Shown here: piece by piece, positions 1 to 64,000 of the stretch
How the letters are laid out: each line of letters begins with the position of its first letter
Position numbering within the stretch: position 1 is the first letter of the stretch
Source: Geobacteraceae bacterium
GTDB lineage: Bacteria > Desulfobacterota > Desulfuromonadia > Geobacterales > Pseudopelobacteraceae
DNA: 64,000 nucleotides
NCBI GenBank assembly: GCA_013336525.1
Contig: JAAXTM010000012.1
Coordinates: 1-64,000, forward strand
Direction: 5' to 3'
Made by a program: the position numbers and the translations under genes
Notes under the pieces: generated by a model
The model's database searches: none
What the model was told of the DNA's origin: nothing
The model's input: only the letters and a program-made list of their open reading frames with translations

Positions 1-121
1 CAACGTCGCTATGACAATCAAACTGATTACCCCGATCGCAATGGACGATGGTCTGCGTTTCGCCATCCGCGAAGGTGGCCGTACCGTCGGCGCAGGCGTT
101 GTAGCTTCAATTATTGAATAA
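1..121 (+). CDS. tuf: Elongation factor Tu, C-terminal fragment (truncated by window edge)
   Basis: Frame 2..121 reads [39 protein letters not shown], the EF-Tu C-terminus; located directly upstream of rpsJ. Confidence 0.95.
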
Positions 122-145
122 ATAAGATACGTTACGAGGTTAACA

Positions 146-454
146 ATGCAGAGCCAGAAGATTAGAATTCGCCTTAAAGCATATGATCATAAACTCCTTG
201 ATGTTTCTGTTGGAGAAATAGTCGATACAGCAAAAAGAACTGGCGCACGCGTCGCTGGCCCAATTCCATTGCCGACTGTAATAAATAAATATTGTGTTCT
301 GCGTGGACCTCATGTTGATAAAAAGTCCCGTGACCAGTTTGAAATCAGAACTCATAAGCGTCTGATTGATATACTAGACCCTACACAGCAGACTGTTGAT
401 GCCCTCATGAAGCTGGATTTATCTGCCGGCGTTGATGTAGAAATCAAACTGTAA
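146..454 (+). CDS. rpsJ: 30S ribosomal protein S10
   Basis: [22 protein letters not shown]...; first gene of S10 operon. Confidence 0.98.
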
Positions 455-482
455 CTGCTACTACGACTGAATAGGACTGAAT

Positions 483-1112
483 ATGATGAAAGGTATCATC
501 GGAAAAAAACTTGGCATGACCCAGATATTTCTTGAAGACGGAACAAGAGTACCTGTAACTGTAATTCAGGCGGGTCCTTGTTATGTTGTTCAGAAAAAGA
601 CTGCTGATGTTGATGGATATTCAGCAGTACAGGTTGGCTTCGAGTCGATCGCTGCTTCTAATGCTAACAAGCCGTACCTCGGACATTGTACTAAATCGGG
701 CCATGGTGTATTCAGGCATCTGCGTGAATTCAAAAATGAGCAGGTAGATGCAATGAATGTAGGTGATGAAATCACAGTTGGCGAATTCTCTGTCGACGAT
801 GTGATTGATGCAACCGGCACCAGCATTGGTAAAGGTTTTCAGGGTGTTATGAAGCGCTATAACTTCAAGGGCGGTCGCGCCTCTCACGGTTCGCGTTTTC
901 ATAGAGCGCCTGGTTCCATCGGTGCTTCTGCAACACCTTCACATGTTTTCAAAAATAAAAAAATGCCTGGTCAAATGGGTAACGCTAAAGTCACCGTACA
1001 GGGGCTTAAGATTGTACGTGTTGATGTAGCTGATAATCTACTCTTGATAAAGGGTGCTGTACCCGGACACAAGAATTCAATTGTTATGATCAAAAAGAGT
1101 GTTAAAGCTTAG
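483..1112 (+). CDS. rplC: 50S ribosomal protein L3
   Basis: [15 protein letters not shown]...; start may be the second ATG at 486. Confidence 0.98.
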
Positions 1113-1130
1113 TATTTCGGGAGTTTGTGT

Positions 1131-1754
1131 ATGCCTTCAATAGCAGTTTATAATATGAACAAACAACAGGTCGGTGAAGTTCAATTGTCCGATGATGTGT
1201 TTGATGTTGAAGTAAGAGAGAGTCTTGTACACCAGGCACTTCGTATTCAGCTTGCTAACCGGAGAGCCGGAACAGTTGCAGTCAAGAATCGTTCTGCAGT
1301 TCGCGGCGGCGGTAAAAAGCCATTCAAGCAGAAGGGCACTGGTAATGCACGACAAGGCTGTAGCCGTGCTCCTCAATATCCTGGCGGTGGTGTTGCCTTT
1401 GGTCCACAACCAAAAATATATAACCTTAGTATGAATAAGAAGGCCAGATGTGCTGCCCTCTGTTCGGTTCTAACGTATAAACTGCAGACGAATAACATAA
1501 CTGTTCTGGATAAAATAGAATTCGATAAAGTATCAACTAAAGACTTTGTTAGTTTTCTGAGTACATTCGATCTTAACAAGTCCTTGATTGTAACAGATGA
1601 TCTTAATAACAATCTGTTTTTATCAGCTCGGAATGTGCCGCATATAAAAATGTTAAAGCATGATGCCCTTAATATTCACGACATGCTTAAATATAAGCAC
1701 ATAATATTCACAGAGGGATCTGTAATATCAACCGAAGGAGTATTGCAAAAATGA
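1131..1754 (+). CDS. rplD: 50S ribosomal protein L4
   Basis: [17 protein letters not shown]... with [18 protein letters not shown]; start at ATG 1131 rather than the upstream TTG. Confidence 0.97.
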
Positions 1755-2035
1755 ATATTTACTCCGTAATTAAAAAGCCGCATGTAACTGAAAAAACATC
1801 TTTAGGCTCAGATTCGAACAATACGGTTGCTATTATTGTTGATAAAGATGCAAACAAAATCGAGATTAAACAGGCTGTAGAGAATCTGTTCAAAGTCAAA
1901 GTTGCTGATGTTCGCACTGTAACGGTGGCTGGCAAGGTTAAACGCTCTGGCAAAACACTTGGCAAACGTTCCAACTGGAAAAAAGCATATGTTAAGCTCC
2001 AGGAAGGGCAATCAATAGATTTCTTTGAAGTCTAA
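1751..2035 (+). CDS. rplW: 50S ribosomal protein L23
   Basis: [17 protein letters not shown]...; overlaps rplD stop. Confidence 0.97.
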
Positions 2036-2056
2036 CTAATACGTTTGGGGTTCACA

Positions 2057-2881
2057 ATGGCAATCAAAAGCTATAATCCAACTTCAGCTGGGCGCAGACA
2101 TCAAACATGTTCTACGTTCGATGAAATAACTAAAACTACTCCCGAAAAATCCTTGCTAGTTTCGCTTAAAAAAAGCGGTGGCAGGAATGCAAATGGTCGT
2201 ATTACTTCTCGTCATCAGGGTGGCGGTCACAAACAGAAATATCGTATTATCGATTTCCGTCGTGACAAACGTAGCATCCCAGCTACAGTTGCTAGTATTG
2301 AATATGATCCGAATCGTAGCGCCCGTATTGCGCTACTGAATTATGCTGATGGTGAAAAACGCTATATTCTTGCTCCACTTGATTTGAAGGTTGGCGATGT
2401 TATCATTAGTGGTCCTGAAGCCGATATCAAACCAGGTAATTCATTACCTTTACGTGCGATTCCGCTTGGTACTGTTATTCATAACATTGAATTAAAGATT
2501 GGTAAAGGCGCTCAGTTGGCCAGAAGTGCCGGTACTTTCGCCCAGCTTATGTCTAAAGAAGGCAAGTATTCACAGGTTAAGCTGCCTTCCGGTGAAGTAC
2601 GTCTGGTGCTTCAGGATTGTTACGCTACAATCGGGCAAGTTGGTAATACCGACCATGAAAATATAAACATCGGTAAAGCCGGCCGTTCACGCTGGCTCGG
2701 TAGACGTCCAAAAGTCCGAGGTGTAGCAATGAACCCAGTTGACCATCCACATGGTGGTGGTGAAGGTCGTACTTCAGGTGGACGTCATCCTGTTACACCT
2801 TGGGGTATACCAACTAAAGGCTACAAAACTCGTACTAATAAAACTTCTGATCGCTTCATAGTTAAGAAGCGTAGTAAATAA
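2057..2881 (+). CDS. rplB: 50S ribosomal protein L2
   Basis: [14 protein letters not shown]...[23 protein letters not shown]. Confidence 0.98.
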
Positions 2882-2903
2882 TTCGTTGAGAGGCTGAGAT
2901 ATT

Positions 2904-3182
2904 ATGGCACGTTCGATAAAAAAAGGTCCATTTATTGATGACCACCTGAACAAAAAAGTTCTCGCAGAAGGTCCTAATTCTAAAAAAATTATTAAGACCT
3001 GGTCACGCCGCTCAACAATCAGCCCTGATTTTATCGGGTGTAGTTTTGCGGTACATAACGGTAAAAAATTCATTCCTGTTTTTGTAACTGAAAATATGGT
3101 TGGTCACAAAATGGGTGAATTCGCTCCAACTAGAACATTTCACGGTCACGCCGCTGATAAAAAGAGTAAAGTCAAGAAGTAG
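2904..3182 (+). CDS. rpsS: 30S ribosomal protein S19
   Basis: [15 protein letters not shown]...; synteny. Confidence 0.98.
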
Positions 3183-3196
3183 TAAGGGAGCTTATA

Positions 3197-3532
3197 ATGG
3201 AATCCAACGCTAAACTCTCATCTGTACGCCTTTCACCACGCAAAACACGTCTAGTTGTCGATCTCGTGCGTGGGAAAGGTATTCAAGATGCATTGAATAT
3301 CTTGCAGTTTATGCCTCAGCCTTCAGCCAAGCTTGTATCTAAGCTTCTTAAGTCTGCAGTTGCTAACGCAGAGCAAAAAGGCGTATCTGATGTAGATCGC
3401 CTGATTGTAAAAACAATTTATGTTGATGGTGGTGCTGCACTTAAACGTTTTGTTCCTCGTGCAATGGGGCGTGCCAGCAAAATACGTAAGCCTACTAGTC
3501 ATATTGCTGTAACCCTTTCAGACTCGAAATAG
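3197..3532 (+). CDS. rplV: 50S ribosomal protein L22
   Basis: [20 protein letters not shown]; synteny. Confidence 0.97.
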
Positions 3533-3554
3533 TTTTATTACGTGGAGGTGTAGG

Positions 3555-4187
3555 TTGGGACAAAAAATTAATCCGATTGGTTTCAGGCTCGGTGTTACAA
3601 AAACTTGGGACTCAAAATGGTACGCTGAAGCTGATTATGCAAAGCTGCTTCATGAAGACCTTGCTATTCGTAAATTTCTAAAAAAACGTTTGTACAGCTC
3701 TGGTGTCTCTAAAATCGAGATTGAGCGTGCTGCAAACAAATGTAAAATAAATATTTTCACTGCAAGACCTGGCCTTATCATCGGTAAGAAGGGTTCTGAA
3801 GTTGAAACGATCAAAAAAGAACTTGCTTTGATATCTTCTAAAGAGATCTTCATTACTATAAATGAAGTTCGCAAGCCTGAACTTGATGCTCAACTTGTTG
3901 CTGAAAACGTTGCCCTGCAGTTAGAACGACGCATAGCCTTCAGGCGAGCTATGAAGAAAAGCGTTACTTCGACACTCAAATTCGGCGCAAAGGGTATTCG
4001 AATTACCTGTTCCGGTCGTTTGGGAGGCGCTGAAATGTCTCGTACAGAGTGGTATCGTGAAGGAAGGGTTCCTCTTCATACACTGCGTGCTGATATTGAT
4101 TATGGCTTTGCCGAGGCAAAGACAACATATGGTCTGATTGGTATCAAAGTGTTGATTTTCAAGGGCGAAATTCTGCCTGGTAAGTAA
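3555..4187 (+). CDS. rpsC: 30S ribosomal protein S3
   Basis: [26 protein letters not shown] start. Confidence 0.98.
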
Positions 4188-4219
4188 TTCTTTATATTGC
4201 ACAATAGGAGCACGTATCG

Positions 4220-4642
4220 ATGTTAATGCCGAAACGGGTAAAACATAGAAAACAGATGAAGGGTCGTATGTCCGGTAAGCCCTGTAGAGGTATTGAACTC
4301 TCTTTTGGCGAATATGGTCTGCAAGCAACTGAATGCGGGTGGCTTGATTCTCGCCAGATTGAAGCGGCCCGTATTGCAATGACCCGCTATATTAAGAGGG
4401 GTGGTAAAATATGGATTCGTATTTTTCCAGATAAACCACTTACAGCTAAACCCGCCGAGACCAGGATGGGTAAAGGAAAAGGTTCTCCGGATTCCTGGGT
4501 TTGTGTTATAAAGCCTGGTGTCGTGTTGTACGAGATGGAAGGCGTTACAGAAGAGATTGCACGTGAAGCTCTTCGTTTGGCCGCCCATAAACTGCCCCTT
4601 TCTACCAAGTTTATTTCCAGGGGGGATGTCCATGAAGCCTAA
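4220..4642 (+). CDS. rplP: 50S ribosomal protein L16
   Basis: [17 protein letters not shown]... Confidence 0.98.
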
Positions 4643-4835
4643 TGACCTTAGAAAAATATCAGCTGAAGAGCTGTCAAAAAAACAGTCTGAATTTACTCAG
4701 GAACTCTTTAACCTTAAGTTTCAGCTTCATACCGGCAGACTTGAGAACACTTCCAAGCTGAAGAACCTTCGTAAGAATATTGCTAGAATTAATACCATTC
4801 TCACCGAGAGTAAGGCAGGGGGAGTTACTAAATGA
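4632..4835 (+). CDS. rpmC: 50S ribosomal protein L29
   Basis: [21 protein letters not shown]..; start inside the longer listed ORF, overlaps rplP end. Confidence 0.95.
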
Positions 4836-5089
4836 GTGAACGCGGTCATAGAAAAACACAGGTAGGTGTTGTTGTGAGCGATAAGATGGAAAAGACTGTT
4901 GTTGTTAAAGTCGACCGTCTTGTCAAGCACAGTGTCTACAGTAAGTATATTAAGCGTAGTGTAAAATATAAAGTTCACGATGAGCTCAATAGTTCTAAAG
5001 TTGGCGATCGTGTACAGATTATTGAATGCCGCCCTTTGAGTAAGGACAAACGCTGGAGCCTTAAGCAGATAATTGAAAGTATCTCTTAG
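4832..5089 (+). CDS. rpsQ: 30S ribosomal protein S17
   Basis: [22 protein letters not shown]. Confidence 0.97.
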
Positions 5090-5107
5090 TATAGGGAGTA
5101 ACATCTA

Positions 5108-5476
5108 ATGATTCAAATGCAGACAGTACTTGACGTAGCTGACAACTCTGGTGCAAAAAAGTTATTTTGCATCAAAGTCCTTGGCGGCTCTAAAAGAAAA
5201 TATGCAAGCGTCGGTGATATCATAGTTGCATCTGTTCGTGAAGCTATGCCGAATTCAAAGGTTAAAAAAGGCGATGTAGTCAAAGCTGTTGTAGTCAGGA
5301 CTGCAAAAGCTTTAGGTCGCCCAGACGGGTCTTATATCCGTTTTGATGACAACTCAGGTGTTGTTATCAACAATGCCAAGGAACCGGTTGGTACTCGTAT
5401 CTTCGGTCCGGTAGCCAGAGAATTGCGTGCTAAAAAGTTTATGAAAATTATTTCTCTTGCACCGGAAGTACTATAA
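5108..5476 (+). CDS. rplN: 50S ribosomal protein L14
   Basis: [18 protein letters not shown]... Confidence 0.98.
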
Positions 5477-5488
5477 AAATATCGGAGA

Positions 5489-5815
5489 ATGATGATGCAA
5501 GTCACGAAACCTCATGTCAACAAGGGCGATACCGTAATGGTAATTGCTGGTAAAGAAAAAAGCAAAACTGGCAAAATTCTACAGTTACTGCCCAAGAAAA
5601 ACGGTGTAATTGTTGAAGGTCTTAATTTAGTCAAGCGCCATGTGAAAGCTAAAGGAAATGAAGCTGGTGAAATTAAGGAGAAGGAAGCACGAATTCATAT
5701 CTCCAATGTTATGCCATTTTGTTCAAAGTGTTCCAAAGCGGTAAGGACTAGCAAAAAGATTTTGGAAAATGGCGAAAAACAACGTGTTTGTGTAAAGTGT
5801 GGCACAGCACTTTAA
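5489..5815 (+). CDS. rplX: 50S ribosomal protein L24
   Basis: [26 protein letters not shown]. Confidence 0.97.
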
Positions 5816-5840
5816 GAATTACTTTGGAGGAATTTATCTA

Positions 5841-6380
5841 ATGTCTCGTTTAAAAGATATATATTCATCAGAAATCGTTCCCAAGCTTCTTAATGACTTC
5901 AGTTACAAGTCTTGTATGCAAGTACCGCAGATCAAGAAAATTGTCGTCAATATGGGTTTAGGTGAAGCAATCCAGAATGTGAAGATACTCGATTCTGCGA
6001 CTACTGAGCTTGGTCTGATAACTGGTCAAAAATCAGTTATTACAAAAGCTAAGAAGTCTATAGCAACGTTTAAACTTCGCGAAGGTATGCCAATTGGTTG
6101 TATGGTTACTCTTCGTCGTGATCGTATGTATGAATTCCTTGATCGCTTGATCAATGTTTCGCTTGCCAGGGTACGCGATTTTAAAGGCATTTCAGGTAAA
6201 GCATTTGATGGTAAGGGTAATTATACGCTCGGTATCAAAGACCAACTAATTTTCCCTGAAATCAATTATGATAATGTTGATAAAATTAAGGGAATGAATA
6301 TCACGATTGTAACAAGTGCTAAGACAGACGAAGAAGGTAAAGCACTTCTCAAGTACCTGGGCATGCCGTTCAGGAACTAA
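5841..6380 (+). CDS. rplE: 50S ribosomal protein L5
   Basis: [17 protein letters not shown]...[11 protein letters not shown]. Confidence 0.98.
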
Positions 6381-6397
6381 GATATCTGGAGGATTCT

Positions 6398-6583
6398 GTG
6401 GCAAAAGTATCAATGATTATTAAGTCTCAACGTACACCAAAGTTCAAGGTTCGGCAGCACAATCGTTGCCCGGTATGCGGTCGTCCTAAAGCGTTTTATC
6501 GCAAGTTCGAGATGTGCAGAATTTGTTTGCGCAAGTATGCCTCGTCTGGCCAGATTCCCGGTGTGATAAAATCGAGCTGGTAA
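6398..6583 (+). CDS. rpsN: 30S ribosomal protein S14, zinc-binding type
   Basis: Short 61 aa with CPVCGRP...CRICLR; GTG start. Confidence 0.97.
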
Positions 6584-6626
6584 CAAAAAAGACACATATA
6601 GATAAAGAGACAGGAGCACATTCACC

Positions 6627-7025
6627 ATGTCCATGACAGACCCAATTGCTGACATGCTTACCAGAATAAGAAACGCAAACATGGTAAAGCACCAAAAAGT
6701 TGACATTCCATCGTCCAATATGAAAGTTAGTATTGCTAATGTATTAAAGCAAGAAGGCTTTATAAAAAACTATAAGGTTATTTCTGATAACCTTCAGGGT
6801 GTACTCCGTGTTTATTTAAAGTACATTGATGAAAAAGATAGCGTTATAAATGAGATTAAACGTGTTAGTAAACCGGGTGGTAGAGTTTATGTCAAGTCCG
6901 AGGACATTCCTTTAGTGAAGAGCGGGCTCGGAATTGCAATTATATCCACATCAAAGGGTATCATTACGGATAATGTTGCTCGTAAGTCCGGTGTTGGCGG
7001 CGAGTTGATCTGCACTGTCTGGTAA
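6627..7025 (+). CDS. rpsH: 30S ribosomal protein S8
   Basis: [17 protein letters not shown]. Confidence 0.98.
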
Positions 7026-7050
7026 TAATAGCGACAAGGAGTGCTTTTAG

Positions 7051-7590
7051 ATGTCTAGAATAGGTAAATTGCCAATAGAAGTACCAAAGAGTGTAAAGAT
7101 TACTCTTACTGATTCAGTTCTGTCGGTAGTAGGTCCTAAGGGGTCTTTGACACGTCAGATTATGCCTGTAGTTTCACTTAATATCAGTGATACTGCTATT
7201 GAAGTAATGCGGGTTGATGATTCAACTGCCGCACGATCTGCTCATGGCCTAACGCGCACTTTGATCAATAATATGGTTGTAGGTGTTACTAACGGTTTTC
7301 AGAGAGATCTTGAGATCAATGGTGTAGGTTACCGTGCCGAAGTCAAGGGCAGTGACCTTGTACTTGCTCTTGGTTATTCCCACCCTGTAAACTTTCAAAT
7401 TCCTGATGGTATTTCCATTGATGTTGAAAAGATGACTAAGTTATCAGTTAAGGGATTTGACAAGGAGTTGGTTGGACAAACCGCTGCAAAGATCAGATCA
7501 TTCCGTCGTCCTGAGCCTTACAAGGGTAAAGGGATTAAATATGCTGACGAGACTATCCTAAGAAAAGCTGGCAAAACCGGCAAGAAATAG
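7051..7590 (+). CDS. rplF: 50S ribosomal protein L6
   Basis: [15 protein letters not shown]...[13 protein letters not shown]. Confidence 0.98.
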
Positions 7591-7608
7591 TCTTTATAAG
7601 GAGATTTT

Positions 7609-7974
7609 GTGGCTAAGACAGCTATTAAGACAATTACTAGACTTAAACGTCAAGTTCGAGTTAGAAAAAAAGTTCGTGGCACAACTGCACGTCCGCGTCT
7701 GAATGTATTTAAGAGTGCGCGCCATATTTATGCGCAGTTAATTGATGACACAAATGGTACGACTCTTGTTGCTGCATCAACGTTGTCCGTTGCAGCGCAG
7801 GATCTTTCAAATACCGGCAATGTTAATGCAGCATCACTTGTCGGCAAGGAAGTCGCCAGGCTTGCTCTTGCCAAAGGTGTTTCGTCTGTAGTTTTTGACC
7901 GCAATGGTTTTCTCTATCACGGCAGGATCAAAGCGCTCGCTGATTCAGCCCGCGAAGCCGGGTTGAACTTTTAA
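7609..7974 (+). CDS. rplR: 50S ribosomal protein L18
   Basis: [18 protein letters not shown]...; GTG start. Confidence 0.97.
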
Positions 7975-7992
7975 GCGTACGGGAGGTTTTCT

Positions 7993-8481
7993 TTGAGTAG
8001 GATTAATCCAGCAGAATTAAATTTGAATGACAGAGTTGTTCATATCAGTCGTGTTGCCAAAGTTGTTAAAGGTGGGCGTAGATTTAGTTTTTCCGCATTA
8101 ATAGTTGTTGGCGACGGCAATGGTTATGTAGGTTATGGGCTTGGTAAAGCTAACGAGGTTCCTGAAGCTATCAGGAAGGGCGTAGAACAGGCTAAAAAGA
8201 ATCTTATTAAAGTTCCAGTGAATTCTAACCAAACCATTCCTTTTGAAATAGAAGGTAAATTTGGTGCAGGTCGTCTTCTTATGAAGCCCGCTTCACCTGG
8301 TACCGGAGTTATTGCCGGTGGCGCTGCTCGAGCAATATTCGAGGCTGCAGGTATTAATAATATTCTCTCAAAATGCTTAGGTTCTAATAATCCACACAAT
8401 GTTATAAAAGCGGCTTTTCAGGGACTCCAGCGCCTTAAAACTCCGGAAGAGATTGCAGCTCGTCGTGGCATTACTGAATAA
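7993..8481 (+). CDS. rpsE: 30S ribosomal protein S5
   Basis: [35 protein letters not shown] start. Confidence 0.98.
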
Positions 8482-8505
8482 TCTTTATTACGTGGGGAAA
8501 CAATT

Positions 8506-8682
8506 ATGAGTAGTCTGATTAAGATCACACTTACAAAAAGTACTATTTGTACTCCTAAAAAACATCGTGCTGTAGTAGCTGGCCTTGGTTTGTCTAAACT
8601 AAACCAAACCGTTCAGCGTCAAGACAGTCCTCAAATCAGGGGCATGATCAATAAAGTCGGTCATCTGTTGACCGTTGAATAG
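8506..8682 (+). CDS. rpmD: 50S ribosomal protein L30
   Basis: Absent from ORF track (58 aa): MSSLIKITLTKSTICTPKKHRAVVAGLGLSKLNQTVQRQDSPQIRGMINKVGHLLTVE*; between rpsE and rplO. Confidence 0.95.
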   Translation: MSSLIKITLTKSTICTPKKHRAVVAGLGLSKLNQTVQRQDSPQIRGMINKVGHLLTVE

Positions 8683-8700
8683 ATAAAGGGGTTGACTTTC

Positions 8701-9144
8701 ATGGAACTTAACAATCTAAGGCCTTCAATCGGGTCGACAAAAAACAGAAAACGTATCGGACGTGGTACCGGTTCCGGACACGGTAAAACTGCAACTAAAG
8801 GTCATAAGGGTCAAAAAGCTCGTTCCGGCGGAAGCATTAAAGCTGGATTCGAAGGTGGCCAGATGCCTTTACAGCGCCGTTTGCCTAAGCGTGGTTTTAC
8901 TCCGCTTGACCGCGTTGTGTTTTCCCTTGTGAATATCAGCCAACTTGACGTCTATGAATCTGGTTCAGTAGTTGATGCTTTATCACTTGTCTCTAAAGGA
9001 CTTATTAAATCCGATCGTTTCGCTGTTAAAATTCTTGGTAATGGAGATATTACCAAGTCTCTGAAAATATCAGCAAATAAGTTCAGCCAGTCTGCAAAAG
9101 ATAAAATTATCGCTGCTGGCGGCAGTGTCGAGGAGATTGCATAG
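8701..9144 (+). CDS. rplO: 50S ribosomal protein L15
   Basis: [38 protein letters not shown]. Confidence 0.97.
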
Positions 9145-10451
9145 TGTTTGAAGCTCTCCAGAATATATTTAAGATTCCTGAGTTGAAAAAACGTGTTTTA
9201 TTTTCTTTGGGAATGCTTGCGGTATATCGTGTCGGTTGTCATATACCGACACCTGGAATTGATAGAATTGCACTCTCACACTTTTTTAAGCAGTCTCAAG
9301 GGACTCTCTTGGGACTTTTTGACATGTTTTCCGGTGGTGCATTAGAACGTTTAACCGTTTTTGCTCTCGGCATTATGCCTTATATATCTTCTTCAATAAT
9401 TTTTCAGCTTCTCACTGTAGTTGTGCCAGCTATTGAGAAATTATCTAAAGAAGGTGAGGCCGGTCGTAAAAAAATTATTCAATATACTCGTTATGGTACG
9501 GTAGTATTAAGTATTGTTCAGGGTATGGGCGTTGCGGTTGGACTTGAGAGCATGCGCGGACCCGCCGGTGAGTTAGTAGTCCCTAGCCCAGGTTGGGGCT
9601 TTCGAGTTTTAACTGTTATTACGCTGACAGCCGGTACAGCTTTTGTAATGTGGCTTGGTGAGCAGATGTCTGAAAAAGGTATCGGCAATGGAATCTCTCT
9701 GATTATTTTTGCCGGTATTGTTGTTAATATACCATCTGCACTTGTCAATACAGCAAAGCTTGTGAACGCTGGCCAACTTTCTCTGTTTGTTCTTATATTT
9801 GTTTTGGCAATCATGTTTGCAGTCATTGCAGTCATCGTTTTTGTTGAACGCGGACAGAGGCGCTTGTCAATTCATTATGCCAAGAGAGTTGTTGGGCTAA
9901 AAACTTTTAACGCTCAGACTTCTCACTTACCTTTAAAAATCAATATGGCCGGGGTAATTCCGCCAATATTTGCATCATCAATTATAATGTTCCCGGCAAC
10001 TATTGCAAATTTTATCAATATACCTTGGGTGCAGAATGCCGCCAAGAGCTTGTCTCCCGGTAATTTAATCTACAACATCTTTTTCGTTGCTTTTATTGTC
10101 TTCTTCTGCTACTTCTATACGGCTGTAACTTTTAACCCTATTGATGTGGCTGAGAACATAAAAAAACAGGGTGGTTATATTCCTGGAATACGTCCAGGGA
10201 AAGAAACATCAGATTTTATTGACACTGTGCTCACAAGGCTGACTTTTGCCGGTGCTGTATATATTTCAATTGTATGCGTATTGCCATCCATTTTGATTGG
10301 CAAGTTTAATCTTCCATTTTATTTTGGTGGCACTGCACTTTTGATCGCTGTAGGTGTCGGTATGGATACGGTTTCTCAGATTGAGTCACACCTTATTACC
10401 CGAAACTATGAGGGTTTTCTCAAGGGTGTGCGTATCAAAGGGAGACGTTAA
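9144..10451 (+). CDS. secY: Protein translocase subunit SecY
   Basis: 435 aa multi-pass protein with SecY motifs; GTG start. Confidence 0.98.
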
Positions 10452-10453
10452 CT

Positions 10454-11119
10454 GTGAATGTTGTTCTCTTTGGGCCTCCTGGGTCTGGAAAAGGAACTCA
10501 GGCCCAGTTTATTGTTGAGCGTTATGGCATTCCGCAGATATCAACCGGAGATATGTTGAGATCTGCTGTGAAAGCCAAAACGCCGCTCGGTAACGCAGCT
10601 AAGTCTGTAATGGATGCTGGTGGTCTGGTTTCTGATGACATTGTTCTTGGATTAGTTAAAGAGCGTGTGTCTCAGGAAGATTGTACATCTGGTTTTATTT
10701 TAGATGGGTTTCCTAGGACTATTCCACAGGCGGATGCTCTTATCTCATTGTTGGATGGAATTGGTAAAAAGATTGATTTAGTCATATCCTTGGATGTTGA
10801 TAGCAAGGAGCTTATTAATAGGTTGTCGGGAAGAAGAACGTGTCCAGCGTGTGGTAAAGGTTTCCATATTATATATGACAAGCCTGTTCGTGAGGGTCTC
10901 TGCAATAACTGTGGTACTCTTCTTGTACAGCGTGATGATGATTCCGAGAATACTGTAATCAACCGGCTCAGTGTATATGAGCTTCAGACATCGGCACTTA
11001 AGTCGTATTTTAAAGATTTAGGTATTCTTTATAGTGTATCTGGAAGCGGGTCTATTAGTGATATCCAGTCTCAGATAGCCGCTATTATAGATGCTGGTGG
11101 TGTTGGTGATCGTTCTTAA
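10454..11119 (+). CDS. adk: Adenylate kinase (zinc-containing lid)
   Basis: MNVVLFGPPGSGKGTQAQ, lid CPACGKGFH...CNNCG. Confidence 0.98.
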   Translation: MNVVLFGPPGSGKGTQAQFIVERYGIPQISTGDMLRSAVKAKTPLGNAAKSVMDAGGLVSDDIVLGLVKERVSQEDCTSGFILDGFPRTIPQADALISLLDGIGKKIDLVISLDVDSKELINRLSGRRTCPACGKGFHIIYDKPVREGLCNNCGTLLVQRDDDSENTVINRLSVYELQTSALKSYFKDLGILYSVSGSGSISDIQSQIAAIIDAGGVGDRS

Positions 11120-11855
11120 ATCTCAGCGTGAGATTGACAGAATGAGAGCTGCTTGTTGTATTGTTGCTGAGGTCCTTGACGGCTTACGCGCTTTAGTTAG
11201 GCCAGGTGCAACTACATTTGATCTTGAGCAGTTTGCTGCTGCAAAGGCTCTCAAGCGTAATGCGAAATGTGCTTTTCGCGGCTATAACAATTATCCAAGT
11301 TCCTTATGCTGTTCACCTAACAATCAGGTCGTCCATGGATTACCTAATAAAGACCTGCTTAAATCTGGTGACATTCTAAGCCTGGATTTCGGTGTTGTTT
11401 ATGATGGCTTTTACGGTGATGCTGCCATAACGGTTCCTGTCGGTGACGTATCAGAAGTTGCAAAGAAATTGATTTTAACTACTGAAGAATCTTTATATGC
11501 TGCCATTGAAATGGCAGTGCCAGGGAACAGACTAGGTGACATTTCTTTTGCTGTGCAGAAACATGTTGAAAGCAAAGGGTACTCAGTTGTTAGAGATTTT
11601 GTAGGTCATGGAATCGGAAGAAGTCTGCATGAAGATCCCCAGATCCCAAATTATGGCTTACCAGGTAAAGGTGTAAAGCTTAAACCAGGTATGGTTCTCG
11701 CGATTGAACCTATGATTAATGAAAAATCTCATGAAGTTGAAGTGTTGAATGATAATTGGACGGTTGTAACATGTGATGGCGGTTTGTCGGCTCATTTTGA
11801 ACATACCGTTGCCATTACAGAGAATGGACCTGAGATACTAACGCGGATATGTTAA
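11106..11855 (+). CDS. map: Methionine aminopeptidase type I
   Basis: LKSQREIDRMRAACCIVAEVL...GHGIGRSLHEDPQIPNYG; probable GTG start at 11106. Confidence 0.96.
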   Translation: MIVLKSQREIDRMRAACCIVAEVLDGLRALVRPGATTFDLEQFAAAKALKRNAKCAFRGYNNYPSSLCCSPNNQVVHGLPNKDLLKSGDILSLDFGVVYDGFYGDAAITVPVGDVSEVAKKLILTTEESLYAAIEMAVPGNRLGDISFAVQKHVESKGYSVVRDFVGHGIGRSLHEDPQIPNYGLPGKGVKLKPGMVLAIEPMINEKSHEVEVLNDNWTVVTCDGGLSAHFEHTVAITENGPEILTRIC

Positions 11856-11879
11856 AGCAGTCTGCGCAAGGGGAGTTTT

Positions 11880-11993
11880 ATGAAAGTACGTGCGTCTGTA
11901 AAAAAGATATGTGACAAATGTAAAATTGTTAAACGCAAGGGTGTTGTGCGTGTTATCTGCGACATCCCTAAGCATTCTCAACGTCAGGGATGA
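11880..11993 (+). CDS. rpmJ: 50S ribosomal protein L36
   Basis: Absent from ORF track (37 aa): [37 protein letters not shown]. Confidence 0.95.
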
Positions 11994-12016
11994 GTTATTA
12001 AAGGGGGGTATTTCCA

Positions 12017-12385
12017 TTGGCACGTATTTCAGGTATTGATTTACCAAAAAACAAGCGAATAGTTATCGCATTAACCTACATCTACGGTATAGGTAATTCT
12101 TCTGCAGAAAGTATTCTTGCTGCTAGTCAGATAAATCCAGATACTCGTACAGATAAACTCACTGAAGCTGAGGTCGCTCGTCTTCGTGAAGAGATTGATC
12201 GTAATTGCAAGGTTGAAGGTGATTTACGCCGTGAAATCTCAATGAATATCAAGCGTCTTATGGACCTTGGATGTTACAGAGGATTGCGTCATCGTAAAGG
12301 TCTCCCATGCAATGGTCAGCGTACAAAAACAAATGCACGCACACGAAAAGGTCCTGCACGTACTGTCGCTGGGAAGAAGAAATAA
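12017..12385 (+). CDS. rpsM: 30S ribosomal protein S13
   Basis: [28 protein letters not shown] start. Confidence 0.98.
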
Positions 12386-12409
12386 TTTAACTAGCTCTGG
12401 AGAATACGA

Positions 12410-12805
12410 ATGGCAAGCCCATCAAAAAAGGTAGTTCGTAAGAAAAAAGAACGTAAAAATATTTCAAATGGTGTCGCTCATATACAGGCGACTTTCAATA
12501 ACACTATAATTACTATTACTGATCCGGTAGGTAATGTAGTCGCATGGTCAACTGCCGGGGCCAAGGGTTTTAAGGGTTCGCGGAAGAGTACTCCATTTGC
12601 AGCACAGATAGCTGCAGAGGATTGCGCTAAAAAGGCGCAAGAGCATGGAATGCGAACTGTTGAAGTTTATGTTAAAGGCCCTGGATCAGGTCGTGAGTCG
12701 GCTCTCCGTGCTCTTCAGGCTGCCGGTTTTAGTATCAGTTTCATTAAGGACGTTACACCGATTCCGCATAACGGATGTCGTCCACCGAAAAGAAGAAGAG
12801 TTTAA
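12410..12805 (+). CDS. rpsK: 30S ribosomal protein S11
   Basis: [18 protein letters not shown]...[10 protein letters not shown]. Confidence 0.98.
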
Positions 12806-12838
12806 TATTAATTGTAACAACTTTTAAGGGGGTTTTCA

Positions 12839-13465
12839 TTGGCTCGATATACAGGACCTTCATGCCGTTTGTGCAGAAGAGAAAACACAGAATTATTTTT
12901 AAAAGGCGATCGCTGCTACACTGACAAGTGCGCTATTAAACGTCGCAATTATCCTCCAGGCCAGCATGGTCAGGGGCGATCAAAAGTTTCTGCATATGGT
13001 ACTCAGCTTCGTGAAAAACAAAAGGTACGTCGTATTTATTGTATTCTTGAGAAGCAGTTCCGTAGTTACTTCAAGATGGCTGACCGGATGAAGGGTGTTA
13101 CTGGAGAAAACCTGCTTTCGCTGCTTGAAAGACGTTTCGACAACGTAGCATATCGTCTAGGTTTTGCAACTTCTCGTTCAGAATCCCGCCAGCTTGTACG
13201 ACATGGTCATTTTACTCTTAATGGCCGGAAAGCTGATATTCCATCTATACAGCTTAAAGCTGGAGATGTAATTGAATTGCGTGAGAAAAGCCGTAAAATT
13301 GTTGCTATTAATGACGCTCTGGAAGCAGTTGTACGTCGCGGAATTCCGCAGTGGTTAGAGCTAGATCGTGATTCTTTCAAAGGTTCACTTAAAGGTGTTC
13401 CTACACGTGAAGATATCACAACTCCTATCCAGGAACAGCTCATTGTTGAGCTCTATTCAAAGTAA
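12839..13465 (+). CDS. rpsD: 30S ribosomal protein S4
   Basis: [25 protein letters not shown] start. Confidence 0.98.
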
Positions 13466-13530
13466 TTTCTGGAAGCTGCTGATTCTAGTTTCAAACGACG
13501 ACCGGGTTTCTATTTCCGGAGGAGGTAGCA

Positions 13531-14553
13531 ATGTATAAAAACTGGCGGGACCTTATTAAGCCAAAACAACTTCAGGTTGAAAAGGATACTCTTACAGCTA
13601 CTTATGGTAAGTTTTATGCCGAACCCTTTGAGCGTGGTTTTGGCACTACCTTGGGTAATTCACTAAGACGCGTTTTGCTTTCCTCTCTTCAGGGTGCCGC
13701 AATCACGTCTCTCAGAATCAAGGGCGTTTTACACGAGTTCTCTGCGATTCAGGGTGTCACTGAGGATGTGACTGATATTATTCTTAATCTGAAGGGAGTT
13801 CGGCTAAAATTACATTCTTCTGATCAGGCTATAGTTCACTTCAAGCATAAAGGTGTTGGTATTATTACCGCCGGTGATATTATCGTCGGTCACAATGTTG
13901 AAGTAATGAATCCAGATCACTATATTGCGACATGTGGTAAAGATGCCAATCTTGAAGTCGAAATGACTGTAAAAATGGGCAAAGGTTATGTATCTGCTGA
14001 TCGTAATCGTGACGATAAGTCTCCAGTTGGCACTATTCCAATTGATTCAATTTACACACCCATTAAAAAGGTTAATTTCTCGGTTACAAATGCACGCGTC
14101 GGCCAAATGACTGACTATGATAAATTAAATCTTGAAGTATGGACTGACGGAAGTGTCAAGCCTGAAGATGCTGTGGCCTATTCAGCTAAAATATTGAAGG
14201 AACAGCTTTCCATATTCATTAATTTCGATGAAGAATTCGAGCCTCAGATTGACGAAGAATCTCAAGAAGATAAAGATAAAGTGAACGAAAATCTTTATCG
14301 TACAGTTGATGAATTGGAATTGTCTGTCAGGTCTGCTAATTGTCTTAAAAATGCTGGAATTAAGCTTATTGGTGAGTTAGTAACAAAATCCGAGTCAGAA
14401 ATGTTGAAAACTCAGAACTTTGGCCGTAAATCACTAAATGAAATCAAAGATATTCTTTCAGATATGGGTTTGACTTTTGGAATGAAAATAGATAGTTTTC
14501 CAGATCCTGAATTAATGATTAGATTACGTGGTGAGCAAAAAGAAGAAGAATAA
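13531..14553 (+). CDS. rpoA: DNA-directed RNA polymerase subunit alpha
   Basis: [28 protein letters not shown]... Confidence 0.98.
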
Positions 14554-14591
14554 TCTTAATATTGGGTCTAGTTTAGAAAGGAATTATATAT

Positions 14592-15044
14592 ATGCGACAT
14601 GGTAAAGCGGGTAGAAGACTTGGTAGAAAGACTAGCCATCGAGTGGCGATGTTTAGAAATATGGTAACATCTCTTTTAGATCACGGTAAAATTACGACTA
14701 CTGATGCTAAAGCGAAAGAAATCCGTGTCGTTGCTGAACGGATGATTACACTTGGTAAACGTGGTGATCTCCATTCAATGCGTTTAGCTGCCTCTGTTAT
14801 TCGTGAAAAATCTGTTGTTTCTAAACTATTTTCTACTATTGCCCCTTGTTATAAAGATCGACTTGGTGGTTATACTAGAATCATCAAGCTTGGTATTCGC
14901 CAAGGTGACGCTGCACCACTCTCCTTGATTGAACTTGTTGAAAGCGAAATTAAGCCTAGTAAAGCACCGGTTAACCCGGTAAAATCCAAGCCAGCAACAG
15001 TAGCCCCAGCTGTCGCCCCTGAGGCTGTGGTTGCGGATGTCTAG
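14592..15044 (+). CDS. rplQ: 50S ribosomal protein L17
   Basis: [29 protein letters not shown]. Confidence 0.98.
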
Positions 15045-15061
15045 ATATTAGCAGCTTGAAT

Positions 15062-15111
15062 AATTCAAAAAGAAACGGCGTGGAGCTTTCCGCGCCGTTT
15101 CTTTTTGAATT
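15062..15111 (+). terminator. Intrinsic terminator of the ribosomal operon
   Basis: AATTCAAAAAGAAACGGCG-loop-CGCCGTTTCTTTTTGAATT hairpin directly after rplQ. Confidence 0.88.
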
Positions 15112-15271
15112 GCTTTTAGTCGCAGGTAAAAGATTTTAGATTGTTTTTTTTCGAGTTTATATGTCTGACTGCAAATGTTATTACTCTTGTAATAAAGACA
15201 GAGTAGTACCGAGTGGCCTGTACATAGCTGATGGGTAAACACATATCTAATCTTGTTAGGAGATGTATGCT

Positions 15272-16318
15272 ATGACTAATGAAAACATTCGTTTAACCCA
15301 GACGGTCAAAGGCGCAGGTTGTGCTGCCAAGCTTGCACCTGGTGAACTTGCTCGTGCTCTGTGTGGGCTTGACCTACCGGTAGACCAGAATCTTCTTGTC
15401 GGTCTTGAACAGGCTGATGACGCAGGAGTTTATAGGGTCTCGGATGATATTGCTTTGGTCCAGACGATAGATTTCTTTCCGCCGATGGTTGATGATCCAT
15501 ACAGTTTTGGGCAAATTGCCGCAGCCAACGCTCTCAGCGATGTATATGCCATGGGAGGTACCCCTAAGACTGCTATGAATATAGTTGCATTCCCCTCAAA
15601 AACAATGGATATCTCGGTTCTGCGAACCATTATTGACGGCGGGCTAAGTAAGATGCGTGAGGCCGGTGTTGTTCTTGTCGGTGGGCATACTGTTGAGGAT
15701 AGCGAACTGAAGTATGGGCTTTCTGTGACCGGCTATATTCATCCAAATCGCATTCTAACCAAAAAGAACCTGCAAACAGGTGATTGTTTGATTATCACGA
15801 AACCTCTGGGTACCGGCATTGTCTCAACTGCTATTAAAGCCGGGATGGCCGACCAATCATTGATTGACAAAGTTACGTTGGCAATGGCGACATTGAACCG
15901 TGAAGCGGCCTTAGTCATGGAGACATTTTCAGTCCACGCATGTACGGATATCACAGGTTTTGGATTTCTGGGACATCTAGCTGAAATGGTTGTGGACTCT
16001 GGACACGGTGTGCGGATCATGTCTGAGCTTGTTCCTATGTATTCTGAAGCGCTGGAGTGGGCAGACATGGGTTTAATTCCGGCTGGTACCTATAACAATA
16101 GAAGTTTCAGAGGGTCTTTTGTTGATTTTGACTCCAAGGTGCCACAGAGAGTTCAGGATCTTCTCTTTGACCCACAGACATCCGGTGGGCTACTGATTGC
16201 CGTTCCTGCCAATGAAGCAGTAAAACTTGTTGATGCCCTTAAGGCGAAAGGTATCGAGGTAGCTGCGATTGTTGGTGAAGTTGTTGCTGAACCGGTTGAT
16301 AGGATTGTCGTAGAATAA
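15272..16318 (+). CDS. selD: Selenide, water dikinase (selenophosphate synthase)
   Basis: IRLTQTVKGAGCAAKLAPGEL; LTDPQTSGGLL-type C-terminal motif. Confidence 0.95.
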   Translation: MTNENIRLTQTVKGAGCAAKLAPGELARALCGLDLPVDQNLLVGLEQADDAGVYRVSDDIALVQTIDFFPPMVDDPYSFGQIAAANALSDVYAMGGTPKTAMNIVAFPSKTMDISVLRTIIDGGLSKMREAGVVLVGGHTVEDSELKYGLSVTGYIHPNRILTKKNLQTGDCLIITKPLGTGIVSTAIKAGMADQSLIDKVTLAMATLNREAALVMETFSVHACTDITGFGFLGHLAEMVVDSGHGVRIMSELVPMYSEALEWADMGLIPAGTYNNRSFRGSFVDFDSKVPQRVQDLLFDPQTSGGLLIAVPANEAVKLVDALKAKGIEVAAIVGEVVAEPVDRIVVE

Positions 16319-16337
16319 ACAATACTTGGAGGTCTGC

Positions 16338-16952
16338 ATGATTAACGATCTGGATTGTCGTGGCATGAACTGCCCTGAACCGGTGTTGCACGTCAGGAAT
16401 GTTATTGTAAAGGAATCTCCGTCTGTTTTGTCCGTCCTTGTCGATAATGAGGCTGCTTGTCAAAATGTGATCCGTTTTTTTGAACACCAGAACTTCCAGG
16501 TAACTACTGAAAAAATTGGATCTGAGTTCAGGATTATCGGAACCAGGGCCGATATTGTCGACACTCCCAAAGTTTCATCTACGGCAACGGCTGTGAAAGA
16601 ACCGCGTGTTGGAATTAAGAAAGTTATGGTCATGGTTACTAGTGATTGTATGGGGCATGGTGATGATGGGCTGGGGGATATGCTCATGTTTAACTTTTTG
16701 AAAACCTTGAAAGAGATGCGGCCGGAGCTATGGCGCCTTGTTTTTGTTAATAAGGGTGTAAGCTTTACAGCTGAAGGTTCTGAAGCGGTGCCTGTTTTGC
16801 AAGAACTTGCCGCGGAAGGGGTTCAGATATTTGCGTGTGGCGCCTGCCTGGCCTACTTCCATATTCTGGATAAAATACAGGTTGGTGAGATAACAAATAT
16901 GTTGGATATTATTACTGGAATGAAGCTAGCCGACAGCGTGATCACAATCTGA
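16338..16952 (+). CDS. yedF: Sulfurtransferase-like selenium metabolism protein YedF (TusA-like + DsrE-like)
   Basis: DCRGMNCPEPVLHVRNVI N-terminal TusA-like domain; sits between selD and selU. Confidence 0.88.
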   Translation: MINDLDCRGMNCPEPVLHVRNVIVKESPSVLSVLVDNEAACQNVIRFFEHQNFQVTTEKIGSEFRIIGTRADIVDTPKVSSTATAVKEPRVGIKKVMVMVTSDCMGHGDDGLGDMLMFNFLKTLKEMRPELWRLVFVNKGVSFTAEGSEAVPVLQELAAEGVQIFACGACLAYFHILDKIQVGEITNMLDIITGMKLADSVITI

Positions 16953-17007
16953 AATATTCACCTTTGAGAATTAAATTACAATTAATCCGTGGGATTACCT
17001 GACTCCA

Positions 17008-18075
17008 ATGCCCGAGAAGATAAAGTTTACAGCCCGACTGATTGATACTCACTGTCTTATAGACGTAAGGACTCCACTTGAGTTCGAGGAAGATCACATC
17101 CCAGGAGCACATAATGTTCCTCTGTTGTATAATGAAGAGCGGGCGGAAGTTGGTACAATATATAAGCAGCTAGGGCCGAATGAAGCGAGGAGGAGAGGGC
17201 TGGAGTTGTCTTGCTCTCGCTTTTACAGCATGGTTGACCAAATTACTTCCTTGTCAGCCGGTCGGCCAATTGTCGTATATTGCTGGCGAGGTGGTCTTCG
17301 TAGTCTCTCTGTGGTCACACTGGTCGAGATGTGTGGAACGCCGGCCTGTCAGCTTGTAGGTGGTTATAAAGCCTTTCGTAACCATGTGATCGAGTATTTT
17401 GAAATGAGTGAATTCCATTCTCCTCTCATTGTCATGCACGGGATGACCGGCACCGGCAAGACGGAGTTTATCAACGGCTTGGATCCCTTAAAATGGTCAA
17501 CCATCGACCTTGAAGGTGTTGCATGCCATAGGGGGTCTGCCTTTGGTGCCCTTGGTCTGGAGCAGAATTTCACACAGAAGAGCTTTGAGTCAGTACTTTG
17601 GAACGACTTCAGGCAACTGCGGGCAGACAGACCTATCGTGCTGGAGGGAGAGAGTCAACGTATTGGTAAATACGCTCTGCCTGGGCGACTGTATCAAAAA
17701 ATGGCTGAAAGCCGCAAGGTCTGGTGCCATGCATCTATCGAAACTCGTATAAAAAGACTTGCTGCTGAGTATGCTCGCCCCGAATACCGTGAAGAGATGT
17801 TAAATGCTCTTGAACGAATCAGGAAAAAATTGGGCGGTACCAGATATGCTGAGCTGAAACAAATGCTCGAAGGGTGGGACGTTGAGGGCATAGCCCGAGG
17901 CCTTATAGAATGGTACTACGACAGGATGTACTACAAAAACCGTCCATGGACACCTGATCTCGATTTGGATCTGGAGAACTTCAGTCGCGCTGAAGCTGAG
18001 CTGGATAAATATTTATGCACAACAGACCCGACTGCTTCTTTGCAAGTAGAGAAGCCCATTGTGCGAGAAAGTTAA
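17008..18075 (+). CDS. mnmH: tRNA 2-selenouridine synthase
   Basis: Rhodanese domain (YCWRGGLRS) followed by P-loop GMTGTGKTEF. Confidence 0.93.
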   Translation: MPEKIKFTARLIDTHCLIDVRTPLEFEEDHIPGAHNVPLLYNEERAEVGTIYKQLGPNEARRRGLELSCSRFYSMVDQITSLSAGRPIVVYCWRGGLRSLSVVTLVEMCGTPACQLVGGYKAFRNHVIEYFEMSEFHSPLIVMHGMTGTGKTEFINGLDPLKWSTIDLEGVACHRGSAFGALGLEQNFTQKSFESVLWNDFRQLRADRPIVLEGESQRIGKYALPGRLYQKMAESRKVWCHASIETRIKRLAAEYARPEYREEMLNALERIRKKLGGTRYAELKQMLEGWDVEGIARGLIEWYYDRMYYKNRPWTPDLDLDLENFSRAEAELDKYLCTTDPTASLQVEKPIVRES

Positions 18076-18830
18076 CTGTGATCTGCTGTAGACTCCAGAC
18101 CTATTAAATCTTTATCGTCCAACACAGGCTCATTCTGAAGACGCTTGTAATGATAATTCTGACCATGAAGGACAGCAATAGGGTTGTGGCCCGTAACCCT
18201 GTCTTTTACTACAAGTGTGGTGACCGGGGCTTTGGAATGCATAGAAAAAAGCATGTCATGACCAACGCACAAGCCTAATATAATATTCATATCCGTCTTC
18301 TGCTTGTTAAATATTTTGGCCTGGGCAATGGGATTGCATATGGGCTCATGAGTTCCTGGGTTGATTTTGCAGAACTCACCAAAACCCATTTTTGACTTGT
18401 CAATACTCCCGGCCTTGCAGGTAACTATACTAAGCTCAAAGCCCTGTTTCTCAAGGATCAAAGAGAGTTGCTTTGTTTCCATAAGGAGCGAGATGCATGA
18501 GGCGATCCCGATTTTCTTATATCCCATTATTTTAGCAAAGGCGATAGTGCTTTCAACCCTTGTCCAGCGCGGAGCTTTAGCTTTACCGTTCTCATCACGG
18601 TAGTAGCATAAACCCTCAGTCTTCGTGGCTGCCCTGGAAATTTGTGCAACTTGTGAATCTCCGGAATACTCAGCAAAAGATTTATCAATTATTTCGCTGT
18701 AGACTTTTGCAGGACAATCTGGTGGTTGTGGAACCTGTTTACCGGTAAGACTCCAGCAGTTGGTGGCATCATTAACCTTCCACATGCTGCTGCAATTGTC
18801 ACAATTGATGGCAACTTTTTCACTCGGCAT
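18072..18830 (-). CDS. DUF1847-family putative metal-binding protein
   Basis: Cys-rich N-terminus CDNCSS and repeated conserved Cys; recognised family resemblance. Confidence 0.7.
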   Translation of the reverse strand: MPSEKVAINCDNCSSMWKVNDATNCWSLTGKQVPQPPDCPAKVYSEIIDKSFAEYSGDSQVAQISRAATKTEGLCYYRDENGKAKAPRWTRVESTIAFAKIMGYKKIGIASCISLLMETKQLSLILEKQGFELSIVTCKAGSIDKSKMGFGEFCKINPGTHEPICNPIAQAKIFNKQKTDMNIILGLCVGHDMLFSMHSKAPVTTLVVKDRVTGHNPIAVLHGQNYHYKRLQNEPVLDDKDLIGLESTADHS

Positions 18831-19128
18831 TTATCGCCCCCCCTTAATCTGTCATTAGAAACTGGAAGTCATCATTCACAGGTAGTTTGTTGCCTGGTCG
18901 ACTTTGTAAAGCGGCAACAAGAATTTTCCAAACAAGACCAGAATAATTCATGTTTCTACTTGGAAGGCTACCCGTATTAGTGCTTATTGTCAATTAGGTA
19001 TTCCCATATATAAACTGGTCACCTTGTTAACAACCCGGAATTGCTTGGAAGCTTGACTTGCAAGTTTTTAATCTGCTACAAAGAACGGTATTATTTCTGT
19101 GTATCATTAAGTAAAAGGATGAACGACG

Positions 19129-19335
19129 ATGCCGCATATCATAATTGATGAAACTCGCTGCAAGGGGTGCGGGCTCTGCACCATTGCCTGCCCGAGGAAA
19201 TTAGTCAGCTTGAGTGAAGCTTCGAATAGTCTTGGTTACACCATGGCAGTATTTTCCGGGCCCGAACAATGCACCGGCTGCGCTTTGTGTGCGGAGATGT
19301 GCCCTGATGTCGCCATCACAGTTTTTAAGGAGTGA
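19129..19335 (+). CDS. 2-oxoacid:ferredoxin oxidoreductase delta (2x[4Fe-4S] ferredoxin)
   Basis: Two CxxCxxCxxxCP clusters: CKGCGLCTIACP, CTGCALCAEMCP. Confidence 0.92.
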   Translation: MPHIIIDETRCKGCGLCTIACPRKLVSLSEASNSLGYTMAVFSGPEQCTGCALCAEMCPDVAITVFKE

Positions 19336-20438
19336 CGGTCATGCAAACTACTGCAGCTGAAAAAATATTTGTCAAAGGGAATGAAGCGGTAGCGATGGCG
19401 GCTATTGAGGCAGGTTGCCGCTGTTATTTTGGTTATCCAATTACTCCACAGAGTGATATTCCTGAATACTTGTCACGAGAACTTCCCGGCCGTGGAGGTG
19501 AATTCATTCAGGCCGAGAGTGAGATCGGTGCCATAAACATGCTGCTTGGGGCCTCGGCCGCCGGAACGCGTGCCATGACCTCATCCTCAGGCCCCGGCAT
19601 ATCCCTCAAGCAGGAGGGGATTTCCTACATGGCCGGTTCGGAACTTCCAGGCGTTATCGTTGATATTATGCGCGCCGGACCTGGTTTGGGCGGTATCGAT
19701 GCTTCACAGGCCGATTATTGGCAGGCAACGAGAGGTGGCGGACATGGCGGTTACAGGATTATTGTACTGGCTCCGGCTTCGGTTCAGGAAATGTATGACC
19801 TGACAATGCTGGCTTTTGACCTGTCCGATATCTATCGTATGCCGGCCATGGTTCTGGCCGATTCTGTGGTTGGCCAGATGAAGGAATCGGTGACCCCCAA
19901 CCCCCGTCCGCAGGTCGCTCTTCCAGCGAAGGAATGGGTTGTACGCGGCCGGTCTGAAGGTGAACCTCAAAACGTGGTCAAATCCCTTTACCTGGGTGAT
20001 GGCGAGATGGAGGCCTTTCACTGGAAGATGCAGGCCCGCTATCAGGAATTGGCCGATAATGAGTGCCGCTGGGAAGAAGCCCAGACGTCCGATGCCGAAC
20101 TGATCGTTACGGCCTTCGGCTCTACTGCCAGAATCGCCAAGACCGCTGTTGCCATGGCCCGTGAAGCCGGTATGAAGGTCGGGCTGATGCGCCCGATTAC
20201 CCTGTTTCCATTCCCCAGAAAAACGTTCGCATCATTATCTGAACGTTGCAAGCTGTTTCTGGATATCGAACTTTCAACAGGGCAGATGATAGATGACGTT
20301 CGTCTTTCCGTGGCACGCGATGCCGACGTAGCTTTCTATGGCCGTCCCCCCGGTGCAGGGTCATTGCCGACGCCGGAAGAATTATTCGAACAGATCAAGA
20401 AAAACTACCGGGTCCGTCCTGAACAATCGAGGATATAA
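19332..20438 (+). CDS. 2-oxoacid (likely 2-oxoglutarate):ferredoxin oxidoreductase alpha
   Basis: KGNEAVAMAAIEAGCRCYFGYPITPQSDIPEYLS; operon with beta/gamma/delta. Confidence 0.92.
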   Translation: MTVMQTTAAEKIFVKGNEAVAMAAIEAGCRCYFGYPITPQSDIPEYLSRELPGRGGEFIQAESEIGAINMLLGASAAGTRAMTSSSGPGISLKQEGISYMAGSELPGVIVDIMRAGPGLGGIDASQADYWQATRGGGHGGYRIIVLAPASVQEMYDLTMLAFDLSDIYRMPAMVLADSVVGQMKESVTPNPRPQVALPAKEWVVRGRSEGEPQNVVKSLYLGDGEMEAFHWKMQARYQELADNECRWEEAQTSDAELIVTAFGSTARIAKTAVAMAREAGMKVGLMRPITLFPFPRKTFASLSERCKLFLDIELSTGQMIDDVRLSVARDADVAFYGRPPGAGSLPTPEELFEQIKKNYRVRPEQSRI

Positions 20439-20441
20439 ACC

Positions 20442-21185
20442 ATGAAACAGGTGTTCACCAGGCCGGAAAGCCTGAAAAATGTTGCAACCCACTTTTGTCC
20501 CGGCTGCCATCACGGTTCGGTCCACCGTCTGGTTGCCGAGGCGCTGGACGAGTTCGGAATACGGAGCCAGACGATCGGTGTCGCTTCTGTCGGTTGTTCG
20601 GTTTTTCTGTACGGATATTTTGACATTGACGTTATTGAAGCACCTCATGGTCGCGCTCCTGCCGTTGCTACCGGAGCCAAGCGTGCCCGTCCCGACCGGA
20701 TCGTTTTTACCTACCAGGGGGATGGTGACCTGGCGGCAATCGGCATGTCAGAAATTATCCATTCCGCAAATCGCGGCGAGGATATCACCGTTATCTTCGT
20801 CAACAACACAACATACGGTATGACCGGCGGCCAGATGGCGCCTACAACCCTGCCGGGGCAGAAAACATCTACATCTCCCTATGGCAGAGATGTCTCGAAA
20901 GACGGAGCACCATTCAAAATGGCGGAGTTGCTTTCCAATCTTGATGGTGTGGCTTTTTCAGCCCGCGTAGCTCTCAACAGCCCAAGGAATGTTCTCAATG
21001 CCAAGAAGATGATCAAAACCGCCTTCCGTTACCAGGTCGAGAAAAAGGGGTTTTCTTTTATTGAGGCGCTGGCCTCCTGTCCGACTAACTGGGGGATGAA
21101 TCCACTTGACGCCAACCAGCGGGTGAGCGATGAAATGATTCCCTACTTCCCGCTCGGTGTGTACAAGAATACTGCACAACTATGA
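20442..21185 (+). CDS. 2-oxoacid:ferredoxin oxidoreductase beta (TPP-binding)
   Basis: [25 protein letters not shown]...[16 protein letters not shown]. Confidence 0.93.
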
Positions 21186-21273
21186 TTAGTAAGTCAGAAG
21201 TTTTTTTCTGCTTTTTCGCAGGGAATAACTTTGTTAACGCACTTATCCTGTTTATCAGGGCTTGGAGATAATC

Positions 21274-21816
21274 ATGCGCTACGATGTTTTTTTTGCCGGT
21301 TACGGCGGGCAGGGTGTACTGCTGGCTGGTAACCTGCTTTCATACGCTGCCATTCACGAAGGTAAAAACGTGTCATTTTTTCCTGCCTACGGTGTTGAAA
21401 AGCGTGGCGGTGCAGCCATGTGCACGGTCGTCTTCGCCGACGGTGATACCGGTTCCCCGGTGGTCGGAAATCCGTCAGTTTCGGTTCTGCTCAATCAGCT
21501 CTCTTTCGACAAGTATTCCGTAAAAGTTAAACAGGGTGGGGTCTGTATCGTTAACTCCAGTTTGGTGGAAACAGATGGAGTCGAGTTGCCTGGGGTTGAG
21601 GTAGTCTTGGTTCCAATGAACCAGATCGCCCTTGATATGGGGGATGTGCGCATGGTCAATATGGTGGCTTGCGGGGCGTATATGGAAAAGTCCGGGGCGT
21701 TGAAGAGCGCATCGCTGGAAGCGGCGCTGAAAAAGGCGCTACCGGAACGCAACCACAAGTTGATACCAGCGAACGTAAAAGCGATGGAAGCTGGCGCTCG
21801 TGCTGTACGGGGTTAA
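21274..21816 (+). CDS. 2-oxoacid:ferredoxin oxidoreductase gamma
   Basis: MRYDVFFAGYGGQGVLLAGNLLSYAA. Confidence 0.93.
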   Translation: MRYDVFFAGYGGQGVLLAGNLLSYAAIHEGKNVSFFPAYGVEKRGGAAMCTVVFADGDTGSPVVGNPSVSVLLNQLSFDKYSVKVKQGGVCIVNSSLVETDGVELPGVEVVLVPMNQIALDMGDVRMVNMVACGAYMEKSGALKSASLEAALKKALPERNHKLIPANVKAMEAGARAVRG

Positions 21817-21822
21817 AAAGTG

Positions 21823-21851
21823 TTGACGTGCTCGGCCCGATTTGTTACAAA
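21823..21851 (+). promoter_or_regulatory. Putative sigma70 promoter of tRNA-Gln
   Basis: TTGACG - 17 nt - TACAAA, about 17 nt before the tRNA 5' end. Confidence 0.55.
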
Positions 21852-21867
21852 AGGTGCTCTTCAATTT

Positions 21868-21942
21868 AGGGGTATAGCCAAACGGTAAGGCAACGGCCTC
21901 TGACGCCGTCATCTCTTGGTTCGAATCCAGGTACCCCTGCCA
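21868..21942 (+). tRNA. tRNA-Gln, anticodon CUG, CCA encoded
   Basis: Cloverleaf: AGGGGTA/TACCCCT acceptor, GCC..GGC D arm, ACGGC-CTCTGAC-GCCGT anticodon arm, CTTGG-TTCGAAT-CCAGG T arm, GCCA 3' end. Confidence 0.95.
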
Positions 21943-21943
21943 A
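21898..21943 (+). repeat. attL (46-bp core within tRNA-Gln 3' half)
   Basis: Identical to 58278-58323: CTCTGACGCCGTCATCTCTTGGTTCGAATCCAGGTACCCCTGCCAA. Confidence 0.95.
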
Positions 21944-21948
21944 TATAC

Positions 21949-21985
21949 AAGCGGGTTCACAGAGTTTTCGTGACCCGCTTTTTAT
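21949..21985 (+). terminator. Phage-supplied terminator downstream of the tRNA-Gln gene
   Basis: AAGCGGGTTCAC-loop-GTGACCCGCTTTTTAT. Confidence 0.7.
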
Positions 21986-22010
21986 ATGATTATTCGGGAT
22001 TATTCGGGGG

Positions 22011-22238
22011 TTATTTAGGGACGCACCCTTCCGCCCTCTCCAGCAACTTCACCAGCGCGGCGTTGGTCAGCAGATACCCGTCAAAGTTTGCCGAGTCGCC
22101 TTTCAACATCTTCTGCACTTGGGAGGGGGGCAGCAGGATCGTGTCCGGTTTCACTGGCCAGCAGCCGGTCAACGCGTTCACTGACAGCAGGAGTATTGCC
22201 ATTGACAATATCCTGCCTGCCTTTTTGTAGGTTTTCAT
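22011..22238 (-). CDS. Putative phage outer-membrane spanin lipoprotein (Rz1-like)
   Basis: Lipobox-like LSVNALTGC; start lies inside the upstream membrane ORF in a different frame. Confidence 0.5.
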   Translation of the reverse strand: MKTYKKAGRILSMAILLLSVNALTGCWPVKPDTILLPPSQVQKMLKGDSANFDGYLLTNAALVKLLERAEGCVPK

Positions 22239-22314
22239 ACGTCCGGTCCCTCCTGAGATACCACTGCAGCAGGGCGACGATGATGACCACCACCCCTGCG
22301 GCGATGGATTCCAT
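22081..22314 (-). CDS. Putative inner-membrane spanin (Rz-like)
   Basis: MESIAAGVVVIIVALLQWYLRRDRTYENLQKG...: N-terminal TM then soluble region; overlaps the lipoprotein gene. Confidence 0.45.
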   Translation of the reverse strand: MESIAAGVVVIIVALLQWYLRRDRTYENLQKGRQDIVNGNTPAVSERVDRLLASETGHDPAAPLPSAEDVERRLGKL

Positions 22315-22517
22315 TACAGCACCTTGGTTGCGGTGTAGCCGATGCCGGTGGTTGTCTGGTCTTTTGAGAGGAAGCCGATGACGACCGGGACGAGGCCCAT
22401 CGCCCATGCTTTCCAGTCCCACGGATTGCCGCTTTGAATCATGGTTACGCTGTACGTTACGATCCCGCCCAATAGTCCTGCGAGTGATGTTTTCCAGTTG
22501 GCTGCAATTGTTTCCAT
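22314..22517 (-). CDS. Small phage membrane protein, candidate holin
   Basis: 67 aa with two hydrophobic segments in the lysis cluster. Confidence 0.4.
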   Translation of the reverse strand: METIAANWKTSLAGLLGGIVTYSVTMIQSGNPWDWKAWAMGLVPVVIGFLSKDQTTTGIGYTATKVL

Positions 22518-22534
22518 TTTATTCTCCTTTTAAT

Positions 22535-22705
22535 TTATTCTCCTGCTCCGTAATGATCCTCGTAACAGGTGATGCACACCCGCTCACGAATGATCATTCC
22601 GGCCTCTTTTCTTCTGATGCAGAGCGTCATGCTTTGCGGCGTAAATTCCTTGTTACAAACCTTGCAATGGCGGCCCGAGACGTTGTGTACTTGAGGGGCG
22701 CTCAT
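22535..22705 (-). CDS. Small Cys-rich (zinc-ribbon-like) phage protein
   Basis: Absent from ORF track: MSAPQVHNVSGRHCKVCNKEFTPQSMTLCIRRKEAGMIIRERVCITCYEDHYGAGE* (CxxC...CxxC). Confidence 0.6.
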   Translation of the reverse strand: MSAPQVHNVSGRHCKVCNKEFTPQSMTLCIRRKEAGMIIRERVCITCYEDHYGAGE

Positions 22706-22858
22706 TTGGTACAGCCGCTGCAGACTGTGCAGCCCTCGCAGTCAAAGTCTATCGCCACATACATCCGTTCGCGTTCACAGTATTTTCCGGCCATTGTTGT
22801 GCCTCCTGATTGTAACCAGTACAGTATATTTTCGCGTTGCAGCCATGCTGACAGCTCT

Positions 22859-23302
22859 TCAGAATCCATTGGTGTATACTGTCTTTTTGCCCTGTTTGAC
22901 TGCTGACAATTTCTGCTTGCGCGGGGTGCCGTTGGTCAGGCCGAGATGGATCCAGCCAGCTTCACCAAACTCGTAGATTACCTGGTCATAGTCCGGGATA
23001 TTAGCCGCGCACCATTTACATACTGCCAGGTTGCTTTCGCCATCAACTTCAAAGTCAATGCCGAGCGCTGCTGAATGGGCAGATGTTGGTGATCCCCCTA
23101 CCGCTTTGTTGACTGCCGGTGAGCGATAGTTTGATGTGACGTGGATCGGCTTGTTGTAATGGGCGCGGATGGTTTCCAATACAGTGGCGCATATGAGCAT
23201 ATTCGGGACCAGCTCCGGCGGACAGGTGTTGCCGATGCCGAGCCGGATCGCGGTGCTGCTGCGCTCCATTTCTTCACGGGTGAAATGCTCTGTTAGTTTC
23301 AT
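22859..23302 (-). CDS. Peptidase M15-family endolysin
   Basis: VTSNYRSPAVNKAVGGSPTSAHSAALGIDFEV (SxHxxxxAxD metal-site motif). Confidence 0.85.
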   Translation of the reverse strand: MKLTEHFTREEMERSSTAIRLGIGNTCPPELVPNMLICATVLETIRAHYNKPIHVTSNYRSPAVNKAVGGSPTSAHSAALGIDFEVDGESNLAVCKWCAANIPDYDQVIYEFGEAGWIHLGLTNGTPRKQKLSAVKQGKKTVYTNGF

Positions 23303-23312
23303 TTAAACCCCC

Positions 23313-23588
23313 TTATTGCTTGTTAGCGCGATTCTCCAGCCCTTGCAGGCGGACATCCATCTGCTGGAGTTTGTCCTGTAGCGCATCGCTGGATTTATCC
23401 GAAGATATTGCCCGATAGTTGAGCGTGGCCAATTGTGATTTCATGTCACTCATCATGGCAAACTGAGCGCCGCCGGAGAGGATCATCAGCGAGATCAGTA
23501 TCCCGAGCATCCATAAAATAGTGCTGTTTTTGTTTTCCATTCCTGAATGGGCGGGGCATCGCTCTGCGATTGTGTTCTCTTCGGACAT
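23313..23588 (-). CDS. Phage membrane protein, unknown function
   Basis: 91 aa, one TM, coiled-coil C-terminus. Confidence 0.5.
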   Translation of the reverse strand: MSEENTIAERCPAHSGMENKNSTILWMLGILISLMILSGGAQFAMMSDMKSQLATLNYRAISSDKSSDALQDKLQQMDVRLQGLENRANKQ

Positions 23589-23621
23589 GTTTCTCTCCTG
23601 GTGGCTGTGGTTTGGTTTACA

Positions 23622-23831
23622 TCAAAAATTAGTCATCAAATAGGCGAACTTGCCTCTGATTTCGTCCAGCGCTTCCTGCATAATCTGGTGTTCTTTCAGC
23701 ACCGACAGAGGGCTCAAACAGTTGCCCTTATCATTTAAAAACCTGCCGCTGCCATTCATCAACAGGGGCCGAGAGACTTGTGCGAGTGCCGTAAGTGCTA
23801 TGTTGTGGGTGTCTACAATGGTTGATTTCAT
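23622..23831 (-). CDS. Hypothetical phage protein
   Basis: 69 aa ORF co-directional and tightly packed with neighbours. Confidence 0.45.
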   Translation of the reverse strand: MKSTIVDTHNIALTALAQVSRPLLMNGSGRFLNDKGNCLSPLSVLKEHQIMQEALDEIRGKFAYLMTNF

Positions 23832-23844
23832 TATCTGCCTCCTT

Positions 23845-24054
23845 TTATATCGCTTCCCAATAATTCCTGCTGATGGTTTCCCGCGCCAGACCTAACAGAT
23901 CGCCCAGGTGCTGATGCGTACATTTCTTTAATTCCGGCCATTCACTCAGCAGATAACGGAGTGCTGGCACCGGCCCGTCGGTTTTCTGCAGTCTGATCGT
24001 ATCCAGCAGCAGCGTTGCCTGTTCAAAGGTTTTTGGCTGTATCTGCGGTCTCAC
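23845..24054 (-). CDS. Small HTH protein resembling an isolated Crp/Fnr C-terminal DNA-binding segment
   Basis: CTHQHLGDLLGLARETISRNY resembles the Crp-family recognition-helix region. Confidence 0.5.
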   Translation of the reverse strand: MRPQIQPKTFEQATLLLDTIRLQKTDGPVPALRYLLSEWPELKKCTHQHLGDLLGLARETISRNYWEAI

Positions 24055-24380
24055 TTGAGCGTACCGCTAAACTTACCCGGTACCTTCACCGACGGGGTGT
24101 TAATTTTGGCATAGTTACTGTGAGACGATTCCACCCCGTTGGCATCTACCGCCGTGACAAAATAAAAATATTTGTGGGCGGAAGATACCCCTTCAAAGAT
24201 CGCCGTGCGTTGTGTCCCCGGCACGGTGATAAATGAGTCAGTCGGTTGGTTGCGCCCGGGCCGGTAGCTGTACACGCGATATACCGCCACGCCACTCTGG
24301 TCGTCGTCCCATTGTAGCTGGACAGACGCTGCCATGGCGGTGGTAGCAAAGAGCAGCAATATAACCAGTCGCCTTACCAT
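24051..24380 (-). CDS. Exported fibronectin type III domain protein
   Basis: Signal peptide then VQLQWDDDQSGVAVYRVYSYR...YFYFVTAVDANGVESSHSN. Confidence 0.6.
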   Translation of the reverse strand: MVRRLVILLLFATTAMAASVQLQWDDDQSGVAVYRVYSYRPGRNQPTDSFITVPGTQRTAIFEGVSSAHKYFYFVTAVDANGVESSHSNYAKINTPSVKVPGKFSGTLK

Positions 24381-24718
24381 GACAGTTTCTGCAAACCGTT
24401 CACATAGAGGCCATCGTCTTTAATAACGATCGTGATATCACCCGTCAGCGCGACATCCGGTTTGATGATGACCTTGTTGATACCGTTGGCCGCTGCTTCT
24501 GACAGTTCGATTGACTGTTCGGTAATCCCCTGTGATACCGTAATCGAATCAGCGGTAACGGATTGAAAGACAACTGCGCCGGCAAGGCTCGCTTTTTCAG
24601 CGAAGGCCTGGTTGAGTTTCGCGGCTGTCGGCACTTCTCTGGCAACAAAGGTCGTCGCCCCGTGGCAGACGGTTGCGACCAACAACATGGTTAAAACAAG
24701 TAATGTTTTCATAATCAC
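24374..24718 (-). CDS. Hypothetical exported phage protein
   Basis: Signal peptide MKTLLVLTMLLVATVCHG; tail module neighbour. Confidence 0.5.
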   Translation of the reverse strand: MIMKTLLVLTMLLVATVCHGATTFVAREVPTAAKLNQAFAEKASLAGAVVFQSVTADSITVSQGITEQSIELSEAAANGINKVIIKPDVALTGDITIVIKDDGLYVNGLQKLSW

Positions 24719-27009
24719 CCCAATTCTGAGACATCCAGCATGAAATTTACATCGAGCATGTTGCCAACCGGTGAAAGCGTCCCAATCGCCACCGGCAGGA
24801 CAGAACCGGATACAACCACGGGAAGCACAGATCCGCTGACGACGGTGCTATGGACTGAGCCAAGTATATATTGATAATCCACCGAACCGCTGATCGCTTC
24901 GCTCCTGATAGAGCCGCTGATACTGACCCGCTTGACGCTGCCGGTGATACTGATGCTGTGCGGCGTATAACCAAAGCTGGCGGTGGTAAACGATTGCCCT
25001 GTTGCTGGTCCACTCAGCGCAATAGCGGTGAGCAGATCGGCAGAGGGTGCCGCCGTTCCAGATAATGATGCGGCCAGATTGTTATAGTTTGCTACTGCTG
25101 TCAGGTCGGCAAGGGTTGATGATTGTCCAATGTGCTGACCGGCGAGAGCAATTCCGGTGGCAAGTTGTGCAAAGGGACTGGCCTGACCGAGCAGGGCAGC
25201 GGCCATGTTGGTATATAAAACAGCACTCAGGGTGAGGCCGTTTACTGCAGAGGCACCAAGCGCCGCCCCGTCAAAGAACATATCCTGTGTGGTATAGGTG
25301 ATCTGGACAGAACCCGTACCACCAGGCTGTGCGGACGGAGTATCAAAAAATGTGACGGTGGGGCGGTTGACATAGGTATACATCTCTGCTGAGAGTACAG
25401 AGCAGAGCGGATTCAATGAACCAGCAAGGGTAATACCGGTGCTTAATAACGATGCTACCTGACTTGTGCCGGAGGTGCCTCCAGCCACAAATATATGGCC
25501 ATCCAGTGAGCTGGTGGTAGTGGAGGTGCCAATGGTCCCCGCAGCAAGCAGCAATCCGGTGGTGATCGTGCCATATGCAGAGCATGACGCTGGTGCTAAT
25601 CCACCCAGGGCGATCTTTGTTGTTACGGCAGAATTGATATAACCAGAACCGGCAGGGGCACCGGCAAACGAAATGCCAGAGGCGATTGCTGCCGATGTAC
25701 TTGACGCTGCCGGAGCATTACCATTGAACTTGATACCTGTTGTTGCTGTGCCGTAGGCAGCGGCGCTGCCGATGATATGGTCAGCGGTAAAGAAAAAGTC
25801 GTCGGTGCCAAAATAGATCTGATTGCCGACGGCATAAGGTGCGACCGTGAATTTCAGTGATGGGGGTATCAGTTCGGTCAGGTCGCTGGTTGCTGATGAT
25901 TGGGCGGTGCAATTACCGCCGAGGGAGATGGCTGTTGTTAGTGCTGAATTGGTGCCGGCACTGCCAGCGGGTGCACCTTCAAAGAGGAAGTCATCAGTGG
26001 CATAATGGACAACTAGACCGGCTGCCGTTATGCTCCCGTCGAATTTAAGGGTTTTTGTGGGGATGGCTCCGGAAACAAGCCCTGTGCCTGATAGACCGCC
26101 AGCCATAATGATGCCGCTAATAATATCGCACGGAGCGACGGTGGCAATACCAGTTATTTGGGAATCTAATTGTATTCTCGCTGTTATTGCGCCAGAGGCT
26201 ATACTTGAGCCGTTTACGGTTGCCGCAATACTAACGCGATATTGTAGTGCCAATGCCGCAACAGTTGGCCAGAGGGTAGGGTTTGTCTGTAGCCCTTGAT
26301 AGGTGCCGTCATACCAGCGCCACATCCAAAAAGCTATGCCGCCGGTAGCCCATCCAACAGTATAGCTCGAAGCGGCGTTTGCCGTTAATGTGCTGGCGGA
26401 TATGTTATTGAACACCTGCAGCGCATTAATGAGGTTGCCTCTGTCCCTTGCTGGTACAGACCCATACGATGCGGTGATCTCATTAGTAAATGTAGTTCCT
26501 GAATGATAATTATCTATCCCGAAAACATCATACATCCTTCTGACAGTCGGGATTGGATATGCGGTTGTCCCTGCTGGCCAAAACCCGGCACCATATCCGG
26601 GATAAACAACGACGACCGGATGAAACGGGTCCGCCGCTTTGATTGTATCGTAAACATTTTCACAACCGGGGACGGGGATATCGGCGGCTTTCGGTTCATC
26701 CTCTGTGTACCACCCATAGAGGGCAGGGTGATTTTTAAATGTATTTACCAGCGTCTGTAATTCGGTCAGTTTCGGGTCTGATCTTTGAGTCAGCGGTCCT
26801 AACCACAGCGCACAACGCAGACCGCCTGCCTGGCAGTTATCAAGCATACTCTGGCAGAATTGCGTAAGCAGCGTACCACGGGTAGCGTCAGACCAGACAG
26901 CAGAGGGGAGTAACGCATTAAGCACAACTTCGACATTTAACGATTGAATTGTCGCGCAATCAGCCGGTATGCTCTCCGCCGTCTGGAATGTATAGAGGAT
27001 GACCGCCAC
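24715..27009 (-). CDS. Tail-associated protein with glycoside-hydrolase-like N-terminal domain and repeat region
   Basis: N-term LYGWYTEDEPK / FGIDNYHSG (TIM-barrel-glycosidase-like), then repeated TTGIxFxG-type modules, C-term SGSV repeats. Confidence 0.6.
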   Translation of the reverse strand: MAVILYTFQTAESIPADCATIQSLNVEVVLNALLPSAVWSDATRGTLLTQFCQSMLDNCQAGGLRCALWLGPLTQRSDPKLTELQTLVNTFKNHPALYGWYTEDEPKAADIPVPGCENVYDTIKAADPFHPVVVVYPGYGAGFWPAGTTAYPIPTVRRMYDVFGIDNYHSGTTFTNEITASYGSVPARDRGNLINALQVFNNISASTLTANAASSYTVGWATGGIAFWMWRWYDGTYQGLQTNPTLWPTVAALALQYRVSIAATVNGSSIASGAITARIQLDSQITGIATVAPCDIISGIIMAGGLSGTGLVSGAIPTKTLKFDGSITAAGLVVHYATDDFLFEGAPAGSAGTNSALTTAISLGGNCTAQSSATSDLTELIPPSLKFTVAPYAVGNQIYFGTDDFFFTADHIIGSAAAYGTATTGIKFNGNAPAASSTSAAIASGISFAGAPAGSGYINSAVTTKIALGGLAPASCSAYGTITTGLLLAAGTIGTSTTTSSLDGHIFVAGGTSGTSQVASLLSTGITLAGSLNPLCSVLSAEMYTYVNRPTVTFFDTPSAQPGGTGSVQITYTTQDMFFDGAALGASAVNGLTLSAVLYTNMAAALLGQASPFAQLATGIALAGQHIGQSSTLADLTAVANYNNLAASLSGTAAPSADLLTAIALSGPATGQSFTTASFGYTPHSISITGSVKRVSISGSIRSEAISGSVDYQYILGSVHSTVVSGSVLPVVVSGSVLPVAIGTLSPVGNMLDVNFMLDVSELG

Positions 27010-27012
27010 GGA

Positions 27013-29115
27013 CTACGCTCTTTCCACTCGGACTATAACAAGGTTGCTCATGTTCCATGCGTCAGTATAAGGGTCCCCGACCATAAACCATAAGGGGTTC
27101 GTGGTGGCCTTTACCAAGCTCCATGAAATATTGCCAGTATCAGAATAAATAGTTGCTTCGTTCGACGCAAGACAGGTCTTTAATGACCAAGCACCGCCAG
27201 ATGTAGTGAAAATAGTACGATATACGGTGTTTGCGATAAGATACCCGTTATAATTGGCGGCAGTCGCAGTGGCGTATGCATCAGCCGTGTTTTTATAATT
27301 AACCGCTAAATGCTGGTTTGCCGCTGCTTCGTTATACATTGTTGACAAGACATATTTTAGATCAATTGTCGTGGACACTCCCGGCACAGGCGCGGTCGCT
27401 GATTCCTGTATCCGGCACATATTTGGTGTAATCGTTCCGCCGGTATGTTTCCAATCGACCTTGAAAACTTGGGTTTCAGTTCTACTGACGTTTTCCTTAA
27501 ACATAAACAATACCGCGTCGGAGTTGGCAGGGACAAGCAGCGGGATGCCAGCAGTACCCTCAGTCCCGCTTGCATTGCCCACTTTGTTCACCTGGAGCCG
27601 GGTTGTGTCGAGGCTTGAATTATTCAGAAGGTCAACAAAGAGCGACGATGAACCAGCGACCCCACTTACCTCACTACTCTCAACCGAACCAAAACTATTA
27701 ACCGCAACCAGAGAATAATAATACGTCGTGCCGTTAGTCCTGCCGGTGTGGGTGTATGGGAGTGTTACACCGGAAATGGTATTCGATCTGGTCCCGGCCA
27801 CCGTTCCCCACTTGATATCGTATGAGGTCGCGCCGACACCGCCTGATGTTTTTGCAACGACAACCGTTGTATCGCCACCGGTGGCGGTAATGACTGCTGT
27901 TGTTGGGACGCTGCCGGTTGTGGTACTGTAGGTGTCAGATACACCACCGATCGTCAGGACGGTATTAACCGCTGTGCTGGCACTTCCTGATGATGTGTTT
28001 CGGACGGTGACAGTATTGCCGTTGACCACCGTGCCAGCACTTGTCACCCATGACCCGCCGTTGATCTGGTACTCACCGCCGGTGATGGAAATTTCCGTTG
28101 CGGTGTTGATACCACTGACGGTGATGGTGTTGGATGTATAGAGCGTGCTGAATGCCGCGCTTGTCACATCGGTAAAGGTAAAGGCCGCCGGTGTTGTGTC
28201 GGGGATTGTGACGGTACAGACGCCACTTGCGACGACCGTTGAAACATTCCCCGCCAGGTCTTTGGCCCAGATATAGAAGGTATAGCCCCCCTCAGTCGGT
28301 GCCGTGCAGGTTGTTGGTGCCGTACCAGACCAGCCAGCATCACCAGCCAACGGTGGCGAGTTGGTTGTTTTTATCATATAGCCGCTAATACCGACGGCAT
28401 CAGAAGCGGTCAGGGTTGTAATAGCCACCGTCAACGAAGCGCTGGTTGCCGGTACTACAAACTCAGTAATAACCGGTGCCGTGATATCACCCGGTTCATA
28501 GAAACCAACAGCAACAGCGGTTGACCCGCCGACCAGTGATGCGTTACAGAGGATTTGTGTCAGCAGAGTTGGTGAAGCGGTCGCCGCCGCAGAAACCGCA
28601 CCAAGCAGGGCATGGACGACGGTGGCATTAACTGAGGCGAGGAAACTGACAGGGGTTGACCAGTCGCCAGACTGTGTGCCTCCTGCGGTCATGCTTTCGG
28701 TAACCCGCACGGTAGCATAGTAGGTAGTTTCAGCGACAAGGTTGGCAGAATCAAGCGCATATCCGGCGGCACTTGGGCTGACACCCCCCTGGACACTCTG
28801 CGTGAAGTTCGCCAGATCAGCAGAAGTTGTCAGGGTTACGCCGCGCCCTGCCGCTTGTGCAGTGGCGGGTGCTTCTCCGGCACTGGTTAACCAGACACAC
28901 TCGATCTGTGTAATCGCATCTGCCAGGGTAACACCGCTCACTACTCCATTTAACCGTGCTTTCATGTTATTCCCCTGATATTGCTGTAAAGGTTGTGGAG
29001 TAGGTGCCGACCGTGACGGTGCAGGTTTCGCTGCCATAACTGGTGGTGGAGCTATAGACCTGTAGACGCAACCGCTGCCCGTTTGAAATTGTGCCTGGCG
29101 TCGAGACAAACGCAC
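27013..29115 (-). CDS. Phage tail fibre-like protein with Ig/FN3-like repeats
   Basis: TSYDIKWGTVAGTRSNTISGVTLPYTHTGRTNGTTYYYSLVAVNSFG FN3-like; located in tail fibre region. Confidence 0.6.
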   Translation of the reverse strand: MRLSRRQAQFQTGSGCVYRSIAPPPVMAAKPAPSRSAPTPQPLQQYQGNNMKARLNGVVSGVTLADAITQIECVWLTSAGEAPATAQAAGRGVTLTTSADLANFTQSVQGGVSPSAAGYALDSANLVAETTYYATVRVTESMTAGGTQSGDWSTPVSFLASVNATVVHALLGAVSAAATASPTLLTQILCNASLVGGSTAVAVGFYEPGDITAPVITEFVVPATSASLTVAITTLTASDAVGISGYMIKTTNSPPLAGDAGWSGTAPTTCTAPTEGGYTFYIWAKDLAGNVSTVVASGVCTVTIPDTTPAAFTFTDVTSAAFSTLYTSNTITVSGINTATEISITGGEYQINGGSWVTSAGTVVNGNTVTVRNTSSGSASTAVNTVLTIGGVSDTYSTTTGSVPTTAVITATGGDTTVVVAKTSGGVGATSYDIKWGTVAGTRSNTISGVTLPYTHTGRTNGTTYYYSLVAVNSFGSVESSEVSGVAGSSSLFVDLLNNSSLDTTRLQVNKVGNASGTEGTAGIPLLVPANSDAVLFMFKENVSRTETQVFKVDWKHTGGTITPNMCRIQESATAPVPGVSTTIDLKYVLSTMYNEAAANQHLAVNYKNTADAYATATAANYNGYLIANTVYRTIFTTSGGAWSLKTCLASNEATIYSDTGNISWSLVKATTNPLWFMVGDPYTDAWNMSNLVIVRVERA

Positions 29116-29824
29116 CGATACCTATCGAATATTTTCCATTCACTACTGATATATCTGCAGCAGCGGTCAAGCCAGCCATATAGCTATCAGCTGATGTTAT
29201 CCATTCACCCCATGACGCGGCCTCCGTTACATCTGGGAACGTGAAAGCAGTTGGTGTCTGTACTGTTGCTGACTCTTCGAAATTGCTGAAAGTGATCGTT
29301 GATGATGGGGTTGTGTTGACAACAATATCGTTGAGCAGACCGCTGAGAATGGTAGGTGGTACTTGAACTGGTGACGCCAGCTTAATACCGGTAGTGACGA
29401 CTGCTGTGGCAGCTCGTGGGGCAACAATGATGCCACCGTTAAACCTGATACCGGTTGTGAACACCCCAGCTGCTACTGTTGAGCTGGAGACTGCGCCATC
29501 GAGTTTAACTGCTAACCCTGCCAATGAGGCTGCCTGACCGATAGTGTTGCCACTCAGCAATGGCGTGACTGAAAGTGCCGCTGATACAGTCGCAAAAGAA
29601 ACAATGGTTGCCGTCAAATCCCACTCCAGCACCAACTGGAATGGTGGCGATGTGACTGCCGGACCATCCCCTGTCGTTGGAGTGATCCGCAGCAACATGT
29701 CATACGTCCCGGCAGTCAGTCCGGTTATGGTAATAACCTTCCCTGGTCCGACCGGTTCGGACGCGGTATGCAGCACCCAGCTTGAGCCGTTATCAATACT
29801 ATACTCAGTTTTGTGTGACAGCAT
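28967..29824 (-). CDS. Phage tail fibre-associated protein sharing TTGIxFNG-type repeats
   Basis: GVFTTGIRFNGG..VVTTGIKLASP repeats similar to the 24715-27009 ORF. Confidence 0.55.
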   Translation of the reverse strand: MLSHKTEYSIDNGSSWVLHTASEPVGPGKVITITGLTAGTYDMLLRITPTTGDGPAVTSPPFQLVLEWDLTATIVSFATVSAALSVTPLLSGNTIGQAASLAGLAVKLDGAVSSSTVAAGVFTTGIRFNGGIIVAPRAATAVVTTGIKLASPVQVPPTILSGLLNDIVVNTTPSSTITFSNFEESATVQTPTAFTFPDVTEAASWGEWITSADSYMAGLTAAADISVVNGKYSIGIGAFVSTPGTISNGQRLRLQVYSSTTSYGSETCTVTVGTYSTTFTAISGE

Positions 29825-29836
29825 ACCGCGCCCCTT

Positions 29837-30253
29837 TTAATCTTCTGTGACAGTTAGTGCGCCAATCGCAAACGATGGAGCTGAATCGGCATTGTTGATG
29901 GTTTTAGGGTTGGTCAGCGCCGCCCAATAGAGCAGGTTGCCAGCGGTGGCAGCATCATACACGCCGAAGTGAGTGACCACGCCCCAGTTGGCAGTTGGCA
30001 CAGCAAAGTCAATGGCCACAGCGTTGCTGATAACGCGGGGCGTGCCAGCAGGTGCCGCCCAGTTGGTATCGTTCTGCACAACCGCTTTACGGGCATAGGC
30101 AGAGCCGGAGGTGGTGACTTCGGTGCCGCCACCGGCGTCTGACGGTGCGGCGGTAAGTAGGCCGATATACACGGCGGATGGTTTCCACGCGACCTGTGCG
30201 CGGAAGATGAGGTTGAGCAGTTGTCCTTCGAGGTAGTTTGATTTTCCGGCCAT
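29837..30253 (-). CDS. Phage tail/fibre-associated structural protein
   Basis: YIGLLTAAPSDAGGGTEVTTSGSAYARKAV...ATAGNLLYWAAL typical of a phage structural family; preceded by the leader hairpin. Confidence 0.65.
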   Translation of the reverse strand: MAGKSNYLEGQLLNLIFRAQVAWKPSAVYIGLLTAAPSDAGGGTEVTTSGSAYARKAVVQNDTNWAAPAGTPRVISNAVAIDFAVPTANWGVVTHFGVYDAATAGNLLYWAALTNPKTINNADSAPSFAIGALTVTED

Positions 30254-30266
30254 GATGTGTCTCCTG

Positions 30267-30321
30267 ACGGGTAGTTATCCCGTAAAGGTTTGTATGCCTG
30301 GCGGGTTGTTATCCCGCAAAG
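30267..30321 (-). promoter_or_regulatory. Two tandem leader hairpins upstream of the 30253 gene
   Basis: + strand ACGGGTAGTTATCCCGTAAAGG (30267-30288) and GCGGGTTGTTATCCCGCAAAG (30301-30321). Confidence 0.7.
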
Positions 30322-30560
30322 ACAGAGGTTATTTTTGTAATCAGTCTCCGTAGCCAAGTTGGTTCATATAACAGTCGTTCCTCGCCGCAATCACCTTTTG
30401 TTCTCATAAATTTATACGTTGGACGGCACCCGCCATGCTTGCTTAAACTGCGATAACTACCGCCCGAAGTGTAGACATTGCTAACCCATTCATACGGGCC
30501 ATCTTGTGCAGAGCAATAACTAGAAACTAGGTGCTTACATCCTGTGCAGAGTAGTGGCAT
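30309..30560 (-). CDS. Hypothetical Cys-rich phage protein
   Basis: 83 aa, several Cys; same strand as neighbours. Confidence 0.45.
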   Translation of the reverse strand: MPLLCTGCKHLVSSYCSAQDGPYEWVSNVYTSGGSYRSLSKHGGCRPTYKFMRTKGDCGEERLLYEPTWLRRLITKITSVFAG

Positions 30561-30572
30561 TACTCGTCCTTT

Positions 30573-30908
30573 CTATTTTGTAAATTCGGCGATTACGGTA
30601 ATAGTGCCTGTTGTCGGTTTGTGAACAATTTCCTCTTCTCCTTCCATCCGGTATATTTCGACGTCATAATAATTTTTACCAGCGGGGATCTTCGCCGTGT
30701 CTTCCGCAGACATGTGGAGTAGGACGACGTTGTCATGGAGCAGCGATCCGGTGAATACCCCGACGGGGGCGGCGTCGGTCGGTTTGTGCATGACGTGCGC
30801 CCGGACGGAGTAGCCGGTCAGGTCCATCGGATTGCCGTCAGGCCCGGTGATGGCATCTTCGATATCCCAGGTTGCGCCCTGTGCCAGTGTGAGGGGTTGT
30901 GTTTCCAT
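30573..30908 (-). CDS. Hypothetical phage tail-region protein
   Basis: QGATWDIEDAITGPDGNPMDLTGYSVRAHV...; beta-rich, tail module. Confidence 0.5.
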   Translation of the reverse strand: METQPLTLAQGATWDIEDAITGPDGNPMDLTGYSVRAHVMHKPTDAAPVGVFTGSLLHDNVVLLHMSAEDTAKIPAGKNYYDVEIYRMEGEEEIVHKPTTGTITVIAEFTK

Positions 30909-30920
30909 TGGTTGCTCCTT

Positions 30921-31094
30921 TTATTTCACTTCCACTCGTCTCGTTTCGGTTTCGTATGGGTTGTTCTGGTGCAACACGATATAGGACGAACTTACCACCG
31001 GGAAAACAAGCCTTTTTAGTGGAGGGGTTTCTTGGCAGTTCGGATCACCGCACGAACACAGCCCCAATAAAGCAATAAAATACAATTTTTTCAT
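30921..31094 (-). CDS. Small phage lipoprotein
   Basis: MKKLYFIALLGLCSCGDPN lipobox; start internal to listed ORF. Confidence 0.5.
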   Translation of the reverse strand: MKKLYFIALLGLCSCGDPNCQETPPLKRLVFPVVSSSYIVLHQNNPYETETRRVEVK

Positions 31095-34000
31095 TGTGCC
31101 CCGACCTTTGTCCAGGTTGTAGAGTTGCTTGTGTTTATATAAAGGACACCGGTAGAAGTAACCCAGAGTGCGCCAATTTCGGCTTGATGCGTTGGTGCTA
31201 GGTTGCTGGTTGATGGAATCAGGCGTATTGGTGCTTTGTCTTTGTATTCCACCGTGGCATATTGGTAGTTTCCACCTTGAAATACCGCGCCATATCCTGG
31301 CGTCCCTGTGTTTTGTGCAGCAGCCCCGTAGACGCCGCATATCAATCCTGACCCATAGACGCCATATTGTGCGCCACTCTGCCCATATACGCCTGTGCTG
31401 TTGGCAGAAGCGCCATGAACACCATGTCCAAATCTGCTTGAATACCCATATACAGCATAGCCATCATAGGCTAAACCAGTAACACCATTGCGTGAACCTG
31501 AAGTTGTATCAGTGCTGTCTCCGAAATAAGCATATCCATTGCTGCCGTTGGGGGCTGTGGCTGTACCTAAATACACTTTCAGGAGGCTACTTGAATCATA
31601 AAACCGCGCCGATTTGTTTGCTACGTCGACAACGAATCGTTCGCCCGATGCAGCAGTCTGTATTGTTTTTCCAGTTAGGGTTGTTGCTGATATATCAGCC
31701 GCCGTCACATTCAGCGCATTAACAAACGCGGTGGTTACTGTATTGTTGGTTATTGATGTCGCATAGGCTTGTATCTGGGCTTCGGTATAGACGGTTGGCT
31801 TACCTGATACCTGTGCCCATGAAAGAGTGGCATTTGCTCCCATTGCAATATTGTCACCGACCACAAGTTCACTCGTGACCAGACTGCGAGCGTGCATTGT
31901 GCCGTCAATAACCATATCACCGGCCAGCCCGAGGGTGGAGACGCCGTTAATCAAACCGGTCCTGAATAGTGCTTGCAGGGTGGCGGTGAGTTCGGCGGTG
32001 GTAAGCGAGGCGTTCAACAGTCCCATCATTGCCGTTGGGCTGTTTAAGGCCATGCCGCTGATACCGGTTATCCCTGACGGATAGCGTGCGCCGGTCTGTC
32101 CGAATACGTTGACGACCCGCGCCCAATAATAGCGGACTGCGCCGTTTGACAGCCCTTGATGCTTGAATCTGCCGTCACGGGTGATGCCGACGATATTCTC
32201 CGCAAAGACGTTGGTGGTGTTCGCCAATATTTCAATGTAGTCCGTGTCGCTGCGTGTGTGGTCGTAGGTAACAGCTACGTCTATTTCGAGAAATTGACCG
32301 GTGCAGCTGATTGCGGTGGGTGCAACAGCAGCGGGGATCGTAACAGAGGCGGTGGCCGGTGCCGCGCTGTAGTTGCCTGATGTGTCGAGTACCGCTATCC
32401 AGTAGGCGATTGCCGACGATCCGGTGGGGCGATAGCTGAAAGCGTTGGCGGATATTTGCTGCAGCACTGTTCCGGCGGCCCATGATGCACCGGTGCGGAT
32501 TTCATATAGGGCGGTGTCAGTTTCGGTGCTGGCATTCCATTTGAGGTTGACCAGGTTGCCTGTGAATGTTGCGGTGAAGCCGGTTACGTTGGCGGGGGCG
32601 GTGTATTTGCCTCTAATTAATTCAACCCTCGTTACCCATGGCGAAACAGTGCCGAGACTGCTCTTTGCCCTGACTGAAACGTCATACGTCCCAGGCGCGA
32701 GGTCATAGATTGAATATGACGTGTCTGTCGTTTGCGGCAATATTTTGCCATCAAACGCGACTTCGTAAAGGGTGCCTGATGCTTGTGCCGATACCCATGT
32801 CAGGTCAAGGCGGCTTTTAGTATTGGCAACGGCAACCCCCGCATAAAGAACTTCTATGGCGTCAAAAGATGTCGGCTCAGCTACCGTCCATGGATCAGGG
32901 AGATTCGTCAGCACCGGCGGCACCAGCGGCGTGCTGTCGCCTGCCGTCCAGTCATAAATGGCGGCATCATATTGTGATAGTGCGAGCGACGTACCACCAA
33001 GGAACGAGAATTCCCAACCGATGACGCGGAAGTCAGCGGCGATGCCCAACCGGTCATTGTTGACCGTGACGACATCCATAATATCGAGCTTAAAAGCTTT
33101 GTGGTTGCAGGGGTATGCCAACGTAAACCCGCGCCGTGATTTCTCCATCGCTATCTTGGCAAGCCGTTGCGCCTCTGACGAGGTGATGGTGAAGGGGAGG
33201 GCGAGGTTCGCTTCCAGCAGTTCCCCGCCATCTTCTGCCAGATAGGGGTTTGAAATCGGCACTGTCGTTGTGGAGATATACACGACACCGCCACGCTGTA
33301 CCGTGTGGCCTGACGGATAGGTCAACGAGTTGTCGTGGGCCTCAATCAATGACCAGTAGCCGGTGGATGGTGGCTGGGTGTTGATCGGGACGCTGTTATA
33401 TGCAATATACGCTTTGCCGTCCCAGGTCACATACTGCCCGATGGTGTAGGTTTGCGCCGCATCGTAGCGGACAGGGGTTGCAATAATAGACCAGTGAGCG
33501 CTGGGTGGGGTACTGATGCCGACCGGGACCGGCGGAAATTCGGTGTCAGCCCAATAGTCGTTGGAGTTGGTGAACGTCCCTTTGGCGCTGTTGTTTTTCT
33601 CGTTTTGCCCCGAACCTAATTTAAACGACAGGCCACCATTCAGCCATGATTCGTCGATGGTGGCGACGGAGGCCGCAGGAGCGCCAGCATAAATTTTCCA
33701 CTCTCCGGCAGAATACACCGCGTCGCCGGCACAACTGGTCAACATGTCTTTGATAAACTGTGTCGGGACGCCGTCCAGCTTGATTACCCCGTTGAGCGTG
33801 TAGCGTGTTTCGGGATAGCTGGGGCTAACTCCCGGAATCGGCTTGATAAGGGTTTTAACGCCTGGTGCCTGATTCGGGGGGATAAGACTCCATACGGTCT
33901 GGTCGCATATCGACCGGCTGGCGGCGGCCACCGTCGCGTTTACTTCGTCGAGGTCGCACCCCATACCGCCGGTGCGCTTATCGGTCAGCATATAATCGCG

Positions 34001-34660
34001 GATGCAAAGGATCGGGTTGCTATTCCAGCCGGTCTTGCCGGTTGCCGGGTCGTACACTTTTTTACCACGGAGGACGACTTTGACCCCAGGGACTCCGGCA
34101 GGGTAAACAGCTTCGTCATATTCGAGGGTGATGTGGGTGTACGCAACCCCCAGAAGTTTATGGTCGAGCGTCCAGCCCCCGGCAGAAGCGGCAACCATTG
34201 AAGCGCAGGCGGCTGTTTGTGTGCCGTCGTAAAATTCGACAGTCGCTTTGCCGGTAAAGGGTGCTTGTATCGCCCACCCACCCGCAGCGGTGGCAACGAG
34301 TTTGTCATCAAAATACAGCTCTTCGTAGCCGTCGATCTCATGCCCGGCATGGATGCAAATCAGGTGGAGTGTCTGGCTTTCGGTGCCGGTGGTTTCAGCA
34401 TAGGCGATCTGGTTGCCGACACGGGAGCGGCCATACACGATAGTTCGGGCATTGGTGGAACTTTGTACCTGCACTTCACGGTCACGGCGCATATCCGGTA
34501 CAAGGAGATGCTTAAACGCAACCCAGTCAGCCTCCATCATTTCGCCATAATTGGCGGGCGAGGTGGTGGCATAGTCGAGCGGGGAGTTGACGCCTGCCGC
34601 GTTGGCGATTGTCGTACCGATCGGGTCTATAAAGAAATCAAGACTAAAACTAAAGCCCAT
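31091..34660 (-). CDS. Tail tip / host-specificity protein (gpJ-like)
   Basis: 1189 aa with FN3-like domains and G-Y-rich C-terminus (GVYG repeats); located after the tail tip genes. Confidence 0.8.
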   Translation of the reverse strand: MGFSFSLDFFIDPIGTTIANAAGVNSPLDYATTSPANYGEMMEADWVAFKHLLVPDMRRDREVQVQSSTNARTIVYGRSRVGNQIAYAETTGTESQTLHLICIHAGHEIDGYEELYFDDKLVATAAGGWAIQAPFTGKATVEFYDGTQTAACASMVAASAGGWTLDHKLLGVAYTHITLEYDEAVYPAGVPGVKVVLRGKKVYDPATGKTGWNSNPILCIRDYMLTDKRTGGMGCDLDEVNATVAAASRSICDQTVWSLIPPNQAPGVKTLIKPIPGVSPSYPETRYTLNGVIKLDGVPTQFIKDMLTSCAGDAVYSAGEWKIYAGAPAASVATIDESWLNGGLSFKLGSGQNEKNNSAKGTFTNSNDYWADTEFPPVPVGISTPPSAHWSIIATPVRYDAAQTYTIGQYVTWDGKAYIAYNSVPINTQPPSTGYWSLIEAHDNSLTYPSGHTVQRGGVVYISTTTVPISNPYLAEDGGELLEANLALPFTITSSEAQRLAKIAMEKSRRGFTLAYPCNHKAFKLDIMDVVTVNNDRLGIAADFRVIGWEFSFLGGTSLALSQYDAAIYDWTAGDSTPLVPPVLTNLPDPWTVAEPTSFDAIEVLYAGVAVANTKSRLDLTWVSAQASGTLYEVAFDGKILPQTTDTSYSIYDLAPGTYDVSVRAKSSLGTVSPWVTRVELIRGKYTAPANVTGFTATFTGNLVNLKWNASTETDTALYEIRTGASWAAGTVLQQISANAFSYRPTGSSAIAYWIAVLDTSGNYSAAPATASVTIPAAVAPTAISCTGQFLEIDVAVTYDHTRSDTDYIEILANTTNVFAENIVGITRDGRFKHQGLSNGAVRYYWARVVNVFGQTGARYPSGITGISGMALNSPTAMMGLLNASLTTAELTATLQALFRTGLINGVSTLGLAGDMVIDGTMHARSLVTSELVVGDNIAMGANATLSWAQVSGKPTVYTEAQIQAYATSITNNTVTTAFVNALNVTAADISATTLTGKTIQTAASGERFVVDVANKSARFYDSSSLLKVYLGTATAPNGSNGYAYFGDSTDTTSGSRNGVTGLAYDGYAVYGYSSRFGHGVHGASANSTGVYGQSGAQYGVYGSGLICGVYGAAAQNTGTPGYGAVFQGGNYQYATVEYKDKAPIRLIPSTSNLAPTHQAEIGALWVTSTGVLYINTSNSTTWTKVGAQ

Positions 34661-34662
34661 GG

Positions 34663-35304
34663 TTAATCCCTCGGGTCAGGCAAAAATGCGGCCCGTGGCC
34701 AGATGATCTTTTTCTGGCTGAGTTGTGCGATGTATTCCATGCCTCTATCCCCTGGGTGGATCTGCTGCTGTTCAACATCGGTGTAGAGGATCTTGACCCC
34801 CCGCTCCCAATCGGCAAAGCGGCTCTTGAGTTCAACGGAAAAGCCGGGGGAACTCCCCTGAGTGCCGCTGATGCCGTTGATTGTCCCTTTGAAGATCAGC
34901 GTCGGTGTCGCTGAAACAGGTTGGTCGCCATCGTCAAGCGGGACAAAATAGATATATGCTTTGCGGTTAATGTACGGCTCAAGCAGCAGTAGGGCGATAA
35001 TTTCTTCTTTGACCCCGGACAAACCAACGGAGGCACCGGAAGCTTTTACCCCCGGCTCTTCTTTGATCGTGGATATACTGGAGAGGTTCCCCACGCCGAT
35101 ATAGGTATCACCGTTAAAAACAATATCCCCAAACCCTGAGTGCCAGCAGATGTCGCCGCTGTCGAACGCGAGCTTGACAAAGTATATGCCCCTCACGTTT
35201 GGCTGGATCATTGCGGCGGCGTTAGCGGCGTCCTGGGTTCTCATGACAGCGCCTCTTCGATAGCAAGACTCATCGCATAGATCCTGCCTGGCTGTTGCGG
35301 CCAT
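34663..35304 (-). CDS. Phage tail tip-associated protein (minor tail L-like position)
   Basis: Position between tape measure and tip; GDIVFNGDTYIGVGNLSSIS...; true start likely 35247 (MRTQDAA). Confidence 0.55.
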   Translation of the reverse strand: MAATARQDLCDESCYRRGAVMRTQDAANAAAMIQPNVRGIYFVKLAFDSGDICWHSGFGDIVFNGDTYIGVGNLSSISTIKEEPGVKASGASVGLSGVKEEIIALLLLEPYINRKAYIYFVPLDDGDQPVSATPTLIFKGTINGISGTQGSSPGFSVELKSRFADWERGVKILYTDVEQQQIHPGDRGMEYIAQLSQKKIIWPRAAFLPDPRD

Positions 35305-35840
35305 CGGGCTTGCGAATTATCTTTTAGTTTCATGATGCATTTTGGCGCGGTCGTGACGACGGCGCTGTTATCTGCCGGGGATACTCTGATCGGCGGCACA
35401 AAAGACAGCGTGGCGTTGCCGCCGGAATCGCTGGATGCATCGGCGGTGATCATCTTCAATTCATCCCCGATCTGGATATAATCTCCCGCAAGCAGAATGC
35501 CTGTTTGTGAGGCGGTCCAGCCGTCGGTGATGACCGTCAGGCCGGTTTGTGCGGCACCCTTGACGAGCGGCGTGCCGGGGGCGGTTCCTGAGCGGACGTA
35601 ATCAGGAGGGGTCATATAGAAGCGTCCCGCTTCGCCACGCAATGAGGCGAGGAAAGCACGGAGCATCCGCGCCTGTGGGTCATAGACGTTGGTGAAGGTG
35701 AGCGAGTCAACCCATATATCGCCGGGGAGCGCCAGCGTCTGAACCGTGCCGTCAAGCTCGCTTCGGACGGATTGACCGTTTGCCTGTAATCCCCAGTTGT
35801 TGGCGCTGGGTACTATGGCGGGAAAGTTCAGGACACTCAT
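35241..35840 (-). CDS. Phage distal tail-region protein
   Basis: TFTNVYDPQARMLRAFLASLRGEAGRFYMTPPDY; position after tape measure. Confidence 0.55.
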   Translation of the reverse strand: MSVLNFPAIVPSANNWGLQANGQSVRSELDGTVQTLALPGDIWVDSLTFTNVYDPQARMLRAFLASLRGEAGRFYMTPPDYVRSGTAPGTPLVKGAAQTGLTVITDGWTASQTGILLAGDYIQIGDELKMITADASSDSGGNATLSFVPPIRVSPADNSAVVTTAPKCIMKLKDNSQARWPQQPGRIYAMSLAIEEALS

Positions 35841-38011
35841 TGCATGGCACCCCCGCGTTGTGCTTGTTTAACTGCAGACACCGCTTGCGCCCTGAGCAGC
35901 GGCATCATGCGGGTCATTTCGGCGCGGACGGCATCAGGAACACCGGCGCTGATTTGCAGAACTTGCGTGACTGATGTGCCTTGACCGTTTGCCAGCCGGG
36001 CGAGTTTGTCATTGCTGGTGATCTGACCGCTTGCGCCGGGGGTGAATATCTCCGGCCCGCGCTCGCCGACGAGGTAGGAGGTGCCACCAAGTACCGGACC
36101 ACCAAGGGCGCGTGCTTCGTAATGCTGCTGTTCGATCATCATGATATTGGACGTGCCTTGTGCAATGACGGCGGCGGCGGCCAGCGCACCGAGAGCCGGT
36201 CCAACATAGGGGATGCTTGACATGGCGGTAAAGGCGTTGACAGCACCGAGCATCATCTGGATGGTGGCCCCGGCTATCGCCATTTTTTTGCCTGCTTCAA
36301 ACTGCTCTTTGTTCCCTTGCATAAGCGTTTGGCCGAGCGACGACATACTGTTGCCAAGGGAATCAATGGCCGTTTTAGCCGTGGATTCATCAAGCCGCTT
36401 TTTCATGGCGGCGTATTCTTCGTCTGATTTCAGGAGCAGCGCGTTTTTGTTGTCGTTGTCGGTAATTTCTTTTTCAATGTACGCTTCACGCTGCTTGCGC
36501 TGCTCTTCCAGCATGTCGATCTGGCCGCCGTATTCGTCACCCTTGGCAAACTTGATGTTGGTGTTCATGTTGGACATCATCTGCTGGGCTTTTGCTGCTT
36601 CTGCAGCGGCATCTAAGGGTGACCGGGGCGTCTGCGGGATGCTGTACTGCTTATTCGTCATCAGGCGGTAGTCGGCCAGTTTGGTCACTTTGTAACGGTC
36701 GGTAGTGAGGTCGCCGGTTTGCATGGTGTTGATTTTGAAAACATTGGCAGTTGCCTGACCTTCTCCGGCGACACTGCCAGCCGCTTCGTAGAGCTGTGTA
36801 TATTGCTCTTTTGCCTGCTTGGCGTACTCCTGCATGTTTTTGTAGAGGAGGTCGGTTTCCTCTTCCCACATGTGCAGCTGCTTGGTTTTCTTTTTGTGGG
36901 CCTTGTCGTATTCCTTCAGGGTTTCTTTACTCGGCATCGGGATATTGACTGATGGCGCAAAGATGTTGTCTGCATTACCCATGAGATAACTGGCACCGCC
37001 GGAGGGACCGACACCGGGATCAACACCGGAGATCATGTTCAGATCGAAGGGGCTGGCGGGGGATAGTGGGCGGTTTTTGTCGAGCGTGCCGGAAGATAGC
37101 GCCGCCAGATACATCGGGCCGGGAGCTATCAGAGCGCCGAGTTTCGCACCCATGCCACCACTGTTGAGCGTGCGGATAAAGTTGGATGTTTCTTCGGTTA
37201 ATCCCTTCATCCCGCGGATGATACCGGAAAACATGCTGTCGCCACCGCTGGCCATGACAGTGGCATTAAGATCAAACCATGCGGTTTTGAGGCGGTTGGT
37301 TTCGGCGGTCAGGCCGGACATCGCCTTTTCACCGGGGGGGAAGGTTTTTTCCAGTTCGGCGGCAAATTTGGGAAGGAAATCTTCGGCAACGACTTTGCCC
37401 TCCTGCAACATCTTACCCAGTTCGGCGGTGCTGACACCCATGGCGCGGGAGGCGATCTGGAAGGCACCGGGGAGGCGTTCACCCAGCTGGCCGCGTAACT
37501 CTTCTGCCTGGACGGTCCCTTTGCTCATCATCTGGGATATCGCCAGCAGTGCGCCGTTGGCCTGTTCCGACGAGAGTCCGAGCGCGGTGGATGCACCGGC
37601 AACGGAGCGGAAGATCGCCTGCGTGGCGGCACCTTCCAGTTGTGTGCCTTTGCTGGCGGCGCTGATCTTCATGTACCCATCGGCGGCGCTTTGCAGATCA
37701 AGGCCGAGGCGCATTGATTCGGCACGGACAAACATCATGGCTGTGGCACCGGCGGCAATACTGCCGGTGGCTGCGGCGAAGGAGTTTTCCAGCCGCTGCA
37801 TGGCCTTGCCCGCTTCAAGCAGTTGACCGATCATGGCGGCTGCACTGAAACCGGCAACCGAAGCCATCGCCATGGCCCCCATTTTCTGAAATGCCTGCGC
37901 GGAGAGATCAGTCTGGTTGCTCAGTTGCTTGATGTTCTGCGCGGCTTTTGAGAATACCGGGGAGGCGGTGTCTTGTGCCGTTATCTGTATTTGTACTTTG
38001 TTATCCGCCAC
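35837..38011 (-). CDS. Tail tape measure protein
   Basis: 724 aa; SKGTVQAEELRGQLGERLPGAFQIASRAMGVS... tape-measure motif. Confidence 0.9.
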   Translation of the reverse strand: MADNKVQIQITAQDTASPVFSKAAQNIKQLSNQTDLSAQAFQKMGAMAMASVAGFSAAAMIGQLLEAGKAMQRLENSFAAATGSIAAGATAMMFVRAESMRLGLDLQSAADGYMKISAASKGTQLEGAATQAIFRSVAGASTALGLSSEQANGALLAISQMMSKGTVQAEELRGQLGERLPGAFQIASRAMGVSTAELGKMLQEGKVVAEDFLPKFAAELEKTFPPGEKAMSGLTAETNRLKTAWFDLNATVMASGGDSMFSGIIRGMKGLTEETSNFIRTLNSGGMGAKLGALIAPGPMYLAALSSGTLDKNRPLSPASPFDLNMISGVDPGVGPSGGASYLMGNADNIFAPSVNIPMPSKETLKEYDKAHKKKTKQLHMWEEETDLLYKNMQEYAKQAKEQYTQLYEAAGSVAGEGQATANVFKINTMQTGDLTTDRYKVTKLADYRLMTNKQYSIPQTPRSPLDAAAEAAKAQQMMSNMNTNIKFAKGDEYGGQIDMLEEQRKQREAYIEKEITDNDNKNALLLKSDEEYAAMKKRLDESTAKTAIDSLGNSMSSLGQTLMQGNKEQFEAGKKMAIAGATIQMMLGAVNAFTAMSSIPYVGPALGALAAAAVIAQGTSNIMMIEQQHYEARALGGPVLGGTSYLVGERGPEIFTPGASGQITSNDKLARLANGQGTSVTQVLQISAGVPDAVRAEMTRMMPLLRAQAVSAVKQAQRGGAMQ

Positions 38012-38058
38012 AAATCACCCCTCTAAATCCCCCCTTAGTTAAGGGGAGACTTTAAACC

Positions 38059-38711
38059 TTAAAGCCCGAATACTTCTTTGTCGATGCGCTCGAAATCATC
38101 TTCTGCTGTGGGTGGTGGTACTTCCTGAAAGTTCATAAAGTCGGCAACTTTGGCGGGACGGTCCCGCTTGAAGTGGGCGGCGTCCAGTAATTGCATCATC
38201 TGCCCGTGCCGGATCTCGTTGCGGTATTCTCTTCCGACCGGATCAATGGCGGAATAGGTCAGCCATTCGGCAAACTGGCTGCTGGTCATAGTCGCCAGCA
38301 GCGCATCGGGGTGCGGATAGCCCAGCTCTAAACAGAGGCGGAAGGCAAAGAGTCGTTCTGGCCGGGCGCGGAGTTTTTTATTGCTGCATCCTGTACGGTC
38401 AGCGTGTTGAGCCGTTCGGCGACCTTGAATAGCCGGTTGATAACCTCGCTGGACTTTTTGCCGAGGTCGTCCGCTTCAGCATCACAGAAAATTCGGGTGC
38501 CATCTTCGGCAACGATGCAGCGCACCAGTACTTTGCTGGCCAAGTTGATCGGGTCGTTCTTGCCTTCGCCATCAACCAGTGCAGGCCAGAGGCGGTCGCG
38601 GTCCAGGGCGCTGATTTCCTGAATGATGATGTCACCGCCCCATTCGGGACAGGGTACGGTTTCGCGTTTTAGGTCTTTGGCGGATAGGATGCTGTTTTTA
38701 TCGAGTAACAT
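38059..38711 (-). CDS. Tail assembly chaperone, -1 frameshift product (GT-like)
   Basis: After a -1 shift at 38373-38379 the frame runs LRARPERLFAFRLCLELGYPHPDALLATMTSSQFAEWLTYSAIDPVGREYRNE... to 38059 without a stop. Confidence 0.78.
38328..38711 (-). CDS. Tail assembly chaperone, zero-frame product (G-like)
   Basis: Upstream of tape measure; contains slippery A_AAA_AAC. Confidence 0.8.
   Translation of the reverse strand: MLLDKNSILSAKDLKRETVPCPEWGGDIIIQEISALDRDRLWPALVDGEGKNDPINLASKVLVRCIVAEDGTRIFCDAEADDLGKKSSEVINRLFKVAERLNTLTVQDAAIKNSAPGQNDSLPSASV
38373..38379 (-). promoter_or_regulatory. -1 ribosomal frameshift slippery heptamer A AAA AAC
   Basis: Zero-frame codons ATA AAA AAC; the -1 frame (next codon CTC at 38373) is in phase with ORF 38059..38289. 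Confidence 0.8.
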
Positions 38712-38747
38712 TTAAGACTCCAGACGATTAGATAAAGTCAAAGTCGT

Positions 38748-38865
38748 TCTCACGCAAAGCCGCAAAGGCGCAAAGAAAGTCTAAAAAGATTTTTTTGGTT
38801 TACCCCAAAGACTAAAAGCCTTTTTGCTTGGTTCACCCTTTGTGCCTTTGCGGCTTTGCGTGAGA
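38748..38865. repeat. ~118-bp inverted-repeat element, copy 1
   Basis: Ends TCTCACGCAAAGCCGCAAAGGCGCAAAG / CTTTGTGCCTTTGCGGCTTTGCGTGAGA (27/28 complementary). Confidence 0.85.
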
Positions 38866-38871
38866 TGCTTT

Positions 38872-39522
38872 TTAAGATTTTGTTACGACACCACTGCGCT
38901 TGATCTCAATCGACCCAGTAACTACACCGTCTTTCGAAGCATCACCGATTTTCGGGAATGCCTTAACATACCCGGCAAAGGTGCGGATCGGTGTCGAGCC
39001 ACTTGGATAGGTGACTTTGAAGGTCTTTGATGTTCTCGCATCAAAAGCCGCTTCAACTGCTGTCAGTCCGGAATCAGAATCAACGCAGTAACAAGTCGCG
39101 GAAAGTGAACCGGTGTCCGGCAGCCCCTGGACATACTCTTTGGTGGTGCTGTCGAGGTCGGTGACTTCGATATCTGGGGAACTGTCGCTGGTGCCTTTGA
39201 TGTCGGTGAGCTGTCCAACCTTGATCCATGACAGCGCAGTCGCGGTGCCACCTGATGTGTAGGTGAGGCCGACGGTGTTCAGCTCTACGGTGAAGGTGTT
39301 GGTCGTGACGTTTTTGACGACGAGGCCAGCGACGTTGACGGTTGTGGCCATGGTTCCGACAACCGAGGCGATGGTGATCGAATCGCCGTTGGCCAGACCG
39401 TGAGCGGATGAGGTGAAGATGGTTGGAAAGCCGGGTGCGGCGGCGGTTATGGTTTTTGCGCCTCCACCGGTGCCGGAGATATGCAGGGTAGTTCCCTGAC
39501 TTTTAACTGCGGAAGATGACAT
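38872..39522 (-). CDS. Major tail (tube) protein
   Basis: Position upstream of chaperones; DSSPDIEVTDLDSTTKEYVQGLPDTGSLSATC... Confidence 0.75.
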   Translation of the reverse strand: MSSSAVKSQGTTLHISGTGGGAKTITAAAPGFPTIFTSSAHGLANGDSITIASVVGTMATTVNVAGLVVKNVTTNTFTVELNTVGLTYTSGGTATALSWIKVGQLTDIKGTSDSSPDIEVTDLDSTTKEYVQGLPDTGSLSATCYCVDSDSGLTAVEAAFDARTSKTFKVTYPSGSTPIRTFAGYVKAFPKIGDASKDGVVTGSIEIKRSGVVTKS

Positions 39523-39538
39523 GATGATTCTCCTGTGG

Positions 39539-39560
39539 GCGGGTGGTTATCCCGCAAAGG
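39539..39560 (-). promoter_or_regulatory. Leader hairpin upstream of the major tail gene
   Basis: + strand GCGGGTGGTTATCCCGCAAAGG. Confidence 0.72.
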
Positions 39561-39570
39561 TTTTAGAAAC

Positions 39571-40011
39571 TTATATCTGACCGGCGTCGGTGTAGTAGAC
39601 CAGGGTGAAACTGTATTGCCCTGCAGCCAGCAAGTTTTCTTCCTGCTGCAGTTCGATGCCGGTTGATTCGGGCATGAAACTTTTGACCAGACCACCGAAC
39701 CAGGGATCGGTGCTGATGGCGCGGCTGATATCTTCCAGCCCTTTTCTGATGGTGGCGGCGGCGGTGAGGCCGCTGGCCAGGATGACTACTTTCAGCTGGA
39801 GGCGATGGGACAAACCGCCATCCATGGTGGTCATTTCTATTGGTGCTTCGCCGTCGCGTACTTCGATGGCGGGTAGATCTTCGGGCCTGATGGGGGTCAA
39901 GCGCCAGTCGTACACCTTCTGCCCGATGGCTAAGTTGTAGTTATTCGCCAGGGTGATAGTTTTCAGCCGGGTAATGACGGCATCAAGTATGGTTTGCCTC
40001 ATGTTGCTCAT
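39571..40011 (-). CDS. Phage tail completion / terminator-like protein
   Basis: Position between head-tail connector and tail tube; 146 aa. Confidence 0.5.
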   Translation of the reverse strand: MSNMRQTILDAVITRLKTITLANNYNLAIGQKVYDWRLTPIRPEDLPAIEVRDGEAPIEMTTMDGGLSHRLQLKVVILASGLTAAATIRKGLEDISRAISTDPWFGGLVKSFMPESTGIELQQEENLLAAGQYSFTLVYYTDAGQI

Positions 40012-40301
40012 GCAAAATCCTTTGTTAATTCCAGTTCGATAAAGCCGGTGTCGGTGTCGATCTTCTGGGTGGCTTGATAATCAACGTCGCGCACGGTGAT
40101 GATGGTTTCGTTTTCCGTGACGAGTTCGGCGTCTGTTTCCGAGATGATGAGCGTCGGGCCGGAGGTGCTGACAGAGCCGTCGTACAGCTGCACCAGTTTA
40201 CCGGCCAGCTTGAACTTGCCGAAAGTTTCGTCAAGGCCGATGCTGATCGCTTCGCCGGTGGTGATGAGGATGTCGGCTATGTCGTAGGGGGAAAATTTCA
40301 T
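40008..40301 (-). CDS. Phage head-tail joining-like protein
   Basis: 97 aa between capsid and tail genes. Confidence 0.5.
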   Translation of the reverse strand: MKFSPYDIADILITTGEAISIGLDETFGKFKLAGKLVQLYDGSVSTSGPTLIISETDAELVTENETIITVRDVDYQATQKIDTDTGFIELELTKDFA

Positions 40302-40373
40302 AATCAGAGTCCAGTGGAACAGTGGTCAGTTGAACAGTGAAAGGCAGTGAACAGTTGCCAGTTAAACAGTTGC

Positions 40374-40427
40374 CAGTTGAACAGTGGAGCAGAGCGCTTG
40401 TACTGGCCTCTGTCCACTGTTTAACTG
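40374..40427 (-). terminator. Hairpin just downstream of the capsid gene
   Basis: CAGTTGAACAGTGGA ... TCCACTGTTTAACTG, 15-bp near-perfect stem. Confidence 0.45.
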
Positions 40428-40438
40428 TTTAACTGCTT

Positions 40439-41581
40439 CTAGTTACCGAGCAACAGGGCGCAATGTTCTGGAACGGCCATTTTTACGCCCCAAGCGATAC
40501 CAACCTCGAACTGGTTAGCGTGATAGCCTTTGTACTGGGCGAAGCGGAACGGCAGGCCGGTGATCGGATCTTGCACGATCAGCTCATCCGTGGCGGCGTC
40601 GCCACCTGTCGGCTGCTTTGGCAGACGGGCGAGGAGGTGAATAGCGGAACGGTCAAAGGCCATGGAGCGGGAGCAGGTGCCGACGACGACGACGGCGTTG
40701 CCGTCTGCGAGGGTTGTCTGCAGGCCGGGGGCGGCAATGGTGATTGTTCCGGCGGCGGCAAGGCCGGTCAGCACCACATATTTGTGCTTGGTGTTGCTGC
40801 CGAGGGTGATGACATCTCCAGCGAGGATCGTGCCGGTGCCGGTTTTGAGGGTGATGGTGGTTGCGCCGACGGCGTGTGCGCCGTTGACCACGTAAGGGCC
40901 GGTATTGTTGCCGACGGAGGTTGTGGTGATGATGGCGGATGATTCACGCAGTTTCATGCCATAAGTGTCGATCAGCACGCCGCTGTTGAGCATGTTGCCG
41001 CCCTGCACGGAGCCGAGGCCGACGAGGGAACGGACGGCAGCGCCTTCGGTGGTGCCAAGGACAACGCTGACATCGGACATTGATGCGCCGTTGTCTACGA
41101 GGATTTTGCGGACGTTGGCGGCTTCGGCGAGGTTGGAGGCGAACAGTGCCGCCGGGGTGGTGGCGTGGGCGCTATAAGCGCGGGATGCCTGTGCCTGCAG
41201 GGCGCAGAGGTCGATCTCGATCAGGTTACGGAGGCGGCGGATCGCCTGGGCGATCTTGTTGTCCTGAATGCCGTTTTTAGCTTCCATGCCGAGGCGGGCT
41301 TCATCATCGCCGGTCCAGTAGAACGGTACTGATTTTGCCTTGGTGAGCTTCATGGTGCCAGCGGCGACAGTTTCGTCAACAAAGGCGGGTGCGGTGGCAG
41401 CGGGGGTGATGTCGCGCTCTGCACCAACAGCAGAGATGCTGTAGCTGATGTCCTGGTTGAGGGCTGCCTGCTCGGCTTTGCCGTTGAGTGTGACCGCACC
41501 GATCATGCCGGTTGGTTCGTTGGAGACGTTGTCAACGGTGTCATAGATGTACTGGATGAGTCCTGTGAGTGTGTTGGCCAT
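40439..41581 (-). CDS. Major capsid protein (lambda E-like)
   Basis: 380 aa; GMIGAVTLNGKAEQAALNQDISYSISAV...KSVPFYWTGDDEARLG. Confidence 0.82.
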   Translation of the reverse strand: MANTLTGLIQYIYDTVDNVSNEPTGMIGAVTLNGKAEQAALNQDISYSISAVGAERDITPAATAPAFVDETVAAGTMKLTKAKSVPFYWTGDDEARLGMEAKNGIQDNKIAQAIRRLRNLIEIDLCALQAQASRAYSAHATTPAALFASNLAEAANVRKILVDNGASMSDVSVVLGTTEGAAVRSLVGLGSVQGGNMLNSGVLIDTYGMKLRESSAIITTTSVGNNTGPYVVNGAHAVGATTITLKTGTGTILAGDVITLGSNTKHKYVVLTGLAAAGTITIAAPGLQTTLADGNAVVVVGTCSRSMAFDRSAIHLLARLPKQPTGGDAATDELIVQDPITGLPFRFAQYKGYHANQFEVGIAWGVKMAVPEHCALLLGN

Positions 41582-41597
41582 GATGGCCCTCCTGTGG

Positions 41598-41619
41598 GCG
41601 GGTAGTTATCCCGCAAAGG
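41598..41619 (-). promoter_or_regulatory. Leader hairpin upstream of the major capsid gene
   Basis: + strand GCGGGTAGTTATCCCGCAAAGG. Confidence 0.72.
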
Positions 41620-41642
41620 TTATGCGCAGGGCGCGGTTTTTG

Positions 41643-42674
41643 TTATGCGACGATCTTGTGTGTTTTGAGTGCTTCACGTTGCTCGGCCAGAGTGAGTGCG
41701 TTGAAGTCGGCACGCTTCATGGTTGTCTGCTGATCACCGGAGTCGGCATCAACGACCGGCACGACGGGTGATGCTTCGGCAACCAGTGCGGCGGCGGCGG
41801 CAACTCTTAACGAGTTTTCGGCGCTGACAATTGCCAGGGCGATCTCGCTGGCGGTTTTCCCTTCGTCGATCATGCTGTCCACGAGGGCCTGATGGCCGAT
41901 GACGGGGATGGCGCGGCATTCTGCCACACGTTGACGCTCGGCGGCTGCCCCTTCCTGTTTTGCCGCTTCGATTGCGGCGGCGTTTACTTCGATGGTGATT
42001 GCTTCAGTGTTCGCCATTGGTGGCTCCTTTTTTTCGGGTTTTGTAGGCTCTGTTCCCATAGCCGTTAATAGTCGTGAAGCGGCAGCCAGATCCTGCTTGA
42101 CTGCGGATATATCAGCGGACATCCTGCCGTTGCAGTTCTGCAGTGCTACGCAGGCCATGGCGCGGGCGGTTTCCGGGTCTTTTTCTGCTTCGGTGGTGAT
42201 GATCTCGTCAATAAAGCCGTGGTCCACCATTTCCTCACCAAAGAGGTAGGTTTCGACATCCATCATTCGCTCTACTTCGGCCATGCTCTTGCCGGTGCGC
42301 TTGGCGTAGGCTTTGGCGATCAGCTTGCTCATCCCCTTGGTGGTGGCACCGTAATTGAGGATATCGTTGTGGTCGCCAAAGACGCCACCACGGACGTTGT
42401 GGATCATGTAGACGGCGTTATCTTCGGCAACGATGCGGGTTGCGGCCAGCGGGATATATGACGCCATTGACATCGCATAGCCGGTGAGGCGGGCGGTGGT
42501 GTTACCGGCATAGTTGCGGATCAGGTTGAACATTTCCAGGCCATCGGAAACAAAACCGCCGGGTGAGCTGATGGTGATTTCGACATCTTCACCGTTTGCT
42601 TCTTTCAATGAGTCGCGCAGATCGGCGGCGGTTGCATCCCAGCCGATAACGCCGCTGATGGTGATATTTTTCAT
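41643..42674 (-). CDS. ClpP-like prohead protease, probably with scaffold C-terminus
   Basis: ITISSPGGFVSDGLEMFNLI ... GYAMSMASYIPLAA ... MIHNVRGG. Confidence 0.88.
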   Translation of the reverse strand: MKNITISGVIGWDATAADLRDSLKEANGEDVEITISSPGGFVSDGLEMFNLIRNYAGNTTARLTGYAMSMASYIPLAATRIVAEDNAVYMIHNVRGGVFGDHNDILNYGATTKGMSKLIAKAYAKRTGKSMAEVERMMDVETYLFGEEMVDHGFIDEIITTEAEKDPETARAMACVALQNCNGRMSADISAVKQDLAAASRLLTAMGTEPTKPEKKEPPMANTEAITIEVNAAAIEAAKQEGAAAERQRVAECRAIPVIGHQALVDSMIDEGKTASEIALAIVSAENSLRVAAAAALVAEASPVVPVVDADSGDQQTTMKRADFNALTLAEQREALKTHKIVA

Positions 42675-44293
42675 GGTTCTTCTCCTTCGTCATCGGCGGG
42701 AACGTCAACCGGTGTCGGCAGTGCTTTGGCATCGTCCAGCCCGGCGGCGAGCATCATCCGCTTTTCTTTGACGAGTTGCGGGAATTTCGCCTCCCAATCA
42801 CAGCCGCCATTGGGGAGCGCGGTGCATTCTTCGGAGTGGGTGGTGAGGTTAAGCGCCATCCGTTTCTCGGCGGCGTTGATTTCTTTGAGTGGGTCGATCT
42901 GGCCGGGGGCGTCACCGATCCAGACGGTGCCGAGATAGGCGCGACGGATGGCGGGGTCGGAGAAAAAGCCGGGGGCTTTGAGTCTGCCGGTTGCGACCGC
43001 TTCGGTGATGATCGCTTCGTAAACCGGTTGACAGAAACTTGTCACCAGCCAGTGACGGCGGCGGTTGAAATAGGCCCATGCTTCAAGCAGGGCGGCACGG
43101 GCGGCACTGTATGAGGCGGTGAAGTGCTTGACCAATAGTTCAAAAGGGATCTCCAGCGCGACGCCGATCTGGCGGCAAAGTGCCGTGACAAACGGGTCAA
43201 ACGCGGGGTTTGGTCTACCGGGATTGACGGATTCGACTTTTTCACCAGGGAGGAGGCCAATGACGGAGCCGTAACCCAGTTCAATCCCGGTATCGGTTGA
43301 ATCAGCGGCGGCGGTGTCGGGGTTGGGTGTCAACACGTTGCCGGGGTCGCCTGATTCGTTGGTGATGAATACGGACAACATGCCGGATACCACGGCGGCC
43401 ATAACCTCGGCGTCGGTGTAGCGGCCTAACTGTTTGATGATTTCAAGGACCGGGGTTAAATACGGTACGCCACGGGTCTGGCCCGGTCTGGTTTTGTCGA
43501 AGTGATGCAGCACGAGCGGTGCGCCGGTGACTTTGCCGAATGCTGGCAGCCGCGTCCAGGAAAGGTTTTTCCGTGCGGTGTAGCGGAGGCCGCCGGGGTG
43601 CTGGTTGCAGACGTGATAGGCAACCGGTGCGCCGGTGGCGTCTTTTTCGACTCCGGCGGCAAACTGGCTGTTGTCCGGTTGACCATCTTTGTTGAGTACC
43701 CGTGCCGCTTCGACCAGCTGCAGTTTGAGGCTGTAGGGGGAGCCGGGACGGTTGAAGCGGGTGAGGTTGGTAAAGACGTCGCCATCTTCCAGCGTTTTGA
43801 GTAGTACGAGCGCCTGCAGTAAGCTGAAAGTCAGCTGGCGTTCGGCGTCGATCTCCCGGGTGTCGGTGGCGAGGAGGAACTCACGCTCGGCGGCGCGTTC
43901 CCACCCGTCGGCGGCATCATCACTGAGGTTGAGCGCTTCGCGGCTGATCTGCGGTTTGACCTTGAGGCCGGTGCCGACGACTTTGGTGATGTTGGTTTTG
44001 ACGGCGCCCACGGCGATGGCGCTGTTGCGCAGCATGTTCTGGGATTCTTCACGGAGGGTGCGCAGGTCCGGCAGGATGGTGCCGTCGGCGTCGGTTTCGC
44101 GCCGGGTTGGTGATTGGTTGGCGCGGCGACTTTTGTCGGCGGCGCTGTAGCCGCCGGACATGGCCATTTGTGCGCGGATCTTGAAACGCTCCTGGCCGCT
44201 GGCCGGTGAAAAGAAGTTGATGATCTGGTCCATGGTTGTGACCGGAACGTCAACGGTTTTATTGCCTATTTTTATCTGGGTGGCGAGGCTCAT
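42671..44293 (-). CDS. Portal protein (lambda B-like)
   Basis: 540 aa; KTRPGQTRGVPYLTPVLEIIKQLGRYTDAEV; ASYSAARAALLEAW. Confidence 0.9.
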   Translation of the reverse strand: MSLATQIKIGNKTVDVPVTTMDQIINFFSPASGQERFKIRAQMAMSGGYSAADKSRRANQSPTRRETDADGTILPDLRTLREESQNMLRNSAIAVGAVKTNITKVVGTGLKVKPQISREALNLSDDAADGWERAAEREFLLATDTREIDAERQLTFSLLQALVLLKTLEDGDVFTNLTRFNRPGSPYSLKLQLVEAARVLNKDGQPDNSQFAAGVEKDATGAPVAYHVCNQHPGGLRYTARKNLSWTRLPAFGKVTGAPLVLHHFDKTRPGQTRGVPYLTPVLEIIKQLGRYTDAEVMAAVVSGMLSVFITNESGDPGNVLTPNPDTAAADSTDTGIELGYGSVIGLLPGEKVESVNPGRPNPAFDPFVTALCRQIGVALEIPFELLVKHFTASYSAARAALLEAWAYFNRRRHWLVTSFCQPVYEAIITEAVATGRLKAPGFFSDPAIRRAYLGTVWIGDAPGQIDPLKEINAAEKRMALNLTTHSEECTALPNGGCDWEAKFPQLVKEKRMMLAAGLDDAKALPTPVDVPADDEGEEP

Positions 44294-44505
44294 AATGGAA
44301 TCACCTGACGGACGCGGGTAGAGCCGGGGGTGAGTTTTATGACGCGCTCATTCCAGAGAGTAACCATGGCGCTGATGTCTTTGAGGTTGTGGCGTTTGTA
44401 GGTGGTGCCGTCGATGGTGACTTCGGCGTTGGCACCGAGGGAGTCCTCTATGGAGAGATAGTGGGCAAGTTTTGCTTCGGCTTGTATGAGGGTGATACCG
44501 GCCAT
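44290..44505 (-). CDS. gpW-like head-tail joining protein
   Basis: 71 aa between portal and terminase modules. Confidence 0.55.
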   Translation of the reverse strand: MAGITLIQAEAKLAHYLSIEDSLGANAEVTIDGTTYKRHNLKDISAMVTLWNERVIKLTPGSTRVRQVIPL

Positions 44506-44613
44506 GTTCTCTCCTTTGGTGAGTATGGCCGGATTATTTCAGTTATTTTGATCTATATCTAGTGGGCATTTGGTGGCATTTGGGGGCATTTACACAATAT
44601 GTAGTAAAAACCG

Positions 44614-44731
44614 TTTCGCGCAAAGCCGCAAAGACGCGAAGGGTGAACCAAGAAAAAAGGCTTTTAGTCTTTGGGGTAAACCCAAAAAAAAGATTTAGAT
44701 TTTCTTTGCGCCTTTGCGGCTTTGCGTGAGG
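44614..44731. repeat. ~118-bp inverted-repeat element, copy 2 (inverted relative to copy 1)
   Basis: TTCGCGCAAAGCCGCAAAGACGCGAAG...GGTGAACCAAG...GGCTTTTAGTCTTTGGGGTAAACC...CTTTGCGCCTTTGCGGCTTTGCGTGAGG; internal sequence matches the reverse complement of 38748-38865. Confidence 0.85.
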
Positions 44732-44743
44732 CCGCCTTTGATT

Positions 44744-44992
44744 TTAAAGATTCCCATCTTGTCGCATCTCCCGGACATAGCGCTGCAATTCTGAGGCGAG
44801 GAAGCGAACGCCTTTGCTGTTGGCGTTGTCGTTGTATGGCACGAGGCGACCTTCGTTGACGCGGTTGATGACGGTTGACCGCGATACTGCCATGATGACC
44901 GCTGCTTCGTCAAGGCGGATGAGTACGCTGGATTCGAGGATTTCCCGCTTGTAGCTGTTGATCTCCTGCCGGGTGATGTTGACATTAACCAT
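44744..44992 (-). CDS. Excisionase / helix-turn-helix family protein
   Basis: RLDEAAVIMAVSRSTVINRVNEGRLVPYND winged-HTH-like. Confidence 0.65.
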   Translation of the reverse strand: MVNVNITRQEINSYKREILESSVLIRLDEAAVIMAVSRSTVINRVNEGRLVPYNDNANSKGVRFLASELQRYVREMRQDGNL

Positions 44993-45011
44993 TGTTTTGC
45001 ACTCCTTGCTG

Positions 45012-45188
45012 TTAGCGGTTGCCTGAAGATGTACTCATCTGTAATGACGTGATTAAATGCTTTTCCTCTGACATGGAAGATACATCTACCCAAAAAATAT
45101 TTATCGAACCTATTTTAATCCCATATTGGTCGCTAATCTTCTGAATTTCGTCCGTTATGGTTTTATGTATTGTTTTTTCAATTGACAT
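45012..45188 (-). CDS. Hypothetical small phage protein
   Basis: Absent from ORF track (58 aa): MSIEKTIHKTITDEIQKISDQYGIKIGSINIFWVDVSSMSEEKHLITSLQMSTSSGNR*. Confidence 0.5.
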   Translation of the reverse strand: MSIEKTIHKTITDEIQKISDQYGIKIGSINIFWVDVSSMSEEKHLITSLQMSTSSGNR

Positions 45189-47067
45189 TGTTTTGCACTC
45201 CTCGGGACATGATACGGCGGGCAGCCGGTGCGGCGTCTTTGCGGGGTATCCTCAACTTGAGCATTTCCACCAGGGCGATCAGATAAACGGTGCAATCCCA
45301 GTAGTCATTGCGGTGCTTGCGGTTATGCTGCCAGTCGCCGCTTTCGTCTTTGGTTTCAGCAGTATAATGCTGGGCGAACTTCTCGTCAATTTGGTCGTGA
45401 AACGATAACGCGCCCCGGTCATCCGGCTGGATCTGCAGTCGGCGTTCCAACTCATCCTTGAACAGATCAACGCGGAGGTTGGCACGCTTGAGGCCGCCCG
45501 GTACTTTCTTGTTGGTGCCGGGGAAAGTTTCAATTTCTTTATAGGTGACGGTGTCGCCGGTGCGACCGTGCATCCCTTTGATCGGCATCATGGCGCGGTT
45601 GCGACTGCACCATTCATAGACTTCGACCGTTCTGGAATGTTTCTGATAGCCGCGCCGCGTGCCGCCGGAGTCGATGAGGCCGTTGTGGATACGGTGAACC
45701 ACGCCGTCGGCGTCGAAGTATTCTTCCTGCAGTAATCCTTCGAGGTCGATGAACTTTTCGACAATGCCGTGGCGGATCATGTGCAGTTTAATGGCGGGGG
45801 CGTAACCGACCGCCCAGATTTCATAATAGAAACTGCTTTGCTGGGTGTCGGCAAGGAGTACCAGCCGCCAGCTGTCGGTCGGGACGAGGTTGCGCGGCAG
45901 TTCTGACCGGTATTGCAATAAATGTTCGGTCGTGACGGCGCTGGTGGCTTCGGCTTCGTAGTCGATGGCTTCGTAGCCGTTGGCCCAGGCGATCTTCTCG
46001 GAGAGGGTGCCGCTTTGGGCGCGGAGCCAGGCGGCGGCGATTTCTGCCAGCGATATGTCGAGGCATTCCCAAGCGCGGTGATGAAAGCCGACTTTGTGGG
46101 GGCGGCTGATGTCGCTGCCGACCGTGCAGAACCAATGCCCGGCACGGATGGCGCTGTCGCGGGTCGTTTCGTCCCATTCTACGCCGCAGTCGTTGCAGGC
46201 GTAAGCGCAGCTGTTGCGCTCGATCTCCTCCGGCGTTGCGTCTGCGGGAATAATAAGGTGTTCGGCATCCATCTTGATATATTCGTCGCAGTGGGGGCAT
46301 TTAACTCGGTATTCCCAGACTTGGTGGCAGTTTTGCACCCCTTTGTGGATGAACAGCCCGGCGGGAGTAGAGGCGAAAAAACGTTTGTAGCGCCCTTTAT
46401 AGTTGCGGTTCCGCTTTTTGATGAGGGTGATCGGATCTGCTTCTTTGCCGGTGGTGGCGGGATATTTGTCCACCTCGTCACCAAAGCAGTGCTTTGCGGT
46501 CCAGGTCGCCATTGATGAGGCGCTGTTGGCGTGCGCCGGCCAGATGGTGACGCCGTGGGTGAGCTTGATCCGCGCCATGGTGGTATCATCCTGACGGGGG
46601 GAGAGATAGCGGGAGAGGCGCGGCGATTTCTCTATCGTCGGGCGCAGTTTGCCGCTGGTGACTTTGGCGGCGGTGTCCTCGGTCGGCATGAGGTAGAAGA
46701 TCCCGCCGGGGTCGCAGTCGATACACCAGCCGATGCAGTTGATCATGGTGTTGGTCTTGCCGGACTGTTCGACGCCGCAAAACCAGACTTCACGCACCCA
46801 TGGCTGACCAAAGGCATCCATGATTTTGACGGTGTGGGGGGCGTATTCATGCCGCCACGGTCCTTCATGAGCGCCATCGCTGACAATCCGGTACTGCGCG
46901 GCCCATTCGGAGACTTTGATTTTCTCCGGGTGACGCATGACCAGCTTGAGGTTGCGCGGCAGGTCGAAAGCGACCGGTTTGCCGAGCAGGGAGAGCGGGA
47001 AGCCATCCAGGAGGGGGATGGAGTGGGGGAATAACACAGGGTCAAGGGTCAAGGGGCAAGGGGTCAT
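45178..47067 (-). CDS. Phage terminase large subunit (GpA family)
   Basis: GVEQSGKTNTMINCIGWCIDCDPGGIFYLMPTEDTA; zinc-binding CPHCDEY...CNDCGVEW. Confidence 0.93.
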   Translation of the reverse strand: MTPCPLTLDPVLFPHSIPLLDGFPLSLLGKPVAFDLPRNLKLVMRHPEKIKVSEWAAQYRIVSDGAHEGPWRHEYAPHTVKIMDAFGQPWVREVWFCGVEQSGKTNTMINCIGWCIDCDPGGIFYLMPTEDTAAKVTSGKLRPTIEKSPRLSRYLSPRQDDTTMARIKLTHGVTIWPAHANSASSMATWTAKHCFGDEVDKYPATTGKEADPITLIKKRNRNYKGRYKRFFASTPAGLFIHKGVQNCHQVWEYRVKCPHCDEYIKMDAEHLIIPADATPEEIERNSCAYACNDCGVEWDETTRDSAIRAGHWFCTVGSDISRPHKVGFHHRAWECLDISLAEIAAAWLRAQSGTLSEKIAWANGYEAIDYEAEATSAVTTEHLLQYRSELPRNLVPTDSWRLVLLADTQQSSFYYEIWAVGYAPAIKLHMIRHGIVEKFIDLEGLLQEEYFDADGVVHRIHNGLIDSGGTRRGYQKHSRTVEVYEWCSRNRAMMPIKGMHGRTGDTVTYKEIETFPGTNKKVPGGLKRANLRVDLFKDELERRLQIQPDDRGALSFHDQIDEKFAQHYTAETKDESGDWQHNRKHRNDYWDCTVYLIALVEMLKLRIPRKDAAPAARRIMSRGVQNNVN

Positions 47068-47597
47068 ACTTCCTCCCCGGTTTTACTGAATACCCCTTCG
47101 ATCCTGCCTGATTCAACTATTTCGTTAAACGCCCGGCTGATCAGCCCTTCGGCGGTTTCGTAGACTTCGGGGCCGCGTTGCGGATCTCCTGCCGAGCTGG
47201 TGATGATTGCCACCGTGCCGACGTGGAACTGGTGGCGCAGACTGTCACGCAGTTTGCCGATGATGGCGGCCATTTGCGCCCAGGCTTCTTCTTTATACAA
47301 CCATTTGTCATCTTCTTTGCGGTTGGCCAGCTTCCCTTTTTCGACGTCCTGCTCCAGTTTTTCCACTTCGAGGCGTGCTTTTTTGGCGCTCATGTCGATG
47401 GCGACCGGAGTTTCGCGTACCGCCCCGAAGGTCTTTTCCGCGTATTCCATAACCTGCCATTTACTGAGGCTTTTGTCCGAATGCACGGAAGGATACCCGG
47501 CACCGCAGTCTTTGGAAAACTTGCCAGCGCTGATCTGGCCGCGTGACTGCAACCATTTAAGCGCTTCGACCTTATTTTTAAAGCGTTCGTCGGTCAT
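47064..47597 (-). CDS. Phage terminase small subunit-like (Nu1-like)
   Basis: Directly upstream of terminase; DERFKNKVEALKWLQSRGQISAGKFSKDCGAGYPSVHSDKSLSKW. Confidence 0.7.
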   Translation of the reverse strand: MTDERFKNKVEALKWLQSRGQISAGKFSKDCGAGYPSVHSDKSLSKWQVMEYAEKTFGAVRETPVAIDMSAKKARLEVEKLEQDVEKGKLANRKEDDKWLYKEEAWAQMAAIIGKLRDSLRHQFHVGTVAIITSSAGDPQRGPEVYETAEGLISRAFNEIVESGRIEGVFSKTGEEV

Positions 47598-47598
47598 T

Positions 47599-47739
47599 TT
47601 AGTAGGTGACGGCGGCGGTTAGTACGGCAGCCGAGAGCCAGTAGATGATTTTTCGGATGTCGCCGTGGGTGGCATAGGCACCGGCGGCGCAGACGTCAAG
47701 AATTATCAGTAATGTCGGGAAAAATTTGGTTGTGAGCAT
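47599..47739 (-). CDS. Small phage membrane peptide
   Basis: Absent from ORF track (46 aa): MLTTKFFPTLLIILDVCAAGAYATHGDIRKIIYWLSAAVLTAAVTY*. Confidence 0.4.
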   Translation of the reverse strand: MLTTKFFPTLLIILDVCAAGAYATHGDIRKIIYWLSAAVLTAAVTY

Positions 47740-47740
47740 A

Positions 47741-48709
47741 TTATGCGGCTCTCCTGTCGAGTGGGCTGGCTACTTCGTCCATTTTTGGCAATAAGTGCAG
47801 ATAGATCATGGTGGTCTTGACATCGCCATGTCCCATCAACTCCTGCAGCCGTTTTAAGGCTATTTCGTGGCTCCCTTCGGCGTTTTCCAGCCAGTGAGTG
47901 GCGAAAGAGTGGCGGAAGGTGTGGCAACTGGCTTTTTTAGGTACTTTTGCGGCAAGTATCGCCTGTCTGACCCGTTTCTGGATGGCGGTTTTGTGAATGT
48001 GGTACAGTTTCCCTTCCCATTGTGGATCAACACAGGGGCCGGAGGCGGGGAACAGCCAGAACCACTCCCATGAATAGGGCGCATTCGGGTATTTCTTGTC
48101 AAGGCGATCAGGCAGTGACACCGGTATTTTGTCGGCGGCGTATTTTTCCTGCAGCGTTTCCATCTTCCTGAGCTGTTTTTGCAATGGCTCAACGAGCAAT
48201 TCCGGCAGTGGCAGCATCCGGTCTTTGCCCCCTTTACCTTCGCGGACGCAGAGCAGACGACGGTCAATGTCAATGTCCTTGACGCGGAGGTTGCTGGTTT
48301 CTTCGACTCTGAGGCCGCAGCCGTACATGAGCGCACCCCACAACCAGCCGATGCCGTCCAGGTTGTCAAGCACCCGCCAGACTTCCTGACGGCTGAATAC
48401 TTCCGGCAAACGCGGAATGCGTTTTGCACGGCAGAAAGAAAGATCACCCAGCTCGATCCTGACGACCCGTTTGTAAAAGTAGACAATCGCGCAGAGTGCC
48501 TGTTTTTGGGTCGCGGCGGAAACATTGAAGCGGTTGACGGTATGGGAGAGAAACATACCGATCTTTTGCTCTGGTGTTTCGGCTGCGCATGTCACGAGAA
48601 AGGTCATATATTTTTCAATCCATTCCAGATAGGCTTTGATCGTCCAGCGGCTTTTGCGCTGTAACTTCATTGCATCAGTCATCAGGGTTATTGCTTCTAC
48701 CTTTTTCAT
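47741..48709 (-). CDS. intI: Integron-type integrase (IntI family tyrosine recombinase)
   Basis: R (YGCGLRVEE), K (GKGGKDR), HxxR (CHTFRHSFATH), H (LMGHGDVKTT), Y (TMIYLHLL) all present. IntI-specific additional domain between motifs: LPDRLDKKYPNAPYSWEWFWLFPA. C-term SPLDRR. Confidence 0.88.
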   Translation of the reverse strand: MKKVEAITLMTDAMKLQRKSRWTIKAYLEWIEKYMTFLVTCAAETPEQKIGMFLSHTVNRFNVSAATQKQALCAIVYFYKRVVRIELGDLSFCRAKRIPRLPEVFSRQEVWRVLDNLDGIGWLWGALMYGCGLRVEETSNLRVKDIDIDRRLLCVREGKGGKDRMLPLPELLVEPLQKQLRKMETLQEKYAADKIPVSLPDRLDKKYPNAPYSWEWFWLFPASGPCVDPQWEGKLYHIHKTAIQKRVRQAILAAKVPKKASCHTFRHSFATHWLENAEGSHEIALKRLQELMGHGDVKTTMIYLHLLPKMDEVASPLDRRAA

Positions 48710-48802
48710 GGGGATACCTCCTAAAAGATTTATGTTTCAGTCTTTTAAAAGATTACCCCTGAAAAATAGATAGTCAACAGGGCTGTCTAATTGATGTTAT
48801 AT
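48710..48802. other. Candidate attI region (core GTTATAT at 48796-48802)
   Basis: Non-palindromic R-type core between the intI start and the first cassette; includes palindrome TCTTTTAAAAGA. Confidence 0.6.
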
Positions 48803-49447
48803 TCTTCTCTGCTGTTGCGCTATTTCCGGGCAATCTGGACGCCAGTGTCCTAATTTACCGCAATAAGTACATCTCTCAGGGTTGCCCCACTGTTGCGCCA
48901 TTGCGGAGGCAATCCCCGCGAATGTCTTGCTTCTTTCCTTCCACCGATCAGGGCTTGGCGGCATTTTATGAATCCTTGCCTCTCTGCCGTCCACAATGTT
49001 AGAGGGTGTCAACAGCGGCAATCCCTTCAACCACAAACAAGTGGCTTTCGTTTCACCGTGGCCGAATTGCCATGGCTGGATTACCTGGTCAGGCTTGCGC
49101 CACTGAGTTGACATAATGCAGACAGGGTTCTCAATCGCCAGATATTTAACAGGCAGTTCGGCAATCCGCATAAAAAAGTCTATCGCTGCCTGTTGTCTGC
49201 CGTCTGCCCGTTTTGCCGCAAAATGCCGCGCACCGGACACGCTCAAATGAGTGCAGGGAGGGTGAGCAATCACCATGTCCCAGGTGTCACTATTGAACAC
49301 GTCGAACATGTCCGCCTGATAATGTGTCTCGTTCTCTTCGCAGGGTAAGTCAGTGTCCAACAAGTCACAGGATGCGGCCTCATGCCCCATCTTTGCAAAT
49401 GCTCGTCTGACTGTTCCGCTGTACTCACATGCAACCAATACTTTCAA
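48797..49447 (-). CDS. Cassette 1 ORF: DNA cytosine methyltransferase-like protein with CCHC zinc knuckle
   Basis: LVACEYSGTVRRAFAKMGHEAASCDLLDTD; PPC motif (AHPPCTHLS); IENP; C-term CTYCGKLGHWRPDC (CX2CX4HX4C). TTG start with GGAGG. Stop TAA = first 3 nt of the cassette. Confidence 0.75.
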   Translation of the reverse strand: MKVLVACEYSGTVRRAFAKMGHEAASCDLLDTDLPCEENETHYQADMFDVFNSDTWDMVIAHPPCTHLSVSGARHFAAKRADGRQQAAIDFFMRIAELPVKYLAIENPVCIMSTQWRKPDQVIQPWQFGHGETKATCLWLKGLPLLTPSNIVDGREARIHKMPPSPDRWKERSKTFAGIASAMAQQWGNPERCTYCGKLGHWRPDCPEIAQQQRRI

Positions 49448-49460
49448 AATTACCTCCAGA

Positions 49461-49521
49461 ATATAACCATCGGGTGCAAAGCGATTCGCTTCGCTCCCGT
49501 TTGACCCTCAAGCCGTTATGT
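49461..49521 (+). repeat. attC-like site 1
   Basis: R'' ATATAAC - CATC - L'' GGGTGCAAA - GCGATTCGCTTCGCTCCCG - L' TTTGACCC - TCAAGCC - R' GTTATGT; one extra base in L'' relative to L'. Confidence 0.78.
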
Positions 49522-49523
49522 GG

Positions 49524-49811
49524 CTAGGCCAAGTCCTCTGGAAATTCCCGCTGAAGTATGGCCTCGATTTGGGGAACGATGTTGTCGAAGTCAAATACCC
49601 GGCCTTTTATCACCATGATTTGATAATCTGACGCGGAAATGTGATGAATGCCGTGGAGGTTGTGCATCTCTTCCAGCCAAGGATAAACCCCGAAAGCCTC
49701 CCTATCACCATACTCTGTGGAAAAATACCGCTTGCCGTCTTTTGCCAGCTTTCGGTCAATGTAAATGACTTTGCAATCCATGTTTTGCGGTTGCTCGATG
49801 ATGATTTTCAT
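49524..49811 (-). CDS. Cassette 2 ORF: hypothetical 95-aa protein
   Basis: MKIIIEQPQNMDCKVIYIDRKLAKDGKRYFSTEYG..., RBS AAGGAG; fully inside cassette 2. Confidence 0.65.
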   Translation of the reverse strand: MKIIIEQPQNMDCKVIYIDRKLAKDGKRYFSTEYGDREAFGVYPWLEEMHNLHGIHHISASDYQIMVIKGRVFDFDNIVPQIEAILQREFPEDLA

Positions 49812-49845
49812 GTGCTATTCTCCTTTGAGATATTACCGCACCGCC

Positions 49846-49908
49846 ACATAACCAGCGGCACGATCAGGGCGGGAAAAGCCCCGCCTACTCAGCCTTTAAA
49901 CGTTATAG
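49846..49908 (+). repeat. attC-like site 2
   Basis: R'' ACATAAC - CAGC - GGCACGA - hairpin GGCGGG/CCCGCC - TCAGCC - TTTAAAC - R' GTTATAG. Confidence 0.68.
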
Positions 49909-51264
49909 TGCTTCGACCTTCTGCAAAAAACTCCCCTTGAATACCTGCTTTGTCTCCATGATCATCGCCGCCAGTTTTTCTCCGAGATCACCGGCGCCTT
50001 TGACCGCTTCGATACTTAATTCCATTTCTTTGGTACTGAATACGACCTCTCCGGCATCCTGCATTTTATAATAGACCTCACGGTTGTCGGTGATGGTGTA
50101 TGGCCTGCCTTTGCGGTCAGTCATGCTTTTGATGAGCGGTGGCGGGGTGTCTGATGTTTTTACCGGTGCTTGTCCGCCCGGCGTGCCTTGCTGGACCCGA
50201 TAGGCGGCGGGTAATGCACCTTCAACCCATTTAACCAGATCTATACCCCCCTGGTATGCTTCGCCGGGGTCTTTATAGCCATCCGGGACCGGGTAGATGG
50301 TCGCGCCGAAGGTTTCTATCCACCAGGCTGCACCCTTTGCCCCGGCTTCGTCGTTGTCGAGGGCAACTTTGATCTGGATTGCCTGACCTCTGCCGCGCTC
50401 TTGTTCGAGTATCTGGCCGATGATGTTGGCGTCCGGCTTGGTGTGGCTGCTCCCCATGCCGATAAAGGCGGCGAGTTCTCCGGCCAGGCTGTGCAGCATG
50501 ATGGCGTCAAGTTCGCTTTCGACAATAATAATTGTTTTCCAGGCGCGGCGCGGGGTGGCGTCGAGCAGCATGGGGGTTCCGCTGGAGCCGGGGGTTACAT
50601 AATATCTTGGTTCACCGGTTGCGCGTCTGATCCTGATGCGTGCGGGGGTGCCGTTGACTGACCAGGGGATGGTGATGCCGATTGGCAGCCATAGTTTTTT
50701 GGCTTTGCCGTCGTCGCGGAGGACTTCATCCAGCCCCCAGGCGCTCCGGGCGCGATAGAGGTCTTTATCTTTTTCGCCGGGGTTAAAGCCGAGTTGCAGT
50801 TTTGCGATGGTTGCATCGCTGATGCCCCGTTTTTCGTTGAGCCACTTCACTTGTTGCGGGTTGGCCAGCAGTGCCTGGTGGCAGTTGTTGATGAATTTTG
50901 CGGCGCGTTCCTGCCAGAGTGCCGGGGTCTGTTTTGCTTCGGTGGCGTGGTACTGTTTTTTAACTGTTTGCGCCGCCGGTTCGCTGCTGTCCTGTTTAGG
51001 GTCATATTCTTTGCCGACTTCGCTGCAGGCTTGCTTGTAGGACATCCCTTCGATGTCGCGCAACCATTGGAGAGCGTCGCCCCCTTTATCGCAGCCACGG
51101 CACCACCAGGAGCCACGGCCATCATCCTGCAAAGGCCAGATGTGCATCCGGTTTGAGGTGCCGGTTTTGTCTGCGGGGGTGCAGAGTGGGCAGGGGCCGT
51201 GGTATTCGCCCCCTTTGTTGCTGCTGACCCGCTTCATGTTTTGTGATCTTTCGAGGATGTTCAT
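49903..51264 (-). CDS. Phage DNA primase (CHC2-type zinc finger + TOPRIM)
   Basis: GPCPLCTPADKTGTSNRMHIWPLQDDGRGSWWCRGCDKGGDALQWL; IIVESELDAIMLHSLAG TOPRIM; stop codon lies in the R' core of attC-like site 2. Confidence 0.85.
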   Translation of the reverse strand: MNILERSQNMKRVSSNKGGEYHGPCPLCTPADKTGTSNRMHIWPLQDDGRGSWWCRGCDKGGDALQWLRDIEGMSYKQACSEVGKEYDPKQDSSEPAAQTVKKQYHATEAKQTPALWQERAAKFINNCHQALLANPQQVKWLNEKRGISDATIAKLQLGFNPGEKDKDLYRARSAWGLDEVLRDDGKAKKLWLPIGITIPWSVNGTPARIRIRRATGEPRYYVTPGSSGTPMLLDATPRRAWKTIIIVESELDAIMLHSLAGELAAFIGMGSSHTKPDANIIGQILEQERGRGQAIQIKVALDNDEAGAKGAAWWIETFGATIYPVPDGYKDPGEAYQGGIDLVKWVEGALPAAYRVQQGTPGGQAPVKTSDTPPPLIKSMTDRKGRPYTITDNREVYYKMQDAGEVVFSTKEMELSIEAVKGAGDLGEKLAAMIMETKQVFKGSFLQKVEAL

Positions 51265-51274
51265 GCACGGCCCT

Positions 51275-51530
51275 TTTTTATGATGATTTATGACGATCCA
51301 AAAACGTAATAAAACATCATCATTTTGTAACTGCTTTGTTTTTCTATTCTTTTTGTTCTTTTATGACGTTATTAAGATTATGTAGAGAATAAATAGTAAG
51401 TAAAAAAATAAAGGCCAAAAATCCTACGCTAAAAGTTCTGCACAAAATCATCATCATCATCATAAACGTGTTTATCTGCCTGTTTTTGTTCCGTTTATCT
51501 TTTATGATGATTTTATGATGATATGATGTT
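51275..51530. repeat. AT-rich intergenic region with ATGATG/CATCAT iterons, candidate phage replication origin
   Basis: TTTTTATGATGATTTATGACGAT, AAAACATCATCATTTTG, CAAAATCATCATCATCATCATAAACG, TTTTATGATGATTTTATGATGATATGATG. Confidence 0.45.
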
Positions 51531-51584
51531 TCTATTAAAAACCCCGCCCCCCTGTTTCTGCCAGCCACGAAAGCAAGGCCATCA

Positions 51585-53075
51585 TCATGTTTGTCGATAC
51601 ATCCATTCCGGGATGACTGATAAGCCGTAGACGTAGACGACTCCGCCGGTGTTCTTTGGGTTGCTCTTGACGTAGCCGCGCTGCACGATCTGCTTGCTGA
51701 ACCAGATGCTGGAGCGGGGGGTTTCGCTGATGTTTTCCTTCCACCATTTTCCGAATACGGTGAATAGTTCTTTGTAGGTGATGCGCTCGCCTGGTTCGGT
51801 TTCCTCGGTGGTGTGGTCGAGGAACTGGCCGATCAAGTCCTCTTCAATGCGCAGCGCGTCGGTGGCGGCAAGGATGAAGTCAGGCGGGTTGAGTCCTTTG
51901 TCGAGGAAGGCTATTGCACCGCGTACCAGCCAGGCGAGGATGCCGGGGTATTCGTTTTTGAGTTTTTCGCTCATGCCTTTGTCGATTTTGCGTTCGTTCT
52001 TTTTCTGTGGATCGGCGACAAAGGTGATGGTGTGGTCTATTTTGATGGTGCGCCGGAATATGGCGTAGTCTTTGGTGAAGCCTTCCGGCATGTTGTTGGT
52101 CATGAGCGCCAGTTTGTGGCTGGGTTTGAATTTGGTGGGGAATTTGTCGTGCGGGTTGCGGCCAGTGAGGGTGTCGCCACCGGTGAGCCATTTGACACGG
52201 GCAGAGCTGACGCGTCGCCCTTCGTCGGTTTCGGAGGCTATTACCAGCCGTTTGCCTTTGAGCATCATGGTGTCAGGGGATGGTCCGGCGCTGCTTTTGG
52301 ATCTGCCCTGGTCAAGGAGCATTTCTGATTCTATCGGGCTGGCGAAGTCGCCCATGATGTCCATGATGGTTTCTAAAATTGTCCCTTTGCCGTTGCGGCC
52401 ACCGCCGAGGAATACGCTGATGTAGTGTTCGGAGATGTCGCCGGTCATCCAGTAGCCGAACAGCCGCTGCATGAAGTCGATTTTTTCCATATTGCCGTCA
52501 TAGACGACATGAAGCAGGCTGATCCATGTTTTGCATGGTTCGTCAATGCCGCGCCATTCGATGTCGGTGTGCTGCAGGAGGTGATCGTCGTGCCTGCCGG
52601 GGGATATTTCACCGGTGCGGAGATCGACGACGCCGTTGGAGCAGGGCAATAGATAAGGTGCATCGTCAATGTCGTCACCGATGCAGCCGATGCCGCCATC
52701 TATCCGGTGCGACCAGCTGACGCAGTTGTTGGCACCGGCGGTGCTGTTGAGGCGATCGATGCGGCGTTTGATAGCTCCGATTGTTTTCTGCAGTTGTTTT
52801 TGAGCTTCCAGATCCTGAGTGGCAACCAGCTCTTCTTCGACACCGGCAACCAGCGCTTTGTACTGTTCGATTACTTTGCGGACGCCGGTAAAGACCTTCT
52901 CCATTCGGTCGATCTCCCAGTGGTGACCAGTCCAAGCCAGCCATACAGAGAGGGATTTGACAAATAGGTAATCTTCCCGGTTGTTGTTGGCAAAGAGGAT
53001 ACCGTCACCGCGCTCGTTGGCCCGGTAACATTTCCACACTTCCCGCAGATCGGTTTTTTCAGTAGCTGACATCAA
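51585..53075 (-). CDS. Phage/plasmid primase-helicase (P4 alpha/D5-like SF3 ATPase)
   Basis: FLGGGRNGKGTILETIMDIMGDFA Walker A; KRLVIASETDEGRRVSSARVKWLTGGDTLTGR. Confidence 0.9.
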   Translation of the reverse strand: MMSATEKTDLREVWKCYRANERGDGILFANNNREDYLFVKSLSVWLAWTGHHWEIDRMEKVFTGVRKVIEQYKALVAGVEEELVATQDLEAQKQLQKTIGAIKRRIDRLNSTAGANNCVSWSHRIDGGIGCIGDDIDDAPYLLPCSNGVVDLRTGEISPGRHDDHLLQHTDIEWRGIDEPCKTWISLLHVVYDGNMEKIDFMQRLFGYWMTGDISEHYISVFLGGGRNGKGTILETIMDIMGDFASPIESEMLLDQGRSKSSAGPSPDTMMLKGKRLVIASETDEGRRVSSARVKWLTGGDTLTGRNPHDKFPTKFKPSHKLALMTNNMPEGFTKDYAIFRRTIKIDHTITFVADPQKKNERKIDKGMSEKLKNEYPGILAWLVRGAIAFLDKGLNPPDFILAATDALRIEEDLIGQFLDHTTEETEPGERITYKELFTVFGKWWKENISETPRSSIWFSKQIVQRGYVKSNPKNTGGVVYVYGLSVIPEWMYRQT

Positions 53076-53329
53076 TCACCGTCAATATTATGACGTTCCG
53101 GCAACCACCGCCAAAACCGTCTGAAAATTTCACTATTTCATCTGAAACAAAAAATACAAATGGACTCAAATATCGCGGTACGCCGTGACCGCGTGGTTTT
53201 CATTGCTCCAAAGGACCCGCTTTTTTGCTACATAAAAGACCAAATAGGCCTTCGTGCTTTAAATCTTTATCCAAAAACTGATTCTGGGTAAGAAAAAAAA
53301 ACGGCGTAATCGTGGGGGGCGCGGGGGCA

Positions 53330-53935
53330 TCACCGCTTGCTCGTTTCGAGCGCATACTTGATGCCCTCTTCAATGTGGGTAAGACCAACACGATCAACAA
53401 CCAGCTGCGCTGTCTCGTGGAAACCAAACCGCTTCTTGATGTTTACAGACCGCTCCAACAACCACATCAACTTCATCGTGCTGCGCTTGCCGCGACCGAT
53501 ACGGACCGCAAGGAAGTCGTGGCCTGTCTTGGTATGAACCAGAAACGCCTTGGTCAATGCCCGTGGCTTCTGACTCTTCTGCACCAGATCACGCTTGGTA
53601 CGCCTGACATCGGCCATCGGTAACGCCAATCGTCGGCTCTTGGTTGGTAGCTTGGTGCCGCCCTCTTCCTGCATCTGCATCCATGGTGCAGTCGTAAATA
53701 CCTTTGATGTCAGGTTCTGCTTGGTCGCCTTCTCGGTCTTAATTGAATGAGGGCCACGATCCCACCAACGGGTGCGGAGGGTAAAGCGGTGCGGCAATTC
53801 TTCCTTGACCTTCTCCCTGATACCATTAGCAAGCGATGTCAGACCCTTGGCAATACCGAAGCGAAGCTCACCCTTTGCCAATGCCTCTAGATAAGCTGCC
53901 GTCTCGTTGATACCGCTCACATTAATCTTGAGCAT
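53330..53935 (-). CDS. HK97 gp10-like / minor structural protein
   Basis: MLKINVSGINETAAYLEALAKGELRFGIAKGLTSLANGIREKVKEELPHRFTLRTRWW; start internal to listed ORF. Confidence 0.5.
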   Translation of the reverse strand: MLKINVSGINETAAYLEALAKGELRFGIAKGLTSLANGIREKVKEELPHRFTLRTRWWDRGPHSIKTEKATKQNLTSKVFTTAPWMQMQEEGGTKLPTKSRRLALPMADVRRTKRDLVQKSQKPRALTKAFLVHTKTGHDFLAVRIGRGKRSTMKLMWLLERSVNIKKRFGFHETAQLVVDRVGLTHIEEGIKYALETSKR

Positions 53936-54191
53936 AATACCCCCGCGCCTGATTCTTTGAGCGTACATGATCACGGATACAATCCAGATCAACACCGTAA
54001 CGCTCCTCCAGGATATGCAGCAACGTCTCAACCGAATGGATCAGATCCATCGCCTCTTCGGCAACGCGACCAGACGGCTCGTTAAAATAGGCATCAAACA
54101 GTTCGCGGATCTCGGATTGGATATGGTTCAACTGCTCCCAGAGTCCATTCTGATCAACATACGTCGTGCGCGGGAAATGGTGGTCCATCAC
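53922..54191 (-). CDS. MazG-like nucleotide pyrophosphohydrolase-like protein
   Basis: HIQSEIRELFDAYFN...VAEEAMDLIHSVETLLHILEE (ExxE...ExxD-like). Confidence 0.6.
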   Translation of the reverse strand: MMDHHFPRTTYVDQNGLWEQLNHIQSEIRELFDAYFNEPSGRVAEEAMDLIHSVETLLHILEERYGVDLDCIRDHVRSKNQARGYYAQD

Positions 54192-54565
54192 AGCCCCTTC
54201 TCAATCTTCCAATATTTATAAAGCGTTGTCGTACATAACGGCAGCTGCAGCGCCTTCACGATACCCTTAAAATTAAACCCGTCACGAAACAGCCGCTCTA
54301 TCTCTGGCATGTGTTCCTTGACCTTCGCGTGCAACTGGTCGCCTCGCTCGGTAATCGTCATACCCTTTGGGAAATAGCCATTTGAATTATCGAACCTCGG
54401 CGGCATAGGTCGCACCGTGCGAACCTCAGCATCTATCCACTTGCCGCACTTCCAGCACGTCAAACCCTCAACAAAACCGGACTCAGACGCACGCTCCAAA
54501 CCGGAAGCGCGGGAAACAACCGTCACCTGACGTAACGCAGTTCCACACTTAGGGCAATCACTCAT
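54188..54565 (-). CDS. Phage zinc-ribbon / HTH protein
   Basis: CPKCGT...CWKCGKW plus C-terminal FKGIVKALQLPLCTTTLYKYWK. Confidence 0.6.
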   Translation of the reverse strand: MSDCPKCGTALRQVTVVSRASGLERASESGFVEGLTCWKCGKWIDAEVRTVRPMPPRFDNSNGYFPKGMTITERGDQLHAKVKEHMPEIERLFRDGFNFKGIVKALQLPLCTTTLYKYWKIEKGL

Positions 54566-55098
54566 CGTGGCACCTCGGCCAGCATCGCCAACACCCGGCG
54601 GGAATACGCATCAGCCTTAACACCATCGCCGTTATACGCCTTCACCGCACGCTTTATATTACCGCCATGCTGGTCAAGCAGTTCATCCAGCAACTGTTCA
54701 CTCTGCATCATCTGACCAGCCGGATCTGCAGGAACATCACCATGGAAAAACGGCATCACCTGCCATGCACCACGCTCGCCAGCCTTGCCAATAGCTTTTG
54801 GTGAGCCGTTGCTTTCTACCGCCGCAATCGCCGCCATCAAACGAGGTCGCTTTGCCTGTGCCGTTGCCCGTGCCATCTCCACCGCAGCCGGTGAACCCTG
54901 ACGGGCGTAAAACTCGGCAAGCTGCGCCTCTTTAAACGTCAACACCGACTTCAACCGCGCAACCTCGGCAGCATGCTCACGGTCCATCCGCTCCTGTATC
55001 ACTTCGGTCTGATACTCAACCGTGCCAGCCAAACCGATCAGCATAAAAACAACCAACAAACGATACCCAGGGCGCGTCATAATCCGTTCAAACGTCAT
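54562..55098 (-). CDS. Lytic transglycosylase (SLT domain)
   Basis: RLMAAIAAVESNGSPKAIGKAGERGAWQVMP...AVKAYNGDG. Confidence 0.8.
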   Translation of the reverse strand: MTFERIMTRPGYRLLVVFMLIGLAGTVEYQTEVIQERMDREHAAEVARLKSVLTFKEAQLAEFYARQGSPAAVEMARATAQAKRPRLMAAIAAVESNGSPKAIGKAGERGAWQVMPFFHGDVPADPAGQMMQSEQLLDELLDQHGGNIKRAVKAYNGDGVKADAYSRRVLAMLAEVPR

Positions 55099-55256
55099 GA
55101 TAAAACTCCCTCTATTCCGTGATAATATGCTGCATCATAATCAGCACACTCAAAACCATGATCATCCAGCCACTTCTCAACCGCCAACCGATTTACCAAC
55201 CCCGCAGCAGAACAATTTCCAGCAAAGCGGCAACCATGGCAGGGCTGGGGAGGCAT
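55095..55256 (-). CDS. Small Cys-containing phage protein
   Basis: Absent from ORF track: MPPQPCHGCRFAGNCSAAGLVNRLAVEKWLDDHGFECADYDAAYYHGIEGVLS*. Confidence 0.5.
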   Translation of the reverse strand: MPPQPCHGCRFAGNCSAAGLVNRLAVEKWLDDHGFECADYDAAYYHGIEGVLS

Positions 55257-55471
55257 CAGGCCGCCCTCTTCTGTAACTTCCGCGCTTTACGCGCGTCAGC
55301 AGCAATCAGCTGGCGTTCTGTCTCAGCCCGAAGCGACGGCATCCGCAAAGCCATCGTCAGGCGGTCTTTTGCCTCCTGATCAGGAGCAGCAGAAACCGGA
55401 GCAACAAAAAACGCCGCCAGCGCCGACTGTAATTCTTCTCGAATTATCTCGCGTATCTGATCGGCGTTCAT
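55256..55471 (-). CDS. Hypothetical phage protein
   Basis: MNADQIREIIREELQSALAAFF...; internal start. Confidence 0.5.
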   Translation of the reverse strand: MNADQIREIIREELQSALAAFFVAPVSAAPDQEAKDRLTMALRMPSLRAETERQLIAADARKARKLQKRAA

Positions 55472-55707
55472 GGTCGGTCCTCTTCTGGCCAAAACCCTTC
55501 AGCTTTTAAAGCCGCTTGAATTTTTCCAGAACGGGTGACCGGGCTTTGTAGTTTGCCAACCGTACCAGCAACTACTTGGTGGACTAGAGTATAGGGTTCA
55601 TCGTGGTTGATTGCCCACTGGCGGACAGATAAACCCTGGAGCGCAAGAGCAGACCGAATCCTTTTTACTCTGTTTGTATTTTTTTCATTATCATGTATAG
55701 TATTCAT
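55468..55707 (-). CDS. Phage Cro/Ner-like HTH regulator
   Basis: RVKRIRSALALQGLSVRQWAINHDEPYTLVHQVVAG; divergent from the CI-like gene; ATG at 55707 preferred over TTG at 55737. Confidence 0.65.
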   Translation of the reverse strand: MNTIHDNEKNTNRVKRIRSALALQGLSVRQWAINHDEPYTLVHQVVAGTVGKLQSPVTRSGKIQAALKAEGFWPEEDRP

Positions 55708-55720
55708 GGATAGAGTATTT

Positions 55721-55739
55721 ACTTGAATTTTATTCAAGT
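55721..55739. promoter_or_regulatory. Candidate operator palindrome in cro/cI intergenic region
   Basis: ACTTGAAT-TTT-ATTCAAGT perfect 8-bp inverted repeat; related half-sites AATTCAATTG follow. Confidence 0.65.
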
Positions 55740-55772
55740 GTCAATAATAAAATTCAATTGAAAGGAAATTTT

Positions 55773-56108
55773 ATGGAAACAGCCGATACTCTTAAAATTA
55801 AATTCAATTGTGCCGAGGATACAGACCTTGGAAAAATATTTAATCGGAGCGGTAGTGCTGTTTCCGTATGGCGTAAAAAAGGTCTGCCATCATCAATAAA
55901 AGAGCGTGCCAATGAATTGATGAAAGAGCGCGGCATTGTATCCGAACCAAAAACACCATACGAATCATCAAAACATGACGACGATCTCCACCCTGATGAA
56001 ATAGAAAAAATATTGATAAGGATGATCAGAGAGCGCGGCAAGGGTGCCGCTGCGCGATTTGTGGCAGAACTGCTAGATGAGGAAGAAAAGAAAAAGGCCG
56101 CTGAATAG
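55773..56108 (+). CDS. CI-like phage repressor (HTH)
   Basis: CAEDTDLGKIFNRSGSAVSVWRKKGLPSSI; divergent from early genes. Confidence 0.7.
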   Translation: METADTLKIKFNCAEDTDLGKIFNRSGSAVSVWRKKGLPSSIKERANELMKERGIVSEPKTPYESSKHDDDLHPDEIEKILIRMIRERGKGAAARFVAELLDEEEKKKAAE

Positions 56109-56121
56109 CGGCCTGGGTGGC

Positions 56122-56265
56122 TTACTTTCTGGTAACAATAATAATCAGCGCCACGGCCATTGCGTGTGGCAAACCTTCACGGACCAGGCGATGTATCTTT
56201 TCCAGCTTTTCTTCAGGGGTCTTTCTCAGATACGATTTTTCATACAGCCTGGCGTAATCTTGCAT
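56122..56265 (-). CDS. Hypothetical small phage protein
   Basis: MQDYARLYEKSYLRKTPEEKLEKIHRLVREGLPHAMAVALIIIVTRK. Confidence 0.4.
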   Translation of the reverse strand: MQDYARLYEKSYLRKTPEEKLEKIHRLVREGLPHAMAVALIIIVTRK

Positions 56266-56434
56266 TGATGCCTCCTCGGTTTTGGATGATCGCTGCAGGC
56301 ATAAAAACAAATTTGATTTTAATAAACAAGCGGTATTTTGTCAGTTACGACAAAATAAGTCCTCATTAAAATTGTGTTGCCATCTGGTTACACAGTGGGG
56401 GCGATTTCAGAGGGTGTTTAATGAGAAAAGAAAT

Positions 56435-56578
56435 TTACAGGGTCACTGACTCGCGGTGGATAATATAACGAACATACTCAGATTGAGTCATCCGCTTTTT
56501 TGCTGCCAGTGCTTTTAATGTTTCCTTTTCTTCAGTGGTCATGCGGAGATGTACTACTTCATTTTTAAGGCGCGGCAT
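56435..56578 (-). CDS. Small ribbon-helix-helix-like protein
   Basis: Absent from ORF track: MPRLKNEVVHLRMTTEEKETLKALAAKKRMTQSEYVRYIIHRESVTL*. Confidence 0.55.
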   Translation of the reverse strand: MPRLKNEVVHLRMTTEEKETLKALAAKKRMTQSEYVRYIIHRESVTL

Positions 56579-56636
56579 TGCGGCGTTTATACAGGATAGC
56601 TGTTAAATTGTGAAGGGAAATTAAAGGGGGGGATTT

Positions 56637-56984
56637 ATGAAACTGTTACTTTACATGCTGGTCGTAATATCATTGGCCGGGTGCCACGGTGCGCCGTTTA
56701 CACTTCCGTATCAACCTCAAGCATGGGTCGAAAATGTTGATTATGAGGTTATCGGAAATACTGAATCATCGGCAGTAGGGTTCCTCCTGTTCGGATTTAT
56801 TCCTATTGTCAAAAACGATATGTACCAGAGAGCATACGAAAAGGCGTTGGCATCAAGTTCAGGAACTAATATTTTCAACCCTACCATAGAGGAATACTGG
56901 TATTTCACGCCACTCGGAAACATCTTTAAAGTTAATTTTAGTGGTCTAGCCGTAAAACGTATAAAAAAGGCACCTAAACAATGA
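56637..56984 (+). CDS. Phage-encoded lipoprotein (candidate lysogenic-conversion gene)
   Basis: MKLLLYMLVVISLAGCHG lipobox. Confidence 0.6.
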   Translation: MKLLLYMLVVISLAGCHGAPFTLPYQPQAWVENVDYEVIGNTESSAVGFLLFGFIPIVKNDMYQRAYEKALASSSGTNIFNPTIEEYWYFTPLGNIFKVNFSGLAVKRIKKAPKQ

Positions 56985-57199
56985 GCGGACTAGCCATCTT
57001 TGCCATAATCATCGGGGTAATAGGATTCTTTTTTCTCTCCAATGCCACCACGGGTACAGGAATAATATGCTTTGGCTGCCTGTTGGCTATCATAGCCCGA
57101 ATGAATCAAGCGGATAAGCACCATGCAGAAACGACCCAGGTACTAAACTCGATCAATCGGAAAGTATATGAGCTACCGTCTCCATCCGACAAAGAATAA
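56981..57199 (+). CDS. Small membrane protein
   Basis: 72 aa, two hydrophobic segments; overlaps lipoprotein gene stop and integrase start. Confidence 0.5.
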   Translation: MSGLAIFAIIIGVIGFFFLSNATTGTGIICFGCLLAIIARMNQADKHHAETTQVLNSINRKVYELPSPSDKE

Positions 57200-58283
57200 A
57201 AACCTTCAACCAGGCGAACCACGCTGGTACCAGGTCGAAATCGGTCACAGTGACAACCGAAAAACTATCGTCATGCAGTTTGAGAATGATCGCCAGGCGC
57301 AAATATACGACAACGACCAGAAACGCGCCCACCGGCCAGAAATAAGCACCATCGTTGCACCCACCCTCAATCAGATCCTGCCGGACTTTGTCGAATGGTA
57401 TGGACTACATCGACAACCGCGAGCGCTGGAAGCATGGCTGCAGAGCTGGAACAATCTATCGCCCCATTTCGGTAAACTTAAACCGAACTACCTCACCCCG
57501 GCACTGATCGACCACTATAAAAGCCATCGCCTGGCACAAAAAGCCGGTATTCGCGCAAATCTGGTCTGTAAGCGCACCGTACAAAAAGAACTCAATTGTC
57601 TATCAGGCATTATCCGTTTTGCCACTGAGCGCAATTTCTGTGAGCCGCTGCCGTTTAAAATTGCTACCTTTCCAAAATCACAAACAGCACCACGGAAAAA
57701 GATCATCCCCACCCCTGACCAAGTGGAAGCGATGCTGGCAGAAACCAGATCAGACCTCCGGCCACTCTACCAACTGCTATACTATACCGGCATGAGGAGC
57801 GAGGAGGCCCGCACGATAACAGCGGACAGCGTCAACCTGGAAAGCAACGTGATACTAATATCAGGGAAAGGGAACAAACAACGCATAGTGCCAATCATCC
57901 CGCAACTGAAACCGGTACTAGAAGAATTGAAAAAGGGGAAAAAAGCGGGGGATCTGCTGCTGATATCCAAACGATCCGGAAAGGGGTATAAGCCAAACAT
58001 CGGCAGGGTAGGGGCATCAGCAGAAAAAGCGGGGATCACCGCCCACATGAGCGCTCACATGTTCCGGCACTGTTTCGCCACCCACTGCATATATTGGGGC
58101 CTGGACACGCGAACAGTCCAGATGCTGCTCGGTCACTCGGCCATAACCACCACGCAGATGTACACAGAGCTTGCTGCAAGTTTCTTAACGCAGGAAATGA
58201 GCCGCTTCGGGAATACCCCGACGGAAACAGCCAATAAACCAAAACAAAAACAGCCGGTTAAACGTAAAGGAAAGAAACTCTGA
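57168..58283 (+). CDS. Prophage site-specific tyrosine recombinase (integrase)
   Basis: R (YYTGMRSEEARTI), HMFRHCFATH, LLGHSAITTTQMYTEL; adjacent to attR, stop TGA inside the att core. Confidence 0.92.
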   Translation: MSYRLHPTKNKNLQPGEPRWYQVEIGHSDNRKTIVMQFENDRQAQIYDNDQKRAHRPEISTIVAPTLNQILPDFVEWYGLHRQPRALEAWLQSWNNLSPHFGKLKPNYLTPALIDHYKSHRLAQKAGIRANLVCKRTVQKELNCLSGIIRFATERNFCEPLPFKIATFPKSQTAPRKKIIPTPDQVEAMLAETRSDLRPLYQLLYYTGMRSEEARTITADSVNLESNVILISGKGNKQRIVPIIPQLKPVLEELKKGKKAGDLLLISKRSGKGYKPNIGRVGASAEKAGITAHMSAHMFRHCFATHCIYWGLDTRTVQMLLGHSAITTTQMYTELAASFLTQEMSRFGNTPTETANKPKQKQPVKRKGKKL

Positions 58284-58323
58284 CGCCGTCATCTCTTGGT
58301 TCGAATCCAGGTACCCCTGCCAA
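58278..58323 (+). repeat. attR (46-bp core)
   Basis: Identical to 21898-21943. Confidence 0.95.
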
Positions 58324-58330
58324 AACTTCA

Positions 58331-58366
58331 ACGGGTTAGCTCATAACAGAGCTAACCCGTTTTTAT
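58331..58366 (+). terminator. Original host tRNA-Gln terminator, displaced to attR
   Basis: ACGGGTTAGCTC-ATAACA-GAGCTAACCCGTTTTTATT, 12-bp perfect stem. Confidence 0.75.
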
Positions 58367-58403
58367 TGTATTATCTTTGCTATAAACCCAGAAACGGCAT
58401 TTA

Positions 58404-58560
58404 AACCGCCGAACACGCAGATGAACGCCGATAAAACCAAGCATTTCATGAAAAAAGCAAACCAACCTTTTGGGTTAAAACCAATATTTTACCCAAGCCT
58501 TTGATTTCTCGCTTAGAAGCGCCTACTTCTGGCTGCGTGTATCGGCGTTCATCGGCGGTT
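58404..58560. repeat. Chromosomal inverted-repeat element
   Basis: AACCGCCGA..ATGAACGCCGATA ... TATCGGCGTTCATCGGCGGTT. Confidence 0.6.
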
Positions 58561-58626
58561 AACTGCTTTTTGTGGTATAAATACGCGACAAGACGACATA
58601 GCAACCTTTACTTAATGCTCACCCCT

Positions 58627-58881
58627 TTAGTCGTTGTGCCGATCTTTTTTATGTTTTTTTTGTTTATAGTGCCCTTTGTGCTTCCCGTTATCTTTTCTTC
58701 CTTCATACCGTTTCTCTTTCACAATAACCCTTTCCCGCTCTACGACAGTGACACGCGGTGCCGGTGGAGGTGTGCCGACACGCACACTGGCATTAGGTGT
58801 GTTGACTTCAACATTTACGGAAGCGGCAGAAAAACTGGCTGCTGCAAGAACAAGAACAATACTTCCGGCTACTTTTTTCAT
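58627..58881 (-). CDS. Hypothetical exported basic protein
   Basis: Signal peptide; Lys/His-rich C-terminus. Confidence 0.5.
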   Translation of the reverse strand: MKKVAGSIVLVLAAASFSAASVNVEVNTPNASVRVGTPPPAPRVTVVERERVIVKEKRYEGRKDNGKHKGHYKQKKHKKDRHND

Positions 58882-58938
58882 GGTTACTCTCCTATTAGTA
58901 CGTTGTTCTGGTCGTTGGCGTCATATTGAAAAATATTC

Positions 58939-59142
58939 TCAAACGACAGAATCGGTTCCAGCCTGAATTTCTTCCCGGACAGTAACCAGAAGTTCGGCGC
59001 AGATTACAATCAATTCCTGTCTCAGGCCTTCAGCCTCGGATGAAAGCTCAATATTCACCGACTCGGCAAAATATTTGAACTTGGCTACAACGTCTTCAAA
59101 CTGCTCGATACTGCAAATCATTGTTTTGGCCTCTCCTTTCAA
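58939..59142 (-). CDS. Hypothetical protein
   Basis: 67 aa ORF; no recognised motif. Confidence 0.35.
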   Translation of the reverse strand: MKGEAKTMICSIEQFEDVVAKFKYFAESVNIELSSEAEGLRQELIVICAELLVTVREEIQAGTDSVV

Positions 59143-59463
59143 ATAAAAAAACAGTAACTATCCGATAATATTTACAAATACAAAAAAACAATCTTCCAGA
59201 GTTCACCGTAATATTTTCAAATCATACTAAATCAAGCAAGCCTGGTGAAAGCTGATGACAGACTTCTTGGCGATCTCTCCGAAGTTGTATTTAATACCAT
59301 TTCAGTCCCTTGTATGCAACAACACTTCAAGCTTCGAGGCCGATTTCGTTTTTCTGTATTTACCAGCTGCTTTCTTTGACAGGCGTGTGGTGGTGAGGTA
59401 GGATAGGGGTGTGCAACGTTAATTAAGGCCATAATAAACAACCTGAATTGGAAACTTCATTAC

Positions 59464-60087
59464 ATGAGCGCAACAAAAATATACCTTGTGACCGTGCTGC
59501 TACTTGTTTCCGTTTTACTGCTGCCTTCATGCAGCAAAACGGCGCAATTGCCGTTATTGGCTTCAGATGCCACTATTCTGGCTTTTGGTGACAGCCTGAC
59601 TGCCGGAACCGGTGCTGGTGACGCCGAGAGTTATCCTGCGGTACTCTCAACTCTGACCGGACGAAAAGTAATCAATGCCGGGATTCCTGGCGAAGTTTCG
59701 GCAAGTGGTGTGCAGCGTCTGCCGGAACTGCTTGACCGGGAACGTCCCGCTCTGTTGATCCTCTGCCATGGTGGTAATGACCTGCTTGGTCGTGTGAACC
59801 ATCAGCTGATTGCTGCTAACCTGCGCTCCATGATTCGTATGGCCGGGGAGCGTGGAGTCCCGGTATTGCTGGTCGCGGTCCCTTCCCCAAATTTTTCGCT
59901 GGACCCACCCTCATTGTATGAAGAGTTGGCTAAAGAGTTCAAAATCCCTGTAGAATCGAAGGTGCTGCCGCATATTATGGGCAAGAGCTCCCTCAAGTCG
60001 GATCATATTCATCCTAATGCTGCCGGTTACCGAATGCTTGCAGAAGCTTTGGCCAAGTTGCTGAAAAAGAGCGGGGCACTCCCCTAA
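59464..60087 (+). CDS. SGNH/GDSL-family esterase (TesA-like lysophospholipase)
   Basis: ILAFGDSLTAGTG (block I), GGNDLL (block III), DHIHPNAAGY (block V); lipoprotein-like N-terminus. Confidence 0.9.
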   Translation: MSATKIYLVTVLLLVSVLLLPSCSKTAQLPLLASDATILAFGDSLTAGTGAGDAESYPAVLSTLTGRKVINAGIPGEVSASGVQRLPELLDRERPALLILCHGGNDLLGRVNHQLIAANLRSMIRMAGERGVPVLLVAVPSPNFSLDPPSLYEELAKEFKIPVESKVLPHIMGKSSLKSDHIHPNAAGYRMLAEALAKLLKKSGALP

Positions 60088-60175
60088 TATCAGAATGCGT
60101 ATCAAGGCCGATATTCTGGCGCCAGACCGAAAAGTTTCACATATCCACCGGATACTGAGTAAGGTACGGTTTTGG

Positions 60176-60439
60176 TTATCTTGATCGTCCGCCTTGTCGG
60201 AGTGGTTCAAACAGGTATTCAAGGCTGTTGACTTTAATATCATAAACAGTTTGCAGCATTTCACCGAGCTTTCCCGCCGGAAAGCCTTCACCCGCCATCC
60301 AGACAACATAGTGTTCCGGAAGGTCGATTAGCAGCTTGCCTTTATGAGCCCCGTACGGCATACGCATCTGTGCCAGTTCGAAGAGGGCCTCTGGATTGGC
60401 GTCAGATCCGGTGCAGGGGTGCAGGGTATCTTCAATCAT
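60176..60439 (-). CDS. DUF3820-family protein
   Basis: RMPYGAHKGKLLIDLPEHYVVWMAGEGFPAGKLGEML. Confidence 0.8.
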   Translation of the reverse strand: MIEDTLHPCTGSDANPEALFELAQMRMPYGAHKGKLLIDLPEHYVVWMAGEGFPAGKLGEMLQTVYDIKVNSLEYLFEPLRQGGRSR

Positions 60440-60826
60440 CTCGTCACGACTCCCTTTTGAAAATCAGGCATAAACGCCTGTTCAGTTGATGACGGCTTTT
60501 TGGTGTTGTCACCGGAATAAATTTCTATTAAACAAGTATCTATTCAACATGATTCTTCATGACCTACCCGGCGGATACTACATCCTGGAACCATTATTAT
60601 CCAGCATTAGAGTCAAACACAAGCATGACATGAAATGTCGCGTGCCAAGGCCATAACAAGGTCAATGCTTGAATACAGATCGATTCCAGAGTACAGTTTC
60701 AAAGCAGATGCCTTTGATAGGGTCCAGGCTGAAGACCTGCGGGCCAACCACTGCCGACGCCGGACGGATATTGACGTTTGAGCCGGGTAGCATTTTGAAG
60801 AACCGGATTAAAAGTGAGGTTGCCCC

Positions 60827-61291
60827 TTGAAAATATGGATTGATGCCGATGCCTGCCCGCGAGTGATTAAAGAGATCATTTTTCGTGCCTCCGAAAGACT
60901 CAGCCTGCCAGTACTGCTTGTGGCAAACAAGAGCCTGAGCAAACATAACTCCGAACTGATTGAATCCATTGTTGTCGCCGACGGTTTTGATATTGCCGAT
61001 GACTATATCGCCGAACATGCCGCAGCGGACGACCTGGTGGTCACCGCCGACATCCCTCTGGCAGCCAGAGTTGTTGCCAATGGCGGGGTTGCCCTCGATC
61101 CTCGCGGTGAGCGTTATACCGAGGAGAATGTTGGAGAGCGGCTTTCCATGCGCGACCTGATGATGGAACTTCGCTCAGAAGGCTTTGCACAGGGTGGGCC
61201 GGGCCAATTCAGTCTCACCGACCGGCAACGCTTTGCGTCATCCCTCGACAGCATGCTGACTCAGATGCTGCGTGGAAAGAGGGTGGTGTAA
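60827..61291 (+). CDS. YaiI/YqxD (UPF0178) family protein
   Basis: [25 protein letters not shown]...; [23 protein letters not shown]. Confidence 0.92.
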
Positions 61292-61293
61292 TC

Positions 61294-62259
61294 ATGGCAT
61301 CATCCAGGCAAATGAAAGCATCAAAAGCAAGAAGCTATCGGGATGAGCCACTGAACGCCCTGGAAGCAGAGATTGCCGTAACCGCGCTTCATGCCACCGG
61401 GAATTTCTCGGTGCTTCGCAAGCTGAATCTGGAAAGGGAAGCCGGTTTCACCGGAAAATCTGTAGAAGGATCAAAAATCGGACTTTGCCTCGATACTGAA
61501 ACTACCGGCCTTAACAATGCTGAAGACAAGATCATCGAGTTGGGAATAGTCGCATTTGAATTCGACCCGGTGACGGCGGAGATCATAAGGATAACCGACC
61601 GCTATAATGGTTTCGAAGATCCGGGGCGTCCGCTTCCGAAGGAGATTATTGAAATCACGGGAATCACCGATGACATGGTCCGCGGACAATCACTGGATGA
61701 TGGGCAGGTGAACCGGCTTGCCGGTCAGGCAGCGGTTGTTATTGCCCACAACGCAGGATTTGACCGCAAGTTTGTAGAAGCCCGTTTTCCGGCCTTCGCA
61801 AAGCTCAAGTGGGCCTGTTCTGTGAATCAGATCGACTGGCAGGCAGAGAGGATTTCTACCCGGGTTCTGGAATATCTGCTCTTCAAGTTCGGTTTGTTCA
61901 TAAACGCACACCGTGCCCTCGATGATGCAGAAGGGGTGCTGGGAATTCTTCTGGGAAAGCTGCCGGTCAGTAAAACTTCGGTATTCAAGGCCTTGCTGGA
62001 CAGATATGAAGAAGAGACCACAAAGATCAGCGCGGTAGGAGCGCCGTTCGACAAAAAGGATATCCTTAAACAGCGTGGTTATCGGTGGAGCGATGGATCA
62101 CAAGATGGGTGCAAGGCGTGGTGGATCAGTATCCCGACTGCTCTTGAGAGTGATGAACTAGCCTGGCTTGCCAGGGAGGTTTATTCGGATGGCTCAACTG
62201 ACAGGGTCGAGACCGGTCGGGTAAATGCGATTGATCGATTTTCCATAAGAGAACAATAA
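61294..62259 (+). CDS. DEDD-family 3'-5' exonuclease (DnaQ-like)
   Basis: LCLDTETTGLNNAEDKIIELGIVAFE; IAHNAGFDRKFVE. Confidence 0.9.
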   Translation: MASSRQMKASKARSYRDEPLNALEAEIAVTALHATGNFSVLRKLNLEREAGFTGKSVEGSKIGLCLDTETTGLNNAEDKIIELGIVAFEFDPVTAEIIRITDRYNGFEDPGRPLPKEIIEITGITDDMVRGQSLDDGQVNRLAGQAAVVIAHNAGFDRKFVEARFPAFAKLKWACSVNQIDWQAERISTRVLEYLLFKFGLFINAHRALDDAEGVLGILLGKLPVSKTSVFKALLDRYEEETTKISAVGAPFDKKDILKQRGYRWSDGSQDGCKAWWISIPTALESDELAWLAREVYSDGSTDRVETGRVNAIDRFSIREQ

Positions 62260-62298
62260 ATACGTGCTGCCGATCAGATGGTTGGTTGGTTTGTTTGT

Positions 62299-62562
62299 TC
62301 ATACCTTGCCCAACTTTCTCTCTAACCTTTCTATTACCTCGGCAACGGTTCCTTCCATATCATCCCCTCGAACAGTAAAATAGAAATACTGTCCTGTATG
62401 ATGAGACCAGTAAAGGTCTTCTACCGGAAGCGGCTCAAGCAGAGAATCGATCTGCTCATATGAGATGAACGGGTCCCCGTCTGGCCATTTTCTGTCAAGC
62501 CTGGCCTGCTGGGCATCCGTCAAAGGTATCCGGTATGTTATCGAATAGACCTCCGCCTTCAT
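62299..62562 (-). CDS. Hypothetical protein
   Basis: 87 aa ORF, no recognised family. Confidence 0.45.
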   Translation of the reverse strand: MKAEVYSITYRIPLTDAQQARLDRKWPDGDPFISYEQIDSLLEPLPVEDLYWSHHTGQYFYFTVRGDDMEGTVAEVIERLERKLGKV

Positions 62563-62616
62563 AGCCAGACACCTCCTGGGTGCCGGATCAGATCTGCCTC
62601 AGTACGCTCCATAATA

Positions 62617-63285
62617 CTATCTCCCGGTCAATTCCGGTTCAGCCATCAACAGCCTGTTTTTCGGCGTAATATCCTTCGGGATCAACTGGGTAAACACTCT
62701 GTACCGTTGAGAACGGAGCCGGGATACCCTGGCGGCATCCATTGCAAGGGGGCCGTCCATCCAGCCCTCAAGGCCGCCGAGATCTGCATCCTTGAGATCA
62801 TGACAACAGGGCAATACGGCGACGATAGCCCCGGCCTCAACCGCCTTGTCGAGAATCAAATCCGTGAGTCCACCGCAGGCATGAGCAGAGACGACCACAT
62901 CATTATGATGCAACACTACGTCATTGATATCGGTCTCCAAAAACTGGATACGGTTCTTCAGGCGTGGCCAGACGGCGTTTAGTGATTCCGTAAGTGTTGC
63001 AGCGCTCTTGGGGATGCACCGATCCACAGCAAGAGCTGTTAGGGAACTGTCATCAAGCAGCAGCATTATCTTCGCCAGAAGTCCATGCCCGCATGCCAGA
63101 TCGACTATTCGTCCCCCTCTGAAACGGCGCCGCACCCGGCGAGCAACCTCCCACGCTTCGTATAACTCTTTACGCGGCAGGCAGCCGGCATGGCAGACCG
63201 CACGAGCGATGGCGTCAAACAGGGTGTCCCCGCAAAATTTGTGGAGATCTTTTTCGGTAAGCCGGTTACGTGACGAGCGGTCCAT
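62617..63285 (-). CDS. SAM-dependent methyltransferase-like protein
   Basis: GGRIVDLACGHGLLAKIMLLL motif I; ALAVDRC motif II. Confidence 0.75.
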   Translation of the reverse strand: MDRSSRNRLTEKDLHKFCGDTLFDAIARAVCHAGCLPRKELYEAWEVARRVRRRFRGGRIVDLACGHGLLAKIMLLLDDSSLTALAVDRCIPKSAATLTESLNAVWPRLKNRIQFLETDINDVVLHHNDVVVSAHACGGLTDLILDKAVEAGAIVAVLPCCHDLKDADLGGLEGWMDGPLAMDAARVSRLRSQRYRVFTQLIPKDITPKNRLLMAEPELTGR

Positions 63286-63406
63286 GGAGTCAACTGATCC
63301 TTGTTTCAGCTATGTTGTTAGCCCGGCTGGGTGACCCAGTTTCATATCCCGCTTTTTCTTGTTTTGTTGTCTTCTGTGTAACGCCAAACTGGCGTCATTA
63401 CATACT

Positions 63407-63589
63407 TCAACCACCGCTGAAACATCCAGCGGCAGATGATGAACTCCCTGCTGATGAAAACGTCGAAAACTCTTTTTTAATTTCCACCGAGCCGCACGTT
63501 GGGCACTCCAACCCGCTGAGGTCAGCTGATTTCTGAAGCTTTTCAAAGTGGCTACCACATTTAGTGCATAAGTACTCGTAAATAGGCAT
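63407..63589 (-). CDS. FmdB-family zinc ribbon protein
   Basis: MPIYEYLCTKCGSHFEKLQK...CPTCGS. Confidence 0.9.
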   Translation of the reverse strand: MPIYEYLCTKCGSHFEKLQKSADLSGLECPTCGSVEIKKEFSTFSSAGSSSSAAGCFSGG

Positions 63590-63729
63590 TTGTGTCTTCT
63601 CCAAAAGATTATATTCAATTACTTGAATATAGTAGCCACTCTCTTTGAAGCTGTCAATGAGTTGGCCGGTTAATTATGCATCTAAGAAACGGGTTGTTAT
63701 GTTCACATGGTTTACATAAACGGCTCAAT

Positions 63730-63975
63730 TTATGCGCCCAATATTGCCATGAACCTGGGGTAATCTTTATTCAAGGTATTGATAAACGTTGCAATCAAAT
63801 CCGAGAGTAGTTCTGCTCTGAAATTATTTTTAAATGGTACAGAGATGTGGAGTGTTACGAAATCATCTTTCTCAACATATTTACAAAATGTATATTCAAC
63901 GTTAAGGGTATTGATCAGTTCCATCACCTGTTGTTTCATTTCAGGCTTATTAATACGCAAAAACTGATATGCCAC
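63730..63975 (-). CDS. Hypothetical protein
   Basis: 81 aa ORF, no recognised family. Confidence 0.4.
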   Translation of the reverse strand: MAYQFLRINKPEMKQQVMELINTLNVEYTFCKYVEKDDFVTLHISVPFKNNFRAELLSDLIATFINTLNKDYPRFMAILGA

Positions 63976-64000
63976 GATATTGACTAATCCGTCGTGGCTG

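Follow-up and report, generated by a model that had tools for sequence, protein, structure and literature searches.

Integrons are known as bacterial gene-capture platforms, with drug resistance as the famous case. Integrons and attC clusters have also been described in phages, including captured chromosomal integrons of Vibrio and Shewanella (p16/p42, M16-3), a class 1 integron in phage P1, and attC clusters devoid of intI (CALINs) in lytic phages (Qi et al. 2023, PMC9892861). Integrons of Treponema have their intI transcribed in the direction of attI, and the cassettes follow (PMC3607928).

The window analysed here, a 64,000-nt stretch of DNA from a Geobacteraceae bacterium, very probably carries, judging from its sequence, a true integron housed in a lineage of temperate phages, where it would serve the exchange of accessory genes. 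Like the phage integrons of Qi et al., it combines IntI, attI, attC sites and cassettes within a phage and has a methyltransferase gene in a cassette; with the classic integrons (class 1, Vibrio, Shewanella) it shares the extra domain of IntI, attI at the start of intI, attC sites with R and L boxes and an extrahelical base, and cassette boundaries at G|TT. However, the intI-bearing phage integrons of Qi et al. go back to integrons of host chromosomes or to clinical ones, whereas the IntI of the window belongs to a phage-specific clade located in phage operons. Unlike in classic integrons, nearly all cassette genes of this clade face intI, those of the Shewanella M16-3 array reading away from it; no outward cassette promoter stood out in a scan. 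A common direction of intI and cassette genes is also seen in Treponema, but attI of the window lies at the start of intI, its classic position, and the inversion concerns the genes within the cassettes. Pieces of integrons in phages have already been reported; for a phage-dedicated integron lineage with inverse cassettes, we found no description in the open-access literature.

Prophage setting of the module

An earlier reading of the sequence alone (hereafter the sequence-only reading) had placed an integron-like module within a prophage, between terminase and primase genes, and had noted a separate integrase belonging to the prophage itself. Both points hold. Genes for the portal, head protease, major head, tape measure and tail fibre proteins are present, the 3' part of a tRNA-Gln gene is repeated (86%) at 21880-21957 and 58260-58337, marking the attachment site, and the module is flanked by genes of the phage backbone:

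45178..47597, (-) strand: large terminase subunit of GpA type, plus a 177-aa gene where the small subunit is expected, the proximal backbone flank
49903..51264, (-) strand: phage primase, the distal backbone flank
57168..58283, (+) strand: phage-type integrase of the prophage, separate from IntI and adjoining the tRNA-Gln end repeat

The module itself comprises the following features:

47741..48709, (-) strand: intI, a 322-aa integron integrase with the IntI extra domain and a complete tyrosine-recombinase active site
48762..48798, (+) strand: attI, about 35 nt conserved, with the inverted repeat TAGATAGTC...GGCTGTCTA and the core GTT at its end
48797..49515, (+) strand: cassette 1, 719 bp, with an inverted methyltransferase gene and attC at the 5' side of the gene
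48797..49447, (-) strand: gene of cassette 1, a 216-aa DNA methyltransferase-like protein (PHROG 757) with a C-terminal zinc knuckle
49461..49521, (+) strand: attC of cassette 1, with R'' ATATAAC, L'' GGGTgCAAA including the extrahelical base, L' TTTGACCC and R' GTTATGT
49516..49902, (+) strand: cassette 2, 387 bp, with an inverted 95-aa gene and attC
49524..49811, (-) strand: gene of cassette 2, a 95-aa protein with no family match
49846..49908, (+) strand: attC of cassette 2, weaker, with a short L helix and R' GTTATAG

The last R' box overlaps the stop codon of the primase gene, so that the array ends at a gene of the phage backbone. The zinc knuckle of the methyltransferase (CTYCGKLGHWRPDC, 48797-48880) lies beyond the part common to most of its phage relatives. 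The 95-aa protein had no relatives in the libraries searched, and a further search yielded only two short, weak matches.

Since the prophage possesses its own integrase and is bounded by the tRNA-Gln repeats, IntI is not needed for lysogeny. Tyrosine recombinases commonly integrate phages and the host chromosome contains isolated attC-like sites, so the IntI-like enzyme could be conceived as a phage integrase directed at such chromosomal sites, with the palindromes as attP-like sites. However, the prophage has the other integrase, its tRNA-Gln end repeats contradict such a role, and several sites per phage are arranged as repeated units of gene and attC; this explanation is extremely improbable.

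The integrase and its lineage

The 322-aa protein scored 294 bits with TIGR02249, the curated integron-integrase model of NCBIfam (cut-off 265), and its top PDB match was Vibrio IntI4 (2a3v), with an alignment spanning LPDRLDKKYPNAPYSWEWFWLFPA, the segment peculiar to IntI that lies between the motifs of the recombinase. The catalytic residues R134, K159, H263, R266, H294 and Y303 are invariant across 18 relatives. The protein had been proposed to be an IntI with the additional domain, and lack of this domain had been named as a possible objection; the domain aligns with 2a3v, the catalytic set is intact and the identification stands. In the phylogeny that had been suggested as a further check (88 rows), the window protein fell within the IntI family, apart from the Xer proteins of the host, in a clade of 26 members supported at 100/100. 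The clade consists of viral contigs and loci of bacterial genomes, a number of which have terminase or portal genes nearby; viral status follows the IMG/VR assignment, and several of the contigs have terminase, portal or primase genes adjoining intI. A tblastn search of 50,697 annotated phage records returned no well-covered relative with at least 40% identity.

The host has a second IntI of its own, which falls outside the 26-member clade:

G000 contig C27:14141-15079 (L063, L083): second IntI of the host, chromosomal-type, 350 bits with TIGR02249, in an open frame of 469 aa

The contig continues for only 1.6 kb past this gene. The existence of a host IntI would fit a recent capture of a host or clinical integron by a single phage, of the kind documented for the Vibrio anguillarum phages or P1 (PMC9892861), in which case the phage location would be incidental. 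Yet the phage IntI groups in the tree with those of other phages and prophages in a fully supported clade to which the host IntI does not belong; this contradicts the scenario and largely refutes it; furthermore, a common attI, inverted cassettes and cassette genes of phage type recur through the clade. Capture by one phage is therefore very unlikely.

Detection of attC sites and cassette boundaries

Scanning for palindromes alone yielded too many chance matches, and an orientation-aware attC scan and chain-walking with controls were used instead. In addition, a covariance model (R1) was trained on 18 phage attC sites, with the sites of the window left out. Known attC sites aligned too poorly in MAFFT to be made into a model and served as the test set for the phage-trained one. 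Within the clade, 39 of 39 matches of R1 lie on a single strand. It should be noted that the training sites were picked by our own criteria and that matches of R1 on the same loci are partly circular; the independent tests are the window sites and the class 1 controls. R1 recovered attC sites of class 1 and Shewanella integrons on the gene-sense strand, and gave no significant attC match in some members of the clade (for example, L005, L094 and L020).

Across the 64-kb window, the two top-ranking matches of R1 are 49461-49521 (40.0 bits, E = 1.3e-7) and 49846-49908 (24.7 bits, E = 0.0012), followed by a non-significant match at 29731-29795 in the late region of the prophage (E = 0.63). As folded DNA, the first site reaches a z-score of -3.55 on the strand expected to recombine, and the second a z-score of about -1, not clearly better than shuffled sequences. 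The attI stretch also turns up as a hairpin in the window. Rfam contained no match at the attI and attC sites, its sole match within the window being a tRNA elsewhere. The canonical attC scan, which relies on the extrahelical base in L'' and on thresholds of our own, returned 29 sites in the direction of the array and 6 in the opposite direction upstream of intI, against 4 and 6, respectively, downstream of it.

The chain-walk starts from attI and expects the GTTNNNN at the start of each cassette to be reverse-complementary to R'' in the attC of that cassette. Perfect complementarity of this kind is a mark of the insertion of a circular cassette. All seven positions agreed in 28 of 37 clade cassettes (2.2 on average and at most 9 over 10,000 shufflings), and both window cassettes are among the perfect cases: cassette 1 starts with GTTATAT and has R'' ATATAAC, and the start of cassette 2 pairs with its R'' ACATAAC. 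The boundaries fall at G|TT after 48796, 49515 and 49902. The sequence-only reading had delimited two attC-ended units, 48797-49515 and 49516-49902; these boundaries proved exact, and rejection of the two sites by a covariance model, which would have spoken against them, did not occur.

Two isolated attC-like sites without an adjoining integrase were found in the host chromosome with the phage model, at G000:C24:333666-333727 (L252, L256; 36.8 bits) and G000:C11:9714-9773 (L253, L257; 29.6 bits).

A conserved attI-intI block followed by differing arrays

The core of attI, GTTATAT, occupies 48796-48802, where an attI-like core had been predicted. In related prophages and phage contigs, the block of approximately 35 nt ending at GTT recurs upstream of intI, and when 22 loci are aligned on the core, the information content stays high as far as the core and is close to zero past +4. 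Pairwise BLASTN comparisons of phages returned a single block that begins at the core and reaches the end of intI, with 79% identity for L103 and L151, 83% for L096 and L097, and 82% for L088 and L164. DNA homology stops close to both ends of the block in these three pairs, and outside it their arrays are unrelated except for short stretches. A conserved attI-intI block with unrelated arrays past the core is the appearance expected of an integron platform. A 46-aa ORF directly after intI (47599-47739) is 62-77% conserved in L088, L164 and L097 and may travel together with the block.

Arrays of the clade contain up to six cassettes with differing genes, six consecutive ones in L103 and five in L151, the latter including two identical 547-bp cassettes in tandem. 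DNA methyltransferases are encoded in the arrays of L018, L088, L090, L097 and L103, those of L088 and L090 having been assigned by reading the sequence rather than by family search, and L103 also carries a PAPS-reductase-like gene. Other cassettes hold phage families of no known function, among them PHROG 12600, which occurs in two different phages (L096 and L151). The order of helicase, primase, array, intI and small terminase in L091 is the same as in the window, with other cassette genes. That relatives would always carry the same two genes, the outcome which had been named as an objection to cassette exchange, was not observed, different genes being found past the attI-intI block. The methyltransferase-like gene of cassette 1 (PHROG 757) is common among phages; a few copies have attC-like flanks, in stretches without IntI, and a search for it in other arrays revealed only the common phage gene. 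No relative of the window with a near-identical backbone and a swapped array was found. In L099, cassettes of 705, 741 and 705 bp succeed one another, a different cassette lying between two copies of the same 203-aa ORF, possibly as a result of duplication through recombination.

These arrays bear on whether the integron of the window has decayed, with IntI and its sites persisting and both cassettes now fixed phage genes that are no longer exchanged. The weak second attC, the presence of only two cassettes and the overlap of the array end with the primase gene could be read in this way. However, IntI is intact in all catalytic positions, the window has a strong first attC, both cassettes bear the full start signature, and relatives have varied arrays and an identical tandem cassette, making decay unlikely.

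Orientation of cassette genes and proposed mode of exchange

Both cassette genes of the window lie on the strand of intI and read toward it. Throughout the clade, 34 of 37 phage cassettes have their largest ORF pointing at intI, gene orientation being judged by the longest-ORF rule and attC orientation being fixed from the extrahelical base and attI. Under the identical rule, all 12 genes of the Shewanella M16-3 control array point away from intI, with the same handedness of attC. The classic geometry ascribed to the locus by the sequence-only reading thus applies to the placement of attI and attC, but not to the cassette genes. A promoter scan detected one weak outward promoter-like match at attI, and the total number of matches equalled that expected by chance.

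Under the reading of the locus as a genuine phage-resident integron, IntI would recombine single-stranded attC hairpins with the double-stranded attI beside its own start codon, and circular cassettes would insert at G|TT. The platform sits in the replication-to-packaging operon of the phage, the transcript of which would run through helicase, primase, array, intI and terminase, toward intI, and would read only those cassettes in which the gene is inverted relative to attC. Because the operon runs in this direction, the inverted genes would be those that the phage can express, and since the genes of 34 of 37 cassettes read toward intI, the cassettes appear to be swappable segments inside a phage operon. 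The phage would in this way swap accessory genes, prominently DNA methyltransferases, which probably protect it from host restriction.

On balance, we lean toward the broader view that an integron lineage has turned into a phage organ: its attI-intI block would be both inherited and exchanged among phages and would draw on a cassette pool of its own, with inverted genes that phage operons alone can read, to swap anti-defence and other accessory genes. If true, this would provide a site-specific mechanism for part of phage genome mosaicism and a directed renewal of anti-restriction genes by phages. Inverted cassettes would constitute a pool that ordinary integrons leave silent, raising the testable question of their place of origin and of any mixing between the two pools. 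The attI-intI block offers a ready probe for further phage integrons.

Viral IntI loci outside the clade

Among viral IntI loci outside the clade, two-cassette chains occur near chance level by a rough estimate, with the exception of L130. Two viral contigs with distant IntI genes, L139 and L138, display possible inverse cassettes with long attC-like stems, possibly at chance level, and L139 is only a lead. L130 (IMGVR_UViG_2834908352_000001), filed as viral, carries an array of 15 cassettes adjoining IntI, in the classic gene direction.
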